64,000 nt of DNA from positions 248,001-312,000 of the forward strand of contig QHWB01000039.1 of the NCBI GenBank assembly GCA_003222395.1. Direction: 5' to 3'. How positions within the stretch are numbered: the first letter of the stretch is position 1; every line of letters begins with the position of its first letter. This document shows, one piece after another, positions 1 through 64,000 of this stretch. The position numbers and the translations under genes are program-made. The notes below the pieces were generated by a model, which saw only the letters and a program-made list of their open reading frames with translations, had not been told where the DNA came from and searched no databases. This DNA is from Acidobacteriota bacterium (GTDB taxonomy: Bacteria > Acidobacteriota > Vicinamibacteria > Vicinamibacterales > CAVVIG01).

Positions 1-48
1 TTTGCGCCGGTCGCTCGACGCGCCGATCACGGCGACGACTTTAGGCAT
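1..48 (-). CDS. CoA-binding domain protein, N-terminal fragment
   Basis: The first 16 codons of a gene that runs off the left edge. The start ATG at 48-46 overlaps the stop of the upstream aminotransferase (ATGCCTAA arrangement), so the two are probably translationally coupled. The visible peptide has a beta-strand followed by VIGASSDRRK, which resembles the first nucleotide-binding loop of short CoA-binding (YccU-like) proteins. Only 16 residues are visible, so the family assignment is tentative. The existence of a gene here is supported by the stop/start overlap and by co-direction with its neighbours. Confidence 0.45.
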   Translation of the reverse strand, partial: MPKVVAVIGASSDRRK

Positions 49-1240
49 ACGCGGTCTTCGGCGCCTGCGCCTGCACGAAGTCGAGGATCCTGCGGCTGCC
101 TTCCCTGAGGTTGTCCATCGACGTTGCGTACGAAATACGGATGAAGCCGGGCGCATCGAACGCTTCGCCCGGTGTCACCGCCACGCGAGCCTCTTGCAAG
201 AGTGCGTCCGCAAAATCTAGCGACGTCCTGAGGCCCCCGGTCGAAAGCACATCGGTGATGTCGATGAACATGTAGAACGCGCCGGCCGGCTTTCGGCAGC
301 GCAGCCGCGGATCGGCCGCGAGCCATTCGCACAGCCGATCGCGGCGCTTTCTGTACTCGTCGAGCATCACCGTCACCGGCGCCTGCGATCCTGTGAGCGC
401 CGCCACCGCCGCTTTCTGTGTAATCGAGGTGACGTTCGACGTCGCGTGGCTCTGCAGCGCGCCCGAGGCCGCGATGACCTGCGACGGCGCGAGAGCCCAG
501 CCGCAGCGCCAGCCCGTCATCGCGTACGCCTTCGACGAAGACCCGCAGAGGACGGCGCGATCGCGGCACGTGGTCGCGACCACGCCGGGCAGATTGTGCG
601 GCACCGGGTCGTAGATCAGTTTCTCGTAGCAGAGGTCGAGCACGATCCAGATGTCCTTGCGCGCGGCGGCCTCGGCGATCGTCCGCAGCTCCGGCTCGGC
701 GATCAGCGCGCCGGTCGGATTGCACGGCGAGTTGACGATGATGCCGCGCGTCCGTGGCGTCACGGCATCGAGAATCGTCTTCGCCGTGATGGCGAACCCT
801 TCTTCGGCGTACGTGCGCGCGAGGACCGGCGTCGCTTCCGCGAGCTTGATCTGTTCGGTCAGCGTCGGCCAGTACGGCGCGTGCGTGATCACCTCGTCTC
901 CCGGACCGAAGAGCGACAGTGCCGCGTTGTACAGCGCCTGCTTGCCGCCGGCCGTGACGATGACCTCGGACTCCTTGTACTCGACGCCGTAGTCCTGGCG
1001 ATACCGCTCGCAAATCGCGCGCTTCAGGTCGGCGATGCCCGCAACCGGCGTGTAGCGGGTGAAATCGTGATCGAGCGCCTCGTGCGCGGCCGCCTTCACC
1101 GCGCCGGGCGTGGGGAAATCGGGCTCGCCGGCGCCGAAGTCGATCACTTCGATCCCTTCGCGCCGCAGCCGATCGACGGTGGCCGTCACCTTCATCGTCG
1201 GCGAGCTGGCGATGCGCGACGTGCGGTCAGCAAGCTTCAT
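41..1240 (-). CDS. aspC: PLP-dependent aspartate/aromatic-type aminotransferase
   Basis: 399 residues, the usual length of a fold-type I class I/II aminotransferase. It should transfer an amino group between an amino acid (probably aspartate) and 2-oxoglutarate in the cytoplasm. Visible signatures are the N-terminal DFGAGEPDFPTP, the Asn-Pro-Thr substrate loop NSPCNPTGA, and the lysine motif SSSKAYAMTGWRCGW, in which the Lys near residue 236 forms the PLP Schiff base. It is followed by an overlapping CoA-binding protein gene and preceded by coaD (36 bp gap), so it sits in the same minus-strand operon. Exact substrate preference cannot be read from sequence; an aromatic or prephenate aminotransferase role is possible. 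Confidence 0.9.
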   Translation of the reverse strand: MKLADRTSRIASSPTMKVTATVDRLRREGIEVIDFGAGEPDFPTPGAVKAAAHEALDHDFTRYTPVAGIADLKRAICERYRQDYGVEYKESEVIVTAGGKQALYNAALSLFGPGDEVITHAPYWPTLTEQIKLAEATPVLARTYAEEGFAITAKTILDAVTPRTRGIIVNSPCNPTGALIAEPELRTIAEAAARKDIWIVLDLCYEKLIYDPVPHNLPGVVATTCRDRAVLCGSSSKAYAMTGWRCGWALAPSQVIAASGALQSHATSNVTSITQKAAVAALTGSQAPVTVMLDEYRKRRDRLCEWLAADPRLRCRKPAGAFYMFIDITDVLSTGGLRTSLDFADALLQEARVAVTPGEAFDAPGFIRISYATSMDNLREGSRRILDFVQAQAPKTAYA

Positions 1241-1276
1241 GGTTCTCCCTCGTCCGGCTCTCGCCGGATGCGACTC

Positions 1277-1753
1277 TCAAACTTTCTGGCGCAGACGCTG
1301 CTCCACGAGATCGGGGACGAGCCCGTGGACGCCGCCGCCGAGCGCGAACACTTCCTTGATCAAGCGCGAGCTGATGTAGGTGTATTGCTCCGCCGGCATC
1401 ATGAACACCGTTTCGATCTTCGAGTTGAGGCGCCGGTTCATCAGCGCCATCTGGAACTCGAACTCGAAGTCGGAGACCGCGCGCAGCCCGCGGACGATGA
1501 CCTGCGCCTTGCGCGCCTCGACGTAGTCGACGAGCAGCCCGCCGAAGGTGTCGACCTCGACGTTCCTCTGATCCTTGAACACCTCGCGCGCGATCTCGAC
1601 GCGCTCCTGGATCGAGAACAGCGGCGCCTTCTCGGCGTTGACGAGGATCGCGACGACGATGCGATCGAACAGCCGCGCGCCGCGCAGGATGATGTCGACA
1701 TGGCCGTTCGTGAGCGGATCGAACGAGCCAGGGTAGACGGCTAAGGTGGACAT
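1277..1753 (-). CDS. coaD: Pantetheine-phosphate adenylyltransferase
   Basis: 158 residues, the normal size for CoaD. The enzyme adenylylates 4'-phosphopantetheine to dephospho-CoA, the penultimate step of CoA synthesis. The N-terminus has the nucleotidyltransferase signature YPGSFDPLTNGH (T/HxGH class). The C-terminus has the ISSRLIKEVFALGG motif that closes on ATP. The start ATG at 1753 lies 13 bp inside the end of rsmD; rsmD-coaD is a very common gene pair. Longer upstream open frame exists but does not resemble CoaD, so this ATG is preferred. Confidence 0.95.
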   Translation of the reverse strand: MSTLAVYPGSFDPLTNGHVDIILRGARLFDRIVVAILVNAEKAPLFSIQERVEIAREVFKDQRNVEVDTFGGLLVDYVEARKAQVIVRGLRAVSDFEFEFQMALMNRRLNSKIETVFMMPAEQYTYISSRLIKEVFALGGGVHGLVPDLVEQRLRQKV

Positions 1754-2289
1754 GAATAAAACGCCAGCGCGGAATCGCCTGAGACGACGTCGCGTGTGCG
1801 CGTGAGCGCGCCGCTCGACACCGGCGCCGCCTGCCGGCGCGCGTGCTCGAGAATCAGCACGCCGTTGGCCGCCAGCACGCGCGATGCGCGCTCGATGGCG
1901 GCCTCTGGCGCATGGTCGTACGGCGGGTCCAGCAGGACGAGATCGAATGACGCCGGCGGAAGATCCGCCACCGCGCGATCGAAGCTGGCGCGGATGATAG
2001 CATAGCCGTTCGTCACGCCGCAGGCGGCGAGGTTTTCCGCAATCAGCGCCTGCGCGCGGCGATCGCGCTCGACGAACGCGACGTGCGACGCGCCACGGCT
2101 CAACGCCTCGATGCCAATCGCGCCGGTGCCCGCGTAGCCGTCCAGCACGCGCGCGCCGTCGATCCGCGGCGCGAGGATGTTGAAGAGCGTTTCGCGCAGC
2201 GTGTCGGAGGTCGGGCGGAGTCCCTCCCATGAAGGTGCTTTCAGACGGCGACCTTTAAACGTGCCGGCAATGACGCGCATGTTCCGCAT
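1741..2289 (-). CDS. rsmD: 16S rRNA (guanine966-N2)-methyltransferase
   Basis: About 182 residues from the chosen ATG at 2289 (an alternative ATG lies at 2280). RsmD methylates N2 of G966 in 16S rRNA using S-adenosylmethionine. Visible are the family N-terminus MRVIAGTFKGRRL, the target loop RPTSDTLRETLFNIL, the SAM motif VLDGYAGTGAIGIEALSRGA, and the catalytic motif LLDPPYD. The open frame continues about 30 codons upstream, but that stretch (LSRCEARMRRAT) is the translation of the dispersed structured repeat at 2301-2366 and is not family sequence. The gene follows recG and overlaps coaD. Confidence 0.92.
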   Translation of the reverse strand: MRNMRVIAGTFKGRRLKAPSWEGLRPTSDTLRETLFNILAPRIDGARVLDGYAGTGAIGIEALSRGASHVAFVERDRRAQALIAENLAACGVTNGYAIIRASFDRAVADLPPASFDLVLLDPPYDHAPEAAIERASRVLAANGVLILEHARRQAAPVSSGALTRTRDVVSGDSALAFYSCPP

Positions 2290-2300
2290 CTTCTTTTTCT

Positions 2301-2366
2301 CGCGCCGGAGCCCTACCCCCGGCGCGGTTGCTCGGCGCATTCGCGCCTCGCAACGGCTCAAGGCTG
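2301..2366 (-). repeat. Structured dispersed repeat, copy 1 (recG-rsmD junction)
   Basis: 66 bp matching 35709-35774 with 7 mismatches. Read on the minus strand it folds into two hairpins. The first is GTTGC-GA-GGCGC, a GAAT loop, then GCGCC-GA-GCAAC. The second is CGCGCCGG, a 10-nt loop, then CCGGCGCG (2301-2308 with 2319-2326). Two of the seven differences from copy 2 are paired C-G to T-A exchanges that keep the second stem intact. It starts 5 bp after the recG stop and ends 11 bp before the rsmD start, in the same orientation as the genes. Confidence 0.85.
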
Positions 2367-2371
2367 TACGT

Positions 2372-4483
2372 TCATCCAACTTGTATCAACTTGAAGCGTT
2401 CCTCCCAGGAAGTGAGAAGCTTTTCGAGCGCCGGCCCCGAAGGCGTCGATTTGGCGATCCACTGCTCCGCCTCCCGATGCGCGGTCGCGAGCAACTCGCG
2501 GTCGCGGACCAGATCGACAAGACGGAACGTCGGCAGGCCCGCCTGACGCGTGCCGAAGAAATCGCCGGGCCCGCGCAGCGTGAGATCACGCTCGGCAATC
2601 TCGAATCCGTCCGTCGTCTCGGTCATCGCCTTCAGCCGCTCGCGCGCCTCGTCGGAAAGCGGAGACTGATATACAAGGAAGCAGTACGACTGGTGCCGAT
2701 CGCGGCCGACGCGGCCGCGGAGCTGGTGCAGCTGCGACAGACCGAAGCGCTCGGCGTGCTCGACGAGCATCACGCTCGCGTTCTGCACGTCGATGCCTAC
2801 TTCGACGACCGTCGTCGAGACGAGGATGTCGACGTCGCCAGCGGCGAACGCCTTCATCACGCGATCTCTGCCGTCCGCTTTCATCCGGCCGTGCAACAGG
2901 CCGACGCGATATTGCGGGAAGACGTCGCTGCCGAGCGTGTCGGCCATCTCCGTTGCCGCTTTCACGTCCACCTTCGCCGATTCCTCGACGAGCGGGTACA
3001 CGACGTACACCTGGCGTCCTCCGTCGAGCTGTCCGCGGACGAACTCGTGAATCTCGTCGCGGCGCGACTCCGGCTTCGCCACCGTGCGAATCGGCACGCG
3101 TCCGGCCGGCAGCTCACGGATCATCGACACGTCGAGATCGCCGTACACCGTCAGCGCGAGCGTGCGCGGGATGGGCGTCGCCGTCATCACGAGCACATCC
3201 GGATGCAGCGCCTTCGTCCTGAGCGTCGCGCGCTGCAGTACGCCGAACCGATGCTGCTCGTCGATGACGGCCAGTCCGAGCTGCTTGAAGCGAACGTCGC
3301 CTTGCACGAGCGCGTGCGTGCCGACGACCAGGTCGATCGTGCCCGCCTCGATTTCGGCGAGCTGCTGGCGACGCGCGGAGGCGGCCGTCGATCCGGTGAG
3401 CAGCGCCACGCGGAAGTGCGACGCCTGCAGCAGGCGGGAGATGTTAAGAAAATGCTGCTCGGCGAGGATCTCGGTGGGCGCCATGAAGGCGACCTGCAGT
3501 CCGTTCTCCATCGCCACGAGCGCCGCGAGCAGCGCGACGATCGTCTTGCCGGCGCCGACGTCCCCCTGCAGCAGGCGGTTCATCGGATGGGGACTCCGCA
3601 TGTCGTCGACGATTTCCTTCAGCGCCTGCTTCTGCCCGTTCGTCAGCTTGAACGGCAGCACGCGCCGCGCCGATTCGCGGACGCGATCGTCGACGCGAAT
3701 GTCGATCGGCTTCCGCTCGGCCGCGGCCGAGCGGCGGCGCGCGAGCAGGCCCATCTGAAATAGGAATGCTTCCTCGAAGATCAGGCGCTGCTGCGCCGGC
3801 GTCGCGAACCGGTTCAATGCATCGAGCCGCGCGTCGGCCGGCGGAAAGTGCATCGCGTGCAGCGCGGCGACGCGCGTCGGCAGGCGCAGCCGCAGGCGGA
3901 GATCTTCGGGCAGCTGTTCCGCCAGATCCGGCGGGAGCCGCTGCAGCGCGTCGAACACGAGCCGGCGCTGCATCTTGGGCGTGACCGCGCCGGTCTTCTC
4001 GTAGACCGGCACGATGCGGCCGGTGTGAATCGTCTCGGCGTCCTCATCGTCGAGGATTTCGTACTGTGGATTGAGCAGCTGCAGGCCACCGCCGCCGTAC
4101 AACTCGACGGCCCCGTAGAGAACCAGATGCTGACCGCGCGCGAGGATGTCGCGAAGGAACGGCTGATTCAGCCACACCGCGCGAATCGACCTGCTGCCGT
4201 CGTCGATCGACGCTTCGAAGATTTTGAAGCCGGGGCGCCGCGTCGATCGAAGGCCGCAGGCCAGAATCCGTCCGCTGATCGACGCCGGCTGACCGGGTTT
4301 GAGCGACGCGATCGTCTGCAGGCGGCTGCGATCTTCGTATCGGATGGGAAAGCGATACAGGAGATCTTCGACCGTCTTGAGGCCGGCGCGCTCGAAATCG
4401 GCCGCGCGGCGCGGTCCGACGCCCTTCAAATACTGCAGCGGCGTCGCGAGGAACGGGGCTTCTGCCGCCCCCTCCTGCTTCAT
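2372..4483 (-). CDS. recG: ATP-dependent DNA helicase RecG
   Basis: 703 residues, the normal RecG length. It remodels stalled replication forks and branched recombination intermediates by coupling ATP hydrolysis to branch migration. An N-terminal helix-hairpin region (LKGVGPRRAADFERAGL) and OB-fold wedge domain (residues about 60-200) precede a superfamily 2 motor. Visible motor motifs are Walker A GDVGAGKT, the DEQH box VIDEQHRFGV, motif III TATPIPRTL, and motif VI QLRGRVGRD. The ATG overlaps the TGA of the secreted protein gene upstream by 4 bp. The stop is followed by the structured repeat. Confidence 0.96.
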   Translation of the reverse strand: MKQEGAAEAPFLATPLQYLKGVGPRRAADFERAGLKTVEDLLYRFPIRYEDRSRLQTIASLKPGQPASISGRILACGLRSTRRPGFKIFEASIDDGSRSIRAVWLNQPFLRDILARGQHLVLYGAVELYGGGGLQLLNPQYEILDDEDAETIHTGRIVPVYEKTGAVTPKMQRRLVFDALQRLPPDLAEQLPEDLRLRLRLPTRVAALHAMHFPPADARLDALNRFATPAQQRLIFEEAFLFQMGLLARRRSAAAERKPIDIRVDDRVRESARRVLPFKLTNGQKQALKEIVDDMRSPHPMNRLLQGDVGAGKTIVALLAALVAMENGLQVAFMAPTEILAEQHFLNISRLLQASHFRVALLTGSTAASARRQQLAEIEAGTIDLVVGTHALVQGDVRFKQLGLAVIDEQHRFGVLQRATLRTKALHPDVLVMTATPIPRTLALTVYGDLDVSMIRELPAGRVPIRTVAKPESRRDEIHEFVRGQLDGGRQVYVVYPLVEESAKVDVKAATEMADTLGSDVFPQYRVGLLHGRMKADGRDRVMKAFAAGDVDILVSTTVVEVGIDVQNASVMLVEHAERFGLSQLHQLRGRVGRDRHQSYCFLVYQSPLSDEARERLKAMTETTDGFEIAERDLTLRGPGDFFGTRQAGLPTFRLVDLVRDRELLATAHREAEQWIAKSTPSGPALEKLLTSWEERFKLIQVG

Positions 4484-5088
4484 TGAACGATTATGGCTTG
4501 ACCTCGCTCGACCTGGATCTCGCGGATCCGCGCGGGGAGTGCAAACGGATCGTCGAGCCCGATCCCGGAAGGTTTGTCCGGCGTCCGCGAGTAGTAGCTG
4601 ACGATTTCCTGCAGCACCAGCTTCGGCACCGGCACGCCGGCGACGGCGGCCGATTCCAGCATGAACTGGCCGACGCCGCTGTTCGTCTTCAGGACGCCGG
4701 TCGCTGTGACTGGCAGACGGCCGGTCAGATAACTCATCGGATCGAAGAGGCTCGTCGCGTTCTTCGCCTTTCTGACGGCGTCGAGGTCGACGACCGCTCG
4801 CCCCGACACACGCCCGGTCCCGAGAATCGTGACCGACGGTTCGACGACGCCGGCGGGCAGTTGCTCACGGGCGTCGTACACCAGGTACGCGTTCACCTCG
4901 TTTTCGGTGACAGTCGTCCGTCGTGCCTGTTTCGTCGCGCTCGCGGCGTGCGCGTTGATCGTCGCCACCTTCTGACGCAAAACGTCCGCGTCGCGCCTCG
5001 TCGCGCGCACGTCTCCGAATACCGTCGCTGATGCCGTGATAACAACGGTCACAGACAGAACGAAACGCAGAGATCGCAAAGAACCCAT
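4480..5088 (-). CDS. Conserved secreted protein of unknown function
   Basis: 202 residues beginning with a Sec-type signal peptide (basic start, hydrophobic FVLSVTVVITASATVFG). The mature part has a conserved-looking NEVNAYLVYDAREQLPAGV segment and a repeated Gly-Arg-Val-Ser-Gly beta-strand pattern, which faintly recalls lipid-binding DUF2993-like folds. No catalytic motif is visible, and I do not recognise the family. It overlaps recG by 4 bp at its end and the Spy-like gene by 1 bp (TAATG) at its start, so it belongs to the ECF-headed operon and may be an envelope-stress gene. Confidence 0.7.
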   Translation of the reverse strand: MGSLRSLRFVLSVTVVITASATVFGDVRATRRDADVLRQKVATINAHAASATKQARRTTVTENEVNAYLVYDAREQLPAGVVEPSVTILGTGRVSGRAVVDLDAVRKAKNATSLFDPMSYLTGRLPVTATGVLKTNSGVGQFMLESAAVAGVPVPKLVLQEIVSYYSRTPDKPSGIGLDDPFALPARIREIQVERGQAIIVQ

Positions 5089-5630
5089 TACTGCTGCTGT
5101 TTCCGGTTTGCCTGGTTTCGGCTTGCCCGCGCCCTCATAACCAGATCGAGCTTGCGGCGTTCCATGTTTTCTTCGAACACGCGGAACTTGGCCTGCTGGC
5201 GGACGTCGAGTACTTCGTCGATCGCCTCGTACGCTTTTTTCACGTCGCCCTGCGCGCGCGTCTCGAGATCGTGCACCGCCTTCAGGCGCTCCTTGAGCTT
5301 CGCATCGTCGGGCTGCGGCTGGTTGACCATTTGCCGCAGTTCGACGACCAGCCGGGTCCGTTCCTGCAGCGCCTTGCGACGAACGTCCTGCAGCGCCTTG
5401 AATCGCGACAGAAACTTCGGGAACACCGCATCGTTGATCTTCAACTGCTCCTGCGCCTGCATCAGCGCGTAGGAGTCGAACATCCGCTGGACCTCGGCGG
5501 GCGAAACGCCCTCCGCAGCGGGCGCCTGCCGGTTCTGGCGTCCCTGCCGGCCTCCGCGCTCCTGGGCGTGGAGCGAGACGCCAGCAATTCCGAGGACAAC
5601 GACAAATATGATGAAGCGCATCTCTTTCAT
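5088..5630 (-). CDS. Spy/CpxP-like periplasmic protein
   Basis: 180 residues from ATG 5630 (a GTG two codons upstream is possible). A signal peptide (RFIIFVVVLGIAGVSLHAQ) is followed by a Gly/Arg/Gln-rich linker and a long, highly charged, all-helical region (residues about 45-170). It contains the LTxxQ-like segments AQEQLKINDAV and DVRQQAKFRVFEE, typical of Spy/CpxP/heavy-metal-resistance proteins that act as periplasmic chaperones or sensors. It lies between the anti-sigma factor and another secreted protein, which fits an envelope-stress regulon. Function is inferred from architecture only. Confidence 0.65.
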   Translation of the reverse strand: MKEMRFIIFVVVLGIAGVSLHAQERGGRQGRQNRQAPAAEGVSPAEVQRMFDSYALMQAQEQLKINDAVFPKFLSRFKALQDVRRKALQERTRLVVELRQMVNQPQPDDAKLKERLKAVHDLETRAQGDVKKAYEAIDEVLDVRQQAKFRVFEENMERRKLDLVMRARASRNQANRKQQQ

Positions 5631-5637
5631 TATCACG

Positions 5638-6210
5638 TCAGCTCACCTTGTCCGCCAGCTCTTCCTGCAGAAGGCGCCGCAGTTCGAGGAGCTCGGCTTC
5701 GGTCAAGTGTGTCACCGCATGGTCGGCGGTGCCGCGCGCCGTGAACTCGACCTCTTCGAGAGCGTTCCAGTCCACCATCCCGCCCGCGAGATCGGCCATC
5801 AGCTCGAGCGACGGATCGCCCGCCTCCTGCGGCTGCGGCGGCGCGGCGACGAACGCAAGCTGCGGCGGCGAGAGGTTCGGATGCGGCGCGATCAACCGCA
5901 CCGTGGACACGGCCAGGATCAGCGCCGCGACCGCGGCGCCGGCGGCGAGCGGCATGCCGACGCGGCCGAACCACGAGCGCGATCCGCCGCGAACCGGCTC
6001 CATCGCGACTGCGTCGTGCAGGCGCTGAGAGAACTGATCCCAGAACAGCGGCGACGGCGCAGCGATAGAGGCGTCGGCTGCCGCCGTCAGCGTCGCGCGC
6101 AGATCGGCGATCCGATCGCGGCACGCAGAGCACGATTGCAGGTGAGCCAGCGACGGCTCGCTGCGCGTGCCGTCGATGACGTCGATGAATTCTTCAGGCG
6201 ACAGATGCAT
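5638..6210 (-). CDS. Zinc-finger anti-sigma factor
   Basis: 190 residues. The N-terminal cytoplasmic part has the ZAS/zf-HC2 signature H-x3-C-x2-C (HLQSCSAC, residues about 23-30). One transmembrane helix (MPLAAGAAVAALILAVSTVRLI, around residue 85) follows. The periplasmic C-terminal part is Pro-rich and ends in a charged helix. It should bind and silence the ECF sigma factor encoded 2 bp upstream (stop at 6213, start at 6210) until an envelope signal releases it. The Spy-like protein gene directly downstream may be part of the sensing loop. Confidence 0.85.
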   Translation of the reverse strand: MHLSPEEFIDVIDGTRSEPSLAHLQSCSACRDRIADLRATLTAAADASIAAPSPLFWDQFSQRLHDAVAMEPVRGGSRSWFGRVGMPLAAGAAVAALILAVSTVRLIAPHPNLSPPQLAFVAAPPQPQEAGDPSLELMADLAGGMVDWNALEEVEFTARGTADHAVTHLTEAELLELRRLLQEELADKVS

Positions 6211-6212
6211 CG

Positions 6213-6803
6213 CTATCCGCCTTCGACGAGCAACTTCCTCAGATTGCCGAGCGCGTGAAAGAAATTAGCCTTCACGGCGCCGACCGAGCTGCCGAGCACG
6301 TCGGCGATTTCCTGGTGCGACAACTCGTGATACGTACGCAGGATGAGCGTCGCCCGTTGCTTGGGCGGCAGCCGTGCGATGGCCGCGCGGACGCGGGCGT
6401 CCCGCTCCTGTTTCAGCAGGAGCTCGGACGGCGACTCGGTGCGAAGATCCACGAAGTGCAGCTCCTCGATCGGTTCGGTCTCGGCGCGCTTCGCTGTCAC
6501 CCTGTTCAAACAGACGTTCACGCCGATGCGGTACAGCCAGGTCGAGAGCGACGACTGTCCGCGAAAATTCCGGAGGCCGCGGTACGCCCGCAGAAAGACA
6601 TCCTGCAACAGGTCGCTCGCATCTTCGTGGTTGCCGACGAAGCGGTAACACAACTGGTACACGGGCCGGCGATGGCGCTCCACGACGAGATCGAACGCGC
6701 CGGGTACGCCGGCGATGCAGGCGTCGATGAGCGACCGCTCGTCCAGATCAGCCAGCGTCACTTTGGTTAGACCCGCTGAAGGCTCGAACGTCAAACGTCG
6801 CAC
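6213..6803 (-). CDS. ECF RNA polymerase sigma factor
   Basis: About 196 residues from the GTG at 6803; a GTG at 6761 is equally possible. The longer reading frame starting at 6878 overlaps lexA and is unlikely. Region 2 is clear (FDLVVERHRRPVYQLCYRF, then DASDLLQDVFLRAYRGL and FRGQSSLSTWLYRIGVN). Region 4 has LPPKQRATLILRTYHELSHQ and a helix-turn-helix (EIADVLGSSVGAVKANFFHAL). Unlike most group members the last helix reads KANFFHAL rather than KSRLxRAR. It is divergent from lexA with a short shared upstream region and heads the operon that continues through recG to coaD. Confidence 0.88.
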   Translation of the reverse strand: MRRLTFEPSAGLTKVTLADLDERSLIDACIAGVPGAFDLVVERHRRPVYQLCYRFVGNHEDASDLLQDVFLRAYRGLRNFRGQSSLSTWLYRIGVNVCLNRVTAKRAETEPIEELHFVDLRTESPSELLLKQERDARVRAAIARLPPKQRATLILRTYHELSHQEIADVLGSSVGAVKANFFHALGNLRKLLVEGG

Positions 6804-6813
6804 CTCGGCAGTA

Positions 6814-6842
6814 TTGACCTTCGCTTTCCTTTTGCGTATAGT
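6814..6842 (+). promoter_or_regulatory. σ70-type promoter of lexA
   Basis: TTGACC at 6814-6819 and TATAGT at 6837-6842, separated by exactly 17 bp and located 22 bp before the lexA ATG. An 8-bp direct repeat GTGTTGAT occurs at 6841-6848 and 6859-6866, spaced 18 bp. It straddles the expected transcription start and ribosome-binding site, so it could be an autoregulatory LexA operator. That role is a guess from position only. Confidence 0.7.
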
Positions 6843-6864
6843 GTTGATATAGAAAGAGGTGTTG

Positions 6865-7473
6865 ATGCTTCCTCTCACGAAGCGACAACGTGAAATCCTC
6901 GACTATTTGAACGAGTTCATCAGCCAGCATGGCTATGCGCCGAGCCTGGAAGAAATCGGCCGGCGCTTCGGCCTCTCTTCGCTCGCCACCGTGCACAAGC
7001 ACCTGACCAATCTCCAGGAGAAGGGCTTCATCAAGCGCGCGTGGAACCGAAGCCGCTCCGTGGAGATGGTTCCGACCCGTAGCGGCGGCCGCGCGGTGGA
7101 GCTGCCACTGCTCGGGTACGTTGCCGCCGGCCTTCCAATCGAAGCGGTCGCGTCGAACGAGACGATCGCCGTTCCGGAAGATCTCGTCGGCACGCGCGAC
7201 ACGTACGTCCTGCGGGTGCGCGGCGACTCGATGATCGACGAGCAGATTCGCGACGGCGACTTCGTCGTCGTCGAAGACCGCAAGACGGCGGACAACGGCG
7301 AGATGGTCATCGCGCTGCTGCGCGGGTCCGACGTCACCCTGAAGAAGTTCTACCGCGATCCGAGTGGAAAGATCCGCCTCCAGCCCGCCAATGCGGCGAT
7401 GCAGCCGATTTTCGCGGAACCGGACCAGGTGCAGATTCAAGGCGTCGTCGTCGGGGTGATGCGGAAGTACTGA
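6865..7473 (+). CDS. lexA: SOS-response repressor LexA
   Basis: 202 residues. LexA represses DNA-damage genes and inactivates itself by RecA-stimulated cleavage. The N-terminal winged helix (LTKRQREILDYLNEFISQHGYAPSLEEIGRRFGLSS) is followed by the cleavage site Ala-Gly in YVAAGLPIE. The catalytic Ser is in RGDSMID and the catalytic Lys in TLKKFYRD. ATG 6865 is chosen because an AGAGG ribosome-binding site lies 5 bp upstream; in-frame GTG and TTG codons two and one codons earlier are less favourable. It is divergent from the ECF sigma gene. Confidence 0.95.
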   Translation: MLPLTKRQREILDYLNEFISQHGYAPSLEEIGRRFGLSSLATVHKHLTNLQEKGFIKRAWNRSRSVEMVPTRSGGRAVELPLLGYVAAGLPIEAVASNETIAVPEDLVGTRDTYVLRVRGDSMIDEQIRDGDFVVVEDRKTADNGEMVIALLRGSDVTLKKFYRDPSGKIRLQPANAAMQPIFAEPDQVQIQGVVVGVMRKY

Positions 7474-7494
7474 ACGCTCGGATTACACTTGGGC

Positions 7495-7827
7495 ATGTCT
7501 GATCAACCGCAGCAGCCCAAGCAGATCAACTTCACGATCATCCCCGACGATTCGGCGTCGAGCCCGCGCACGTACTCGAACTTCTGCTCGATCGCGCACA
7601 CTCCATTCGACTTCACGCTCACCTTCTGCGAGGTGATGCCGCTGTCGGAGAAGGAGATCAAGGAAGCCGAGTCCGAGCACGTCGTGCGCGCGCCGGTGCG
7701 AACGAAGATCGTCGTGCCCGTCCAGTTCGTTCCGAACCTCATTGCCGCGCTGCAGGAACACTGGCGCGTATTCTCGGAGTCGTACTCGAACGTCGGCTGG
7801 AACAAGGGCACCGGACCGATTCATTAA
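7495..7827 (+). CDS. DUF3467 family protein
   Basis: 110 residues, cytoplasmic, no signal peptide. The pattern YSNFCSIAHTPFDFTLTFCEVMP followed by RTKIVVPVQFVPNLIAALQEH matches the short DUF3467 family, in which a 'YSN...HSP.EF.LDF..V.P' core precedes a helix that lines up with 'P.HAK.L..AL..N'. The family has no established biochemical function. ATG 7495 is preferred to the TTG two codons upstream. It is 21 bp downstream of lexA and 3 bp before nth and may be cotranscribed with either. Confidence 0.8.
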   Translation: MSDQPQQPKQINFTIIPDDSASSPRTYSNFCSIAHTPFDFTLTFCEVMPLSEKEIKEAESEHVVRAPVRTKIVVPVQFVPNLIAALQEHWRVFSESYSNVGWNKGTGPIH

Positions 7828-7830
7828 AGC

Positions 7831-8532
7831 GTGAAACCGCCACGCGAAACGCGCCGCATCCTCGACAAGCTCGAAAGGCAGTATCCCGGCGCCGATACCG
7901 AGCTGCACTACACGACCCCATTCGAGCTGCTCGTCGCGACCATTCTGTCGGCGCAGTCGACCGACGCGCGCGTCAACATGGTGACGCCGGCGCTCTTCAA
8001 ACGCTACCCCGACGCGCGCGCGCTGGCGAAGGCGACACCGGCGGAGCTCGAGCCGCAGATTCTCTCGACCGGCTTTTTCCGAGCGAAAGCCAAATCGCTC
8101 CTTGGCATGGCGCAGGCGCTCGTCACCAATCACCGTGGCGACGTGCCGTCCGATATCGACGCGCTCGTCGAGCTGCCGGGCGTCGGACGGAAGACGGCCA
8201 ACGTCGTCCTCGGGCACGCGCTTGGTGTCCCCGGGCTTCCTGTCGACCGCCACGTGCTTCGCGTGTCGAACCGTATCGGCGTCGCGGAGTCCGACGATCC
8301 TCGGGTCGTGGAGCAGCAGCTGTGCGACGCCATGCCGAAGGCGCGCTGGACTCGAACGTCGGATACCCTCATCCTTCACGGCCGCCGAATCTGCCGGCCG
8401 AAACCGCTCTGCGATCAATGCGCCGTCCGTGATGACTGCGACTATTTCCGGCTGGTCATCGCGCGGGCGCGCGACCACAAGGCTCCGAAGAGACCGCGTG
8501 ACAAGAAAAGAGTTCGAGCAACACGTCGCTGA
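7831..8532 (+). CDS. nth: Endonuclease III (DNA glycosylase/AP lyase)
   Basis: 233 residues. It removes oxidised pyrimidines and cleaves the abasic site in base excision repair. Visible are TILSAQSTDARVN, the helix-hairpin-helix LPGVGRKTANVVL with catalytic Lys, and VDRHVLRVSNRIG with the catalytic Asp. A C-terminal [4Fe-4S] loop has spacing C-x5-C-x2-C-x5-C, one residue shorter in the first gap than the C-x6-C of E. coli Nth. The start is a GTG 3 bp after the DUF3467 stop. A basic tail of about 25 residues follows the cluster. The last 35 bp overlap the next gene. Confidence 0.94.
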   Translation: MKPPRETRRILDKLERQYPGADTELHYTTPFELLVATILSAQSTDARVNMVTPALFKRYPDARALAKATPAELEPQILSTGFFRAKAKSLLGMAQALVTNHRGDVPSDIDALVELPGVGRKTANVVLGHALGVPGLPVDRHVLRVSNRIGVAESDDPRVVEQQLCDAMPKARWTRTSDTLILHGRRICRPKPLCDQCAVRDDCDYFRLVIARARDHKAPKRPRDKKRVRATRR

Positions 8533-8905
8533 AGCGCTTCGGTCGATCCCGCGGCGGTTCCGCAATGCGATGAAGAACATCGCGATCGTCGTCGAGGACG
8601 AGCCGTCGGCCGAATTGCTCGACGAAATGGAAATCGAGCCGCCCGACACGCTGCTCGGGCTCTATCAAGGGACGCCGCTCACCGAACGCCACTGGGGTTA
8701 CGGCAACGCGCTGCCGGACCGCGTGCTGATCTTCCAGGGCCCGCACGAACGGGAGTCGGACGACGACGACGATCTCGTCGTCGCGATCGCCGAGACGCTC
8801 ATCCATGAGATCGGCCATTACTTCGGAATGAGCGAAGAACAGATCGAAGAAATCGAGGAAAAGTACTGGCGCGGTGAAGACGACGAAGACGGAGACGCGC
8901 TGTGA
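8498..8905 (+). CDS. Zincin-like metallopeptidase family protein (DUF1025 type)
   Basis: 135 residues from a GTG inside the end of nth. The fold is the short acidic 'metallopeptidase family' type: FEQHVAEALRSIPRRFRNAMKNIAIVVEDEPS, then LLGLYQGTPLTER, and the zinc motif HEIGHYFGMSE (HExxHxxGxxE). The protein ends in an acidic stretch. The fold is catalogued as a minimal zincin, but protease activity is not established for most members. It overlaps nth by 35 bp and the annotated rsmA start by 4 bp (GTGA), indicating a compact operon. Confidence 0.85.
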   Translation: MTRKEFEQHVAEALRSIPRRFRNAMKNIAIVVEDEPSAELLDEMEIEPPDTLLGLYQGTPLTERHWGYGNALPDRVLIFQGPHERESDDDDDLVVAIAETLIHEIGHYFGMSEEQIEEIEEKYWRGEDDEDGDAL

Positions 8906-9801
8906 GCAGATACGCCGAGCGCACGCGCCTCCGGCCCGCGCGAGCGCGCATGCGCGAGCGAGAGCGCGTGGGGGTGGGGCGCCGCGCAATAAGAAAAAGA
9001 TTCGGCCAGCATTTTCTGGAGCCCGCGTGGGTCGAGAAGGTCGTTCGGGCGATCGATCCCAAACCAGACGAAACGTTCATCGAGATCGGTCCGGGCCGCG
9101 GCGCGCTGACGCGCCCGCTCGCCGCGCTCACGAAATCGATCGTCGCGTACGAAATCGATCGCGATCTCGCCGCCGACCTGCGCGAGACCGCGCCGCCCAA
9201 CGTCACAATCGTCGAAGGCGATTTTCTCGAAGCGAACCCCGAACCCCGAACCCCGAACGCGATCCGCATCGCAGGAAATCTTCCCTACAACGTCGCCTCT
9301 CCAATTCTGTTCAGGCTCGTCGCTCTGTCGCGACGGGGTCTGCCGATCGTCGATGCGACGGTGATGCTGCAGCGCGAGGTGGCCGATCGATTGGCGGCGG
9401 ATCCCGGTTCGCGCGACTACGCCGTGCTCAGCGTCCTCATTCAGCATCGCGCGGCCGTCGAACGACTGCTGATCCTTCCTCCGGGCGCGTTCCGGCCGCC
9501 GCCGAAGGTGCACTCGGCCCTCGTCCGTCTGCGTTTCCATCCGCCGTACCCCGCGGTCCGCGACGAATTGGTCCTCGAGCGAGTCGTGCATGCGGTCTTC
9601 ACCCGGCGTCGAAAAACGCTCGCCAACGCGCTGCTCGCTCTGGGTGGTATCCCGACACGAGTCCGACAGGTGTCGGATCCGGGTCCGACACAAGCCGGCG
9701 CGCGCGCGATCCTGGCAGTCGCCGGCCTTGACGGCGGTCGCCGTCCCGAGACGCTGACCGTCGCCGAGTTCGCGCGGCTCGCCGACGCGCTGTCCAAATA
9801 A
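8902..9801 (+). CDS. rsmA: 16S rRNA (adenine1518/1519-N6)-dimethyltransferase
   Basis: Up to 299 residues. RsmA (KsgA) dimethylates two adjacent adenines in helix 45 of 16S rRNA. Family sequence begins at KRFGQHFLEPAWVEKVV. SAM-binding FIEIGPGRGALTRPL, the acidic loop YEIDRDL and the catalytic NLPYNVASPILFR are all present. The roughly 30 residues before KRFGQHF are Arg-rich translation of a diverged copy of the structured repeat (8921-8990), so the true start may be one of the in-frame GTG codons near 8968-8974. A second anomaly is an extra segment at about residues 253-263 that coincides with a palindrome (9662-9677). Confidence 0.93.
   Translation: MSRYAERTRLRPARARMRERERVGVGRRAIRKRFGQHFLEPAWVEKVVRAIDPKPDETFIEIGPGRGALTRPLAALTKSIVAYEIDRDLAADLRETAPPNVTIVEGDFLEANPEPRTPNAIRIAGNLPYNVASPILFRLVALSRRGLPIVDATVMLQREVADRLAADPGSRDYAVLSVLIQHRAAVERLLILPPGAFRPPPKVHSALVRLRFHPPYPAVRDELVLERVVHAVFTRRRKTLANALLALGGIPTRVRQVSDPGPTQAGARAILAVAGLDGGRRPETLTVAEFARLADALSK
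8921..8990 (+). repeat. Diverged copy 3 of the structured repeat, at the rsmA N-terminus
   Basis: Aligned to copies 1 and 2 (which read on the minus strand), this plus-strand stretch keeps the GCGCATGCGC core, the GGGGGTGGGGC loop and flanking GCGCG/CGCGC arms. In the same frame its translation (ARMRERERVGVGRR) matches copy 2 (EARMRRATASGVGPRR). As with the other copies, it is co-directional with the flanking genes, lies just before the family part of an enzyme gene, and is followed by an A-rich AAGAAAAAG stretch. Similarity is weaker and gapped, so homology is probable rather than certain. Confidence 0.55.
9662..9690. repeat. Palindromic repeat inside rsmA
   Basis: TCCGACA-GG-TGTCGGA (9662-9677) is a perfect 7-bp inverted repeat. 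A further TCCGACA follows at 9684-9690. It is read in frame as about ten residues (VRQVSDPGPT) between two conserved RsmA motifs, KTLANAL and AGLDGGRRPETL, where the family normally has a shorter linker. Confidence 0.55.
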
Positions 9802-9812
9802 CGCCTGAGCTG

Positions 9813-9887
9813 TGTTATATTTAGTCGCTATCCCGCCTCGTCAACTCAGGCGCACCCAGCAGCCTGATTGAACCGCTGCGGCGGTTC
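9813..9887 (+). promoter_or_regulatory. RNase J promoter and structured 5' leader
   Basis: An extended -10 (TG-T-TATATT, 9813-9821) lies about 130 bp before the RNase J start; no convincing -35 is visible. The leader carries a perfect hairpin GAACCGC-TGCG-GCGGTTC (9870-9887), and CTCAGGC near 9845 can pair with GCCTGAG near 9803. The rest of 9802-9949 holds no open frame I would call a gene. A role in autoregulation is only a suggestion. Confidence 0.4.
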
Positions 9888-9949
9888 CCTTCGCGCGGTT
9901 TCGACTCCGCCTGGAGTGTCGCCGGCGAAGGTACGTACTTCCGTCTCGA

Positions 9950-11599
9950 ATGCTCGAAGTCGTTCCGCTCGGCGGACTCGGCGAGTTCGGCATGAACATG
10001 CTCGCGCTCACGTGGGACGAGACGACGATTGTCGTCGACGCCGGCGTCATGTTCCCCGATCCCGAGCTGCTCGGCGTGGATCGCATCATCCCGGACATGA
10101 CGTACCTGCAGCAGAACCGGCGCGTCGCCGCGCTCGTGCTGACGCACGGGCACGAGGACCACATCGGCGCGGTGCCGCACGTCGTGCCGCTCGTGCACGG
10201 ACCGATCTACGCGACGCCGTTGACGCTGGCGCTCGTGCAGCCGAAGCTGCAGGAGCACGGGCTCGACGGCCACGAGTGCGTCCCGATCAGGCCGCATCAG
10301 CGCGTCACGATCGGGCCGTTCGAGATCGAATTCATCCGCGTGACGCACAGCATGCCCGACTGCGTCGCGCTCGCCATCCGCACGCCGGCCGGCGTCGTCG
10401 TGCACACCGGCGATTTCAAGATCGATCAGACGCCGATCGATGGCGAGCATTTCGACGTCCACCGCTTCGCGCAGCTCGGCGCCGAAGGAGTGCTCGCGCT
10501 GTTCGCCGACAGCACCAACATCGATCGCCGCGGCTTCACCGGGTCGGAACGCGAAGTGATCGAGGCCTTCGAGGAGATCTTCACGAGCGCGACGGGCAAG
10601 CTGATCGTCGCGGCGTTCGCGTCGAGCATCTATCGGATGCAGATCCTGGTCGATCTCGCGACGCAGTTCGACCGCAAGGTCGCCTTCGTCGGGCGCGGCA
10701 TGATCGAGAACTCGCAGATCGCGCAGAGGCTCGGTTATCTGAGCATCCCGGCCGGCGTGCAGATCCGCGATTCCGACGTGCCGACGTACCCGTCGCAGGA
10801 CGTGCTCTGCCTCGCGACCGGATCACAGGGGGAGCCGCAGGCGGCGCTCTCGCGGATTGCGATCCACGACCATCGTTTCGTCAAGATCGGCGACGACGAC
10901 ACGGTCGTCATCTCCGCGCGGGCGATCCCGGGCAACGAAAAGGCGATCGGCCGCGTCATCAACCACCTGGCGCGCCGCGGCGCCGACGTGATCCACGAAG
11001 GCATCAAGCACGTCCACGTGTCGGGACACGGGAGCGAGGAGGAGCTGAAGCTGATGCTGTCGCTCGTGCGCCCGCGCTATTTCGTGCCGGTCCACGGCGA
11101 GTACCGCCAGCTGTCGCAGCACGCGCGCGTGGCGAACCGCGTGTTCGCCGGCCGCGATCCGCGGCCGGAGATTCTGCTCGCGGAAGACGGCGACGTGCTG
11201 CACTTCGACGAGCACGGCGCGCGGATCGCCGGAAAGGCGCCCGTGGGTCGCGTGCTGATCGACGACACGCGAACCGGCGAAGTCGGCGATGAGGTGCTGC
11301 GCGACCGGCGGCACCTCGCCGAGGAAGGACTGGTGGTGCCGGTCGTCGCGATCAACAAACAGACCGGCGCGCTCGAAGGAACTCCCGACATCATCGCGCG
11401 CGGCTTCGTCATGGAGGACAGCGAGGCGCTCCTCGCCGAGGGCGCCCGCTTGCTCAGCGACGTCATCGATCAGGCGAGCGTCGAAGAGCGCACCGACCAG
11501 GGTCTGATCAAGGAAAAGCTGCGCATCGAGCTGCGGCGCTTCTTTCGCAAACGTTCGGGACGGCGACCTTTCGTGCTGCCCGTCATCATGGAGATCTGA
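9950..11599 (+). CDS. rnj: Ribonuclease J
   Basis: 549 residues, typical for RNase J, the endo-/5'-3' exoribonuclease that processes and degrades mRNA. It has a metallo-beta-lactamase core: PLGGLGEFGMNM, the zinc motif LTHGHEDHIGAVPHV, HTGDFKID, and the inserted beta-CASP domain (ADSTNIDRRGFTGSE, VAFASSIYRM, TGSQGEPQAALSRI). These are followed by VSGHGSEEELKLML and FVPVHGEYRQL. A C-terminal domain of about 100 residues ends the protein. It stands alone after a leader of roughly 130 nt and is followed 3 bp later by ftsK. Confidence 0.95.
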   Translation: MLEVVPLGGLGEFGMNMLALTWDETTIVVDAGVMFPDPELLGVDRIIPDMTYLQQNRRVAALVLTHGHEDHIGAVPHVVPLVHGPIYATPLTLALVQPKLQEHGLDGHECVPIRPHQRVTIGPFEIEFIRVTHSMPDCVALAIRTPAGVVVHTGDFKIDQTPIDGEHFDVHRFAQLGAEGVLALFADSTNIDRRGFTGSEREVIEAFEEIFTSATGKLIVAAFASSIYRMQILVDLATQFDRKVAFVGRGMIENSQIAQRLGYLSIPAGVQIRDSDVPTYPSQDVLCLATGSQGEPQAALSRIAIHDHRFVKIGDDDTVVISARAIPGNEKAIGRVINHLARRGADVIHEGIKHVHVSGHGSEEELKLMLSLVRPRYFVPVHGEYRQLSQHARVANRVFAGRDPRPEILLAEDGDVLHFDEHGARIAGKAPVGRVLIDDTRTGEVGDEVLRDRRHLAEEGLVVPVVAINKQTGALEGTPDIIARGFVMEDSEALLAEGARLLSDVIDQASVEERTDQGLIKEKLRIELRRFFRKRSGRRPFVLPVIMEI

Positions 11600-11602
11600 G
11601 AC

Positions 11603-14026
11603 GTGAGTCGATCGACCGTTTCGCGCCGCGTCAGCGAGTTCGTGGGCGTCGCGCTGTTCGCCGCGGCGCTCATCTGGATCATCTCGCTCGCCAGCTACGA
11701 GCCGGCCGACCCCGTCTGGTTCTTCAGCACCGGAGCGCACGCGGCGCCGGCCAATTTCGCCGGCCGCGTCGGCGCGTTCCTCGCGGAGCTGTCGTTCCAG
11801 CTGTTCGGATACGCGTCGTACCTGATCCCCGCGGTCTTCGTCGTGGTCGGCTGGAATTACTTCTGGTGCCGATCGCTCGACGCCGCCGCCACGAAGGCGA
11901 CCGGCGCCGCGCTCCTGGTCGGATGCCTCAGCGCATTTCTCAGCCTCGTCATCGGGACCGTCGAGGTCTCGGGCAAACCGTTTCGCGCGGGCGGCTACGC
12001 CGGCGAGTTCCTGGCGAAGGAAATGTCCGATTACCTCAATCGCACCGGTTCGGTGATCGTGATCCTCACGCTCTTCTTCCTCGCGATCATCATGTCGACG
12101 CAGTTCTCGTTCGGCCGCTTCTTCGGCGCGATTGTGCGCGCGGTGAGGAACACCGCGAGTCGCACGTTCGAGTCGTTCCGCGAATGGCGCGAGGAGCGGC
12201 GCCGCGAGAAACAGCGCCGCGACGTCATCGCGAAGCACGTGAAGAAAGGAACGCCGCTTCCCGCGTTCGCCACGGCTTCGGCGGGCACGCCCGAAATCAA
12301 CACACCCGGCGCCAATCGCTCGCCCAAAGGCTCGCGCGCCCCGTCCGACGACGGAGCGCGAGGCGTCAACCGAGCGGAGCGCGACGAGCGGCAAGAGGAC
12401 GAGGACGATGACGAGAATCGTCCGTGGCGTCCGGCGTCAGCCGGTCTCCAGTCGCGTGCGACAGACATCCGCCTGAAGGCGGACGCCACCAAGCCGAAGG
12501 TTGCGATGCCTCCCCTGCCGGTGCCGGACCCCGAGCCGATCGCGAAGGCGCCGGCCGAGCGCCGCAAGGGCGACTACACCCTGCCGCCGCTCGCCCTGCT
12601 CGACGCCCCCAAGACGCAGCGGAAGTTCGACGAGCGCGAGCTGATGGAGCGCGCGCGGCTGCTCGAAGAGAAGTGCCGCGAGTTCGCGGTCGAAGGCTCG
12701 GTCGTGCAAATCCATCCAGGCCCCGTCGTCACGACTTTCGAGTTCAAGCCGAACGCCGGCGTGAAGTACTCGAAGATCACGAACCTCGAAGACGATCTGT
12801 GCCTGGCCATGCAGGCCGAGTCGGTGCTGATCGATCGGATTCCCGGCAAGTCGACGGTCGGCATCCAGATCCCGAACCAGGATCGCGAGCAGATCTCGTT
12901 GCGCGAGCTCCTCGAGTCGGAGGTCTATCGTCGATCGACATCAAAAATCTCGCTGGCGCTCGGCAAGACCATTCACGGCGAGCCGTTCGTCGCAGACCTT
13001 GCCACGATGCCGCATCTGCTCATCGCCGGATCGACCGGCGCCGGCAAATCGGTCGGCATCAACGGCATGCTCACGAGCATCCTCTACCGGGCGACGCCCG
13101 ACGACGTACGGCTGATCATGGTCGATCCGAAAAGGCTCGAGCTCGGCATGTACGACGACATCCCGCATCTGCTGACGCCGGTCGTCGTCGATCCGAAGCA
13201 GGCGGCCAATGCGCTCCGGTGGGCGGTCCGCGAGATGGAGGAACGGTACAGGCTGCTGGCGGCCGAAGGCGTGCGCAATATCGAGCAATTCAACCGCAAC
13301 ATGCAGCAGGCGATCGCCGAGAAGCGCGAGCCGAGGCCGGATCACGAGCTCAAACCCCTCCCCTTCATCGTCGTCGTGATCGACGAGCTCGGCGACCTGA
13401 TGATGGTCGCCGGCAACGAAGTGGAACAGTCGATCGCGCGGCTCGCCCAGATGGCGCGCGCCGTCGGCATCCACCTGATCCTCGCGACGCAGCGGCCGTC
13501 GGTCGACGTCATCACCGGCCTCATCAAGGCGAACCTGCCGACGCGCATCGCGTTCCGCGTCGCGTCGAAGGTCGATTCGCGCACGATTCTCGACGGCAAC
13601 GGCGCGGAGCAGCTGCTCGGCCGCGGCGACATGCTGCTGCTGCCGCCGGCCTCGTCGCGCTTCATCCGTCTGCACGGCCCGTACATTTCGGAACAGGAGA
13701 GCGCGCGCCTGGCGAGCTACCTGCGCAAGCAGGGCAAGCCGACCTACGACGAATCGATCACGCAGGACGAGAAAGCCGCAACCGAAGGCGCGCCCGAGTT
13801 CGAGAAGGACGATCTCTACGACGAAGCGGCGCGCATCGTCGTGCAGGGCGGCCAGGCGTCGATCTCGTACCTCCAGCGCCGATTGCGTATCGGGTTCAGC
13901 CGCGCGGCGCGCCTCGTCGACATGATGGAGATGGAGGGACTCGTCTCGCCGGCGGCCGGAGGCAAGCCGCGTGAAGTGCTCGTCGACAAACATTACTTCG
14001 ACGAAGTCGACGCGCAGCTGCGGTGA
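11603..14026 (+). CDS. ftsK: DNA translocase FtsK/SpoIIIE
   Basis: 807 residues. FtsK anchors at the division septum and pumps DNA to complete chromosome segregation. Residues about 10-180 carry four membrane helices. A linker (about 195-340) is charged and low-complexity. The motor has Walker A GSTGAGKSVGINGM (around residue 476), Walker B VVVIDELGDLMM (around 590) and ATQRPSVDVITGLIKANLPTRIAF. A C-terminal winged-helix gamma domain (IVVQGGQASISYLQRRLRIGFSRAARLVD) would read KOPS-type sites. Residues about 275-296 of the linker are encoded by an inserted palindromic element. The gene directly follows RNase J and precedes an amidase gene also linked to cell division. Confidence 0.94.
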   Translation: MSRSTVSRRVSEFVGVALFAAALIWIISLASYEPADPVWFFSTGAHAAPANFAGRVGAFLAELSFQLFGYASYLIPAVFVVVGWNYFWCRSLDAAATKATGAALLVGCLSAFLSLVIGTVEVSGKPFRAGGYAGEFLAKEMSDYLNRTGSVIVILTLFFLAIIMSTQFSFGRFFGAIVRAVRNTASRTFESFREWREERRREKQRRDVIAKHVKKGTPLPAFATASAGTPEINTPGANRSPKGSRAPSDDGARGVNRAERDERQEDEDDDENRPWRPASAGLQSRATDIRLKADATKPKVAMPPLPVPDPEPIAKAPAERRKGDYTLPPLALLDAPKTQRKFDERELMERARLLEEKCREFAVEGSVVQIHPGPVVTTFEFKPNAGVKYSKITNLEDDLCLAMQAESVLIDRIPGKSTVGIQIPNQDREQISLRELLESEVYRRSTSKISLALGKTIHGEPFVADLATMPHLLIAGSTGAGKSVGINGMLTSILYRATPDDVRLIMVDPKRLELGMYDDIPHLLTPVVVDPKQAANALRWAVREMEERYRLLAAEGVRNIEQFNRNMQQAIAEKREPRPDHELKPLPFIVVVIDELGDLMMVAGNEVEQSIARLAQMARAVGIHLILATQRPSVDVITGLIKANLPTRIAFRVASKVDSRTILDGNGAEQLLGRGDMLLLPPASSRFIRLHGPYISEQESARLASYLRKQGKPTYDESITQDEKAATEGAPEFEKDDLYDEAARIVVQGGQASISYLQRRLRIGFSRAARLVDMMEMEGLVSPAAGGKPREVLVDKHYFDEVDAQLR
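12425..12488. repeat. Palindromic element in the ftsK linker
   Basis: 64 bp bounded by perfect 9-bp inverted ends (TGGCGTCCG at 12425-12433, CGGACGCCA at 12480-12488). It contains an inner palindrome CCGCCTGAAGGCGG at 12469-12482. It is read in frame within the non-conserved linker, giving the peptide ATDIRLKADAT. From memory this peptide recurs in unrelated Vicinamibacteria proteins; this was not checked here. Confidence 0.65.
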
Positions 14027-14029
14027 CGC

Positions 14030-15715
14030 ATGAATAGCCGTACGCTCACGCTCGTCGTCGCCGCGCTGGCCGCGCAGACCGCGTACGCCGCCGCGCCGGC
14101 GCGGACGATGTACATGGAAACGCTCGCGCGCGAGCAGGCGGTGCGCGCAGTGTTGACCGCCGACGGAGCGCTCGCGACGATCCTCACCGACGTCCGCGCC
14201 GTCGTGGCGTCGTACGAATCGCTCGTGGCTCATTACCCTGCCAGCGGCTACAGCGACAACGCGTTGTGGCAGGCCGGGTGTCTGTCGCTTGATGCCTACG
14301 CGAGATTCAGACAACCGCAGGACAGAGATTCGGGCCTCCGGTTGCTGAAGCGGTTGGCGGTCGGCTATCCGAGCAGCAAGCTGGTGAAGGATGTCGCGGA
14401 ACAACTCGCGCGCGTCGACGACGTTCGCGCGCCGCGGCCGATCGCCACGATCAAAGACATCCGGCGCTCCGTCACTCCGGAAAGCGTACGCGTGACGATC
14501 GAACTCGACGGTGAGGCGTCATTTCATGACGAGCACATCGCCGATCCCGAGCGCGTTTTCGTCGATCTGGCGGGCACGCGCGCCGGATCCGGTCTCGTCG
14601 ACCGCACGCTCCGTTTCGAATCCGACGCCGACGTCGTTCGGCAGGTGCGCATCGGACGACATCCGAACAGCCTCACGAGAGTCGTGCTCGATGCCGCCGG
14701 CATCTCCAGCTACAGCGTGTATCCGCTCTATTCGCCATTCCGAATCGTCATCGACTGCGTGCGGGCGCCGAAGACCGCGGCCGTTCCGACGCGCGCGGCC
14801 GACTCGCCGCCTGTTCCCGCTCGACGAGTCACGATCGATGGACTTCGGGCGCTGCCGTTCGTCCCGCCGCGCCGGACGGCGATGATCGCGGCAGCGCTGT
14901 CGGCCGCCGACGCAGCGGCGAAGATCTCAGGCCCTGTGCCGACGGCGATGACGACGCCGCCAACCGCGCCACCGAAAAATCTCTCCGGATCGGTGTCGAT
15001 GGCGCGGCAGCTCGGACTTGGCGTCTCGCGCATCGTGATCGATGCCGGTCACGGCGGCCACGATCCAGGCGCGATGGGCAAAGGCGTCACCGAAGCGGAG
15101 CTCGTGCTCGACGTCGCGCTGCGTCTCGAAGCGCTGCTGCAGAAGGCGCCGGGCATCGAGGTGATCCTGACCCGGCGGACCGACGAATTCATTCCGCTGC
15201 AGGAACGGCCGGTGATCGCGAACCGCGAAGGAGCCGATCTCTTCCTGTCCATCCACGCCAACGCGAGCCCGCACTCCGCGGCGCGCGGCATCGAGACCTA
15301 CTTCCTGAACTTTGCGAACAATCCGAACGCCGCGCAGGTGGCGGCGCGCGAGAACGCCGCGTCGGCGCTGACGATGGGCGCGCTGCCCGACTTCGTGAAG
15401 GCAATCGCGCTCAACAACAAGGTCGACGAGTCGCGCGATTTCGCCGCGCAGATTCAGCGCGCCATGATCGCGCGCCTGCGGAGCAGCAACAAATCGCTGA
15501 AGGATCTCGGCGTGAAGCAGGCGCCGTTCATCGTGCTGATCGGCGCGACGATGCCGAGCGTGCTGGCGGAAGTCTCGTTCGTGACCAATCCGCAGGAAGC
15601 CAAGCTCTTGAAGGGCAACGTCTATCGTCAGCGCATCGCCGAGGCGCTCTTCAACGCGATCAGAAAATATCAGACGTCGTTGAAGCCGGCCGCGACGGCC
15701 GTCGCGCACCAGTGA
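14030..15715 (+). CDS. N-acetylmuramoyl-L-alanine amidase (AMIN + Amidase_3)
   Basis: 561 residues with an N-terminal signal peptide (LTLVVAALAAQTAYA). A helical, TPR-like region (residues about 60-130, YPASGYSDNALWQAGCL) precedes an AMIN domain (about 140-245, IKDIRRSVTPESVRVTIELDG) and a Pro/Ala-rich linker. The catalytic zinc amidase domain (about 338-550) has IDAGHGGHDPGA, the second ligand in VTEAELVLD, SIHANAS, and the catalytic Glu in LAEVSFVTN. It cleaves the bond between MurNAc and the peptide stem during cell separation. It follows ftsK by 3 bp, which fits a division role. Confidence 0.93.
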   Translation: MNSRTLTLVVAALAAQTAYAAAPARTMYMETLAREQAVRAVLTADGALATILTDVRAVVASYESLVAHYPASGYSDNALWQAGCLSLDAYARFRQPQDRDSGLRLLKRLAVGYPSSKLVKDVAEQLARVDDVRAPRPIATIKDIRRSVTPESVRVTIELDGEASFHDEHIADPERVFVDLAGTRAGSGLVDRTLRFESDADVVRQVRIGRHPNSLTRVVLDAAGISSYSVYPLYSPFRIVIDCVRAPKTAAVPTRAADSPPVPARRVTIDGLRALPFVPPRRTAMIAAALSAADAAAKISGPVPTAMTTPPTAPPKNLSGSVSMARQLGLGVSRIVIDAGHGGHDPGAMGKGVTEAELVLDVALRLEALLQKAPGIEVILTRRTDEFIPLQERPVIANREGADLFLSIHANASPHSAARGIETYFLNFANNPNAAQVAARENAASALTMGALPDFVKAIALNNKVDESRDFAAQIQRAMIARLRSSNKSLKDLGVKQAPFIVLIGATMPSVLAEVSFVTNPQEAKLLKGNVYRQRIAEALFNAIRKYQTSLKPAATAVAHQ

Positions 15716-15719
15716 GCCG

Positions 15720-15911
15720 TCAGGGCGGTCCGTAGGCGGATCTTCTCCGGAACCAATACAGGATTCCGCCAAACATCAATCCGACGAGCAACGCGAGCAG
15801 AACGATGAACCCCGTCAGCCCGATCGCTCCGATGATGACGTCCGAGATGCCCGTGGGATCGTGCGGCGGTTCGACGATTTTGACGATGACCGGGTTGGAC
15901 TGCTGAATCAT
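15720..15911 (-). CDS. Small single-pass membrane protein
   Basis: 63 residues: a short polar N-terminus (VKIVEPPHDPTGISDVI), one strongly hydrophobic helix (GLTGFIVLLALLVGLMFGGILYWF) and a short basic tail (RRRSAYGPP), suggesting an N-out/C-in anchor. It lies tail-to-tail with the amidase (4 bp gap) and 42 bp downstream of pepA, with which it may be cotranscribed. I do not recognise a family; size and composition make it a plausible real gene. Confidence 0.6.
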   Translation of the reverse strand: MIQQSNPVIVKIVEPPHDPTGISDVIIGAIGLTGFIVLLALLVGLMFGGILYWFRRRSAYGPP

Positions 15912-15953
15912 TCAATCTTCGAACATGGCAATCCTGAAGGGCTGCGATGCGGT

Positions 15954-17477
15954 TCAGACGTCGAACTCTTCGAACGCGAGCGACGCGAGCGTGCGCACGC
16001 CGACCCCGCTCGGTCCTTTCGGAAGGTACGGCTTCGCCTCGTCCGCCCACGCCGTCCCTGCGATGTCGATGTGCGCCCACGGCAGCCCGCCACTGAATTC
16101 CTTCAGGAACATGGCCGCGGTAATCGATCCCGCCGCGCGGCCGCCGGTGTTCATGAAATCGGCGATGTCGCTCTTCAGCTGATCGCGGTACTCGTCGAAC
16201 AACGGCATCGGCCACACGCGATCGCCGGCGCGGTCGGCTACGCGGCGCACCTGCTCGACCCACGACGGCGGCGCGCCGAACAGCCCGCTGGTGATTTTTC
16301 CGAGGGCGACGACGCACGCGCCCGTCAGCGTCGCGACGTCGACGAGATGCGTCGCGCCGAGCTTCCGCGCGTACCAGAGGCCGTCGCCGAGAACAAGCCG
16401 TCCTTCCGCGTCGGTGTTGATCACTTCCACTGTCTTGCCTTCGGCGCTCCGGAGGATGTCGCCCGGCTTGACGGCACGGCCGCCCGGCATGTTCTCGGTG
16501 GTCGGAACCACGCCGATGACACGCTGCGGCGCTTGCAGGAGCGCCATGGCGCGCATCGAGCAGGCCACGGCGGCGCCGCCCGCCATGTCGTCTTTCATCC
16601 GCTCCATGCCCTCGGCCGATTTGATCGAGATGCCGCCCGTGTCGAAGGTGATCCCCTTGCCCACGAGTCCGAGCAGCGGCTTCGCCGGCGCGCCCGGCGG
16701 GTCGTACCGGAAGACCATGAGCCGCGGCGGCTCGCTGCTGCCGCGCGCGACGCCGAGCAGCAGGCCCATGCCGAGCTCGGCGATCATCCGCTCGTCGAGA
16801 ATCTCGACCTTCACGCCGGCATCGCCCGCGATGGCCGCGGCGCGCATCGCGAATTCGCGCGGCGTCAGCGTGTTTCCCGGTTCGTTGGCGAGCTCCCGCG
16901 CCAGGTTGCTCGATTCGCCGAGCACGCGGCCGCGCGCCGCGGCCTCCCTGATCTTCTCGCCGCCCTTGCTCTTCTCGGTGTCGCCGTCCACGACGATCGT
17001 CCATCCCGGAGGCGGAGCCGGCGCCGGATCGGTCGTTTTGTAGCTGCCGGCGTGGAACTCCGCGAGCGTCAACCCTTCGGCTGCCGCCTGCGTCAAATCG
17101 GCCACCTCGCCCTGTCCGCGCACCATGAAGCCGACGCGCCCGAGACGGCGCTGACGCCCCGCAAGACCGCCCGCCGTCGCCAGCTTCCGAACGATCTCGC
17201 TGCCCGATTCGAGGCGCCGCCCCCCGCCGATGAGCGCCACGCGACGTGTCCGCCAGCTCCTGTCGGCGATTGCGGCGATGAACAGCTCGTAGGGCTTCGC
17301 CTGAAATTCCCGCGTGTTGAGGGCGCGCGCGATCTCGCCGCCGGTCGCGGCGTCGAGCGCGGGCACTGCGGCCGGTCCGTCGTCCTCGTACCAGGGAATG
17401 AGGATGAGGTCGACTTCTGCTGCGCCGGGCGGACCAAAGGTGCAGGCCATCGCGGCCGATGAAGAGACTGAAAGCAT
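15954..17477 (-). CDS. pepA: Leucyl aminopeptidase (M17)
   Basis: 507 residues. It is a cytoplasmic hexameric zinc/manganese aminopeptidase. The N-terminal macro-like domain (residues about 1-175) is followed by the catalytic domain with LVGKGITFDTGGISIK, the active-site signature NTDAEGRL, and VDVATLTGACVVALG. C-terminal motifs DFMNTGGRAAGSITAAMFLKEF and WAHIDIAG are present. ATG 17477 is chosen because it supplies the first beta-strand (LSVSSS); an ATG at 17450 is an alternative. Neither has a clear ribosome-binding site. The gene is divergent from the PKD-like protein gene. Confidence 0.92.
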   Translation of the reverse strand: MLSVSSSAAMACTFGPPGAAEVDLILIPWYEDDGPAAVPALDAATGGEIARALNTREFQAKPYELFIAAIADRSWRTRRVALIGGGRRLESGSEIVRKLATAGGLAGRQRRLGRVGFMVRGQGEVADLTQAAAEGLTLAEFHAGSYKTTDPAPAPPPGWTIVVDGDTEKSKGGEKIREAAARGRVLGESSNLARELANEPGNTLTPREFAMRAAAIAGDAGVKVEILDERMIAELGMGLLLGVARGSSEPPRLMVFRYDPPGAPAKPLLGLVGKGITFDTGGISIKSAEGMERMKDDMAGGAAVACSMRAMALLQAPQRVIGVVPTTENMPGGRAVKPGDILRSAEGKTVEVINTDAEGRLVLGDGLWYARKLGATHLVDVATLTGACVVALGKITSGLFGAPPSWVEQVRRVADRAGDRVWPMPLFDEYRDQLKSDIADFMNTGGRAAGSITAAMFLKEFSGGLPWAHIDIAGTAWADEAKPYLPKGPSGVGVRTLASLAFEEFDV

Positions 17478-17499
17478 CCAAATATTATGGCTGATGCGC

Positions 17500-17528
17500 T
17501 TGTGCTCCTCCAGAGCGGCCAGTACAAT
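17500..17528 (+). promoter_or_regulatory. σ70-type promoter for the PKD-like protein gene
   Basis: TTGTGC (17500-17505), a 17-bp spacer, then TACAAT (17523-17528), placed 36 bp before the chosen start of the downstream gene, with a GAGGG ribosome-binding site at 17551-17555. Confidence 0.5.
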
Positions 17529-17564
17529 TCGTGCAGTCCTGCCAAGTTTTGAGGGTGAATGGTG

Positions 17565-18026
17565 ATGAAGCACCTGCGGCGTTTCGCATGGTCCTGTGCG
17601 GTGTGTCTCGCGACGTCGGCGCTGCTCGTCACGGCGTCCGCGCAAAAAGCCGACAAAGACGCAAAGGGTGGTAAGGATCAGGACGCGAGCCGCCCGCAGC
17701 TTCGGCTCAAAGCGCAACCAGTAATCAGCATGGCGCCATCGCGCGTCGTGCTCACCGCGGAGCTCGTCGGTGGACCGAACGACGCCGAGGAATTCTACTG
17801 TCCGACCGTCGAATGGGACTGGGGCGACGGAACGCAATCGGAATCGACGACCGACTGCGCGCCGTACGAACCGGGCAAGAGCGAGATCAAGCGGCGGTTC
17901 ACGGTCGAACACATCTTCCGCGCCGGCTCGTATCGCGTGATGTTCAAGTTGAAGCGGCGCGAAAAGCCGGTGGCGTCGGCGGGCGTCAGCATCCAGGTCC
18001 GTCCGGGACTTCGCGACATCGGTTAG
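17565..18026 (+). CDS. Secreted PKD-like domain protein
   Basis: 153 residues. A signal peptide (RRFAWSCAVCLATSALLVTASAQ) is followed by a Lys/Asp-rich linker and one immunoglobulin-like domain carrying the PKD hallmark VEWDWGDGTQS. The later strands HIFRAGSYRVMFKL fit the 'H.Y...G.Y.V' half of the motif. Two Cys flank the acidic loop and could form a disulphide. ATG 17565 is preferred over 17559 because GAGGG lies 9 bp upstream. Function is probably extracellular binding or adhesion; no enzyme motif is visible. Confidence 0.75.
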   Translation: MKHLRRFAWSCAVCLATSALLVTASAQKADKDAKGGKDQDASRPQLRLKAQPVISMAPSRVVLTAELVGGPNDAEEFYCPTVEWDWGDGTQSESTTDCAPYEPGKSEIKRRFTVEHIFRAGSYRVMFKLKRREKPVASAGVSIQVRPGLRDIG

Positions 18027-18158
18027 GCGGCTGCGCGACGGCGGCCGCGGCTGTTCTGTCGCGAACGGACTCGTCCCACAAGCGAACACCCAGGCGGCCG
18101 GCGCTCGGCGATCGGCCGCCTTTCCCTCACAATTTGACGCGCGGACCGGTTCCACATC

Positions 18159-18174
18159 TGGCACAGAGTTGGCT
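18159..18174 (+). promoter_or_regulatory. Candidate σ54 promoter
   Basis: TGGCAC-AGAGT-TGGCT has the invariant GG and GC dinucleotides exactly 10 bp apart and one mismatch to the TGGCAC-N5-TTGCW consensus. It lies about 12 bp before a GTG that opens a small secreted-protein frame, upstream of the ADOP region. A σ54 activator is encoded elsewhere in this window (49921-53331), but nothing links it to this site directly. Confidence 0.45.
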
Positions 18175-18185
18175 CATCGCACCGT

Positions 18186-18401
18186 GTGCCGCTCCGTAAA
18201 CGTGCATCCCGACTCCTCGCCGCCACGTTCATCGTGTGCACGGCGCTCGTGTCGGTCGGGTTGACCGCGCCGGCCGACGGACCGTTCTCGATCACGATCC
18301 GTCCAATCCTCGTTCGGCTCGCGATCGATATCGACGTCAAATTCGGGCTGTATCATTTCCACACGTGCTGGTCGGCACTCCAGGACACCGCAGGAAGCTG
18401 A
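18186..18401 (+). CDS. Possible small secreted protein
   Basis: 71 residues starting at GTG 18186. The N-terminus looks like a signal peptide ([27 protein letters not shown]), followed by a short hydrophobic/beta region ([19 protein letters not shown]) and HFHTCWSAL. It would begin at the predicted σ54 transcription start and so be leaderless. It ends 5 bp before the decayed permease gene. The remainder of the 18027-18406 gap shows no other gene. I do not recognise the family, and it could be a chance frame. Confidence 0.35.
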
Positions 18402-18406
18402 AGCAC

Positions 18407-18805
18407 GTGGACTCTCTTCTGCAGGACATCCGCTTCGCGCTGCGTCTGTGCCTTCGCACGCCCGGCTTCACGATCGTCGCCGTCCTCGCGCTCGCGATCG
18501 GCATCGGCGCGAACACGGCGATCTCGATCATCGGCATCGTCGGCGACACCAAGCTCGTCGATCTCAGCACGCCGACGCGGGCGCTGACCTACTGGCCGCA
18601 CCCGCAGCTCGCCTGCAACGCGATGACGTTCGCGGTCCGCACCAGTTCGGATCCCCAGTCGTACGCGTCGGCGGTCGCGCGCGAGATCCAGAGGCTCGAT
18701 CGGGATCAACCGGTCTCGGACGTGCTCACGATGGATCAGTGGCTCGGCCGAAGTCTGTCGCAGGCACGCTTCAGTTCGATGCTGCTCGCGAAGTACGACG
18801 TTTGA
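18407..18805 (+). pseudogene. Decayed ADOP permease (internal deletion)
   Basis: The frame opens with the ADOP N-terminal helix ([20 protein letters not shown], then [12 protein letters not shown]), as in the intact paralogue at 18886. It then jumps directly to a segment that in the intact protein lies near residue 590 ([16 protein letters not shown]). It continues to [12 protein letters not shown] and stops. About 550 internal residues and the last three membrane helices are missing. The final KYDV residues are already translation of the GAAGTACGAA repeat array that follows. Confidence 0.8.
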
Positions 18806-18877
18806 AGTACGAAGTGTGAAGTACGAAGTACCGATGTCCAGCGTTGCCTTCGTACTTCAGACTTCGTACTTGAAGGA
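18787..18877. repeat. GAAGTACGAA direct/inverted micro-repeat array
   Basis: Three or four forward units of GAAGTACGAAGT-type sequence are followed by two inverted units (CTTCGTACTTC). The halves around 18820-18835 and 18851-18865 pair over 14 of 15 positions. AT content is far above the surroundings. The array truncates the permease pseudogene and ends about 8 bp before the start codon of the intact permease. Confidence 0.8.
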
Positions 18878-18885
18878 TTTCATCC

Positions 18886-21336
18886 ATGCTCGCTCAGGAC
18901 CTGCGGTACGCCGTTCGGACGCTGCGGCAGTCGCCGGGCTTCACCGTCATCGCCACGCTGACCGTGGCGATCGGCGTCGGCGCGAACACCGCGATTTTCA
19001 GCATCGTGAACGCGGTCCTGCTGCGGCCGCTTCCGTTTCCCCGCGCTGAAGAGCTCCTGCTCGTGACCCAAACCGATCGGCAGACGAAGCAGGTGCTTGG
19101 CACCGGGTCCCCGGCGAACTTCCTCGACTGGCGCGTGCGGAACCGCGCTTTTGCCGGCATGGCCGGCTTCGAAGGCATCTCGCTCATCCTGTCCGACGGC
19201 GATCACCCCGAACGCCTCGACGGCGCGATGGTGAACGTCAATTTCTTCGACGTGCTCGAAGTCGCTCCGGCGATTGGCCGATCGTTCGGCGAGGCCGACG
19301 AGCGTCCGGGCGCGCCGCGCGTCGCCGTCCTGAGTGACGGATCGTGGCGCATGCGATTCGCCGGCCGTTCCGACGTGATCGGACGCACCGTTCATTTCAA
19401 CGGCGAAGCAACGACGATCATCGGCGTCATGCCGCCAGAGGTCGCCTACCCCGAACGCGCCGAGGTGTGGGTTCCGCCGCACTGGCGCGTGCCGGACGAT
19501 CCGCTGCTCGGACCGGCGCAGGATCCGTCGACCGAGCGGACGCACAGTTATTTCTTCGTCGTCGGTCGGCTCAAACCTGGCGTCTCGATGGCAGCCGCGC
19601 AAGCGGACATGGACGCGGTGGCGCTCGGACTCGAGCGCGACTTTCCGAACGACAATCAGAACGCCGGCGTCAATCTCGTCTCGCTGCGATCCGATCTCGT
19701 TGCCGACGTGCGGCCGATGGTCATGCTCCTGTTCGCCGCCGTCGGTCTCGTACTAATGATCGCGACCGCAAACGTGTCGGGTCTGCTCGTCGCGCGCGCG
19801 AGCGCGCGCCATCAGGAGATCGCGCTGCGCATGGCGCTTGGCGCGACGCGCGGACGGATTCTGGTGCAGTTGCTGACCGAGAGCGTGCTGCTCGCCTCGC
19901 TCGGCGGCGCGTTCGGCGTGCTGCTCGCCATGTGGCTCGTCGGCCTGCTCGTCGCGCTCAGCCCGAGCAGCCTGACGATCGCCGGCGACATCCGCATCGA
20001 TGTTCCCGTGCTGCTGTTCGCGCTCGTGGTCTCGATGGCCGCCGGCGTGCTCTTCGGGCTCGCACCTGCGCGTCAATTGAGCCGCGTCGACGTCCACGAC
20101 GATCTCAAGCAATCGGCGCGCGGCGGGAGCGCGTCCGGTCAGCGCCGCCTGCGCGCCGGGCTCGTCGCGTCGGAAATCGCCATCTCGCTCGTGCTGCTGA
20201 TTGCCGCCGGTCTGACGATTCGCAGCTTCATCCGCCTGCAGGACGTGCCGGTTGGATTCGATCCGGACCACGTCGTCACGGTCACGCTGAACCCGCCGGC
20301 GGCGCGCTATCCGACGCCGCGAAATCGCGCTGACTTCTACGAGCGCACGCTCGACGCGCTAGGAATGCTGCCCGGCGTCGAGATCGCGGGCGCGACCAGC
20401 CGCCTGCCGCTGCTGCCGGGGAACAGCCGCCGAGGATTGAACATTCCCGGCGTGCCGTCGAACGAACCGACGGACGCCAACTACCGCACGGCGACGCCGA
20501 GCTATTTCCGCGCGATGGACATTCCGCTCATCCGCGGCCGTGTGTTCACCGACGCCGACCGCGAGGACCGCCCGCTGGTGGCGGTCATCAGCGCATCGCT
20601 CGCCCAGCGCTTCTGGGCGAATCAGGATCCGATTGGCAAGCAGTTCTCCATCGATCAGCCACCGATCACGATTGTCGGGATCGTCGGCGACGTGCATGCC
20701 GCGTCGCTCGAGGCGCCTGTGGAGCCGACGGTGTACGTGCCGTACCGGCAGGACGCGTTTCCGTTCATGACGTTCGTCGTGCGGACGCGCTCGGCTGACG
20801 CCTCGCGCTCGATCGATTCGAGCACCTCCACCGATCGGAGCGTTCAGGCGAGCGTGCGCCTGGCGATCTGGCGGGTCGACAAGGAGCTCCCAATCGGCGC
20901 CGTCCGGACGATGGACGATGAGCTGTCGAGCTCGGTGTCGCGGCGGCGGTTCGGCGTGACGCTGCTCACCGCGTTTGGCGCGATCGCCGTGACATTGTCG
21001 GCCATCGGGCTGTACGGCGTGTTGGCGTTCATCGTCGCACAACGGCGACGCGAGATCGGCGTCCGCATCGCGCTCGGCGCCCGTCCGGGCGATCTCGTCG
21101 CCGACGTGCTCGGTCAAGGATTGCGGCTGACGGCGATTGGTGTGGTGGTGGGTCTCGTGCTGGCGATCGCGACGACGCGCCTGATCAATTCGCTGTTGTT
21201 CGCCACCAGCCCGACGGACATGCTGACGTTCGCGGCGGTGTCGTCGCTGCTCGTGGTCGTGGCGGCTGCAGCCAGCCTGCTGCCGGCGCTTCGCGCGAGC
21301 CGCGTCGACGCGCTCATCGCGCTCAGAGACGAATAG
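18886..21336 (+). CDS. ADOP-type ABC transporter permease (MacB/FtsX-like)
   Basis: 816 residues in the tandem MacB_PCD-FtsX arrangement characteristic of Acidobacteriota ADOP permeases. A first helix (FTVIATLTVAIGVGANTAIFSI) precedes a periplasmic core with VLSDGSWRMRFAGRSDVIGRTV. FtsX helices (MLLFAAVGLVLMIATANVSGLLVARAS) are followed by a second core domain (PIGKQF, IVGIVGDVHAASLE) and three final helices with the coupling sequence GVRIALGARPGDLV. No ATP-binding subunit gene lies nearby. Substrate unknown; the family is usually associated with export or envelope processes. It follows a decayed paralogue and a repeat array. Confidence 0.9.
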   Translation: MLAQDLRYAVRTLRQSPGFTVIATLTVAIGVGANTAIFSIVNAVLLRPLPFPRAEELLLVTQTDRQTKQVLGTGSPANFLDWRVRNRAFAGMAGFEGISLILSDGDHPERLDGAMVNVNFFDVLEVAPAIGRSFGEADERPGAPRVAVLSDGSWRMRFAGRSDVIGRTVHFNGEATTIIGVMPPEVAYPERAEVWVPPHWRVPDDPLLGPAQDPSTERTHSYFFVVGRLKPGVSMAAAQADMDAVALGLERDFPNDNQNAGVNLVSLRSDLVADVRPMVMLLFAAVGLVLMIATANVSGLLVARASARHQEIALRMALGATRGRILVQLLTESVLLASLGGAFGVLLAMWLVGLLVALSPSSLTIAGDIRIDVPVLLFALVVSMAAGVLFGLAPARQLSRVDVHDDLKQSARGGSASGQRRLRAGLVASEIAISLVLLIAAGLTIRSFIRLQDVPVGFDPDHVVTVTLNPPAARYPTPRNRADFYERTLDALGMLPGVEIAGATSRLPLLPGNSRRGLNIPGVPSNEPTDANYRTATPSYFRAMDIPLIRGRVFTDADREDRPLVAVISASLAQRFWANQDPIGKQFSIDQPPITIVGIVGDVHAASLEAPVEPTVYVPYRQDAFPFMTFVVRTRSADASRSIDSSTSTDRSVQASVRLAIWRVDKELPIGAVRTMDDELSSSVSRRRFGVTLLTAFGAIAVTLSAIGLYGVLAFIVAQRRREIGVRIALGARPGDLVADVLGQGLRLTAIGVVVGLVLAIATTRLINSLLFATSPTDMLTFAAVSSLLVVVAAAASLLPALRASRVDALIALRDE

Positions 21337-21349
21337 ACTTCAGCCGATC

Positions 21350-21982
21350 CTACGGCGTGAGGATCGACGCGCCCGCGAGCTTCGAAGTCCTCGCCTCTGC
21401 GGAAATGCTCTGGAGATACTCGCTGACCCTCAGCGCCGTTCGAAATACGAGCCGTCCGAACGATCCGAGCGCATTCGTCTCCGACTCACGCCCGAACACC
21501 GCGTCGCCGACGTCGTCCACGTCGCGCTCAGCGAGCGTTCCGATGGTCGCGATGACGTGCACGTAATACCGTTGCGCGCTCGCGACGCGGTCGCGTGCGC
21601 CGAGGTCGAGGATGACCTCGAGCGGATTGGGGACAGCGGGATATGACGCCGTGGATCCGGACGCGTCGTCGACCGTGATTTCGCGGCTTGGCGGCCGGCG
21701 TCCGACGCGGAACATCTTGATGATCGCCGGATATACGAGGCGATCCCAGACCGGGCGGCTTTCCCACAGCTCCGCCTGCACGCGCAGGTGAAGCAGACCG
21801 CCGCCGTCGATCACCTTCCGAAACCGATCCGGAACGAGATCTCTCACCTCGATCGTCGTGCGCACCGCCGAGGCCGGCGCGCGGACCTCCTTCACGTTGA
21901 CGTCGAGCGGTGCGCCGGCGTGAATCGGTGGTCCGATTACCAGAACAATGGCGACGACCGCGGCAAGCGATCGGAGACGCAT
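21350..21982 (-). CDS. DUF4390-like secreted protein
   Basis: 210 residues starting with a signal peptide (RLRSLAAVVAIVLVIGPPIHAG). The body resembles DUF4390 proteins: a beta-rich domain with LLHLRVQAELWESRPVWDRLV and a late conserved FGRLVFRTALRVSEYLQ segment. No catalytic motif. Its ATG overlaps the TGA of the BamA-like gene by 4 bp (ATGA), so the two are translationally coupled and probably act together at the outer membrane. The exact function of the family is not established. Confidence 0.7.
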   Translation of the reverse strand: MRLRSLAAVVAIVLVIGPPIHAGAPLDVNVKEVRAPASAVRTTIEVRDLVPDRFRKVIDGGGLLHLRVQAELWESRPVWDRLVYPAIIKMFRVGRRPPSREITVDDASGSTASYPAVPNPLEVILDLGARDRVASAQRYYVHVIATIGTLAERDVDDVGDAVFGRESETNALGSFGRLVFRTALRVSEYLQSISAEARTSKLAGASILTP

Positions 21983-23913
21983 CAGAACGTTCGACCGAAT
22001 CGAAGGAGGACCTGAAGGGAGCTCGGTACGGCGTCGAGCCTGGAGCCGAAATCGATGCGAACGTCGCCGATGCCGACGCCGAACCCCACGCCTTTCAGCC
22101 ACGGCCGGCCGGCACCTTGAACTGCCAGCGTTTGATTCTGGCGGATCGTCGTGTGGCCCAGATCGAAGAAGCCGATGCCGTGCAGGCCGCCTCGCCATCC
22201 GAGCGAGTACTCGAGGTTCAACAGCGCAAGCGAATCGCCGACCTGCTCTTTGAATCCGTACCCGTGAACGGATCCGATTCCGCCGATGGCAAACTGCCGC
22301 TGCGGCGGCATGACGCCATCCGACCAGCCGCCGATTGCGCGCGCGGCAAATTCCTGATGCCGGCTGAGCGCGACGCGCGTGCGACCCGAGATGATGTGGC
22401 GGCTGAAATCGAAATCGCTCTGGAGCGCGTCGGACGCGGAAATTTCCGAGGTCCAGTCGATGCGCCAGCGCGGCGTCAGGTCGTGGTCGTTATCGGGTCC
22501 GCGGAGGCGCTCGCCGAATGGCGTTTCGAGCTGGTGCCGCCGATACGTTGCCTCGAGCGATTCGCGATCGAATCCGTCTCCGTCGACCGACGCGCCGATG
22601 ATGACGGCGTTCAGCCGCCCGTCGGCAGCAGCTCTGTTCGGCCTGAACAGTTCGTCGTCGTTCCACAAACTGAAGTCGGTCTCCGCCTGGAGCGGCTCGT
22701 GACGCTCGCCGCGCCAGGCGAACAACAGCTCGACCTGCGGGTGCACGCGCAGCGCCCCGCCAATCTGCACGCCGCGGCGCCGGTAGTAATCGCGGTAGCT
22801 GCGGCGCGGTCCGAACGCGGCAAGGCTCGCCTCGGCGGAAGAAACCTGCCACTGATCGTCGCTCGCGGTGAGGTCGTGCAGCTCGCCGCCGAGGAACAGC
22901 TTGGTCCGGCCGAACAGCGGGCGCTCGAAGCCGAGCGCATAGCCGGCGCGGCTGGTTGCGCTCCGGATCGAGATATGCCCCGCCACGAACGCGTGATTGA
23001 ACGTCTCGTGATTGAACACCGCCGCGCCGAACCCGAGCGACGGGACGAACCCGTCAACCGAGGAGAACCAGTCCTCCCTGTCGCCGAGATCGGGAACGAG
23101 CCTGAATCGGCCCGCGGGCTCCCGCAAGTCGACGATGAGCACGTGCTGACCGTTGCGATCGAGGACGTCGAAGGTCCGGCGGCTTCGGCGGATCGCGCCG
23201 CGCGTCGGCCGCAGCAGCGCATCGAGCGCATGAAGGGCGCGCGCGCGATTGAAGACATCGCCGGCGCGCAGCGCGAACTCGTCGGCGAACGTCCGCGCCA
23301 GCTTCGGATCGACGCCTTCGAACTCGATTGCGTCGATGACGCCTTCGTCGATGGTCAGCGTCAGCACGCGCGTGTCGACGTCGAACATCACGGTAGCCCG
23401 CGCGAACGAATATCCCTCCTCGTGGTACCGATGCTCGATTCGTTCGCGGATGGCTTCGCTCGTGTCGGGCAGCGGCTCGCCGACGACGAGGCGTCCGGCG
23501 CGCAGTACCGCCGGTTCGGACAGCTCCTTCGCGCCCCGCACCTGCACGTCTCGAACGGTTGGCTGCGGCTGTGGTGTGGTGTCCTGGGCTGAGGCCGGGA
23601 CGGCTGCAAGGAAACAGGCCGCGACGATGGCGCTCGCCTGAACGGCTGCAATTCCGCTCGTTTGAAAGGCTGCAACGCTCGCCTGAAAGGCTGCAACGCT
23701 CGCCTGAAAGGCTGCAACGCTCGCCTGAAAGGCTGCAACGCTCGCCTGAAAGGCTCGCGCTACGCGACTGGGTGACCGGTCGCGCGAGCCTTTCAGTGAC
23801 TGGTAGCGCGAGCCTTTCAGTGACTGGTAGCGCGAGCCTTTCAGTGACTGGTAGCGCGAGCCTTTCAGGCGAGCGAGCGTCTGCGGCATCAGCCGAGCGG
23901 GATTTTGCGGCAT
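21982..23913 (-). CDS. BamA/TpsB-superfamily outer-membrane protein with repeat-built N-terminus
   Basis: 643 residues. Residues about 115-190 form POTRA-type domains ([21 protein letters not shown], then [15 protein letters not shown]). Residues about 270-643 form a 16-strand-type barrel with [12 protein letters not shown] and a terminal Phe (LLRFGRTF). The first about 80 residues are translation of tandem repeats: LKGSRYQS units, then VAAFQAS units running straight into the hydrophobic signal core ([16 protein letters not shown]). No ATG, GTG or TTG in frame was found between the repeats and that core. The start at 23913 overlaps the upstream stop (TAATG), so the repeats appear to be translated. 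Confidence 0.82.
23632..23875. repeat. Compound tandem/inverted repeat in the BamA-like gene
   Basis: The left half has about six copies of a 21-bp unit (GCTCGCCTGAAAGGCT plus GCAAC), three of them identical at 23677-23739. The right half has three identical 24-bp units at 23782-23853 built on AGCCTTTCAG. The outer ends GCTCGCCTGAAAGGCT and AGCCTTTCAGGCGAGC are perfect reverse complements, so the whole is an expanded form of the hairpin element seen at 25562 and 30980. Both unit lengths are multiples of three and keep the reading frame. Confidence 0.92.
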
Positions 23914-24308
23914 TAGCCGCTTGTGACGAACGGTTCCTCGCGAAAGTTCCTGCCGTCGAAGAAGAACAGCCGCACTTCAGGCGGCTCGGACGCGAGCCCG
24001 ACGATCACATACAAATGATTCGGATAGGCCGCCTCCGAGCGATCCGTTTCGGAGGGGACCGGCGGCGAGGCCGGATGCGAATGGTAGAAGCCGACCACGT
24101 CGAGGCCGCGCACGCGCGCGTCGCGGCGCCGGTCGATGTGATCCTGCGGGTCGATTTCAAATCGCGTCGGACGGGCCGCGATGTTCCTGGTGCGCGCCGC
24201 CTCGACGATCTGCTCCAGCCGTCCCAGCAGCAGGCCGCAGCATTCGGCCGGCGCTGCCTCGCGCGCGTGCGCGACGATCGCCTCGATCGCCGCGCCGGCG
24301 ATCGTCAT
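23913..24308 (-). CDS. JAMM/MPN (M67) family metallopeptidase
   Basis: 131 residues. The JAMM zinc signature is complete: an upstream Glu in ECCGLLLG and H-x-H-P-x6-S-x2-D in [14 protein letters not shown]. Bacterial stand-alone members of this size include cleavers of isopeptide or sulphur-carrier C-termini (Mec+/RadC-like folds); the substrate here is unknown, and no ThiS/MoaD-like partner is visible. Its ATG overlaps the thiolase stop by 4 bp and its stop overlaps the BamA-like start, so it is translationally coupled on both sides, though the neighbours have unrelated functions. Confidence 0.85.
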
Positions 24309-25495
24309 AGCGATTCGATCGCCATCGCAATGCCCATCCCGCCGCCGATGCAGAGCGATGCGACGCCGTATTTCAGCTTCCGCGCGCGCAGCGCGTACAC
24401 CAGCGTCGTCAGCACGCGCGCTCCGCTGGCGCCAATCGGATGGCCGAGGGCAATCGCACCGCCGTTCACGTTGACTCTAGCCGGGTCGAGGCCGAGCTCG
24501 CGCGTCACCGCGAGCGACTGCGCGGCGAACGCTTCGTTCAGCTCGAACAGATCGATGTCGTCGGCTTTCAATCCGGCGCGTTCGAGCACTTTACGGACCG
24601 CAGGCACGGGCCCGATGCCCATCACCGCCGGATCGACGCCGGTGGACGCATAAGAAAGGATACGGGCGAGCGGTTTTCGGCCTGCCTCAAGTGCTCTGTC
24701 GTTGGTCGTCACCACGAGCGCCGCCGCACCGTCGTTGATGCCCGAGGCGTTTCCGGCTGTCACGGTGCCGTCCTTCTTGAACGCCGGTTTCAGCGCGGCG
24801 AGCTTCTCTGCCGTCGTGCCAGCTCTTGGGTACTCGTCGGTGTCGACGTGCAGCGGCTCGCCTCGTTTCTGCGGCACGGGAACGGCGACGATTTCATTCT
24901 TGAAGCGCCCTCCGTTGATCGCCGATTCCGCGCGACGCTGACTCTCGGCCGCGAACGCGTCCTGATCGACGCGCGGGACGCAATATCGCTTGGCGACCTC
25001 CTCGGCGGTAATTCCCATGTGACACGCGCCCATCGCGCACGTCAGCCCTTCGCGCAGCATCGAATCGATCGCTTCGGCATTGCCCATGCGATAGCCCCAT
25101 CGCGCGCCCGGTAGCAGGTACGGCGCATTCGACATCGATTCGGTGCCGCCCGCGACCATCGTGTCGACGTAGCCGACGCGGATGGCCTCGACCGCGTGCA
25201 CGACCGCCTGCAGTCCGGATCCGCACACTCGATTGACCGTCTCGCCCGGCACCTCGACCGGCAGCGCGGCTTTCAGCGCCGCCTGCCGGGCGACGTTCAT
25301 GCCCGCGCCCGCCTGCAGGACGCAACCCATCACGACGTCGCCGATCTCGTCGTTGCCGACGCCTGCGCGCGCGATCGCTTCGCGGATGACGACCGCGCCG
25401 AGATCGACGGCAGTCAAATCCTTGAACACGCCGCCGAACGACCCGATGGGCGTTCGGCAGGCACTGAGAATCACCGCGTCAAAATCTCTGGGCAT
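24305..25495 (-). CDS. atoB: Acetyl-CoA C-acetyltransferase (thiolase)
   Basis: 396 residues from ATG 25495. The thiolase reversibly condenses two acetyl-CoA to acetoacetyl-CoA. The nucleophilic Cys lies in [14 protein letters not shown]. The catalytic His is in [12 protein letters not shown], and the second Cys in [15 protein letters not shown]. The N-terminal [17 protein letters not shown] is standard. It is the first gene of the minus-strand thiolase/JAMM/BamA-like/DUF4390 run. The open frame extends 22 codons upstream into a region with no family similarity. Confidence 0.94.
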
Positions 25496-25561
25496 GGTAG
25501 TCAGCAGCGACTGTCTGCTTTCAGAAGCCGCTTTGCGATGGTACCATCGGTCGTTGTTCAC

Positions 25562-25635
25562 CGCTCGCCTGAAAGGCTCGCGCTACATCGGGAGGGCGCG
25601 CGCTCCACAGATAGCGCGAGGCTTTTAGCCGAGCG
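25562..25635. repeat. Dispersed inverted-repeat element (intergenic copy)
   Basis: Arms at 25562-25585 and 25612-25635 are reverse complements at 21 of 24 positions, with a 26-bp loop. The arm sequence CTCGCCTGAAAGGCTCGCGC is shared with the compound repeat at 23632-23875 and the copy inside tyrA. It lies in the divergent interval between the thiolase and S9 peptidase genes and could also form an RNA hairpin. Confidence 0.85.
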
Positions 25636-25659
25636 CTGATTGCCGAGGAACTTTTGATC

Positions 25660-27744
25660 ATGCACGCGCGCTCGAGATCGCGAACCATCATCGCTGCCGC
25701 ATTCCTCGTCGTTCTGTTTCATCCGGCGGGCGCGCAGCCGCGGCGCGCGATGACGATCGATGACGCGCTCGATCTCGTGCAGGTGTCTGCGCCGCGGATT
25801 TCACCCGACGGACGGCACGTGCTGTACACGAAATCCGAGCTGGCGAAGTGGAAGGACAACAAGCGGACGCAGACGATCTGGATCGTCGACGCCGACGGCT
25901 CGAACGGACGTCAGTTCCTCAGCAGCGACAAGGACCGCAATCCCGCCTGGGCGCCCGACGGCAAACACGTCGCGTTCCTCTCGACGCGCGATGCCGCAAC
26001 CGAGAAAGAAAGCGAGTCTTCGAATGGCATCGGCGCGCAGATCTGGGTCATCCCGACCGACGGCGGCGAAGCGACGAAGCTCACGACGCACAGAGGGAAC
26101 ATCAAGTCGTTCGACTGGATGAAGGACAGCTCGGCGATAGTGTTCGCGGCCGAGCGCGGTCAGAGCGACGCGGAGAAGGCAGAACGGAAAGCTGGCGACG
26201 ACGCGATCTACGTGGACGAAGCCGCGAACGGTCAGGAACGCGGCGAGTTCTCCGAGCTGTGGCGCGTGTCGATCGCGGACAAGTCCGAGCGTCAGATCAC
26301 GCACGACGATCATCTGCTGATCGAGAATCTTCGCGTATCGCCCGACGGATCCAAAGTGGCCGTCGTCTACCGCCGCGAGAACGGCCGCAACGGTCAATTC
26401 CACGCCGAGGTCGCGACCGTCGACAGCGCGACCGGCGGGCTCACGACGCTGACGCACAACAATACGCCCGAAGCCAACGTGCAGTGGTCGCCCGAGGGAA
26501 AGATGTTGTCGTATCTGGCGCCGAGCGACACGACATGGGATCTGGCCGAGGACAAGCTGTGGCTGATCCCGAGCGAAGGCGGTCAGCCGCGCAAGCTCAC
26601 GGCGACCTTCAACGGCGATATCGGCCAGTATTCATGGTCTTCGGATGGCCAGTCGATAGTCTTCGGCGCAGCCGTTCGCGCGCGCGGCGCTGGGTATCGC
26701 GTCAACATCGCGACCGGCGTCGTATCGCCGATCACTCCGCCCGGCGACTGGGCCGGCCGCGTGGAGTCGGTATCAGCCGACGGCCGGCGCGGCGCAGCGG
26801 TGATCAGCCGGCCGGATCGGCCGACAGACGTGCACGTGATCGATCTCGCGACCGGCGCGGCGACCGCCGTGACGCACGTCAACCCGCGCGCCGGCGAATT
26901 CGCGCTCGCCCAGTTCCGCGCGATCGCCTGGAAGAGCAGGGACGGGCTCGAGGTCGAAGGGTTGCTGTGGCTGCCGCCAGACTATCAGCCCGGAGCCAGG
27001 CTGCCGCTTCTTCTCTCGGTGCACGGCGGTCCGGCCGGCGCGTGGGAGCCGTCGTTCCGCGCAATCAATCATGTGTACGCGAGCCTCGGGTGGGCGATCC
27101 TCGAACCAAACGTCCGCGGCAGCGCCTCGTATGGCGACGCGCTGCTGCGCGGCAACATGAAGGACATCGGCGGCGGCGATTATCAGGATCTGATGACCGG
27201 GGTCGACAAGCTGATCGCCGACGGCATCGCCGATCCCGATCACCTCGCCATCCGCGGCTGGAGCTACGGCGGCATCCTCGGCGGCTGGACGATTACGCAG
27301 ACGTCGCGGTTCAAGGCGGCGTCGCTCGGAGCCATGGTCGCCGACTGGTCGTCTGAATACGCGATGGGCTTCAATCACGACGTGCGGCTGTGGTACATCG
27401 GTGGCACGCCATGGGAAAGCGCGGACGCGTATCGGCGCCAGTCCTCCTACACGCACATCGCCAACGTCACGACGCCGACGCTGCTGCTGCACGGCGAGCG
27501 CGACACGACGGACACGATTGGTCAGAGCATGATTTTCTACCAGGGGCTCAAGGACCGCGGCGTGCCGGCCCGCTTCATCCGGTTCCCGCGCGAGCCGCAC
27601 GGGTTCCGCGAACCGCACCATCAGCGCGTTCGCGACGCCGAAGAGATCGCCTGGCTGATGAAATACGCCCGCGGCATCGACTGGAAAGCGCCCGAGCGGA
27701 AAGAGGCAGACGCGAATCCCGCGAAGAAAAGTACGGATCAATAA
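25660..27744 (+). CDS. S9 family prolyl oligopeptidase, secreted
   Basis: 694 residues. A signal peptide (RTIIAAAFLVVLFHPAGAQ) precedes an N-terminal beta-propeller built of TolB/PD40-like blades (ISPDGRHVLYTKSE; NPAWAPDGKHVAFLS; RVSPDGSKVAVVYR). The C-terminal alpha/beta-hydrolase has the nucleophile Ser in GWSYGGILGG (near residue 535), Asp in HGERDTTD (near 615) and His in REPHGFREPHH (near 646). It is expected to cleave short peptides in the periplasm. ATG 25660 is preferred to a TTG two codons earlier; GAGGAA lies upstream. The next gene, an M16 peptidase, starts 2 bp after its stop, so the two form a peptide-degrading pair. Confidence 0.9.
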   Translation: MHARSRSRTIIAAAFLVVLFHPAGAQPRRAMTIDDALDLVQVSAPRISPDGRHVLYTKSELAKWKDNKRTQTIWIVDADGSNGRQFLSSDKDRNPAWAPDGKHVAFLSTRDAATEKESESSNGIGAQIWVIPTDGGEATKLTTHRGNIKSFDWMKDSSAIVFAAERGQSDAEKAERKAGDDAIYVDEAANGQERGEFSELWRVSIADKSERQITHDDHLLIENLRVSPDGSKVAVVYRRENGRNGQFHAEVATVDSATGGLTTLTHNNTPEANVQWSPEGKMLSYLAPSDTTWDLAEDKLWLIPSEGGQPRKLTATFNGDIGQYSWSSDGQSIVFGAAVRARGAGYRVNIATGVVSPITPPGDWAGRVESVSADGRRGAAVISRPDRPTDVHVIDLATGAATAVTHVNPRAGEFALAQFRAIAWKSRDGLEVEGLLWLPPDYQPGARLPLLLSVHGGPAGAWEPSFRAINHVYASLGWAILEPNVRGSASYGDALLRGNMKDIGGGDYQDLMTGVDKLIADGIADPDHLAIRGWSYGGILGGWTITQTSRFKAASLGAMVADWSSEYAMGFNHDVRLWYIGGTPWESADAYRRQSSYTHIANVTTPTLLLHGERDTTDTIGQSMIFYQGLKDRGVPARFIRFPREPHGFREPHHQRVRDAEEIAWLMKYARGIDWKAPERKEADANPAKKSTDQ

Positions 27745-27746
27745 TC

Positions 27747-30575
27747 ATGAGACTTCGTCTTGCCATCGTCGCTCTTGCGGCATCCGTCGCGATTCACGCG
27801 CAGACCCAGCCGGCGGCGCCGGCATTCAACCCGCAGGACGAAATCCCGTTCGACAAGGCCGTGCGAACCGCGACGCTGCCCAACGGGCTCAAGTACTTCG
27901 TCCGCCAGAACAGCCGTCCGGCCAAGCGCGTGTCGCTTCGCCTCGCGGTGAAAGCCGGCTCGTTGAACGAGGCCGACGATCAGCAGGGTCTCGCCCATCT
28001 GATCGAGCACATGGCGTTCAACGGCAGCACGCACTTCAAGGCGGGCGAGATGTTCGCGTACTTCGAGCGCGTCGGCGCGCGACTCGGACCGCACGTCAAC
28101 GCCTACACGAGCTTCGACGAAACCGTGTACATGCTCGATCTGCCCACGGACAACTCCGAAGTGATCGCAAAGGGGCTCACGGCGCTCGCCGACGATGCCG
28201 GCGGGCTGACGCTCAGCAAGGAAGAGATCGACAAGGAGCGGCCGGTCGTCATCGAGGAGTGGCGGCTCGGCCTCGGCGCGAGCTCGCGCATCCGCGACAA
28301 GCAGTTCCCGATCCTCTTTTATCGGTCGCAATACGCGCAGCGGCTGCCGATCGGCAAGCCCGACATCATCCGCAACGCGCCTCCTGAGCGCCTTCGCGCC
28401 TTCTACGACACGTGGTACCGGCCGGACCACATGGCGGTCGTCGCCGTCGGCGACATCGACGCTGCGAAGATGGAACAGGACATCAGGACGACCTTCGCGC
28501 CGCTCACGGCGCGTGCCCCGGCGGCGCCGGAGCCCGACCGCGCGGTTCCACTCCATCAGCAGATGCTCGTCAACGTGACGACCGATCCGGAGCTGACGCG
28601 ATCGAGCGTCGAGATTCTGCGCAAACGCCCCCACGAGAACGGCACGAAAGTGGCCGACTACCGTCGCGACCTCGTGCAGCGCACAATCGATCACATCATC
28701 GACGAGCGGTTCGACGAACTGACGCGGCGCCCCGATGCGAAGTTCCTCGGCGCCGGCGCGGGCAACGGCACCCTGAGTCGCAGCGTCGACACCTTCACGA
28801 TGGGCGCGACGACGCAGGACGGCAAGATCGAGGAAGGCCTGAGCGCCCTGCTGATCGAGGCCAAGCGGCTGCTCGACTTCGGCTTCGGCGCGTCCGAAAT
28901 GGATCGAGCGAAACGGTGGATGGCCGCCTTCTACGAGCGCGCGTACAGCGAACGCGACAAGAGCGAGAGCCCCTCGTTCGCGCGCGAGTATCTCAGCTAC
29001 TTCCTGAACAACGAGCCAAGCCCCGGCATCGAGTACGAGTACCGCCTCGTGCAGCAGCTGCTGCCGACGATCACGGCGGCCGAAGCCTCGGCGATGATGA
29101 AAACGCTGCTCGGCGACGACAGCCGCGTCGTGCTCGCGACGGCGCCGCAGAAAAACGGCGTCCGCACTCCCTCGGACGCCGATCTGCAGGCGGTATTGGC
29201 CGCGGCGGCCGCGACGGCGGTCACCGCCTGGAACGACACGACGGCGACTCGAACGCTGATGGAATCGACGCCGACGCCGGGCACGATCGCCGCGCGCCGC
29301 TTGCTCGATGACGTCGGCGTCACCATCCTGAAGCTGTCGAACGGCGTCGAAGCGTGGCTGAAGCCGACCGATTTCAAGAACGATCAGGTGCTGTTCTCGC
29401 TGACCGCGCCAGGCGGATCGTCGCTGGCGCCGCCGTCCGACTACACCGATGCCTCGCTGGCGACGTCGCTCGTGCAGCTCTCCGGCGCCGGCGGTCTGAA
29501 GGCGACCGACCTCCAGAAGCTGCTCACCGGCAAGCTGGTGTCGGCCACGCCGTTCGTCCGGCTCTCCGAACACGGCGTGCAGGGCAGCTCGACGCCTGCC
29601 GACCTGGAGACCGCGCTGCAGCTGCTCTATCAGCGATTCACCGCGCCCGGAAACGATCCGGACGCCTTCCTGGTCATGAAACGTCAGCTCGACGCGATGG
29701 TGGCGAACCGGGGCCGGTCACCGCAGCAGGTGTTCGGCGAAAAGCTCGCCGAGGTCAACACCTCGGGCCACTACACGTCGCGGCCGCTCACCGCCGAGAA
29801 GGTCGCCGCGCTCGATCGCGAGAAGATGCTGGCGTTCTACAAATCGCGCTTCGCGAACTCCGCCGACTTCACCTTCATCATGGTCGGCGCGTTCAAGATC
29901 GACGATGCGCTGCCGCTCGTCGCGAAGTACATCGGGTCGCTGCCGTCGACCGGCCGGCGCGCGTCGAACTACCGCGACGTCGGCCTCCACTTCCCCGACA
30001 ACCCGCAGAAGGAAAAGGTCGTCGCCGGTCAGGAGCCGCGCGGATCGGCCGTCATGAGCTTCTACGCCGATCCGCCGATCGATCCGATGGAGCAGGAAAA
30101 GCTGGTCGAAGCGACGACCGTTCTCGAAATCGCGCTGCGCGACATCCTGCGCGAAGATCTGGGTCAGACCTACGGCGTCGGCGTCGGGCTGTCGCAGGCG
30201 CTGCCGCAGCGCGGAAGCGGCCACATCGAAGTGCGCTTCGGCGCGGCGCCGGAGAACATCGAAGGGATGACGGCGCGCATCGTCCAGGAGATCAAGCGGC
30301 TGCAGGCGGAAGGGCCGTCCGAGGATCTGACCAACCGCGCGAAGGAGAGCGCGCGGCGCGGCTACGAGACGGCCTTGAAGACGAACGACTACTGGCTCGG
30401 CCGGCTGCAGACGATCAACAGCTTCGGCCGCAATCCTTCGGAGATCCTGACGCGTCCGCAGCGCATCGATGCGATCACGCCGCAGGTGCTGCAGGAAGTG
30501 TTCAAGAAATACTTCCCCTTGGATCGCGCGACGACCGTCACGTTACTGCCGGCGACAGCGACAAAAGACAGGTAG
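27747..30575 (+). CDS. M16 family zinc peptidase (PqqL-like), secreted
   Basis: 942 residues, with a signal peptide (RLRLAIVALAASVAIHAQ) and two M16 halves. The N-terminal half has the inverted zinc motif HLIEH (residues 84-88) and the distal Glu in ERPVVIEEWRLG. The C-terminal half lacks a zinc motif and ends with GVGLSQALPQRGSGHIEVRFG, the usual inactive half of a clam-shell peptidase. It likely degrades oligopeptides in the periplasm together with the S9 peptidase encoded 2 bp upstream. A much longer in-frame opening upstream overlaps the S9 gene and is rejected. Confidence 0.92.
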   Translation: MRLRLAIVALAASVAIHAQTQPAAPAFNPQDEIPFDKAVRTATLPNGLKYFVRQNSRPAKRVSLRLAVKAGSLNEADDQQGLAHLIEHMAFNGSTHFKAGEMFAYFERVGARLGPHVNAYTSFDETVYMLDLPTDNSEVIAKGLTALADDAGGLTLSKEEIDKERPVVIEEWRLGLGASSRIRDKQFPILFYRSQYAQRLPIGKPDIIRNAPPERLRAFYDTWYRPDHMAVVAVGDIDAAKMEQDIRTTFAPLTARAPAAPEPDRAVPLHQQMLVNVTTDPELTRSSVEILRKRPHENGTKVADYRRDLVQRTIDHIIDERFDELTRRPDAKFLGAGAGNGTLSRSVDTFTMGATTQDGKIEEGLSALLIEAKRLLDFGFGASEMDRAKRWMAAFYERAYSERDKSESPSFAREYLSYFLNNEPSPGIEYEYRLVQQLLPTITAAEASAMMKTLLGDDSRVVLATAPQKNGVRTPSDADLQAVLAAAAATAVTAWNDTTATRTLMESTPTPGTIAARRLLDDVGVTILKLSNGVEAWLKPTDFKNDQVLFSLTAPGGSSLAPPSDYTDASLATSLVQLSGAGGLKATDLQKLLTGKLVSATPFVRLSEHGVQGSSTPADLETALQLLYQRFTAPGNDPDAFLVMKRQLDAMVANRGRSPQQVFGEKLAEVNTSGHYTSRPLTAEKVAALDREKMLAFYKSRFANSADFTFIMVGAFKIDDALPLVAKYIGSLPSTGRRASNYRDVGLHFPDNPQKEKVVAGQEPRGSAVMSFYADPPIDPMEQEKLVEATTVLEIALRDILREDLGQTYGVGVGLSQALPQRGSGHIEVRFGAAPENIEGMTARIVQEIKRLQAEGPSEDLTNRAKESARRGYETALKTNDYWLGRLQTINSFGRNPSEILTRPQRIDAITPQVLQEVFKKYFPLDRATTVTLLPATATKDR

Positions 30576-30593
30576 GGGCGACCAGCCCCTACC
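30571..30593. terminator. Bidirectional terminator hairpin
   Basis: A perfect 9-bp stem (GGTAGGGGC / GCCCCTACC) with a 5-nt loop lies between the convergent ends of the M16 peptidase gene (30575) and tyrA (30589). It overlaps both stop codons and is followed on the plus side by TTTTG. The U-tract is short, so termination strength is uncertain. Confidence 0.6.
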
Positions 30594-31590
30594 TTTTGAG
30601 CAACTCTCGCCAGCGCGCGGCGTCGGTGAAGATCTCGGTCAGCCGCTCGCCTTCGAAGAGATCGCGCCGCAGATCCTGAAGGATCGCGATCAGCGCATCG
30701 AGCGCGGGCCCGATCTGATCCGCGTTGGTGGCCGCGATATCCTTCCAGATATCCGCCGGGCTCGACGCCAGACGGGTCGTGTCGGCGAGCCCTCGTCCCG
30801 ACAGCCCGAGGCCGTCCTGCCCCACCGCATCGCCGACGACCTGCATCAGCGCGCTCGCGGTCAACTGCGGCAGGTGACTCAGGTACGCGAGCATCCGATC
30901 GTGCGTCTCGACGGTCATCGTCCTCGGCTCGGCGCCGAGGGCGCGGATGAATGCGAAAAGCCTTTCGAGCGCAGGGTCACTCGCCTGAAGGGCTCGCGCT
31001 ACAGGTCCCGCGCTCGCAGCAGTTGAGGCGTTTGCTGCAGGTGTGGCATGCGAAACAGATGCGTGAGGTCGCGCGAGGCTTTCAGCCGAGCGTGGCGACT
31101 GCGGGGTCAACAACCACGGCCGTCCTGCGAACAGATCCGGACGCGCGTGCTCGAGGCCGCCGCGCGCCGCGCCGGCGAGCGGGTGACCGCCCACGAACGT
31201 GAAGCGTGGCGGCAGCGATCGTGCGGCCGCGACGATTTCGCGCTTCGTGCTGCCGGTATCGGTGACGACCGCCGGCTGTCGCACGTACTCGTCGAGCTCG
31301 TCGAGCAGCGCGATGTTCTGCTTCACCGGGGCGGCGAGGATGACGATGTCGGCTTCGGCGAGGACGATCAGATCGTCGGCCGCGACGTCGATGGCATGCA
31401 TACGCATCGCCGTCTCGAGGACGTCCTTGTTGTCGACGGCGATGACGAGCGACGTCGGCCAGAGCTGGCGCGCCGCCTGGGCGATCGATCCGCCGATGAG
31501 ACCGAGGCCAACGATGCCGATCTTCTCGAAAATCGGCGGCTGCGTCTCGCGCGGCCGGCCCGGTTGTATGACGGGAAGTTCCATCGACAT
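30589..31590 (-). CDS. tyrA: Prephenate dehydrogenase
   Basis: 333 residues. It oxidatively decarboxylates prephenate to 4-hydroxyphenylpyruvate for tyrosine synthesis. The NAD-binding motif GIVGLGLIGGS (near residue 25), TDTGSTKREIV, the GGHPLAG substrate loop, and YLSHLPQLTASAL are present. No ACT domain is visible. Residues about 166-204 are not family sequence: they are the in-frame translation of a palindromic repeat (30980-31093) inserted between the WLLTP strand and the DPALERLFAF helix. ATG 31590 abuts an AT-rich repeat array and lacks a ribosome-binding site. It is the last gene of the aromatic operon. Confidence 0.92.
   Translation of the reverse strand: MSMELPVIQPGRPRETQPPIFEKIGIVGLGLIGGSIAQAARQLWPTSLVIAVDNKDVLETAMRMHAIDVAADDLIVLAEADIVILAAPVKQNIALLDELDEYVRQPAVVTDTGSTKREIVAAARSLPPRFTFVGGHPLAGAARGGLEHARPDLFAGRPWLLTPQSPRSAESLARPHASVSHATPAANASTAASAGPVARALQASDPALERLFAFIRALGAEPRTMTVETHDRMLAYLSHLPQLTASALMQVVGDAVGQDGLGLSGRGLADTTRLASSPADIWKDIAATNADQIGPALDALIAILQDLRRDLFEGERLTEIFTDAARWRELLKR
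30980..31093. repeat. Dispersed inverted-repeat element inserted in tyrA
   Basis: Ends CTCGCCTGAAGGGCTCGCGC and GCGCGAGGCTTTCAGCCGAG are reverse complements at 17 of 20 positions and match the arms at 25562-25635. The interior (about 70 bp) is unrelated to the other copies. The insertion is in frame and adds about 39 residues rich in Ala/Ser. Confidence 0.82.
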
Positions 31591-31696
31591 TTCAGATTTC
31601 AGATTGCAGATTGCTGATTGCTGATTGATTTGCTGATTGAATCCGAAACCCCAACCTGAAATCCAATCTGCAATCAGCAATCCGAAATCAGCAATA
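31591..31696. repeat. CAGATTGCTGATT micro-repeat array between aroF and tyrA
   Basis: AT-rich array made of variants of CAGATTGC, TGATTGC and CAGATTTC on one side and their reverse complements (GCAATCTG, GCAATCAG) on the other. It fills the whole interval between the DAHP synthase stop and the tyrA start and can form a long imperfect hairpin. The same unit family recurs at 38269-38359. Confidence 0.85.
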
Positions 31697-32743
31697 TCAG
31701 CTGCCCCACCCCCGCCGCTTCACCGGTTCGAGGCAGATGCTGCGGCCGATGGCCGGCGCGATGATGCGGAGCTCCGCCATCAGCCGGTCGAACTGCGACG
31801 GGAACAGCGACTGCGCGCCGTCGCTGAGCGCGTGATCGGGATCGCAGTGAACTTCGATGATCAGGCCGTCGGCGCCCGCGGCGACGGCCGCGCGCGCCAT
31901 CGGCACCACCATGTCGCGCCGTCCGGCGCCGTGGCTCGGGTCCGCGATGATCGGCAGGTGACTCAGCTTGCGCACGACGGGAATCGCCGAGATATCGAAC
32001 GTGTTGCGCGTCGCCGTCTCGAACGTGCGGATGCCGCGCTCGCACAGGATGACGTCGTTGTTGCCGCCGCTCAGCACGTACTCCGCCGACAGCAGCCACT
32101 CCTCGATCGTCGCCGAGATGCCGCGCTTGACGAGCACCGGCTTGCGCACGTGCCCGAGCTCGCGCAGCAGGGTGAAGTTCTGCATGTTGCGCGCGCCCAC
32201 CTGGAAGATGTCGGTGTAGCGGTTGATCAGCTCGATCTGGCTGACATCCATCACCTCGGTGATGAGCCTCATGTTTTCGGCGTTCGATGCGTCGCGAAGG
32301 AGCCGCAGCCCTTCCTCGCCGAGCCCCTGGAAGCTGTAAGGCGAGCTGCGCGGCTTGAATGCGCCGCCGCGGAAAATCTTCGCTCCGGCGCGGCGCGCCG
32401 CCGCCGCCGTCGTCCGCACCTGTTTTTCGTTTTCAGCCGAGCACGGACCGGCCATGACGATCACTTCGTCGCCGCCGATGCGGACGTCGCCGACCGTGAC
32501 GACCGTGCCCTGCGGCTTGAACGTCCGGCTCGCGAGCTTGTACGGCGACGAGATGCGCATCACCTCGTGGACGCCGTCGAGCATCTCGATGAGGCCAGGC
32601 TCCGGGTGTCCCGATCCGACGGCACCGAGCACCGTCCGCGTGACGCCGGTCGACCGGTGCACGTCCATCCCCATCTCGACGAGGCGCGCGACCACTTTTT
32701 CGATCTGCTCCTCGGTCGCCCGTTCTTCCATTACTACGACCAT
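31697..32743 (-). CDS. aroF: 3-deoxy-7-phosphoheptulonate (DAHP) synthase, type Iβ with ferredoxin-like domain
   Basis: 348 residues from ATG 32743, which has GGAGG 11 bp upstream (32755-32759). It condenses PEP and erythrose-4-phosphate, the first shikimate step. A short N-terminal ferredoxin-like domain ([21 protein letters not shown], to about residue 70) resembles the feedback-sensing domain of Thermotoga-type enzymes. The barrel has [33 protein letters not shown]-type [16 protein letters not shown], and [12 protein letters not shown]. It lies between chorismate mutase and tyrA in the operon. Confidence 0.94.
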
Positions 32744-32769
32744 GGCTTCTGTCGCCTCCACACGCATGT

Positions 32770-33099
32770 TCATCTTAACGGTTCGCCGGTCGGCGACGGT
32801 TGGGCGGCGCCGGGAACGGACTCCTCGCCGTGCACGATGCGCCGTTCGAGCCGCCGCGCCTCGTCGATGATTCGTTCGAACAACCGGGCGATCGCGTCCG
32901 GCCCGAGTGGTCCCTCGCACGCGACGCCGCGCACGTGCTCGAGCACCTGCTTCTCGCGATCGGGCTGATAGATCGGCACGCCCAGGTCTTTCTTCACCAG
33001 GCCGATTTCGACCGCCACGCGCGCGCGCTCGTTGAGCAGGCGCACGATGACTTCGTCGACGCGGTCGATGTCGTTCCTCAATTCATCAAGCGTGCGCAT
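32770..33099 (-). CDS. Chorismate mutase, AroQ type
   Basis: 109 residues. It rearranges chorismate to prephenate, feeding TyrA. The all-helical AroQ signature is visible: [53 protein letters not shown], with the catalytic Arg, Lys and Glu in order. A second helix pair ([17 protein letters not shown]) closes the active site. It overlaps the trpA end by 14 bp and precedes DAHP synthase by 26 bp. No prephenate dehydratase is fused to it or present in the window. Confidence 0.92.
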
Positions 33100-33886
33100 A
33101 GCTTTTCAACCACCGGACGTACTCCTCGACTTGCTCGATCAGCCTCGGCGAGCGGCCGTGCTCCGCGATGACCGAGACGAGCGCGCTGCCGACGACCGCG
33201 GCGTCGGCGTAGGCGCCGACTTCAGCGACGTGCTCGGGCCGCGAGATGCCGAACCCCAGGGCGATCGGCATCGACGTGTGCGCGCGGATCCGCCGCACCA
33301 GTGCGTCGGCGCCGGCGGCGACGCTGTCGCGCGCGCCGGTGACGCCAAGACGTGAAATGCCGTAAAGGAATCCGGTGCCGAGCTCCGCCGCCTTCCGGAT
33401 GCGTGCATCCGTCGTCGTCGGGCTCAGCAGGAAGATCGTGTCGAGTCCTTGGCCGGCCAGCGTTTCGCGGAATACGCCCGCCTCTTCTATCGGCAAATCG
33501 AGCGCCAGCACGCCGTCGACGCCGGCAGCGCTCGCCTGTTTCGCGAACGTTTCCACGCCGAGGCGCATGATCGGATTGGCGTAGCTGAACACCACGATCG
33601 GCGAGGCGATGTCGCGGCGGATGTCGCGGATGAGCGCGAGCGTCGCGCGCAGGTTGCTGCCCGCGGCGAGCGCGCGCTCGGCGGCACGCTGGATTACGGG
33701 TCCATCGGCGAGCGGATCGGAAAACGGCACGCCGATTTCGAGCACATCGGCGCCGGCGCGTTCGAGCGCGCGAAGGATCTCGGCCGAGCGCGGCAGATCG
33801 GGATCGCCGGCGGTCGTGAAGGTCACGAGGCCAGGGCGATGCTCGGCCTTCAGGCGCGCGAAGGTTCGGGCTATGAGCGAAGGCAT
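33086..33886 (-). CDS. trpA: Tryptophan synthase alpha chain
   Basis: 266 residues. It cleaves indole-3-glycerol phosphate to indole and passes it through the tunnel to TrpB. Visible are [12 protein letters not shown], the catalytic Glu in [17 protein letters not shown] with the catalytic Asp in the same motif, the FSYANPI strand, [22 protein letters not shown] and FGISRPEHV. It overlaps trpB by 16 bp and chorismate mutase by 14 bp. Confidence 0.96.
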
Positions 33887-35079
33887 TTTTGAACCGTGTT
33901 CACGTCCTTGTCGCCGCGGCCCGAGAGATTCACCAACACGATCTTCGACCGGCCCAGGTCCTTCGCAACCTTCATGGCGTGCGCGATCGCGTGGGCCGAT
34001 TCGAGGGCCGGCAGGATGCCTTCGAGGCGCGCCAGCGTCTGGAATGCCTCGACCGCTTCATCGTCAGTGACGTACGCGTACTCGGCGCGCCCTATCGCGC
34101 GCAGCCAGGCGTGCTCGGGACCGACCGCCGCATAATCGAGCCCGGCTGAGATCGAATGCGTCGGCTCGATGTTGCCGTCCTCGTCCTGGAGCACGAACGT
34201 CCGGGTTCCTTGCAGCACGCCGGTGCTGCCGCCGGCGAACCGTGCGGCATGGCGGCCGCGGACGATCCGCTCGCCTCCCGCTTCGACGCCGACGAGCCGC
34301 ACGTCACGATCGTCGACGAACGCGTCGAAGATGCCCATGGCGTTGCTGCCGCCACCGACGCAGGCGACAATCGCGTCGGGAAGCCGGCCGGCGAGCTCCA
34401 CGATCTGCGCGCGCGCTTCGCGGCCGATGATCGATTGAAATTCGCGCACCATCAGCGGATACGGATGCGGTCCGAGGACCGAGCCGAGAAGATAGTACGT
34501 GTCGCCGACATTCGTCACCCAGTCGCGCATCGCTTCGTTGATGGCGTCCTTCAGCGTACGGCTGCCGGCGTCGACGCCGCGGACTTCGGCGCCGAGCAGC
34601 TGCATCCGGAACACGTTGAGCGCCTGGCGCTCCATGTCGTCGGTGCCCATGTAGACATGGCACTCGAGGCCGAGGAGCGCGCACGCGGTCGCAGTGGCGA
34701 CGCCGTGCTGTCCCGCGCCGGTCTCTGCGACAATCCGCCGCTTGCCCATGCGCGAGGCGAGCAGCGCCTGGCCGAGCGCGTTGTTGATCTTGTGGGCGCC
34801 CGTGTGCGTCAGGTCTTCGCGCTTGAGAAAGATGCGCGCCCCGCCGGCACGCTCCTCCAGCCGGACGGTTTCGTACACAGGCGTCGGCCGTCCGACGTAC
34901 TGCTTCAGCAAGCGCGCGAGCTCGGCGCCGAACTGCGCGTCTTCCCGCGCGGCGAAATAGGCGCGTTCCAACTGCTCGACCGGCTCGACGAGTGTCTCGG
35001 GGACGAAGCGTCCACCGAATTCACCGAAGTAGCCGCGCGCGTCAGGATCGCGCCGGGATGTCAGTGTTGGTGATGGCAT
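33871..35079 (-). CDS. trpB: Tryptophan synthase beta chain
   Basis: 402 residues. The PLP enzyme joins indole to serine. [15 protein letters not shown] opens the family sequence. The Schiff-base Lys is in [14 protein letters not shown], and [12 protein letters not shown] and the phosphate loop [12 protein letters not shown] are present. C-terminal [18 protein letters not shown] and GRGDKD are standard for the main TrpB1 type. It overlaps trpF by 38 bp and trpA by 16 bp, consistent with coupled synthesis of the synthase subunits. Confidence 0.97.
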
Positions 35080-35674
35080 GGAGTTGATCGAACAGTGCGC
35101 GAAGGCGCGCGGGATCTTTTACGCCGGGCGCCTCTTCAACGCCCGACGAGACATCGATGCCGAACGGACGCACGCGCGCGACCGCTTCTGCGACGTTTTC
35201 CGGCGTCAAACCGCCGGCGAGGATCGTCTTCCTGCGCGCGGCAATCGCCGCCGCCAGGCGCCAGTCGATCGTCCGGCCGGTGCCGCCGCGCCGATCGGGA
35301 TCGTGAGCGTCGAGCAGCAGCGTGACCGACGCAGGCCACACGCTCGCCGGGTCCGTGTCGTCCGACAACGCGACAGCTTTCACGATCGGACGATGAAGCT
35401 GGACGAGCGACTCGGGCTTTTCGTCGCCGTGCAGCTGGATCGCGCCGAGGCGGACCAGGCTCGCGACGCCGTTCACGTACTCGGCCGCCTGATTCACGAA
35501 CAGACCGACGGCCGTCACGAACGGCGGCAGCGCCGACACAATCGACCGCGCGCGATACGGATCGACGAAGCGCGGGCTGTTCGGCCAGAACACGAGGCCG
35601 ATCGCGTCCGCGCCGGCCTCGACGGCCGCTTCGGCGTCCTGGATCCGCGTGATACCGCAAATCTTGATCAGCAC
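35042..35674 (-). CDS. trpF: Phosphoribosylanthranilate isomerase
   Basis: 210 residues starting at GTG 35674, preceded by AAGAAG. It isomerises phosphoribosylanthranilate to CdRP. KICGITR with the catalytic Cys, [47 protein letters not shown] and [14 protein letters not shown] (catalytic Asp) are visible. It is separated from trpC by 175 bp, the only sizeable gap in the operon apart from the arrays; that gap contains the structured repeat. Confidence 0.95.
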
Positions 35675-35708
35675 TTCTTAATCGCGTGGGGCCCGACCAT
35701 GGTCCACT

Positions 35709-35774
35709 TGCGTCGGGGCCCCACCCCCGACGCAGTTGCTCGGCGCATGCGCGCCTCGCAACGGCTCAAGGCTG
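35709..35774 (-). repeat. Structured dispersed repeat, copy 2 (trpC-trpF junction)
   Basis: 66 bp matching 2301-2366. On the minus strand it folds into GTTGC-GA-GGCGC, a GCAT loop, GCGCC-GA-GCAAC, and then TGCGTCGG with CCGACGCA (35709-35716 with 35727-35734). Loop bases vary while stems are kept. It ends 34 bp before the trpF GTG. The rest of 35675-35849 is GC-rich without a gene. Confidence 0.85.
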
Positions 35775-35849
35775 CCACGCGCTGACGCGCTCGCGGCGTA
35801 AACCGCTCGCGCGTATCTAGAACAGAACGTCGCCGCCCTCCGAGTATCA

Positions 35850-36653
35850 TCACTTCGCCTGCTCGATTAACTCTCGTAACGCGATGCCGGGGTCATCGGC
35901 CGTCATGAATCGTTCCCCGATCAGAAACGCACGGTAGCCGAGCGCACGGAGGCGCTGCAGATCGTCCGCGGTCCGCAGACCGCTCTCGCTCACGGCTATC
36001 ACGTCCTTCGGCACACGCGCGATGAGCGTGTCCGACGCATGCACGTCGACCTCGAGCGTGCGCAGATTCCGGTTGTTGACGCCGATGATGCGGGCGCCGA
36101 TCGACAGCGCCCGATCGAGCTCCACGGCATCGTGCGCCTCGACCAGGACTTCGAGCTCCAGCGCGGCCGCCAACCCGTGCAGCTCGCTCAACCGCGCGAT
36201 GTCGAGCGCCGCCACGATGAGCAGCACCGCATCGGCGCCCGCCGCGCGCGCCTCGAGCAGTTGATACTCCGACACGATGAAGTCCTTGCGCAGCAGCGGC
36301 ACGCCGACCGCGGCTCGAACGGCTTCGAGGTGCTCGAGCGCACCGTCGAAAAACGTCGGCTCCGTCAGCACCGAGATCGCCGCAGCGCCGGCGGCCGCAT
36401 AGCCCGCCGCGATCGCCGCGGGATCGTAGCTGGCGCGCAGCACGCCCCGCGACGGCGCCCGGCGTTTGCACTCGGCGATCACGTTCACGCGATCGGTCCG
36501 GCTCAACGCCGCCGTCAGTCGCCCCGCGCGGGGCCGCCGCGTCAACGCGCGCCGCTCGAGCTCCGCGCGCGGCTCGCGCTGTTCACGCACCTCGACGATC
36601 CGCCGCGTGCCGGCGACGATCGTCGCGAGCAGATCGGCCGTTGTCTGGGTCAC
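35850..36653 (-). CDS. trpC: Indole-3-glycerol phosphate synthase
   Basis: 267 residues. It closes the indole ring by decarboxylative cyclisation of CdRP. Visible are IAECKRRAPSRGVL (catalytic Lys), ISVLTEPTFFDG, LLRKDFIVSEYQ, ADAVLLIVAAL, LVEAHDAVEL, GVNNRNLRTLEVD and VSESGLRTADDL. The ATG overlaps the trpD stop by 4 bp (ATGA). It is a separate gene, not fused to trpF as in enterics. Confidence 0.96.
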   Translation of the reverse strand: MTQTTADLLATIVAGTRRIVEVREQREPRAELERRALTRRPRAGRLTAALSRTDRVNVIAECKRRAPSRGVLRASYDPAAIAAGYAAAGAAAISVLTEPTFFDGALEHLEAVRAAVGVPLLRKDFIVSEYQLLEARAAGADAVLLIVAALDIARLSELHGLAAALELEVLVEAHDAVELDRALSIGARIIGVNNRNLRTLEVDVHASDTLIARVPKDVIAVSESGLRTADDLQRLRALGYRAFLIGERFMTADDPGIALRELIEQAK

Positions 36654-37690
36654 GCCGTGGCTCCCGGTGCAAATTCTTCGGCCGTCGAGATCGCAATCAT
36701 GTGGTCCAGCGTCCGCCTGGCGTCGCCGCGATCGATGGCGCGCGACCCCATCGCGATCCCGTGCTCGACCGACGGCGCCGCGCCGGCGATGAAGAGCGCC
36801 GCGCCGGCGTTCAGCAGCACGATGTCGCGCGCCGGACCGCGCTCGCCCGCGAGAACGCGTTCGGCGATCCGCGCGTTCTCGTGCGCATCGCCGCCAACGA
36901 GCGCCTGTGGCGCCGCCTTGGGCAGGCCGACGTCCGCCGGGTGGAGATAGAACGTGTTGACCGTGCCGTCACAGCACTCCGAGATTTTCGTATAGCCGGT
37001 GGTCGTGATTTCGTCGATGCCGTCGGCGCCGTGGACGACCCACGCGCGCTTCGAGCCGAGCATCAGGAGCGCACGCGCCATCAGCTCGGTCAGCTCGGGA
37101 CGCGGGACGCCGACGATCTGCCGCGTCGCACCGGCCGGGTTCGTGAGCGGTCCGAGCAGATTGAACGCGGTCCGCACGGCGAGCTCCTTGCGCACCGGCG
37201 CTGCATGGCGCATCGACGGGTGAAACGTCTGCGCGAAGAAGAAGCCGATGCCGGCCTCGGCGAGGCTGCGCTCGACGACCGCCGGCGGCGCGGTGACGCG
37301 GATGCCGAGTGCCTCGTACACATCCGCGCCGCCCGCCTTGCTCGACGCGGATCGGTTGCCGTGCTTGGCCACGCGGACGCCGCACGCCGCGATGACGAGC
37401 GCCGCACACGAAGAAATATTGAACGTGCCCGCGCGGTCGCCGCCGGTGCCGCAGTTGTCGAATACATCGTCGTAGCGCCGCGCGACCTGCACGGCGTGTG
37501 TGCGCATCGCGCGCGCCAGCCCGACGATCTCCGCCGGACGCTCCCCCTTCATCACGAGGCCGATCAGCAGTCCGGCGATGTGCGCCGGCGCTGCGCGTCC
37601 TTCCATGATTTCCGTCATCGCCGACGCGGCTTCGTCCACCGTGAGATCTTCGTGGCGCGTCAGCTTCTCGATGAGTGGTTGAAACGTCAC
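36650..37690 (-). CDS. trpD: Anthranilate phosphoribosyltransferase
   Basis: 346 residues. It transfers phosphoribose from PRPP to anthranilate. The N-terminal helical domain (LIEKLTRHEDLTVDEAASAMTEIM) is followed by the PRPP loop DNCGTGGDRAGTFNISS, VAKHGNRSASSKAGGADVYEALG, FFAQTFHPSMRHAAPVRKEL and LGPLTNPAG. It overlaps trpG and trpC by 4 bp each. It is a stand-alone gene (no glutaminase fusion). Confidence 0.96.
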   Translation of the reverse strand: MTFQPLIEKLTRHEDLTVDEAASAMTEIMEGRAAPAHIAGLLIGLVMKGERPAEIVGLARAMRTHAVQVARRYDDVFDNCGTGGDRAGTFNISSCAALVIAACGVRVAKHGNRSASSKAGGADVYEALGIRVTAPPAVVERSLAEAGIGFFFAQTFHPSMRHAAPVRKELAVRTAFNLLGPLTNPAGATRQIVGVPRPELTELMARALLMLGSKRAWVVHGADGIDEITTTGYTKISECCDGTVNTFYLHPADVGLPKAAPQALVGGDAHENARIAERVLAGERGPARDIVLLNAGAALFIAGAAPSVEHGIAMGSRAIDRGDARRTLDHMIAISTAEEFAPGATA

Positions 37691-38268
37691 GACAGGGTGT
37701 CCTCGAGAAAATTCCGCAGAATGCGGCGCCCTTCGCCCGTCAGGATCGATTCGGGATGAAACTGCACGCCGTGCACCGGCCAGGCGCGATGACGCAGTCC
37801 CATCACGACGCCGTCTTCGCGCGTCCGCGCGGACACCTCGAGCGCCTCCGGCATCGTCGTGCCCTCGACCACGAGCGAGTGATAACGCGAGGCCACGAAG
37901 GGGCCGTTGATGCCGCTGAACACGCCGCGGCCGTCGTGCTCGATCGTCGACGTCTTGCCATGCATCGGAACCCCGGCGCGAACCACCTGGCCGCCAAACA
38001 CCGCGCCGATCGCCTGATGGCCCAGGCAGACGCCGAGAATCGGCGTCGTCCGGCCCAGCTCCCGGATCACCTGCATCGTGACCCCTGCCTGCTCCGGCCT
38101 TCCCGGACCGGGTGAGATGACGATGCGCGACGGCTTCGCCGCCGCGACTTCCTCGAGCGTGACGGCATCGTTGCGCATCACCTTGATGTCGGCACCCAGC
38201 TCGCCCAGGTACTGAACGAGGTTGTAGGTGAACGAGTCGTAGTTATCGATGACGAGGATCATCGCCAT
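37687..38268 (-). CDS. trpG: Anthranilate synthase glutamine amidotransferase
   Basis: 193 residues (or 191 from a second ATG at 38262). It supplies ammonia from glutamine to TrpE; possibly shared with aminodeoxychorismate synthase. ILVIDNYDSFTYNLVQYL, the oxyanion motif ISPGPGRPEQAG, the nucleophile Cys in GVCLGHQAIG, and His-Glu in GVQFHPESILT are present. The start codon directly abuts the AT-rich repeat array (38269-38359), leaving no recognisable ribosome-binding site. Confidence 0.95.
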   Translation of the reverse strand: MAMILVIDNYDSFTYNLVQYLGELGADIKVMRNDAVTLEEVAAAKPSRIVISPGPGRPEQAGVTMQVIRELGRTTPILGVCLGHQAIGAVFGGQVVRAGVPMHGKTSTIEHDGRGVFSGINGPFVASRYHSLVVEGTTMPEALEVSARTREDGVVMGLRHRAWPVHGVQFHPESILTGEGRRILRNFLEDTLS

Positions 38269-38359
38269 TGCAGATTGCTGATTTCAGATTGCTGATTGAT
38301 TGCTGATTGATTCGTCCAATCAATCTGCAATCTGACATCTGCAATCTGAAATCTGCAAT
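38269..38359. repeat. CAGATTGCTGATT micro-repeat array between trpE and trpG
   Basis: The array fills the whole space between the trpE stop and trpG start. Forward units (CAGATTGCTGATT) occur near 38270-38310 and inverted units (AATCTGCAATCTG) near 38318-38358, so the transcript can form a long AU-rich hairpin. It shares its units with the aroF-tyrA array. Confidence 0.87.
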
Positions 38360-39832
38360 TTAGAGACCTTCCTGTGCAAGTTCCAGCGCTCTCACGAGCG
38401 CCCGCGCCTTGTCGCGCGTTTCTTCGTACTCCGCGGCCGGGTTCGAATCCATCACGATGCCTGCGCCGGCCTGCACGTACGCGCGGCCGCGCGACATGAT
38501 CACCGTCCGAATGGCGATGCAGAAGTCGAGGTTTCCCGCGAAATCGAGGTAGCCGACGGCGCCGGCATACAGGCCGCGTCCCGAAGGCTCGAGCTCCTTG
38601 ATGATCTGCATGGCGCGCACCTTGGGCGCGCCCGATACCGTCCCGGCGGGAAAGCACGACACGAGCGCATCCAGCCGATCGCGATCGTCGGCCAGCTTCC
38701 CTTCCACGATAGAGGTCAGGTGCATGACGTGCGAGAAGCGCTCCAGCCCCATGAACTGCGGCACGCGGACCGATCCGTATTCACAGACGCGGCCGACGTC
38801 GTTGCGCCCGAGGTCGACGAGCATCACGTGCTCGGCGCGCTCCTTTTCGTTGCGCTTGAGCTCTTCGGCCAGCCGCATGTCTTCTTCGTCGCTGCGTCCG
38901 CGCGGCCGCGTCCCCGCAATCGGATGCGTCTCGACCCGCGAACCTTCGACGCGCACGAGCATCTCAGGCGACGAGCCGACCACCGACACGCCGCCCATTC
39001 GGATGAAATACATGTACGGCGACGGGTTCACGTGGCGCAGCGCGCGGTAAACGGTGAATGGATCGGCGGCTACGTCGGCCTCGAACCGCTGCGACAGCAC
39101 GACCTGATAGATGTCGCCCGCGGCGATGTACTCCTTGGCCGTGCGCACCTGCTCTTCGAACTTCTCGCGCGTGTGATTCGACGTGATCTCGAGGCCGTTC
39201 GACGAGTCGCGCTCGGTTTTCGACAGGTTGCGTTCCAGCTCGCGCTCGAGGAACTGAATCTTCGCGCACGCGAACTGATACAGCGACTCGAGATCGTCGT
39301 CCGCGGTGATCCGCGCATTGGCGATGATCAGGATCCGGTGCTGCACGTGGTCGAACGCGAGGACGGTGTCGAACAGCATGAACCCGGCCTGATCCGATCC
39401 GTCGACGCCGGCGCCGAGATCGCCGAGCACCGGCTCGAACCACGAGGCGGCGCCGTAGCCAAGGTAGCCGACCGCGCCGCCGGTGAAGCGCGGCAGACCC
39501 GGTACGAACGGCGATCGGAAATCGGCCATCAACCGACGCAGCGTCTCGATGAACGGTCGATCGCCCGCGCTCGTCTCGCCGCCGCGCTCGATGGTCGTCT
39601 TCCCGTCGCGCGCGCGCAGAATCAGGAACGGATCCTTGCCGAGGAACGAATAGCGGCCCACGTGCTCGCCGCCCTCCACGCTCTCGAGCAGGAACGCGTA
39701 GTCCGCGTGTTCGGCGATCTTCAGGAACGCCGACACCGGCGTCAGCAGGTCCGCGACGATCTCCTTGCAGACCGGCACGAACGTGCCGCGCCGCGCCAGC
39801 TCCTTGAAGGTCTCAAACGACGTAATCTTCAT
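38360..39832 (-). CDS. trpE: Anthranilate synthase component I
   Basis: 490 residues from ATG 39832 (a TTG three codons earlier is less likely). It converts chorismate and ammonia to anthranilate. The C-terminal chorismate-binding domain has GDIYQVVLSQRFEADV, PSPYMYFIRMGGVSVVGSSPEMLVRVE, PIAGTRPRGR, LVDLGRNDVGRV and FPAGTVSGAPKVRAMQIIKELE. The start lies inside the end of aroDE (20-bp overlap), so trpE and aroDE are coupled. Confidence 0.96.
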   Translation of the reverse strand: MKITSFETFKELARRGTFVPVCKEIVADLLTPVSAFLKIAEHADYAFLLESVEGGEHVGRYSFLGKDPFLILRARDGKTTIERGGETSAGDRPFIETLRRLMADFRSPFVPGLPRFTGGAVGYLGYGAASWFEPVLGDLGAGVDGSDQAGFMLFDTVLAFDHVQHRILIIANARITADDDLESLYQFACAKIQFLERELERNLSKTERDSSNGLEITSNHTREKFEEQVRTAKEYIAAGDIYQVVLSQRFEADVAADPFTVYRALRHVNPSPYMYFIRMGGVSVVGSSPEMLVRVEGSRVETHPIAGTRPRGRSDEEDMRLAEELKRNEKERAEHVMLVDLGRNDVGRVCEYGSVRVPQFMGLERFSHVMHLTSIVEGKLADDRDRLDALVSCFPAGTVSGAPKVRAMQIIKELEPSGRGLYAGAVGYLDFAGNLDFCIAIRTVIMSRGRAYVQAGAGIVMDSNPAAEYEETRDKARALVRALELAQEGL

Positions 39833-41285
39833 CGCGCGCAAACTCCGCCAGCCGCTTCAGCGCGGCCTCACGCATCACGCCGGTCGGGGGCTTCGTGCCC
39901 GTCCACCAGAGAGACTGCTCGCGCGCCTGCGCGACGAGCATCTCCAGACCGCCAATCGTCTGACATCCAGCTTCTGCCGCCTCGCGCAGCAGCCGCGTGA
40001 CGGGCGGGTTGTACACCAGGTCGTACACGTAGCGTCCGGTCAGCTGCGTCCGCGGAATCGGCGTCTCGTCGACGCGCGGATACATGCCGATCGGCGTCGT
40101 GTTCACGAGCAGATCCCAGCTGCCGGGCTCGGGCGGCCACGCGCCGGTCTCTCCCGACGCGACGAGCGCCACCTGTCCGGCCTGCGCGCGGTTGCGCGCG
40201 TGGACCTGGACGGCGCAGCCGACCGATGCGAGCGCCACGCCGACCGCCCGCGCCGCGCCGCCTGCGCCGAGCACCGAGGCGCGCAGCCCGTTCAACGCCG
40301 CGCGTCCTCTGATCGGTTGCAGAAACCCTTCGGCATCGGTGTTGGCGCCGATCCAGCGCCCCTTTTCGACGTGGATCGTGTTGATGGCGCCAATCCGCCG
40401 CGCGACCGCGTCGATCTCGTCGACGCGATCGAAGAGCGACACCTTGTGCGGAATCGTGACGCTGGCGCCCTTGACGCCAATCGCGCGGCCGAACGTCACG
40501 AAATCGTCGGCGCTGGTCGCAGGGAACGGCACGTACACCGCATCGGTCCGCGTCTCGCGAAACGCCGCGTTGTGCATCGACGGCGACACCGAATGCGCGA
40601 CCGATCCGGCGACGATGCCGTAGATGTCCGTCGACTTGCCTATAGACCGGAATCGATACTCTTCCAGAAGCGCATCGGCGGTCAGCTGCCCGATGTCGTG
40701 AATGGCGCCTGCGTAGGTCCACGCCGATCCGAACCGCGATGCGAGGATTCGCGTCGGCAAGCCGTACTGCCCCATGCCGATGACGATGATTCGATCGGCG
40801 CGTCCGACCTGGACGCCAAGCTCGAGCAACGGTACGCAATCCGACAACTGCTTCGCCGTGACCGCAATCTTCACGACCTCCGCGCCCGTGGATCGCATGG
40901 CCTGCGCCTGTGCCGCGAGATCGGTCGGCACGCCGTCGAAGTCGTGCGTCGACAGCACGATGCGTTGTCCTCCTGACGCCGCGATGAGATCGTCGAAACG
41001 CGCGCGCCATTCGACATCGACGTATTCGGCGCCAAGCTTCAGCGCATCGGCGAGGATGCGCCGACGCTCCTCTTCCGAGCCCGCGAAGCTGCCGCCCTCC
41101 CACTTCGGCCGGCAGGTCACGATGGCCGGGCGCCCGCGTCCGGCGAGCGCTGCCGCGGCGCTCGGATCCGCAACCGAATCGAGGCGCAGTTCGACGAGAT
41201 CGGCATCGGTGACCGCATCGCGCTTGCGGCGCAGCTCGGCCGTCGTGGCACCGGTGACCGTCACGCAGAGGAGCGGCTTCGTCAT
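39813..41285 (-). CDS. aroDE: Bifunctional 3-dehydroquinate dehydratase / shikimate dehydrogenase
   Basis: 490 residues, a fusion of two shikimate enzymes. Residues about 1-220 are a type I dehydroquinase: LVELRLDSVAD, the catalytic His in VLSTHDFDG, the Schiff-base Lys in EVVKIAVTAKQ, and GMGQYGLPTRILASRFGSAWTYA. Residues about 225-490 are AroE: GSVAHSVSPSMHNAAF, the catalytic Lys in VTIPHKVSLF, the NADP loop LGAGGAARAV, VNTTPIGMYP and DLVYNPPVTRLL. The same order is known in plants and some bacteria. It is the first structural gene after the trp attenuator. ATG 41285 lies 5 bp after the terminator U-tract. Confidence 0.94.
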   Translation of the reverse strand: MTKPLLCVTVTGATTAELRRKRDAVTDADLVELRLDSVADPSAAAALAGRGRPAIVTCRPKWEGGSFAGSEEERRRILADALKLGAEYVDVEWRARFDDLIAASGGQRIVLSTHDFDGVPTDLAAQAQAMRSTGAEVVKIAVTAKQLSDCVPLLELGVQVGRADRIIVIGMGQYGLPTRILASRFGSAWTYAGAIHDIGQLTADALLEEYRFRSIGKSTDIYGIVAGSVAHSVSPSMHNAAFRETRTDAVYVPFPATSADDFVTFGRAIGVKGASVTIPHKVSLFDRVDEIDAVARRIGAINTIHVEKGRWIGANTDAEGFLQPIRGRAALNGLRASVLGAGGAARAVGVALASVGCAVQVHARNRAQAGQVALVASGETGAWPPEPGSWDLLVNTTPIGMYPRVDETPIPRTQLTGRYVYDLVYNPPVTRLLREAAEAGCQTIGGLEMLVAQAREQSLWWTGTKPPTGVMREAALKRLAEFARDEDYVV

Positions 41286-41297
41286 TACCAAATAAAA

Positions 41298-41329
41298 AAG
41301 CCCCTTCAACCGGCAGGCTGAAGAGGCTT
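41298..41329 (-). terminator. trp attenuator terminator
   Basis: On the minus strand AAGCCTCTTCA (41329-41319) pairs with TGAAGGGGCTT (41308-41298), giving 11 pairs including one G-U, with a 10-nt loop. A run of six T followed by ATTT continues to 41290. The upstream half also contains region 3 of the antiterminator: GCCTCTTCAG at 41327-41318 is perfectly complementary to CTGAAGAGGC at 41381-41372. Confidence 0.9.
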
Positions 41330-41355
41330 GGGATTTCCCTTTCTTGGAGAATAGG

Positions 41356-41436
41356 TCAGGCCAAGGCGGACGCCTCTTCAGTCGGGCTCCAGTACCGCCA
41401 CCATGTCGACACGAGGCTAAACGACCTGCGACCCAT
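41356..41436 (-). CDS. trpL: trp operon leader peptide
   Basis: A 26-residue peptide from ATG 41436 to TGA 41358-41356. Residues 12-16 are WWRYW, giving three Trp codons in five in a short peptide that otherwise has none. Just 3' of the Trp codons lies CTGAAGAGGC (region 2), which can pair either with upstream leader sequence (GGAGCC with GGC-TCC; GGCGG with CCGCC) or with region 3 of the terminator. Ribosome stalling at residues 12-13 would leave region 2 free and favour antitermination. No ribosome-binding site is visible, and the predicted 5' end is only a few bases upstream, so translation is probably leaderless. Confidence 0.92.
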   Translation of the reverse strand: MGRRSFSLVSTWWRYWSPTEEASALA

Positions 41437-41447
41437 CGGAAGACGGC

Positions 41448-41477
41448 ACGATAGCAGACCAAGTCGAGCACTGTCAA
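41448..41477 (-). promoter_or_regulatory. Promoter of the aromatic amino-acid operon
   Basis: On the minus strand TTGACA (41477-41472), an 18-bp spacer, then TATCGT (41453-41448). Transcription would start near 41441, about five bases before the trpL ATG. It is arranged back-to-back with the plus-strand TATAAT of the S55-like gene (41480-41485), so the two promoters nearly touch. Confidence 0.75.
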
Positions 41478-41479
41478 CG

Positions 41480-41485
41480 TATAAT
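41480..41485 (+). promoter_or_regulatory. -10 box of the S55-like peptidase gene
   Basis: A perfect TATAAT ends 12 bp before the ATG at 41498, so the transcript would have a 5' leader of only a few bases. No good -35 is visible at 17-bp spacing. Confidence 0.5.
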
Positions 41486-41497
41486 GGGGACAAACCC

Positions 41498-43342
41498 ATG
41501 CTACGTCTTTGGTTTGCGGTGCTGCTGTGTCTCCTGCTTGCGACATCTCTGCGTGGAGCCGCTCCCCAGATGAGCGTCGGCGAAATCCGTCCCGGCATGG
41601 TCGGCGTCGGCCGGACGGTTTTCGACGGTACCCACGTCGAGGAGTTCAAGGTCCACATTCTCGGCGTGCTCGAAAACGTGATCGGCCCGCGCCGGAATCT
41701 CATTCTGGCCAGACTCGAAGGCGGACCGCTCGCAAATACGGGCGTCATCGCTGGCATGAGCGGGAGTCCCGTCTACGTCGACGACCGTCTGATCGGCGCC
41801 GTTTCCTACGCGCTCGGCAGCTTCTCGAAAGAGCCGATTGCCGGCATCACGCCGATCGCCGAGATGACCGACTCGACTTCCTTCGGCAACACGCTGCGGC
41901 CGGCCGCGGCGCGGGTGCACGTCGACTTTCCGTTGACGCGGGAGAACCTGACGGCAGCGTTCCGCAAGGCGCTGAACTGGAATCGGCCCTTTGCGGAGCG
42001 GCCCGACGATGCGCAGCTCGCGGGGCTGAACGCGGTGAACGGTCTCGCCTCCGGTCAGCTCGCAACGCTGCTTCGTCCCATCGCGACGCCGCTCGCGATG
42101 TCCGGCTGGGAGCCGGATGTCGCGGATCTCTTCGGTTCGGCATTTCAGGATCAAGGATTCATCCCGACGGGCGGCAGTGCGGCGGCGCTGCGCGACGGCG
42201 AAAAGCCGTTCGAAGGACCGCTGAAGCCGGGTGACGCCGTCGGCGTCATGCTCGTCAGCGGCGACCTCCAGCTTGGCGGGACCGGGACGGTGACGCACAT
42301 CGACGGCGATCGCGTCTACGCGTTCGGCCATCCGATGTACAACCTCGGGCCGACCGAATATCCGATGACGCGCGCCTACGTCTACACGGTTCTCCCGAGC
42401 CTGTTCTCGTCGATGAAGTTGTCGAGCACCGGCCAGATCATCGGCACGTTCCTGCAGGATCGCGCGACGGCCATAGCCGGCAAGCTCGGTCCCGGTCCGC
42501 ACATGATCCCGCTGTCGCTGACGCTCGAGTCGCGCCACGCCGAGAAGCATACGTTCCATTTCGGTATCGTCAACGACCAGCTGTTCGGGCCGCTGATGAC
42601 GTACGCGACGATTCTGAACTCGCTCGGATCGTACGAGCGGCAGTACGGCGCGATGACGTTCTCGGTGCGAGGATCGGCGACGGTCAAGAAGCACGACGCG
42701 ATTACGTTCAACAACGTCTTCTCCGGCGATCAGGCGCCGGTCGCGGCGGCTGCGTATGTCGTCGCGCCGGTGACGTACCTGATGGGCAACGATTACGAGA
42801 AGGTGGACGTCGAGAGCGTCGACGTCACGGTCAGCGCGTCGGAGGAGCCGAAGACCGCGACGCTCGAGCGCGCGTGGGTCGACGATCCGCGGCCGCGTCC
42901 GGGCCGCAGCGTTCCTCTCAAGGTGCTGCTCCGCACGTACCGCGGCGATCAGGAAATCCGGACGGTTCCGATCGATATTCCGGCGAACGCGAGCGGCGCG
43001 CTGTCGATTCTGGTGTCGGACGGCACGCGCCTCGGTCAGACGGAACAGCGCGAGATGCGTCTGCCGCAGCCGCGCAGCGTCGATCAGATGATCAAGGCGC
43101 TCAACAAGGCGCGCCGCAGCAATACGCTCTACGTCAAGCTGCTCGGCTCCGAGGCCGGCGCCATCGTCAACGGCGAGACGCTGTCGTCGCTGCCGCCGTC
43201 GGTCCTCGGCGTGCTGGAGGGCGACCGCAACGGCGGCAACTTCAACCCGTTGCACAGCGCCACGCTCGGCGAGTGGGAAATCGCGACCGAGCACGCCGTC
43301 AACGGCTCGCGCACGCTGACCATCTCGGTGTCGCAGAACTGA
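41498..43342 (+). CDS. SpoIVB/S55-like secreted serine peptidase domain protein
   Basis: 614 residues with a signal peptide (RLWFAVLLCLLLATSLRGAA). The region IRPGMVGVGRTVFDGT...GVIAGMSGSPVYVDDRLIGAVSYALGSFSKEPIAGITPI matches the S55 (SpoIVB) core, with the catalytic Ser in GMSGSP; VYAFGHPMYNLG lies further on. The C-terminal half is beta-rich and of unknown role. S55 is best known from sporulation, but similar proteins occur in non-sporulating diderms. It is followed by a secreted beta-propeller gene, with a repeat array between them. Confidence 0.8.
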   Translation: MLRLWFAVLLCLLLATSLRGAAPQMSVGEIRPGMVGVGRTVFDGTHVEEFKVHILGVLENVIGPRRNLILARLEGGPLANTGVIAGMSGSPVYVDDRLIGAVSYALGSFSKEPIAGITPIAEMTDSTSFGNTLRPAAARVHVDFPLTRENLTAAFRKALNWNRPFAERPDDAQLAGLNAVNGLASGQLATLLRPIATPLAMSGWEPDVADLFGSAFQDQGFIPTGGSAAALRDGEKPFEGPLKPGDAVGVMLVSGDLQLGGTGTVTHIDGDRVYAFGHPMYNLGPTEYPMTRAYVYTVLPSLFSSMKLSSTGQIIGTFLQDRATAIAGKLGPGPHMIPLSLTLESRHAEKHTFHFGIVNDQLFGPLMTYATILNSLGSYERQYGAMTFSVRGSATVKKHDAITFNNVFSGDQAPVAAAAYVVAPVTYLMGNDYEKVDVESVDVTVSASEEPKTATLERAWVDDPRPRPGRSVPLKVLLRTYRGDQEIRTVPIDIPANASGALSILVSDGTRLGQTEQREMRLPQPRSVDQMIKALNKARRSNTLYVKLLGSEAGAIVNGETLSSLPPSVLGVLEGDRNGGNFNPLHSATLGEWEIATEHAVNGSRTLTISVSQN

Positions 43343-43349
43343 CCGTCGG

Positions 43350-43470
43350 TCGATTGGGTAATCGGGTAATCTGGTAATTGGGTAATTGATTGGGTAATTG
43401 AACCGAGCATTTCGATTGTCCGATTCCTCAATCAATTACCCGATTACCCAATTGCGCGATTATCCGATTC
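43350..43470. repeat. GGGTAATTGATT micro-repeat array
   Basis: Forward units (GGGTAATCGGGTAATC, GGGTAATTGATTGGGTAATT) occupy 43354-43402 and inverted units (CAATCAATTACCCGATTACC) occupy 43430-43470. The array spans the interval from just after the S55-like stop to 2 bp before the next ATG. It is strongly AT-rich in a GC-rich region and can form a long hairpin. Confidence 0.87.
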
Positions 43471-43472
43471 CT

Positions 43473-45713
43473 ATGCGGGTCTTCACACTCACCCTCGTCC
43501 TCGTCGTTCTCTCCGCGTTCGCGTCTCTCCATGCGTCCTCGCCGAAGTTCTTCCAGGCCGCGACGCAGGCCGACTTCCTCAAGGGCGACGTCGAAAACCT
43601 CACCATCGACAGCCACGGCGAGCTGATGCTCGGTCCGGCGACCGAGCTCGTGTTCGAAACGGCGACGCCGTTTCTGTGGGCGCTCGTCGCGCAGCCCGAC
43701 GGTACGCTGTTCATCGGCAGCGGCAACGACGGCAAGGTGTTCAAGGTCGATTCGAAGGGCAAGGGCGCAGTGTTCTTCGACAGCACGGAGCTCGAAGTCC
43801 ATGCGCTCGCACCAGCGCCGGCCGGCGGCGTCTACGTCGGGACCTCGCCCGACGGAAAAATCTACAAGCTCGATCGCGACGGGAAGAGCACGACGTTCTA
43901 CAGCGGCGACGACAAGTACATCTGGGCGCTCGCAGTCGACGCGAAAGGGAACGTCTTCGCGGGCACCGGCGATAAGGGTGTGATTTACAAGATCGCGCCC
44001 GACGGCAAGGCCACGACGTTCTACAAGACCAACGCCTCGCACGCGACGGCGCTGGCGTTCGACAAAAGCGGCAACCTGATCGTCGGCACCGGCACCAGCG
44101 GCAAAGTGCTCCGCATCGATCCCGAAGGCAAGGCGTTCGTGCTGCTCGATTCTCCGTTCCAGGAAATCCGCGCGCTGCGGTTCGACGACAAAGGGATGCT
44201 CTACGTCGCCGCGATCAGCGGCCGCGGCGGCAGCGGATCCCCGTCGGGCGCGAGCGAAACCACCCTCAGCCCACCGCCGTCCGACACGGCGCGCGCGCCG
44301 GTGCCGTCGGTGTCGGCGGAGATCACGTCGATTTCAATCGTCGACGTCGGCGGCGGCGGCAGCGGCTCGACCGGCTCGACGCGCGAGGATCGTCGAACAC
44401 CCAAAGGCGCGGTCTACCGCATCACGCCCGACGGCGTCTGGGATCAGCTGTGGGAATCGCGAGACGACATGCCGTACGATCTCGTGTTCGATCAGAACGG
44501 CACTTTGCTGATCGGCACAGGGAACAAAGGAAAAATCTACCGGCTCGAAGGCGAGCCGCTGAAGCCGACGCTGGTCGCGCGCGCCAGCGCGCAGCAAGTG
44601 ACGTCGTTCTACAAAGACCCGCACGGCCGGCTGTACTACGCGACCGCCAACCCGGGCAAGCTGTTTCGCTTCACGTCCGAGCGCGCCACGCGCGGCACGT
44701 ACGAGTCCGAAGCGCGCGACGCGCAGACGGTCGCGACATGGGGCACGATCAGCTGGCGCACGACGAACCCGTCGGGCACGCGCGTCGAGCTCTTCACGCG
44801 ATCCGGCAACACCGAAACGCCCGACGATACGTGGAGCAACTGGTCGTCCGCCTACACGCATGCCGACGGCACGTCGATCACCAGCCCGAAGGCGCGGTAC
44901 CTGCAGTGGCGGGCGGTGATGAGCGGGACGAAACCCGAGACGCCGGTGCTGACCTCGGTCATGGCCGCGTACCTGCAGCGGAACCTCCGGCCGATCGTCC
45001 GTTCGATCACCGTGCATCCGCCGGGCATCGTGTTCCAGAAGCCGTTCTCGACCGGTGAACCGGAACTGGCCGGCTTCGAGGATCAATGGACGCCGGATCG
45101 CCGGCTGGCGCAGGCGGCCGCGTCGCAGCAGCCAGGGGGGTCGCCCGCGCTGGGACGCCGCGCGTACCAGAAAGGGCTGCAGACGATCGCCTGGAAGGCC
45201 GACGACGAGAACGACGACGAGCTCGTGTACGACGTGATGTACCGCCGCGAGGGCGAGCCGACGTGGAAGCCGCTGCGCAAGGCGGTCACCGAGTCGATTC
45301 TGGTCTGGGACACGACGACTGTGCCCACCGGGACCTACTTCGTGAAGATCGTCGCGAGCGACTCGCCGTCCAATCCGCTCAGCAGTGCGCTCGCCGGCGA
45401 GCTCGAGAGCTCCGCGTTCGACATCGACACGGTGCCGCCCGACATCATCGTCAAGGGCGTGCGCGTCGATCGCGGGCGCACAATCGTGTCGTTCGACGTC
45501 AAGGACGATCACTCGCCGGTCTCGCGCGTCGAGTTCTCGCAGGACGGCCTGCGCTGGCGGGGCCTCTTCCCCGTCGACGGCATCGCCGACTCGCGCGAGG
45601 AACACTACGAGCTGCCGATTGAGGGCGAGCTGGGCGAGCGCGGGTTGACGCTGCGGGCGACCGACTCGATGAACAACGTCGCAACGGCACACGTGGATGC
45701 GCCGAAACGCTAG
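43473..45713 (+). CDS. Secreted beta-propeller protein
   Basis: 746 residues. A signal peptide (FTLTLVLVVLSAFASLHA) precedes at least six WD40/NHL-like blades of the form 'LxxxxDGxLFIGSGNDGKVFKVD..GK' (residues about 60-245, 325-400). A Gly/Ser-rich low-complexity loop interrupts the propeller (around residues 250-310). The C-terminal part has fibronectin-like modules (DTWSNWSSAYTHADG; GTYFVKIVASDSPSNP). Likely an extracytoplasmic binding protein; no catalytic motif. It may be cotranscribed with the S55-like gene through the array. Confidence 0.78.
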   Translation: MRVFTLTLVLVVLSAFASLHASSPKFFQAATQADFLKGDVENLTIDSHGELMLGPATELVFETATPFLWALVAQPDGTLFIGSGNDGKVFKVDSKGKGAVFFDSTELEVHALAPAPAGGVYVGTSPDGKIYKLDRDGKSTTFYSGDDKYIWALAVDAKGNVFAGTGDKGVIYKIAPDGKATTFYKTNASHATALAFDKSGNLIVGTGTSGKVLRIDPEGKAFVLLDSPFQEIRALRFDDKGMLYVAAISGRGGSGSPSGASETTLSPPPSDTARAPVPSVSAEITSISIVDVGGGGSGSTGSTREDRRTPKGAVYRITPDGVWDQLWESRDDMPYDLVFDQNGTLLIGTGNKGKIYRLEGEPLKPTLVARASAQQVTSFYKDPHGRLYYATANPGKLFRFTSERATRGTYESEARDAQTVATWGTISWRTTNPSGTRVELFTRSGNTETPDDTWSNWSSAYTHADGTSITSPKARYLQWRAVMSGTKPETPVLTSVMAAYLQRNLRPIVRSITVHPPGIVFQKPFSTGEPELAGFEDQWTPDRRLAQAAASQQPGGSPALGRRAYQKGLQTIAWKADDENDDELVYDVMYRREGEPTWKPLRKAVTESILVWDTTTVPTGTYFVKIVASDSPSNPLSSALAGELESSAFDIDTVPPDIIVKGVRVDRGRTIVSFDVKDDHSPVSRVEFSQDGLRWRGLFPVDGIADSREEHYELPIEGELGERGLTLRATDSMNNVATAHVDAPKR

Positions 45714-45739
45714 CCGGGTTCGGAGCTCCGGGTTCCTGT

Positions 45740-46570
45740 TCAGGCTCTAACGGTCGCGCGCGTCGCGGTTTCGGCGCGCTTCTTGTTCGGCGGGAGCTGC
45801 AGGTCGGCCGCGGGCGACTTGCTGGCGCGGACGGTCGCGCGTTCGAAGAGCCACAAAACGTTCGCCGTCACCGACCGCCGCGGCGTCTGGCCGTCGAAGC
45901 GCGAGCGCGAGACCGCATCGAGCAATCCTTCGATCATCTCCACCTGCTCGGCGGCGGTCGCGCGATGGCGACGCGCGCGCAGCGTCTCGAGGTTCGCGAG
46001 ACGCCCCTTCTGCGTGACGACCGCGTCGAGCGCGAACACGACGTCCTGCTCGGCCGACTCGTTGGCGCGCTGGAATCGCGCTTCCCAGCGCGCACGGCAG
46101 CCGGACGCGTCGCTGAGATCGTTGCCCGACTCGCACTCGAGCGGCATCGCCAGCACGCTGACGATGGCCGCGAGCGAATCGGGCCGCTCGTTGGTGGCGA
46201 ACCGCATCATGCTGAGCATAATCACGATGCAGACGATCGTGGCCGCGGCCGCGCCGAGCCCCGCGTACACCAGATGCATGTCGTCGAACATGCCGCGGAC
46301 GCGGACGACGAACGACGCCTCCTGCTCCGCGCGGGCGCGGTTCACGACGGCTACCTGAAACGCGCCGGCTTCTTCCTGCGACCAGGCGGCGCGGCCGGGC
46401 GCGAGCGCCTGCAGCACCGATCGCATGTCCCGCAGTTCGGCGAGCAGCGCCGCGCACTGATCGCACCATTCGAGATGCGATCCGACGGAGATTTGATCGG
46501 TGACCGGCAGCTCGCGATCGTGAAAGGCCTGCAGTCGACGCCGCGTCGCGGCACATGTGAGCGGTTTCAT
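45740..46570 (-). CDS. Zinc-finger anti-sigma factor, second module
   Basis: 276 residues. The zinc motif H-x3-C-x2-C (HLEWCDQC, near residue 33) is followed by a linker, one membrane helix (LVYAGLGAAAATIVCIVIMLSMM) and a periplasmic domain of about 150 residues containing two Cys (LECESGNDLSDASGCRARW) that could sense redox state. It ends with a charged helix and a basic tail. The ATG overlaps the sigma gene stop by 4 bp, so the pair is cotranslated. Confidence 0.83.
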   Translation of the reverse strand: MKPLTCAATRRRLQAFHDRELPVTDQISVGSHLEWCDQCAALLAELRDMRSVLQALAPGRAAWSQEEAGAFQVAVVNRARAEQEASFVVRVRGMFDDMHLVYAGLGAAAATIVCIVIMLSMMRFATNERPDSLAAIVSVLAMPLECESGNDLSDASGCRARWEARFQRANESAEQDVVFALDAVVTQKGRLANLETLRARRHRATAAEQVEMIEGLLDAVSRSRFDGQTPRRSVTANVLWLFERATVRASKSPAADLQLPPNKKRAETATRATVRA

Positions 46571-47184
46571 GTCGTCCTCGCCTCGCGCAGCTCCGAGCGG
46601 AGCGCCTGCCGCGCGCGTGTGAGGCGCGACTTCACCGTTCCCACGGCCACGCCGAGGGAATACGCGATCTCTTCGTAGCTCAGCCCGTCGATTTCGCGCA
46701 GCACGATCGCCGTCCGCTGATCGAACGGCAGCCGATCGAGCGCGGTCTGCAGCGTCCGGGCGAGCTCTTTCTGTGCGAGCACCCGATCCGGTCCCGACTC
46801 GCCTCCCGAGAGGAAGTCGCCATGCGCCGCGATGTGCTGGTCGAGCGATACCTGATCGGCGCGGTGACGGCGGCGCCAGAAGCGATGCCGGTTGCGCGCC
46901 TGATTCACCGCGATGCGATAGATCCAGGTTCGCAGGCTCGACTGTCCGCGGAACCGGTGAATGGTGCGGAAGACGCGGAGGAACACTTCCTGGGAAAGAT
47001 CGAGCGCTTCTTCGCGCTCGCCGAGCAGGTTGACCGCAAGCTGCACGACCATGCGCTGGTGCTCGGCCACCAGCTCGGCGCACGCTGATTCGTCGCCCGC
47101 TGCACACCGTTGCACGAGCGCCGCCTCGCGGCCGCCGACGTCCGCCCAACTCGCAACCCGCGCCTGCTTCACCGAGAGTTCCAC
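46567..47184 (-). CDS. ECF RNA polymerase sigma factor, second module
   Basis: 205 residues from GTG 47184; a GTG four codons in is an alternative, because a TATAGT hexamer overlaps the first codon. Region 2 is clear (LVAEHQRMVVQLAVNLLGEREEALDLSQEVFLRVFRTIHRFRGQSSLRTWIYRIAVNQARN). Region 4 has LPFDQRTAIVLREIDGLSYEEIAYSLGVAVGTVKSRLTRARQAL. It is paired with the anti-sigma gene. Targets are unknown. Confidence 0.88.
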   Translation of the reverse strand: MELSVKQARVASWADVGGREAALVQRCAAGDESACAELVAEHQRMVVQLAVNLLGEREEALDLSQEVFLRVFRTIHRFRGQSSLRTWIYRIAVNQARNRHRFWRRRHRADQVSLDQHIAAHGDFLSGGESGPDRVLAQKELARTLQTALDRLPFDQRTAIVLREIDGLSYEEIAYSLGVAVGTVKSRLTRARQALRSELREARTT

Positions 47185-47243
47185 TATAGCAGCTTAGACC
47201 CCGGTCAGAGCCGAAAGTTCCTGCCGGCTGGTAAGATACAGCC

Positions 47244-48635
47244 ATTCTGAAACGCGCGTTCGTCATCATCATCGTCCTGGCGCTCGCCGCGGTCGCCTCC
47301 GCCGTCGCCTACCAGGCGGCGGCGAGGCAGCGCGACTACCGGGCGCTCCTCGCACGCGGCGACGCCGCGCTGCGCGACGATCAGACGTTCGCGGCCATCG
47401 AAGCCTACAGCGGCGCCATGGCGCTGCGACCCGACGCGATGCTCGCGCACCTGCGGCTCGCCGAGACGTACGAGCGGCGCGGAAACCTCGATGAGGCGGC
47501 GCGCGAGCTCAGGCTTGCCGGACGTCTCGACCCGACGGCGACGCGGCCGCTCGAAGAGCTCGGCGACGTGCTGTATCAGCAGCAGCGCTACGAGCGGGCG
47601 GCCGACGCGTTCGACCGCTGCTTCCGGCTCGACGATCGATCGGCGCGCGTCGCATACAAGCTGGCGCTCGCACGATATCGCGACGGCAAGATCGACGCGG
47701 CACTGCAGGCGCTGAACCAGTCGATCGCGCTCGATGCGCATACATCCGATGCCTACTATCTGCTCGGGATCTGCCTTCGTGCGGAGCATCGCCTGGTCGA
47801 TGCCGGGCGCGCCTTCGAGCGTGCGGTCTCCTTGTCGCCCGAGACGATCGAAGCGCGTGAAGAGCTCGTTAGCGTGTACGCGGCCCTCGATAGACACGCC
47901 GAAGAGCTCGAGCAGTTAAAGGGGCTGGCTGCCCTGGACCGCGGCCGCGTCGATCGTCAGGTGGCAATCGGCCGCGAGCACGCGCGCGCCGGCCGCTGGG
48001 AGCTCGCGGTCCTCGCGCTCGGCACCGCGCTCGAACAGGCTCCGAACGAACCGCTCATCTATCGCGCGCTCGGCGAGGTCTGGCTCGAACGCGCGCGCGG
48101 CGATCGCGCGCTGTTGAAGAAGGCGCGCGAGGCGCTCGAACGGATCGCCGGGAATCCGGCCGCGACGAGCGATACACTGACGCTGTACGGCCGCGCGCTC
48201 CTGCAGGACGGCGACGTCGAGGCGGCCGAACGCGCCCTGCAGCAGGCCACGACCCGCTTCCCGGTCGAACCCGAGGCGTTCCTGCAGTACGCGGGCGCAG
48301 CCGAACGCCTCAACCATCTGTCAGACGCGCGCACGGCGCTCATCCAGTACGGCGGCCTCGTCGCCGACGAAGCCTCACTCGCCGTCAGGACCTCACGCAT
48401 CGCGCTGCTCTCGCTGAGAATGAACGACTTCATCACGGCCGCAGAATGGTTTCAGAAGGCCGTTGCCTCGAGTCCTGGCGACGTGCGCCTCCTCGCCTCG
48501 CTCGCCGACGCGCAGCTTCGCGGCGGCAACCGCGACGCAGCCCGCGAAACGATCGCGCGCGGTCTCGACAAGGATCCGGGCAATCAGCCGCTGCTGAACC
48601 TGAGGCTGAAAATCGAGACGTCGAAACCGAACTAG
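47244..48635 (+). CDS. Membrane-anchored TPR protein with non-canonical start
   Basis: 463 residues if read from ATT 47244. The N-terminus LKRAFVIIIVLALAAVASAVAYQ is a clear membrane anchor or signal. At least ten TPR motifs follow (DEAARELRLAGRLDPTATRPLEELGDVLYQQQRYERAADAF and similar). An in-frame TAA at 47232 and the absence of any ATG, GTG or TTG before 47418 mean a canonical start would remove the anchor and the first TPR helix. ATT or the adjacent CTG is therefore the likely start, unless there is a base error. It precedes ampG with no gap. Confidence 0.75.
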   Translation: MLKRAFVIIIVLALAAVASAVAYQAAARQRDYRALLARGDAALRDDQTFAAIEAYSGAMALRPDAMLAHLRLAETYERRGNLDEAARELRLAGRLDPTATRPLEELGDVLYQQQRYERAADAFDRCFRLDDRSARVAYKLALARYRDGKIDAALQALNQSIALDAHTSDAYYLLGICLRAEHRLVDAGRAFERAVSLSPETIEAREELVSVYAALDRHAEELEQLKGLAALDRGRVDRQVAIGREHARAGRWELAVLALGTALEQAPNEPLIYRALGEVWLERARGDRALLKKAREALERIAGNPAATSDTLTLYGRALLQDGDVEAAERALQQATTRFPVEPEAFLQYAGAAERLNHLSDARTALIQYGGLVADEASLAVRTSRIALLSLRMNDFITAAEWFQKAVASSPGDVRLLASLADAQLRGGNRDAARETIARGLDKDPGNQPLLNLRLKIETSKPN

Positions 48636-49997
48636 ATGGCTGAAGTCCAGGTAAGGGCCGCGCGAAAAACCGGCGTGATCGCGTCGCTCCGCCAGCCGAA
48701 GGTGGCGGTGATGCTCATGTTGGGCTTCTCCTCCGGTTTGCCGTTTTTCCTCACCGGCAACACCCTCGGCTACTGGATGCGCGACGAAGGGACAGCGCTG
48801 ACGGCCATCGGCTTCCTCTCTTGGGTTGGGCTCGCCTATTCGCTGAAGTTTCTATGGGCGCCTTTCATCGATCGACTCGATGCGCCTGGGTTCGGCCGGC
48901 TTGGCCGCCGGCGCGGATGGATGATCGTCAGCCAGCTCCTCATCACCACGGGACTCCTCGCGATCTCCGCGACCGGTCTGAAGGCCGGGCTCGCGCCGCT
49001 CGGCATACTCGCTCTGATCGTCGCCTTCTCCTCGTCGACCCAGGACATCGTCGTGGACGCGTGGCGGATCGAGGCAGCGAATGACTCCGATGAGCTCGGC
49101 CTGCTCTCCGCCGCCTATCAGCTCGGCTACCGATTGGCGGTGCTGGTCTCGGAAGCACTAATCCTGATTGCGGCGAACCATTTGGGCTGGCGGATTTCGT
49201 ATGCCGCGATGGCCGCGTTGATGGCGGTCGGGTTGTGCGCGAGTCTGGTAGCCGTGGAGCCGCTGCGGGCCAGGAAGGTTTTCGAATCGAAGGCGGAGAC
49301 TGCGCCGCTCTGGAGCGCCCGCGGCTTCTTCGACGCCGTGATCGGTCCCTTCACGGAATTCTTTCGCGTGTATGGCTGGCTGGCGCTCCTGATGCTCGCG
49401 ATGATCAGCTTCTACCAATTGCCCGAGTACATGATGGGCCCGATGGCCAATCCCTTCTATCACGATCTCGGTCTCTCGAAGGATGCCGTCGGCGCCGTCC
49501 GAGCGTCGGTCGGTCTCGCGGCGACACTGCTCGGCATCGCGGCCGGTGGTTTCAGCGCGCTGCGCTTCGGATACATCAAGACGCTGATCGCGGGCGTCAT
49601 CTTGAAGATCCTGGTGATCGCCAACTTTGCGACGATGGCGTACGCCGGTCCTGACGTTCGGGTGTTCGGCGCGGTGATCTTTGCGGACAACTTCGGGATT
49701 GGCTTCGCCGGCGTCGCGCTGGTGACGTACATGTCGAGCCTGACGAGTCTCGGGTATACAGCGACGCAGTATGCGCTTCTGAGCTCTGCGTACACATACG
49801 TCGGCAAGTTCGCCAAAGGCTTCTCCGGGGTGATGGTCGAGCGTCTGGCGGCGGGACGCACGCTGCTCGAAGGGTACGCGCTCTTTTTCATCGGCGCCGG
49901 TCTCCTTGGTATTCCCGCCCTCATCCTGTGTCTCCTGCTGGCGAGGACGACGAAATCCCGAGCCGCGCCATCAGCTTCGTCAACCCCTGTCTCGTGA
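48636..49997 (+). CDS. ampG: AmpG-type MFS transporter
   Basis: 453 residues with twelve or more membrane helices. The N-terminal half reads MLMLGFSSGLPFFLTGNTLGYWMRDEGTALTAIGFLSWVGLAYSLKFLWAPFIDRL, followed by SSTQDIVVDAWRIEA. This matches AmpG permeases that import GlcNAc-anhydro-muropeptides for cell-wall recycling. The ATG follows the TPR gene stop with no gap. Its last 77 bp overlap the 3' end of the convergent σ54 activator gene. No ampC/ampR gene is nearby. Confidence 0.85.
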   Translation: MAEVQVRAARKTGVIASLRQPKVAVMLMLGFSSGLPFFLTGNTLGYWMRDEGTALTAIGFLSWVGLAYSLKFLWAPFIDRLDAPGFGRLGRRRGWMIVSQLLITTGLLAISATGLKAGLAPLGILALIVAFSSSTQDIVVDAWRIEAANDSDELGLLSAAYQLGYRLAVLVSEALILIAANHLGWRISYAAMAALMAVGLCASLVAVEPLRARKVFESKAETAPLWSARGFFDAVIGPFTEFFRVYGWLALLMLAMISFYQLPEYMMGPMANPFYHDLGLSKDAVGAVRASVGLAATLLGIAAGGFSALRFGYIKTLIAGVILKILVIANFATMAYAGPDVRVFGAVIFADNFGIGFAGVALVTYMSSLTSLGYTATQYALLSSAYTYVGKFAKGFSGVMVERLAAGRTLLEGYALFFIGAGLLGIPALILCLLLARTTKSRAAPSASSTPVS

Positions 49998-52900
49998 CGC
50001 CGAGCTCCTCGGCGGCGCGGCCGCGATGGCCGCCGCTCCGCACGAGCGCGGCGCGGACGAAGCGCTCGTCGAACGTGCGCCGCGCCTCGTCGAGCCGCCA
50101 TCTGTCGGCCGCGGCCGCGCTCCCTTGCGCCAGGTGCGGCGGCAGCGCCGAGGGACCGACCACGCCGCGCCGTCCACACCGGACGGCGAGCGACGCGAGC
50201 ACGTTCTGCAGCTCTCGCACGTTTCCCGGCCAGTGATAGCGTGCAAGCGCCGCCAGCGTGGTCGCGGCCAGCGTCGCGCGGCTGGCGACGCGGCTCGTCG
50301 CCTCACGCCAGAAGTGATCGACGAGCAGCGGCACGTCTTCGGCGCGCTCGCGAAGCGGCGGCACCGCGATGCGAATCACGTCGAGGCGGTACAACAGATC
50401 GACGCGAAAGCGTCCCGCCTCGACTTCGCGACGGAGGTCGCGATTCGTTGCGGCGACGATGCGCACGTCGACGCGGCGCGAGAGGTTCTCGCCCACGCGC
50501 CGGATTTCTCCCTCCTGGATGACGCGCAGCAGCTTGGCCTGCGCTCGCGGCGACAGTTCGCCGATCTCGTCGAGAAACAGCGTTCCGCCATGCGCCTCCT
50601 CGAAGACGCCGGTGCGATCGCCAACGGCGCCGGTGAACGACCCGCGCACGTGGCCGAACAGCTCCGCCTCGACGAGATCGTCGGGTAGCGCCGCGCAGTT
50701 CAGCGTTCGAAGCGGACGATCGCGCCGCAGGCTCGCGCGGTGAATCGCCTGCGCAACGAGCTCCTTGCCGCAGCCGCTTTCGCCTTCGATGAGGACGGCG
50801 AACGGCGCGGACGCCGCCCGCTCGACGCCGCGCTTCAATTCCACCATCGCCGTCGTCGTTCCGATGAGCTCGGGCGCGGGTGGCTTCGGCCGCTGCCGGT
50901 GCGCGAGCGCGGCGGACAGAATGGGCGCCACAGCCGCCGCGGTCATCGTCATGACCGTTGACGCGCGCGACAGGTCGTAGGTCGATCCGATCGGCCACCG
51001 GGCCGACAGCGCGCCGACGATCGCCCCGCCATAGTGAATCGGCGCGGCGGCCTCGACGCGTCCGTCGTGCTGGTGAGGAGCGATGGTGATCCCCGCCGCC
51101 ATCGCGCGCTCGGCAACCGCCCCGTCGACGCGGCCGCCGTCACCGGCGATCGGGTCGCAGCGCCGCGGTCCGCCCGCGACGATTGCGACGGCGGCGGCGT
51201 GCAGCTGCTGGCGCACGCGGCCGCAGACATCGCGCAACACGACGAGCTCGTCGTCCGCTGTCTGACAGGCGCGCAGAATCAGTAACGCATCGGCGACGAG
51301 CGGATCGACCGCCGATCGCTCCCGCATCGCCTGAATTGGCAGGAACAGCGCGAGCGCGGGCAGCCCCGTGCCGGCGATGTACGCGCCGCTCGCCTGCTCG
51401 CCGCTCGTGGCGATTGACGCGATGAGCTCCACGCGCGCCTTCAGAAGGGGCGGCAACGTTCCGGCCATCCGGCCGATGCGCCGTACGTGGCCCAGCGCCG
51501 TTCCGGATCGGCCGCGGCGCCGATCCGCCTCCGCCACGAGCAGCCGCGCGCGGATGGCGCGCAGTGGATCGTGCGCCTGGCGCGCGAGCGCGATGGCCGC
51601 CGCCGCGTGCCGCTGCACGGCGTCGAGATCGTCGATGGCGAGGTGGACGAACGCGGTCGCGTACGCCACCGCGGCCCGAACCGCGGCGTCTGAAGACGCC
51701 GTCTCTGCGACTGCGGCGGTCGCGGCCACCGCGCCTCGGATATCGAAGCGTCCCACCGCGATTCGCGCCGCGAGGAGCTCGCGACGGGCGCGCACACCGG
51801 CCGATGCATCGTCGAACGGCCGGCTCAACGCCGCCGCGGCATCGTCGTATTTCCCGCGCCAGAAGAGACATCGGGCGAGCGCAAGCGAGGACGTGGCGAT
51901 CCGGAGCCGATCGCCGCTTGTCGTGGCCGACGTGACGGCGGCCGCCAGCACGGTTTCCGCCTCGTCGAGCCGCGCCAGATCGATCCAGGCTTCGCCGGCC
52001 AGCACCGCCGCATCGAGGAGCCGCGCATCGCCGCCGGATCGACCGGCGAACGTGCGGACGTCGTCGAGCACCTTCAGCGCATCGCGCGGGCGCCCGCGGC
52101 GCAGCAGCGTTGCCGCCAGCGGCATCGCGCCGTCGGCTGCGTCGGCCCAGGCGCCGCGCCGGATCAGCGCGCCGACGGTCTGCCGCAGCTGACGGATCGC
52201 CGCCGCATGCCGCCCGCGCGTCAGCTTCGCAAGCGCGTCGGTCACCTTTCGTCTGAGCGCCGCCAGCTCGCCGGGCGTCGGCCACGCGACCGAAGGCAGC
52301 TGCGCAACCGGCGGCTCGGCGCGCTCGTCGCCGCCGTACGCGACCGGCTGCTCGGCCGCGCGAGACGACGTCCGCGGCGCACGGCGCCTGTGGCGCCCGA
52401 CGGAGTCCGACCACAGCAATCGAAGAAACCTTTCGGGCAATCCCCGCGCCGCTTCCGCGGCTGCGCGCGCGTCGGTCTCGAGCGCCTCGCTCATTCTGCG
52501 AGGGAACACCGCGCCGACCAGATCGTCCGCGCTGACGCGGCCGAGCGGCAGGCCGCGTACGCGACCGATCTCCTCAGCGCCGGCGACGAAGAGCACGTGC
52601 GGCACCGGCGATTGCATCGACGCATGCACGAGCGGGCACGATCTGCGGTTCTCGCCGTCGTCGACGACGAACACGCTCCTGCCGCGCCACAGCGCGTCGT
52701 ACGTCGAGTCGATGAAGCGTGCCGCGATTGGCACGAAGCCGTTGAGCCGCGCCAGCCGCGCGAGCTCGATCGCCAGCGTTGTCTTGCCCGAACCGGGCGC
52801 GCCCCAGACGGCGGCGACGTGCGGCCGCGGGCCAGGCACGTACGCAAACATCTCGGCAAGAGCCGGGACGGCAGATCGTTGAATCGTCATCAGTCCCCGG

Positions 52901-53331
52901 ACAGCGAGCGGCACGTCGGCCGCCGTTTCCGGCTCCGTATCGTTGACGTCCCCGCCGCCGATATCGGGAACGACGACCGGAGAGCCCTGCCTCACGTGTA
53001 CGGCGATACTGTCGGTCGCCGCGAGACCAGCCGCGCGAAGACAATCGGCGGCGTTCGTCCGCGCGCGGGCAGCGGCCTCGACCGCCCCGCTCCACGCCGG
53101 TCCACATTGCCACGCTTCGAATCGAACGAATCGTCCCACGAGGCCGTAGTCAAGGAGCGGCGCGATTGCGCGGTGATGGAGTCGCTGGAACAGATCGCAT
53201 CGCGCCGTCCACTGCAGCTGCGCCCCTCCAGCGACGACCCTCGTCATCTTCAGCACGACACGCATGCCGGTTGCGAGATCGACGACACGTTCGTCGTCGT
53301 GCATCGCAAAGCGATCCGCCACGAGCTGCAT
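49921..53331 (-). CDS. Giant σ54-dependent activator with kinase-like, ATPase, TPR and GAF modules
   Basis: 1136 residues from ATG 53331, which has GGAGG 5 bp upstream. Residues 1-90 look like a degraded protein-kinase N-lobe ([29 protein letters not shown]). Residues about 175-330 are a P-loop ATPase ([23 protein letters not shown]). Residues about 380-700 are TPR helices and about 710-830 GAF-like. The σ54 AAA+ domain (about 845-1080) has [14 protein letters not shown], the σ54 loop as GSFTGA (usually GAFTGA), [12 protein letters not shown] and [10 protein letters not shown] Fis helix-turn-helix ([21 protein letters not shown]) ends it. Confidence 0.87.
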
Positions 53332-53454
53332 CGCGACCTCCGTTGTCGATAGGACGGGAGCGACGGTGCAAGATCGTCGCCCGCATCGATCGCGAAGGAG
53401 ATCGCGGGATCGCGTCCGGGATGCGGCAATTTTTTCGGATAGAATGAAACGCGA

Positions 53455-54663
53455 ATGCTGCGTTTTCTGACCGCCGGCGAGTCGCACGGCAAAGCGCTCG
53501 TCGCCGTCCTCGAAGGAGTTCCGGCGGGGCTCGCGATCGATCTCGATGCCATCACGACCGAGCTGCGGCGGCGGCAGACCGGGTACGGCCGCGGCCGCCG
53601 CATGCTGATCGAGTCCGATCGCGCGGAGCCGCTCAGCGGCGTTCGTCACGGGCTGTCGACCGGCGGTCCGATCGCGCTGTTGATTCCGAACAAGGACTGG
53701 GAGAACTGGCAGCGCACGATGCACGTCGAGCCCGAGATGCCGGAGTCGGCGTCGGGCGTCGACCGGCCCCTCGTCACGCGCCCGCGCCCGGGCCACGCGG
53801 ACCTTGCGGGCTTCGTGAAGTACGGCCACGAAGACATGCGCAACGTGCTGGAGCGCGCCAGCGCACGCGAGACCGCGGCGCGCGTCGCCGTCGGCGCGAT
53901 CGCCCGCCAGCTGCTGCGTGCGGTCGGGACCGACGTCGCGAGCCACGTCACCGCGATCGGATCGGCGTCGGTGTCGAATCCGCTCGCCTTTTCGTTTCAG
54001 CAGGTCCGCGCGATCTCCGCCGAGAGTCCACTTCACTGCGCCGACGCCGAGGTCGAACTCCGCATGATCGCGGAGATCGATCGCGCGCGCGACGCCGGCG
54101 ACACGATGGGCGGCAGCTTCGAGATCATCGCGCACGACGTGCCGCCGGGGCTCGGCAGCTACGTGCAATGGGACCGCAAGCTCGATGGACGGCTCGCGCA
54201 GGCGCTGATGTCGATCCCCGCGATCAAGGCGGTCGGCATCGGTCTCGGACCGGCGGTCGCGCACCTCCCCGGCTCGCGCGTCCACGACGAGATCGTGCCG
54301 CGCATCGACCGGGATTCGACCGATCCGGTCGGCGTCTCGCGGCCGACGAACAACGCCGGCGGCCTCGAAGGCGGCGTCACCAACGGCGAAGAGCTGCGCA
54401 TGACGGCCTACATGAAGCCGATTTCGACGCTGATGAAGCCGCTGCGCTCCGTCGATCTGTCGAACATGACCGAAAGCCCCGCGACGATCGAACGCAGCGA
54501 CGTCTGCGCCGTCCCGGCCGCCGCCGTCGTCGGCGAAGCCATGGTCTCAATCGTCCTTGCGGATGCGGCGATCGAGAAGTTCGGCGGCGACTCGATCGAG
54601 GAGCTTGCAACCAATTGGAAGGCGTTCAGGGAACGCACCCGTTCCCGTTTTATGGCACGTTGA
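53455..54663 (+). CDS. aroC: Chorismate synthase
   Basis: 402 residues. The FMN-dependent enzyme makes chorismate from EPSP, the substrate for the trp/tyr operon at 30.6-41.5 kb. LRFLTAGESHGKALVAVLEGVPAGL, RRQTGYGRGRRM, RPRPGHADLAGFVKYGHEDMRNVLERASARETAARVAVG and NNAGGLEGGVTNGE are all present. A TAGAAT -10-like box lies 9 bp before the ATG (53440-53445) without an obvious -35. It is divergent from the giant activator and outside the attenuated operon. Confidence 0.96.
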   Translation: MLRFLTAGESHGKALVAVLEGVPAGLAIDLDAITTELRRRQTGYGRGRRMLIESDRAEPLSGVRHGLSTGGPIALLIPNKDWENWQRTMHVEPEMPESASGVDRPLVTRPRPGHADLAGFVKYGHEDMRNVLERASARETAARVAVGAIARQLLRAVGTDVASHVTAIGSASVSNPLAFSFQQVRAISAESPLHCADAEVELRMIAEIDRARDAGDTMGGSFEIIAHDVPPGLGSYVQWDRKLDGRLAQALMSIPAIKAVGIGLGPAVAHLPGSRVHDEIVPRIDRDSTDPVGVSRPTNNAGGLEGGVTNGEELRMTAYMKPISTLMKPLRSVDLSNMTESPATIERSDVCAVPAAAVVGEAMVSIVLADAAIEKFGGDSIEELATNWKAFRERTRSRFMAR

Positions 54664-54685
54664 CGGAGTGAAGCAGTTCGGCCTG

Positions 54686-55195
54686 ATGATCCTGCCCATC
54701 CTCAGATACGGCGACAGCCCCCTCCACGACGCGGCCGGCCCTATCGAAGAGATCACCGACGACGTCCACACGCTGATCGACGACATGATCGAAACGATGT
54801 ACGCCGCGCCGGGCGTCGGCCTCGCGGCGCCGCAGGTCGGCGTGTCGCTTCGGCTGTTCGTCATCGATACTTCGGTCGGGCGCGATCCTTCGAGCTTGAT
54901 GGTGATGATCAACCCGCAGTTCGTCGAGCGCGAGGGAATGCAGCTCGAAGAAGAAGGATGCCTGAGTGTCCCCGGTTTCAACGCGACCGTCGTCCGACCG
55001 GCGCGGGCGGTCATCAGGGCGCTCGATCGGGAGGGTCGTGAGTTCCGGCACGAGGGGACCGGCCTGCTCGCGCGCGCCTTCCAGCACGAGATGGATCATC
55101 TCGACGGGATGCTGTTCGTCGATCGGCTTCGGGGCATCAAGCGCGACCTGATCGTCCGGAAGATTCGCAAGCTGTCGCGCACGGGCAAATGGTGA
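54686..55195 (+). CDS. def: Peptide deformylase
   Basis: 169 residues from ATG 54686; a GTG at 54668 would add six residues. It removes the formyl group from nascent proteins using a ferrous ion. The three motifs are complete: GVGLAAPQVG, EGCLSVPG (Cys ligand) and QHEMDHLDG (two His ligands and catalytic Glu). It overlaps fmt by 7 bp, the conserved def-fmt order. Confidence 0.95.
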   Translation: MILPILRYGDSPLHDAAGPIEEITDDVHTLIDDMIETMYAAPGVGLAAPQVGVSLRLFVIDTSVGRDPSSLMVMINPQFVEREGMQLEEEGCLSVPGFNATVVRPARAVIRALDREGREFRHEGTGLLARAFQHEMDHLDGMLFVDRLRGIKRDLIVRKIRKLSRTGKW

Positions 55196-56163
55196 CGGAA
55201 GGTACCGTCTGCGCTCTCCGCATCGTGTTCTTCGGCACCCCCGCGTTCGCCGTTCCCACGCTCGATGCGCTTTTTGCATCGGCGCACGCCGTGGTCGGCG
55301 TCGTCACCCAACCGGATCGGCCGCGCGGACGCGGCCATCACGTCGCCGAGGCGCCGATAAAACGGCGCGCGCGCGGCGCTGGCGTGCCCGTTTTGCAACC
55401 CCTTCGATTGAAGGATCCGTCGTTTACTGATGCCCTGCGCGCACTTCACGCGGACCTCGGCGTCGTTGCGGCGTACGGCAGGATTCTGACCGACGAGGTG
55501 CTGGCCATCCCTCGTCTCGGGATGATCAACGTTCACGCCTCGCTGCTCCCGAAATACCGCGGCGCCGCGCCGGTGCCTCGCGCCATCATCGCCGGCGAGC
55601 ACGAGACGGGCGTCACGATCATGAGAGTCGTCAGGGCGCTCGATGCGGGACCGATGCTCCGGTCGGCGCGCCGGCCGATCGACATTGATGAGACAAGCGA
55701 GCAGGTCGAGGGCGATCTCGCCCGGCTCGGCGCCGATCTGCTCGTGCGGGCCGTCGACGACATCGCCGCCCGCCGCGCAGACGAAACGCCGCAGGACGAC
55801 GCGGCGGCCACTTACGCGCACCGTCTGACGAAGGAGGATGGCATCGTCGACTGGTGCCGCCCGGCTCGCCGCATTCACGATCAGATCCGCGGCCTGCATC
55901 CGTGGCCGCACGCGCACGCCTTCGTGCAGGGACGGCGGCTCATTCTGCTGCAGTCGTCGCTCACATCCGAAACGGCCGGGACCAGCGACCCGGGCACCAT
56001 CGTCGAAGCCGGCGGCGACCGCTTGATCGTCGCGACCGGCGACGCGCCGCTGCGCCTCGTGCAGATTCAGGCTGAAGGCAAGCGCCCGATGTTGGTGCGC
56101 GACTTCATGGCCGGCCATCATCTTTCGGCGGGCGATCGCTTCACCGCGGCATCCGGGGCCTAG
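55189..56163 (+). CDS. fmt: Methionyl-tRNA formyltransferase
   Basis: 324 residues. It formylates initiator Met-tRNA. RIVFFGTPAFAVPTLDAL, GVVTQPDRPRGRG, and the catalytic loop INVHASLLPKYRGAAPVPRAI with Asn and His (and Asp in ALDAGPML) are present. The C-terminal OB domain (residues about 205-320) follows. ATG 55189 overlaps the def stop; a GTG one codon in is possible. Confidence 0.95.
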   Translation: MVTEGTVCALRIVFFGTPAFAVPTLDALFASAHAVVGVVTQPDRPRGRGHHVAEAPIKRRARGAGVPVLQPLRLKDPSFTDALRALHADLGVVAAYGRILTDEVLAIPRLGMINVHASLLPKYRGAAPVPRAIIAGEHETGVTIMRVVRALDAGPMLRSARRPIDIDETSEQVEGDLARLGADLLVRAVDDIAARRADETPQDDAAATYAHRLTKEDGIVDWCRPARRIHDQIRGLHPWPHAHAFVQGRRLILLQSSLTSETAGTSDPGTIVEAGGDRLIVATGDAPLRLVQIQAEGKRPMLVRDFMAGHHLSAGDRFTAASGA

Positions 56164-56178
56164 GGCGCCGGGCTCGGC

Positions 56179-57549
56179 ATGATTGCGCCCGCCCGCATCG
56201 CCGCCTACGAAATCCTTTCGGCGGTCTCTGCCGGGAACGCCGACCTTCCCACCGCGATCGCGCTGGCCCGCGCGAGCTTGAATGACGAGCGCGACCGCGC
56301 GCTGGCCGCGGAAATCGCCGCGGGTGTGCAGCGCCGGCGCGCGGCGCTCGACCACCTCATCGTCGAGTTCGCGAAGCGGCCGATCGATCGACTCGATCCG
56401 GAAATCGTGGAGATTCTCAGGATCGGGGCGTACCAGCTTCTCTACCTGACGCGCGTGCCCGCGTCGGCAGTTGTGGACGACGCCGTGAGCCTCGCGCGTC
56501 GGGTGGGCAAGGGCAGCGCGAGCGGATTCGTCAACGCGATCCTCAGGACGATTTCGCGAAGGCGGCGCGACCTCCCTTTGCCGCCGCGGCCGGCCGACCC
56601 GCGCGATCGAGACGCCGTCCTTGCTTACTTCAGTACCACGCTCTCGCACCCCAGGTGGCTCGCGGCGCGCTGGTACGACCGCCTCGGCTTCGAAGCGGCC
56701 GAACGGTGGCTCATGTTCAACAACGAGGCGGCGCCGGTCACGCTGCGAGCGAACCGTCTCCGCGTCACGGCCCGGGAGCTCGCCGATCGCCTTGCCGGCG
56801 ACGACGTCCGCGTCACGCCGGCGCGCTTCGCAACCGACGCCCTTCTGGTCGAAGACGGCCATCCGCTCCGCGGCCGTGGCCTCGACGAAGGCTGGTTCGT
56901 GGTGCAGGACGAAGCGTCGCAGCTCGTCGCGGCGCTCGCCGATGCCGGATCGCATGCGCGCGTGCTCGACGCGTGCGCGTCGCCGGGGGGGAAGGCGACC
57001 GCGATGGCGGCCGCGATGAACGGGCGGGGACTGCTGGTTGCCTGCGATGTGCGCGGGCGGCGCATGGAGCTGCTGCGAAAGACGGTCGCCGCCAGCGGCG
57101 CGACGAACGTGCGGCTCGTTCAGGCGGATCTGCTGAAGCCGCTGCCTTTCTCGTCGCCGTTCGATCTCGTGGTCGTTGACGCGCCGTGCTCGGGCCTCGG
57201 TACGCTGCGCCGCGATCCCGACATCCGCTGGCGCCGGCGCGAAAGCGATCTTGCGCCGCTGGCTGCGGCGCAGCTGACGATGCTGCAGCACGCGGCCGGC
57301 GCCGTGGCACCGCGCGGCCGCCTCGTCTACGCGACGTGTTCGAGCGAGCCCGAGGAAAACGAAGGCGTCGTCGATGCGTTTCTTGCTGCAGCGCGCGACT
57401 TCGAACCGCTCGACGCACGCGACGCGTCACCGCTCGTGCCGCGCGCGGTTGTCGATTCGCGCGGCCACCTGAGGACCGAGCCGCACACGCACGGGCTCGA
57501 GGCGTTCTTCGGCGCGGTTGTAGTACGATCCGGCATCCGATGGCGCTGA
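56179..57549 (+). CDS. rsmB: 16S rRNA (cytosine967-C5)-methyltransferase
   Basis: 456 residues. An N-terminal NusB-like RNA-binding domain (residues about 1-140, ARIAAYEILSAVSAGNADLPTAI) is fused to a SAM-dependent methyltransferase. LDACASPGGKATAMAAAM binds SAM. The two catalytic Cys are in VVDAPCSGLGTLRRDPDIRW and LVYATCSSEPEENEGVV. It follows fmt by 15 bp and overlaps the PASTA gene by 10 bp. Confidence 0.95.
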   Translation: MIAPARIAAYEILSAVSAGNADLPTAIALARASLNDERDRALAAEIAAGVQRRRAALDHLIVEFAKRPIDRLDPEIVEILRIGAYQLLYLTRVPASAVVDDAVSLARRVGKGSASGFVNAILRTISRRRRDLPLPPRPADPRDRDAVLAYFSTTLSHPRWLAARWYDRLGFEAAERWLMFNNEAAPVTLRANRLRVTARELADRLAGDDVRVTPARFATDALLVEDGHPLRGRGLDEGWFVVQDEASQLVAALADAGSHARVLDACASPGGKATAMAAAMNGRGLLVACDVRGRRMELLRKTVAASGATNVRLVQADLLKPLPFSSPFDLVVVDAPCSGLGTLRRDPDIRWRRRESDLAPLAAAQLTMLQHAAGAVAPRGRLVYATCSSEPEENEGVVDAFLAAARDFEPLDARDASPLVPRAVVDSRGHLRTEPHTHGLEAFFGAVVVRSGIRWR

Positions 57550-58262
57550 AAACGCGCGTGTGGACCGCCGGCAAGCTGATGCTGCTCGGCGGCGCGCTGG
57601 TCGTGACCTATCTGCTGTTTGCCGCTGCGGCGATGCGCATCGCGCTGCGCGCGCGCGAGGTCCAGGTACCCGACCTGACCAACCGCACGGCGAACGACGC
57701 GATGACCATCGCGACGGACCTCGGTCTGTCGCTCAAGGTCGACGATTCGCGGCGGCAGGATCCGAAGATTGCCGCCGGCCACGTGCTCGCGCAGGAACCG
57801 CCGGCCGGATCGATCGCGCGGCGCCAGCGCACGGTGCGCGTGTGGCTCAGCGCCGGTCAGCGCGCGACCACGGTGCCGGTTCTCGTCGGCGAAACCGAGC
57901 GCACTGCCCAGCTGCGTCTGACGCAGGACGGCCTCACGCTCGCAGCCGTCTCGGAAATTCGATCGCAGGATCTGCCCTCTGACGTCGTCGTCGCGCAGAC
58001 GCCACCGGCGCGAAGCGCCGCCGGTCAGGTGTCGCTGCTCGTCAACCGCGGCGAGCGCGGCGCCAGCTACGTGATGCCCGATCTGATTGGCGTGAACGGC
58101 GACCGTGCGGCCGACATCCTGCGCAACCGTGGATTCCGCGTCGCGGTCGTCGGCTCGAGCCCATATCCGGGCGTCGCCGCCGGCATCGTCATCCGCCAGA
58201 GCCCGCAGGCCGGGTTTCAGATCGGACCCGGCGAACCGATTTCGATCGAGGTCAGTCGGTGA
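57540..58262 (+). CDS. Membrane-anchored PASTA-domain protein
   Basis: 240 residues. One N-terminal membrane helix (LMLLGGALVVTYLLFAAAAMRIAL) is followed by three PASTA domains (VQVPDLTNRTANDAMTIATDLGLSL; TVPVLVGETERTAQLRLTQDGLTL; YVMPDLIGVNGDRAADILRNRGFRV). PASTA modules bind muropeptides or peptidoglycan. No kinase or transpeptidase domain is attached. It overlaps rsmB by 10 bp and precedes rpe by 28 bp; this rsmB-PASTA-rpe order is the usual neighbourhood of such stand-alone PASTA genes. Confidence 0.88.
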   Translation: MALKTRVWTAGKLMLLGGALVVTYLLFAAAAMRIALRAREVQVPDLTNRTANDAMTIATDLGLSLKVDDSRRQDPKIAAGHVLAQEPPAGSIARRQRTVRVWLSAGQRATTVPVLVGETERTAQLRLTQDGLTLAAVSEIRSQDLPSDVVVAQTPPARSAAGQVSLLVNRGERGASYVMPDLIGVNGDRAADILRNRGFRVAVVGSSPYPGVAAGIVIRQSPQAGFQIGPGEPISIEVSR

Positions 58263-58290
58263 GCAGCGTCAGACTCTGCGTTTCCCTGGC

Positions 58291-58992
58291 ATGAGCGTTC
58301 TCATCGCACCATCGATCCTCTCCGCCGATTTTGCCGCGCTCGGCACCGCGATCGCGGCGGTGGAACGGGGCGGCGCCGATCTGATTCACGTCGATGTGAT
58401 GGACGGTCATTTCGTCCCCAACATCACGATCGGTCCGCCGGTCGTCGCCTCGATCAAACGCATCGCGAAGGTTCCGCTCGACGTCCACCTGATGATCGAA
58501 GAACCGGACCGGTACATCGACGCGTTCGCCGAGGCCGGCGCGTCCATGCTGTCGGTGCACGTCGAGGTGCTGCCGCACCTTCACCGCACGGTGCACGCGA
58601 TCAAAGCGCTCGGCGTCAGGGCGGGCGTCGTGCTGAATCCATCGACGCCGGTCGGCGCCCTGGAAGAGATCGCCGCCGACGTCGATTATGTGCTCGTGAT
58701 GTCGGTCAACCCCGGATTCGGCGGACAGTCGTTCATTCCCCGCAGCGAGCCCAAGGTTCGTGCGGTGCGTGCGCTGCTCGATCGTGCGGGGAACGCGGCG
58801 CCGGTCGAAATCGACGGCGGCATCGATCGAACCAACGTCGCACGCGTCGTGTCGGCCGGCGCGAGCATCATCGTCGCCGGATCGGCGGTGTTCCACACGC
58901 CCGATCCCGAGCTGGCCACGCGCGAGCTGAAGGCAGCGGCCTCGGGCGCGGCGATCCCCGTCCCTCGACCGGCCCGGGACGTCCCGAGCTAG
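58291..58992 (+). CDS. rpe: Ribulose-phosphate 3-epimerase
   Basis: 233 residues. It interconverts ribulose-5-P and xylulose-5-P in the pentose phosphate pathway. IAPSILSADFAALG, HVDVMDGHFVPNITIGPPVV, LDVHLMIEEPDRYI, MSVNPGFGGQSFIP and EIDGGIDRTN carry the catalytic Asp pair and metal-binding His residues. ATG 58291 fits the conserved start. Confidence 0.96.
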   Translation: MSVLIAPSILSADFAALGTAIAAVERGGADLIHVDVMDGHFVPNITIGPPVVASIKRIAKVPLDVHLMIEEPDRYIDAFAEAGASMLSVHVEVLPHLHRTVHAIKALGVRAGVVLNPSTPVGALEEIAADVDYVLVMSVNPGFGGQSFIPRSEPKVRAVRALLDRAGNAAPVEIDGGIDRTNVARVVSAGASIIVAGSAVFHTPDPELATRELKAAASGAAIPVPRPARDVPS

Positions 58993-59007
58993 CCAAAAGG
59001 GCGCGCG

Positions 59008-59142
59008 GTGATCACATCCCGATCCATTTCGCGCGTTCGCGTGCGGTACGCCGAAACCGACGTGCACGCGTCGTTCGATCGGGCCGGGCGCCCACGCCGG
59101 CTGCCGGATCGCATTCGATCGATCTTCTCATGCACGCCTTAG
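59008..59142 (+). pseudogene. Possible remnant of a 4-hydroxybenzoyl-CoA-type thioesterase
   Basis: A 44-codon frame from GTG contains RVRVRYAETD, the opening strand of hot-dog acyl-CoA thioesterases (YbgC-like). It loses all similarity right afterwards and runs into the epimerase start. Families of this kind are about 130-150 residues, so only the first about 20 remain. It could be a chance match; the segment is short. Confidence 0.35.
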
Positions 59143-60074
59143 TTACTGGCGTCGCCGGATTCATCGGATCGACTCTGACCGAGCGTCTGCTGGCCGACGG
59201 CGCGGACGTCATCGGCATCGACTGCTTCACCGATTACTACCCGCGCTCGATCAAAGAGCAGAACCTCAGCTCGTTCATCAATCATCCGCGGTTCACCTTT
59301 CTACCGTTGCGGATTCAGGACGCGAGCCTGCCGGAGTTGCTCGCCGATCGAACGCACGTCTTTCACCTTGCCGCGCAGGCGGGCGTCCGCAAGAGCTGGG
59401 GACGCGACTTCGCCATCTACATCGAGAACAACATCGAGGCGACGCAGGTGCTGCTCGAAGCGGTCCTGGGCGCGCGAACGCCGCTCGAGCGCTTCGTCTA
59501 CTCCTCGAGCTCGTCGGTGTACGGCGACAAGGTGTCGATCCCGATGAGAGAAGACGCGTTGCCGCAGCCCGTCTCGCCGTACGGCGTCTCGAAGCTCGCC
59601 GCAGAACAGCTCTGCTACTTGTACTTTGCGAACTTCGGCGTCCCTGTCGTCTCGCTGCGCTACTTCACGGTCTATGGTCCGCGCCAGAGGCCCGACATGG
59701 GCTTTCATCGATTCCTGCGCGCGACGATCCTCGACGAGCCGATCACGGTGTACGGCGACGGCGAGCAGACACGCGATTTCACGTATGTGCACGATGCCGT
59801 CGCCGCAAACGTCGCCGCGGCGGCCCGCGGCGTCCCCGGGCGCGTGTACAATATTGGAGGTGGATCCCGCGTCTCGATCAATCAGGTGCTCGACGTGATC
59901 GGCCGAGTGTCCGGACGCCAGCCTCGCGTAACCGTCGAGTCCGCTCAGAAAGGAGACATGCGGCACACCTATGCCGACACGTCGCTCGCTCGAACGGATT
60001 TCGGCTTCACGCCAACGGTTGGCCTCGAGCAGGGATTGTCCGCTGAGTATCAATGGCTGCTTGGAATACTTTGA
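59130..60074 (+). CDS. NAD-dependent sugar-nucleotide epimerase/dehydratase
   Basis: 314 residues of the extended SDR family, close to UDP-glucuronate 4-epimerases. The NAD motif is VTGVAGFIGSTL. HLAAQAGVRKSWG, SSSSVYGD, and the catalytic YGVSK (Tyr-x3-Lys) with RYFTVYGPRQRPDM and GDGEQTRDFTYV are present. It likely makes a nucleotide sugar for capsule, LPS or glycan. Its end overlaps bamD by 22 bp. Confidence 0.92.
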   Translation: MHALVTGVAGFIGSTLTERLLADGADVIGIDCFTDYYPRSIKEQNLSSFINHPRFTFLPLRIQDASLPELLADRTHVFHLAAQAGVRKSWGRDFAIYIENNIEATQVLLEAVLGARTPLERFVYSSSSSVYGDKVSIPMREDALPQPVSPYGVSKLAAEQLCYLYFANFGVPVVSLRYFTVYGPRQRPDMGFHRFLRATILDEPITVYGDGEQTRDFTYVHDAVAANVAAAARGVPGRVYNIGGGSRVSINQVLDVIGRVSGRQPRVTVESAQKGDMRHTYADTSLARTDFGFTPTVGLEQGLSAEYQWLLGIL

Positions 60075-60868
60075 CTTTGACGAGATCCCGCATCGTGTTC
60101 TTCATCGCGTCCGCGGCGGTTGTCGCCGCGTCGGCGTGCGCGCCGCAGACGCGCAGCCTGGTGCCGGCGGGCACGACCGACCCCGACAAGTTCCTCTTCG
60201 ACAAAGGCACCGAAGCGCTCAACAAGAAGAAGTGGCTGACCGCGCGCGAGTTCTTCAAGCAGGTCACCGAGACGTACACGCAGAGCGCGTTCCGGCCCGA
60301 TGCGAAGCTCGGCATCGGCGACACGTACCTCGGGGAAGGCACGGCCGAGGCGTTGGTCCTCGCGATCAACGAGTTCAAGGAGTTCCTCACGTTCTATCCG
60401 ACGAATCCGCGGTCCGACTACGCGCAGTACAAGCTCGGGCTCGCGCACTACCGCCAGATGCGCGCGCCGCAGCGCGATCAGTCGGAAACCCGTGAGACGG
60501 TGAAGGAGTTCGAAACCTTCGTCGAGCGCTATCCGAACAGCAAGCTGATGCCCGAAGTGCGGGCGAAGCTCCGCGAGGCGAAGGATCGCCTCGACGAGTC
60601 GAATTATCTCGTCGGCTTTTTCTATTACCGGCAGCGCTGGTACCTGGGCGCGGCCGACCGATTCAAGGCCGTCCTGAAAGAGGATCCGGCCTTCACCAAA
60701 CGCGACGCCGTCTACTTCCATCTGGGCGAATCGCTGATCAAACAGAAGAAGGAAGCCGAAGCCCTCCCCTACTTCGAGAAGCTCCTGCAGGAATTCGAGC
60801 AGAGCGAGTACCTGCAGGAGGCGCAGAAACGGGTCGCCGAACTGAAAGCCCAGGCGCAAAGCAAGTAA
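60053..60868 (+). CDS. bamD: Outer-membrane assembly lipoprotein BamD
   Basis: 271 residues. A signal peptide with lipobox (VVAASAC) gives a lipid-anchored mature protein of TPR repeats: FDKGTEALNKKKWLTAREFFKQVTETYTQSAFRPDAKLGIGDTYLGEG and later FYPTNPRSDYAQYKLGLAHY. These match the BamD/YfiO pattern. It works with BamA in inserting barrels. Length is slightly above the E. coli protein (245). The start overlaps the epimerase gene. Confidence 0.88.
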   Translation: MAAWNTLTLTRSRIVFFIASAAVVAASACAPQTRSLVPAGTTDPDKFLFDKGTEALNKKKWLTAREFFKQVTETYTQSAFRPDAKLGIGDTYLGEGTAEALVLAINEFKEFLTFYPTNPRSDYAQYKLGLAHYRQMRAPQRDQSETRETVKEFETFVERYPNSKLMPEVRAKLREAKDRLDESNYLVGFFYYRQRWYLGAADRFKAVLKEDPAFTKRDAVYFHLGESLIKQKKEAEALPYFEKLLQEFEQSEYLQEAQKRVAELKAQAQSK

Positions 60869-60884
60869 TCAACAGGAGGCCACC

Positions 60885-61655
60885 GTGCGTTCGTTCTGGC
60901 TCGGAAGGGTAGTGCTGCCGGTGTTCGTTCTCAGCGGGATGGTCGCGTCCGCATCCGCTCAACCCGCGATGTCGGAGGCGCCGGTGCTCTCACCGGCGGA
61001 AATTGCGCTCGCCTGCGCGCCGCCGGTCGACACGGCCGGACCGGGCGACAAGGTCCTCCGGCTGGTGGCGGCGCAGGATCCGATCAAACACACCGTGTTC
61101 GGCCACCGCGACCTCGTCGTCGTCAGCGGCGGGACGAACGCCGGCGTGCAGCTCGGTCAGGAATATTTCGTGCGGCACTCGGGCCGTTCGATGATGGACA
61201 TGGGCTACCGCTCGTCTCCGGCGATTCGCACCGCCGGCTGGGTGCGCATCGTCGCCGTCAACGACACGATGGCGATTGCGACCGTCGACCAGACGTGCAT
61301 CGAGATGACCGCAAACGATTACCTCGAACCGTACGTCACACCGCCTACCGTCGCAGCCGAGACCGACGCGGTCGGCGAGCCCGACTTCACGTCGCTCGCG
61401 CGCGTGACCTCGGCCGGCTACGATCGCCAGATTGCGGCGTCCGGCGACTTCGCCATCATCGATCGGGGCGTCGAAAAAGGCGTCACGCCGAACATGCGCT
61501 TCGCGATCTATCGTGACATCGGACCGCGTGGCGCGCCGCTGACCGCGATTGGCGAGGTGATTGTCATCTCGGTGTCGAAGGATCGCGCGCTGACGCGGAT
61601 TCTGCGGTCGAACGGCGTCGTCCTGAACGACGACTACGCGGCCCCGCGGAAGTAG
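60885..61655 (+). CDS. Conserved secreted protein, unknown function
   Basis: 256 residues from GTG 60885, preceded by a perfect AGGAGG at 5-bp spacing. A signal peptide (LGRVVLPVFVLSGMVASASA) is followed by two beta-rich repeats of similar shape (HTVFGHRDLVVVSGGTNAGVQLGQEYFVRH and SGDFAIIDRGVEKGVTPNMRFAIYRD). Both contain the 'GxxxGVxxGxxFxVxR' pattern seen in flagellar-assembly-T/LysM-linked proteins. It follows bamD by 16 bp and is likely an envelope protein. Confidence 0.75.
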   Translation: MRSFWLGRVVLPVFVLSGMVASASAQPAMSEAPVLSPAEIALACAPPVDTAGPGDKVLRLVAAQDPIKHTVFGHRDLVVVSGGTNAGVQLGQEYFVRHSGRSMMDMGYRSSPAIRTAGWVRIVAVNDTMAIATVDQTCIEMTANDYLEPYVTPPTVAAETDAVGEPDFTSLARVTSAGYDRQIAASGDFAIIDRGVEKGVTPNMRFAIYRDIGPRGAPLTAIGEVIVISVSKDRALTRILRSNGVVLNDDYAAPRK

Positions 61656-61677
61656 AAAGGCATCATCCCACCTTTCT
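61654..61677. terminator. Possible bidirectional terminator
   Basis: AGAAAGG / CCTTTCT, a perfect 7-bp stem with a 10-nt loop, between the convergent secreted-protein and pgsA stops; it overlaps both ends. No long U-tract follows. Confidence 0.4.
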
Positions 61678-62259
61678 GTCTCTTATATCCGCGACGCGCG
61701 GGGTGGCGGTGACGTTGAAGCGCTTGAAGTAGTCGGCGGCCGACACGAGCGCCGTGACGACGACGAACCACAGCGCGGCTTGACCGGTCCAGTACAGGAG
61801 GTCGGCGAGCCGCGCCTGTTCGTGCGCGAGAATCAGCGCGAGAATCGCGACCACCTCCGACACCATCTTCACTTTTCCGAGCGGCGAGGCCGGGATGACG
61901 ATCCCGCGGGCGTACGCGAGGCTGCGCAGCGCGGTGACCGCGAACTCGCGGCCGATGATCAGCGCCACGATCCAGGCGCTCGCCATTTCCATCTGCACGA
62001 GCGAGATGAGCGCCGCCGACGTCAGCAGCTTGTCGGCGAGCGGATCGATCACCTGTCCGAGCGGCGTAATCTGCTTGCGCCGCCGCGCGAGGTAGCCGTC
62101 GGCCCAGTCGGTCAGCGACGCGACCGCGAAGATCGCCGCGCCGACGATCTCGGGCGCGAGCCCGAGGACGTTTCTTCCTTCGAACTGCGTGAGCAGCACG
62201 ACGACGAGCAGCGGCACGAGGAAGATCCGCGTGACCGTGAGCGCGTTCGGCAGGTTCAT
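61663..62259 (-). CDS. pgsA: CDP-diacylglycerol-glycerol-3-phosphate 3-phosphatidyltransferase
   Basis: 198 residues with about five membrane helices. It makes phosphatidylglycerol phosphate. The CDP-alcohol phosphotransferase signature D-x2-D-G-x2-A-R-x8-G-x3-D-x3-D is complete: DWADGYLARRRKQITPLGQVIDPLAD. The N-terminal NLPNALTVTRIFLVPLLV is typical. It is divergent from the nucleotidyltransferase gene with only 38 bp between starts. Confidence 0.94.
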   Translation of the reverse strand: MNLPNALTVTRIFLVPLLVVVLLTQFEGRNVLGLAPEIVGAAIFAVASLTDWADGYLARRRKQITPLGQVIDPLADKLLTSAALISLVQMEMASAWIVALIIGREFAVTALRSLAYARGIVIPASPLGKVKMVSEVVAILALILAHEQARLADLLYWTGQAALWFVVVTALVSAADYFKRFNVTATPRVADIRDRKVG

Positions 62260-62297
62260 GGACGGCCGTCTTCACATGATAACATCGGTGGTTGCCC

Positions 62298-63362
62298 ATG
62301 AAGGCGATCCTGCTCGCGGGGGGCAAGGGCACGCGCCTGCGTCCGCTGACGATTCACACGCCGAAGCCGATCGTTCCGATCTTCAATCGTCCCTTTCTTC
62401 ATTACCAACTCGACCTGCTGAAGCAGGTTTCTGAGATCGATGAAGTGATCCTCAGCCTGAATTATCAGCCGCGGCGCATCGAGGAGATCTTCGGTGACGG
62501 CGGCGACAGCGGGCTCGGGATCAAGTACGTCGTCGAGCCGGCCCCGCTCGGCACGGCCGGCGCCGTCCGTTATGCGGGCGATCAGCTTCGCGAATCGGTG
62601 GTCGTGTTCAACGGCGACGTGCTGACGGAAGTCGATCTCGCCGCGGTGATCGCGCTGCACCGCGACCGCAGGGCGAAGGCGACGATCGTGCTGACGCCGG
62701 TGGACAACCCGACCGCGTACGGTCTGGTCGAAACCGATGCGGATTCCAACATCCGCCGCTTTCTCGAGAAGCCGAAGCCCGACGAGATCACCTGCGACAC
62801 GATCAACGCCGGCATCTACGTTCTCGAGCCGGACACGTTCGATCGCATTCCGAAGGACACGCCGTGGTCGATCGAGCGCAGCTTTTTCCCGTCGCTCATC
62901 GAGCAGGGCGAAAGCTTCGTCGCCTACGTGTACCGCGGCTACTGGATCGACATTGGAACGCCGGAAAAGTACATGCAGGTGCACCGCGACATGATGGACG
63001 GCCGCTTCACCGCGTATCGCGCCGCGCCGTTCGCCGCGAGGCCGTCGGCGGCGTGGATATCGCCCGAGGCGCGCATCGAAGATGGCGCCATCGTCGAGGG
63101 GCCGTGCTTCATCGACGAAGCCACGATTGTGAGGCCCGGCGCCCGGATCGGCCCCTACAGCGTCGTCGGCCGCCACTGTCACATCGAGGAGCACGCGGCG
63201 ATCGAGCGCGCCATCGTCTGGGCGAACAGCCGCGTCAGTCAGGAAGCGACCGTGCGCAACTCGATTCTCGGCCGCCACTGCCACATCGGCCGGAATGCCG
63301 CGGTCGACAACGGCACCGTGCTCGGCGACAAGTCCGTCCTGACCGATTACAGTCGACTCTAA
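62298..63362 (+). CDS. NDP-sugar pyrophosphorylase with left-handed beta-helix
   Basis: 354 residues from ATG 62298. The nucleotidyltransferase domain has AILLAGGKGTRLRPLTIHTPKPIVPIFNRPFL, VFNGDVLTEVDL, EKPKPDEI and GYWIDIGTPEKYMQVHRD. The C-terminal third is a hexapeptide-repeat helix (ISPEARIEDGAIVEGPCFIDEATIVRPGARIGPYSVVG). It resembles mannose-1-phosphate guanylyltransferase/GmpP-like proteins. With the phosphohexomutase next door it forms a nucleotide-sugar supply pair. The exact nucleotide is not readable from sequence. Confidence 0.9.
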   Translation: MKAILLAGGKGTRLRPLTIHTPKPIVPIFNRPFLHYQLDLLKQVSEIDEVILSLNYQPRRIEEIFGDGGDSGLGIKYVVEPAPLGTAGAVRYAGDQLRESVVVFNGDVLTEVDLAAVIALHRDRRAKATIVLTPVDNPTAYGLVETDADSNIRRFLEKPKPDEITCDTINAGIYVLEPDTFDRIPKDTPWSIERSFFPSLIEQGESFVAYVYRGYWIDIGTPEKYMQVHRDMMDGRFTAYRAAPFAARPSAAWISPEARIEDGAIVEGPCFIDEATIVRPGARIGPYSVVGRHCHIEEHAAIERAIVWANSRVSQEATVRNSILGRHCHIGRNAAVDNGTVLGDKSVLTDYSRL

Positions 63363-63507
63363 ATAAGCTATCAGCTATCAGCTATCAGCTATCAGCTTTC
63401 AGCTGATAGCCGATAGCTGATAGCCGATAGCTGATAGCCGATAGCCGATAGCTGATAGCCGATAGCTGATAGCCGATAGCCGATAGCTGATAGCTGATAG
63501 CTGATAT
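63363..63507. repeat. AGCTATC / GATAGCT micro-repeat array
   Basis: Four to five direct AGCTATC units (63366-63395) are followed by a long run of GATAGCTGATAGCC units in alternating combinations. The unit AGCTATCAGCT is itself nearly palindromic. The array starts right after the nucleotidyltransferase stop and ends 4 bp or less before the mutase ATG. Confidence 0.9.
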
Positions 63508-64000
63508 ATGAACATCGATCCGAATATCTTCAAAGCTTACGACGTGCGCGGCATTTACCCGTCCGAGATCAACGAGGACGTGGCGCGCGCGATCGGTGCC
63601 GGGTTCGTCTCGTATCTCAAAGCGAACCGGATCGCCGTCGGCCGCGATATGCGTCTGTCGTCGCCTTCGATCGCCGCCGCGTTCATCGACGGCGCCACGT
63701 CGCGCGGCGCCGACGTCGTCGACTACGGCATGATTCCGACCGACATGCTCTACTTCGCCGTCGCGCGCGATCGTCACGACGGCGGCGTGCAGGTGACCGC
63801 GTCGCACAATCCCAAGCAGTACAACGGCATGAAGATGGTGCGGCAGGAAGCGTTCCCGCTGAGCGGCGAAGAAGGGCTCGTCGAGATCCGCCAGATGATC
63901 GCGGCCGACACGCTGCCACCGCCGGTGGCCAGGCGCGGTCAGGTGACGACGAAGGATGCGTTGCACGCCTACGTCGATCACGTCATGGCGTTCATCGACG
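63508..64000 (+). CDS. manB: Phosphomannomutase/phosphoglucomutase (partial)
   Basis: The first 164 codons of an alpha-D-phosphohexomutase, cut by the window edge. FKAYDVRGIYPSEINEDVARAIG opens domain 1. The phosphoserine loop is VTASHNPKQYNGMK with the catalytic Ser. VGRDMRLSSPSIAAAFIDG and DYGMIPTDMLYFAV are standard. The start lies directly after the repeat array with no ribosome-binding site. It should convert hexose-6-P to hexose-1-P for the pyrophosphorylase upstream. Confidence 0.93.
   Translation, partial: MNIDPNIFKAYDVRGIYPSEINEDVARAIGAGFVSYLKANRIAVGRDMRLSSPSIAAAFIDGATSRGADVVDYGMIPTDMLYFAVARDRHDGGVQVTASHNPKQYNGMKMVRQEAFPLSGEEGLVEIRQMIAADTLPPPVARRGQVTTKDALHAYVDHVMAFID

Follow-up and report, generated by a model that had tools for sequence, protein, structure and literature searches.

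Ribosome-mediated transcription attenuation is a textbook mechanism, and in the Escherichia coli trp leader region 2 follows the stop codon of the leader open reading frame (ORF). The locus described here resembles the trp attenuator of E. coli and other enteric bacteria (RF00513) in having consecutive Trp codons in a short ORF, mutually exclusive antiterminator and terminator helices, a T-run, and trp genes downstream. However, region 2 is here a part of the ORF, no conserved region 1 was found, the ORF appears nearly leaderless, a Tyr codon stands among the Trp codons, and the operon starts with aroDE and extends to DAHP synthase and tyrA genes, with no TrpR found. In Sinorhizobium meliloti, a 14-amino-acid leader peptide precedes trpE(G), one of three trp operons, and the trpLE(G) transcript begins at the leader ATG (PMC7298713). 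That leader also has Trp codons and a terminator, whereas the present locus has one ten-gene operon headed by aroDE. The classical trp attenuators of Corynebacterium and Streptomyces share with it double or triple Trp codons and a conserved complementary triple common to the antiterminator and the terminator; the core is gGCC-rGCy-GGCC there (PMC1262725) and CTGAAGAGGC-GCCTCTTCAG-GAAGAGGC here, and the first gene differs. For the Acidobacteria, a 2010 survey found that almost none of the predicted attenuators had associated functions (PMC2965389), and our literature search, which covered sources other than subscription journals, returned general surveys only and no description of a trp attenuator in Acidobacteriota. 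Therefore, while the mechanism is known, the Vicinamibacterales-wide family reported here is apparently undescribed, and its Trp/Tyr and His-type variants are possibly more novel than the element first noticed.

We analyzed a 64,000-nt stretch of DNA from a soil Acidobacteriota genome (the window), in which the earlier note had proposed a ribosome-mediated trp attenuator with all its parts in the right order before aroDE. Comparison with relatives supports the attenuator and the order of its parts, but no conserved region 1 was found and the regulated operon is wider. A classical ribosome-mediated transcription attenuator very probably controls the entire aroDE-trpEGDCFBA-DAHP synthase-tyrA operon. 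It would represent an order-wide, covariation-supported family serving aromatic amino acid synthesis in a dominant, hard-to-cultivate soil phylum.

Parts of the leader and the operon downstream

All features of the locus are on the minus strand. The first gene, aroDE, encodes a fused type I 3-dehydroquinate dehydratase/shikimate dehydrogenase (39813..41285; Pfam DHquinase_I, Shikimate_dh_N, and SDH_C, and NCBIfam) and has an alternative TTG start at 41291. It is followed by trpE (38360..39841; Pfam), trpG (37687..38268; Pfam GATase, position, and homology in relatives), trpD (36650..37690; Pfam), trpC (35850..36653; Pfam IGPS), trpF (35042..35674; NCBIfam NF002298), trpB (33871..35079; TIGR00263), and trpA (33086..33886; TIGR00262), and then by genes for DAHP synthase (31697..32770, start approximate; NF006421 and TIGR01361) and a tyrA-like prephenate dehydrogenase (30589..31560, start approximate; NCBIfam prephenate dehydrogenase models, E to 1e-48). 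The same ten-gene order was common, by tblastn, to relatives of families f1, f2, f4, f5, f10, and f14, some of whose contigs end early. The switch would therefore govern an aromatic supra-operon, to which both the entry reaction of the shikimate pathway and the Tyr branch belong.

The promoter that had been read as TTGACA/TATCGT is present, on the minus strand (41448..41477), as a -35 TTGACA, an 18-nt spacer, and an extended -10 TgcTATCGT. A motif scan with shuffles found one such site in 1 kb compared to 0.1 expected. A TTGAC-N17/18-TANNNT site occupies the corresponding position in 77 of 84 leaders, and the promoter is also visible in an alignment of 23 family members. The leader peptide ORF that follows, MGRRSFSLVSTWWRYWSPTEEASALA (41356..41436), has 26 codons and a TGA, as the earlier note had claimed, and homologous ORFs occur in the relatives; it runs from ATG 41436 to TGA 41356, with GTG 41412 as an alternative start. 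Residues 12 to 16 are WWRYW, again as claimed, and codon enrichment and the spacing to region 2 mark these codons, Trp12-Trp13-Arg14-Tyr15-Trp16 (41389..41403), as the putative regulatory ones. The ATG sits 11 nt past the -10 element, and across the 84 leaders the first in-frame start codon typically lies 9 to 16 nt (median, ∼12 nt) past it. Most leader ORFs would thus be nearly leaderless if transcription begins 6 to 8 nt past the -10 element. The predicted leader RNA is ∼145 nt long, with a fold z-score of -2.3. A separate conserved block, GAAGTGCTTGCTGGTCAAGGAGAAATGGGC, is found just 5′ of the -35 element in L004, L009, L012, L017, and other leaders and is absent from the window. On the opposite strand it reads TTGACC-N17-TATAAC, and it is probably the promoter of an S55-peptidase-like gene transcribed divergently (window positions 41498-43342), but conservation of the spacer and flank exceeds what a promoter requires.

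The antiterminator 5′ arm, region 2 (CTGAAGAGGC, 41372..41381), is formed by Thr-Glu-Glu-Ala codons of the leader ORF. Read as 41381-41372, it is the exact 10-bp complement of 41327-41318 (GCCTCTTCAG), the pairing that had been described. The latter segment is part of region 3, the terminator 5′ arm (AAGCCTCTTCAGCC, 41316..41329; stem scan and covariation), and so serves both helices. Region 4, the terminator 3′ arm (GGTTGAAGGGGCTT, 41298..41311), has its pairing conserved in relatives, and the T-run of the intrinsic terminator (TTTTTTATTT, 41290..41299) was recognized from the sequence and by a terminator scan. The order is AAGCCTCTTCAGCC-TGCC-GGTTGAAGGGGCTT-TTTT and then ATG 41285 of aroDE. 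The terminator stem and T-run named in the earlier note are thus present, but the stem, the single terminator-like site in the scan, has 14 pairs counting G-U (41329-41316 with 41311-41298) rather than 11 bp. The note had also given region 2 an alternative partner overlapping the Trp codons. This did not hold: the predicted partner is the promoter-proximal GCCGUCUUC, most of which lies upstream of the likely transcription start. Across the 84 leaders, region 1:2 pairing is favored slightly at best (mean z, -0.5; 9.5% at p<0.05), and no conserved region 1 hairpin to synchronize polymerase and ribosome was found.

In the window, the purine run of region 4 (41298-41311) is the only Shine-Dalgarno-like sequence seen before the aroDE start at 41285, and in many relatives (e.g., L003, L006, L008, and L013) a GAAGAGG or GAAGGGG arm is the sole such sequence near the aroDE start. 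Because the terminator 3′ arm is the only Shine-Dalgarno-like sequence nearby, the hairpin may also block translation, so that control would be combined, with this arm doubling as the aroDE ribosome-binding sequence. In about one-third of 51 relatives, an in-frame ATG lies 5 to 9 nt past the stem with no other Shine-Dalgarno-like sequence between, and the window has its aroDE ATG 12 nt and an in-frame TTG 6 nt past the stem. However, the aroDE start is at least 20 nt downstream in many other relatives, and blocking of this kind therefore cannot be a general mechanism. We consider combined control rather unlikely.

Conservation and covariation of the two helices

Sixty relatives were sampled, among them contigs named Acidobacteria gp6 and Vicinamibacterales (metagenome-assembled genomes [MAGs]), names that agree with the Acidobacteriota lineage suggested earlier from the sequence. 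An aroDE match was found in 56 of them, from 15 families. When 500 nt upstream of aroDE were read, nearly all of the 56 had a short Trp-rich ORF and a terminator. The Trp clusters varied (WWRYW, WRWYW, WWYW, WWWYR, WWWWC, WYWYW, WWWFFYF, WFWFIYF, and others), and the terminator core, GCCTCTTCAG, was nearly invariant throughout the order. Aligning relatives and looking for covariation, the first checks that the earlier note had proposed, thus showed the Trp codons, the alternative pairing, and the terminator all kept, with compensatory changes in both helices. A chance origin is excluded because the element is conserved in relatives.

Pairing was quantified in a sequence alignment of 47 leaders, which avoids the problem that, where region 2 is located by its complementarity, its pairing percentage is partly set by construction. 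The terminator was paired in 97.4% of cells, compared to 32 to 65% when the arms were slid, and no shuffle reached 97.4%; eight of its 14 pairs had changed on both sides. For the antiterminator, 91.9% of cells were paired (38 to 56% in slid controls) and 11 cells had changed on both sides. Examples are the arm pairs CTGGAGAGGC/GCCTCTCCAG (L029), GCCGAGGGGGCG/CGCCCCTTCGGC (L048), and TTGAAGAGGC/GCCTCTTCAA (L009). These compensatory changes indicate that both helices, although mutually exclusive, retain their pairing. The leaders come from G+C-rich MAGs with contig breaks, and their relatedness inflates such counts.

A covariance model of the element matched 90 of 96 genomes of the family and the order Vicinamibacterales and 93 of 119 in the class sample. 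Three of the matches were outside the order, and one of these (G075) is a His-type leader. At comparable model strength, the element was essentially absent from the rest of the phylum sample. Assembly gaps may account for missing cases, since two of the six genomes of the order with no model match also had no aroDE match. Weak matches in other classes were inspected singly and set aside: some are real attenuators of other genes, some are terminators only, and some are unrelated.

Predicted switching and other modes of control

The positions of the codons relative to region 2 are regular. First, the first Trp codon mostly ends 16 to 22 nt before region 2 in the 84 leaders, and the last Trp or Tyr codon ends ∼7 to 12 nt before it; in the window, Trp12, Trp13, Tyr15, and Trp16 are 19, 16, 10, and 7 nt upstream, respectively. 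Second, region 2 usually lies within the ORF, and the stop codon is mostly 7 to 14 nt past its end. An exception is family f5, where the stop codon is upstream of region 2. Third, in a fold test with the ribosome edge set 11 nt past the A-site codon, a ribosome placed at the first Trp codon left RNA that was predicted to fold as the antiterminator when polymerase had just finished region 3, and one placed at the stop codon left RNA predicted to fold as the terminator, each in 84 of 84 leaders. Judging from the spacing, the response should depend on Trp12 and Trp13, because a ribosome stalled at Trp16 already covers part of region 2. Finally, for the full leader at equilibrium, the terminator is favored even with region 2 free (-35.7 kcal/mol with the terminator). 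Since the terminator is the more stable fold once region 4 has been made, the decision must be kinetic, and this is the expected behavior of attenuators.

The sequence parts, their conservation and covariation, and the spacing suggest the following course of events. RNA polymerase would start ∼5 nt before the leader ATG (near 41441), and a ribosome would load onto the nearly leaderless ORF. With charged tRNA-Trp in short supply, the ribosome would wait at Trp12/Trp13, ∼16 to 19 nt short of region 2, leaving region 2 free to pair with the emerging region 3; the terminator would be blocked and the operon transcribed. When Trp is plentiful, the ribosome would traverse region 2 to the stop codon 13 nt beyond and cover it, regions 3 and 4 would form the terminator, and transcription would end ∼13 nt before aroDE. 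Four features expected of this class are found, namely, codons for the product amino acid in a short ORF between promoter and first gene, an intrinsic terminator, a covarying antiterminator, and a placement of the codons and the stop by which the position of the ribosome would decide whether region 2 is free.

Other modes of control were weighed against this one. An intrinsic terminator can by itself reduce expression and a protein regulator could act at the promoter, so that the terminator might be constitutive or under a TRAP- or TrpR-like protein, the Trp-rich ORF being incidental or encoding a functional small protein. Yet the Trp codons, region 2, and the stop codon keep a fixed spacing over ∼15 families while other residues of the peptide vary, and regions 2 and 3 show compensatory changes. 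Model searches of the genome revealed no recognizable TrpR, which was matched in control genomes, and no TRAP (PF02081), for which the Bacillus subtilis control was matched. These observations make a constitutive or protein-controlled terminator very improbable. Leaders that sense a tRNA or a ligand, such as the T-box, also switch between alternative terminator and antiterminator helices, but the genome has no match to the T-box model (RF00230; control genomes matched), no Rfam family scored meaningfully in the leader, where permissive thresholds gave chance-level matches only, and the leader is just ∼145 nt long and contains a conserved ORF with Trp codons. A sensor of that kind is exceedingly improbable. 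The Rfam Trp_leader model (RF00513), another check that had been suggested, matched E. coli but neither the window region nor the whole genome; the element is therefore not a member of that sequence family, though predicted to work similarly. Finally, the terminated leader RNA or the peptide might act in trans as well, like rnTrpL and peTrpL of S. meliloti, whose ORF is leaderless (PMC7298713); the near invariance of the GCCTCTTCAG core in the order and the apparently near-leaderless ORF would fit such a role. However, the triple use of regions 2, 3, and 4 already accounts for the slow change of the core, and the peptide varies outside the Trp zone. We regard an additional trans role as improbable.

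Putatively sensed amino acids and His-type leaders

In the control zone, defined as the six codons from the first Trp in the 84 leaders, Trp makes up 48% of the codons. Tyr makes up 14.7%, compared to 3.3% in the 15 preceding codons and 1.8% in aroDE, and occurs in the zone of 65 of the 84 leaders; p-values for this enrichment are overstated, the leaders being related. Co-sensing of Tyr by the attenuator is plausible because tyrA is in the operon. With a Tyr codon (Phe in some families) beside the Trp codons, a shortage of another aromatic amino acid may also relieve termination. Alternatively, a constraint of the RNA on UGGUAUUGG may account for the Tyr codons. They pose a directly testable question of mixed sensing. 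The Tyr codons of the control zone are TAT and TAC at 49:25, compared to 52:163 in aroDE of the same genomes, where TAC is preferred.

Related leaders carry His codons. The genome itself keeps his genes in an operon of their own, hisI-hisG-hisD, on a different contig (hisI and hisG were identified by reading the sequence). Ahead of it stands a candidate His attenuator (L176:6169-6356, contig C34) with a TTGACA-18-TACCCT promoter, the leader MFRVRHRARHHHRHLAAERA, and a GC-rich terminator with a T-run. In family f17, which belongs to another order of the same class, the genes after aroDE are first his and then trp, and the leaders before aroDE carry His codons (VHHHRYHA, FHYHWHP, FHRYHRT, FFHFRYHP, and VHHHRHHS). 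Their terminator arms, GCCTCTTCAGG/CCTGAAGAGGC, are close to the core in the window. A model of this leader was confined to f17 among 396 genomes, bar weak matches. Since the genome's own his operon and the sister-order aroDE-his-trp operons have His leaders, leader codons match operon content. A broader reading, quite conceivable though somewhat doubtful, is that the leader senses more than one amino acid and its codons track operon content, the sensed amino acid having switched with gain or loss of his genes. The Vicinamibacterales leader would then read Trp and Tyr (Trp, Phe, and Tyr in one family), and the sister-order leader before aroDE-his-trp would read His with Phe and Tyr. Such leaders offer a natural comparative series for studying how the amino acid sensed by an attenuator shifts along with its operon.

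Several further leaders were seen. The sister-order His-type leaders lie upstream of aroDE in aroDE-his-trp operons at L133, L134, L135, L136, L137, L139, L140, L142, and L159. Past the stop codon they have GGGTTTCCTGGAGG, a candidate antiterminator whose changes are matched in region 3. The conserved Trp of their RRWR motif was considered as a sensor codon and rejected, because RNA pairing to the stop-codon region accounts for it. In two other classes, leaders before aroDE-his-trp mix Trp and His codons (L160 of f32, GWWGFVHHHVE; L161 of f56, SWWAHGHGKG), and both, having no convincing T-run terminator, are leads only. Trp leaders were also seen in other parts of the phylum, before trpB-like genes (L118 and L120) and before aroD (L119), and an Ile/Leu/Val leader, ILLLLVLVLVLV, precedes an ilvE-like gene (L123), the genes being named from sequence. 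With leaders of several kinds, amino acid attenuation appears to be in wide use in Acidobacteriota, the leader codons fitting the operon downstream.
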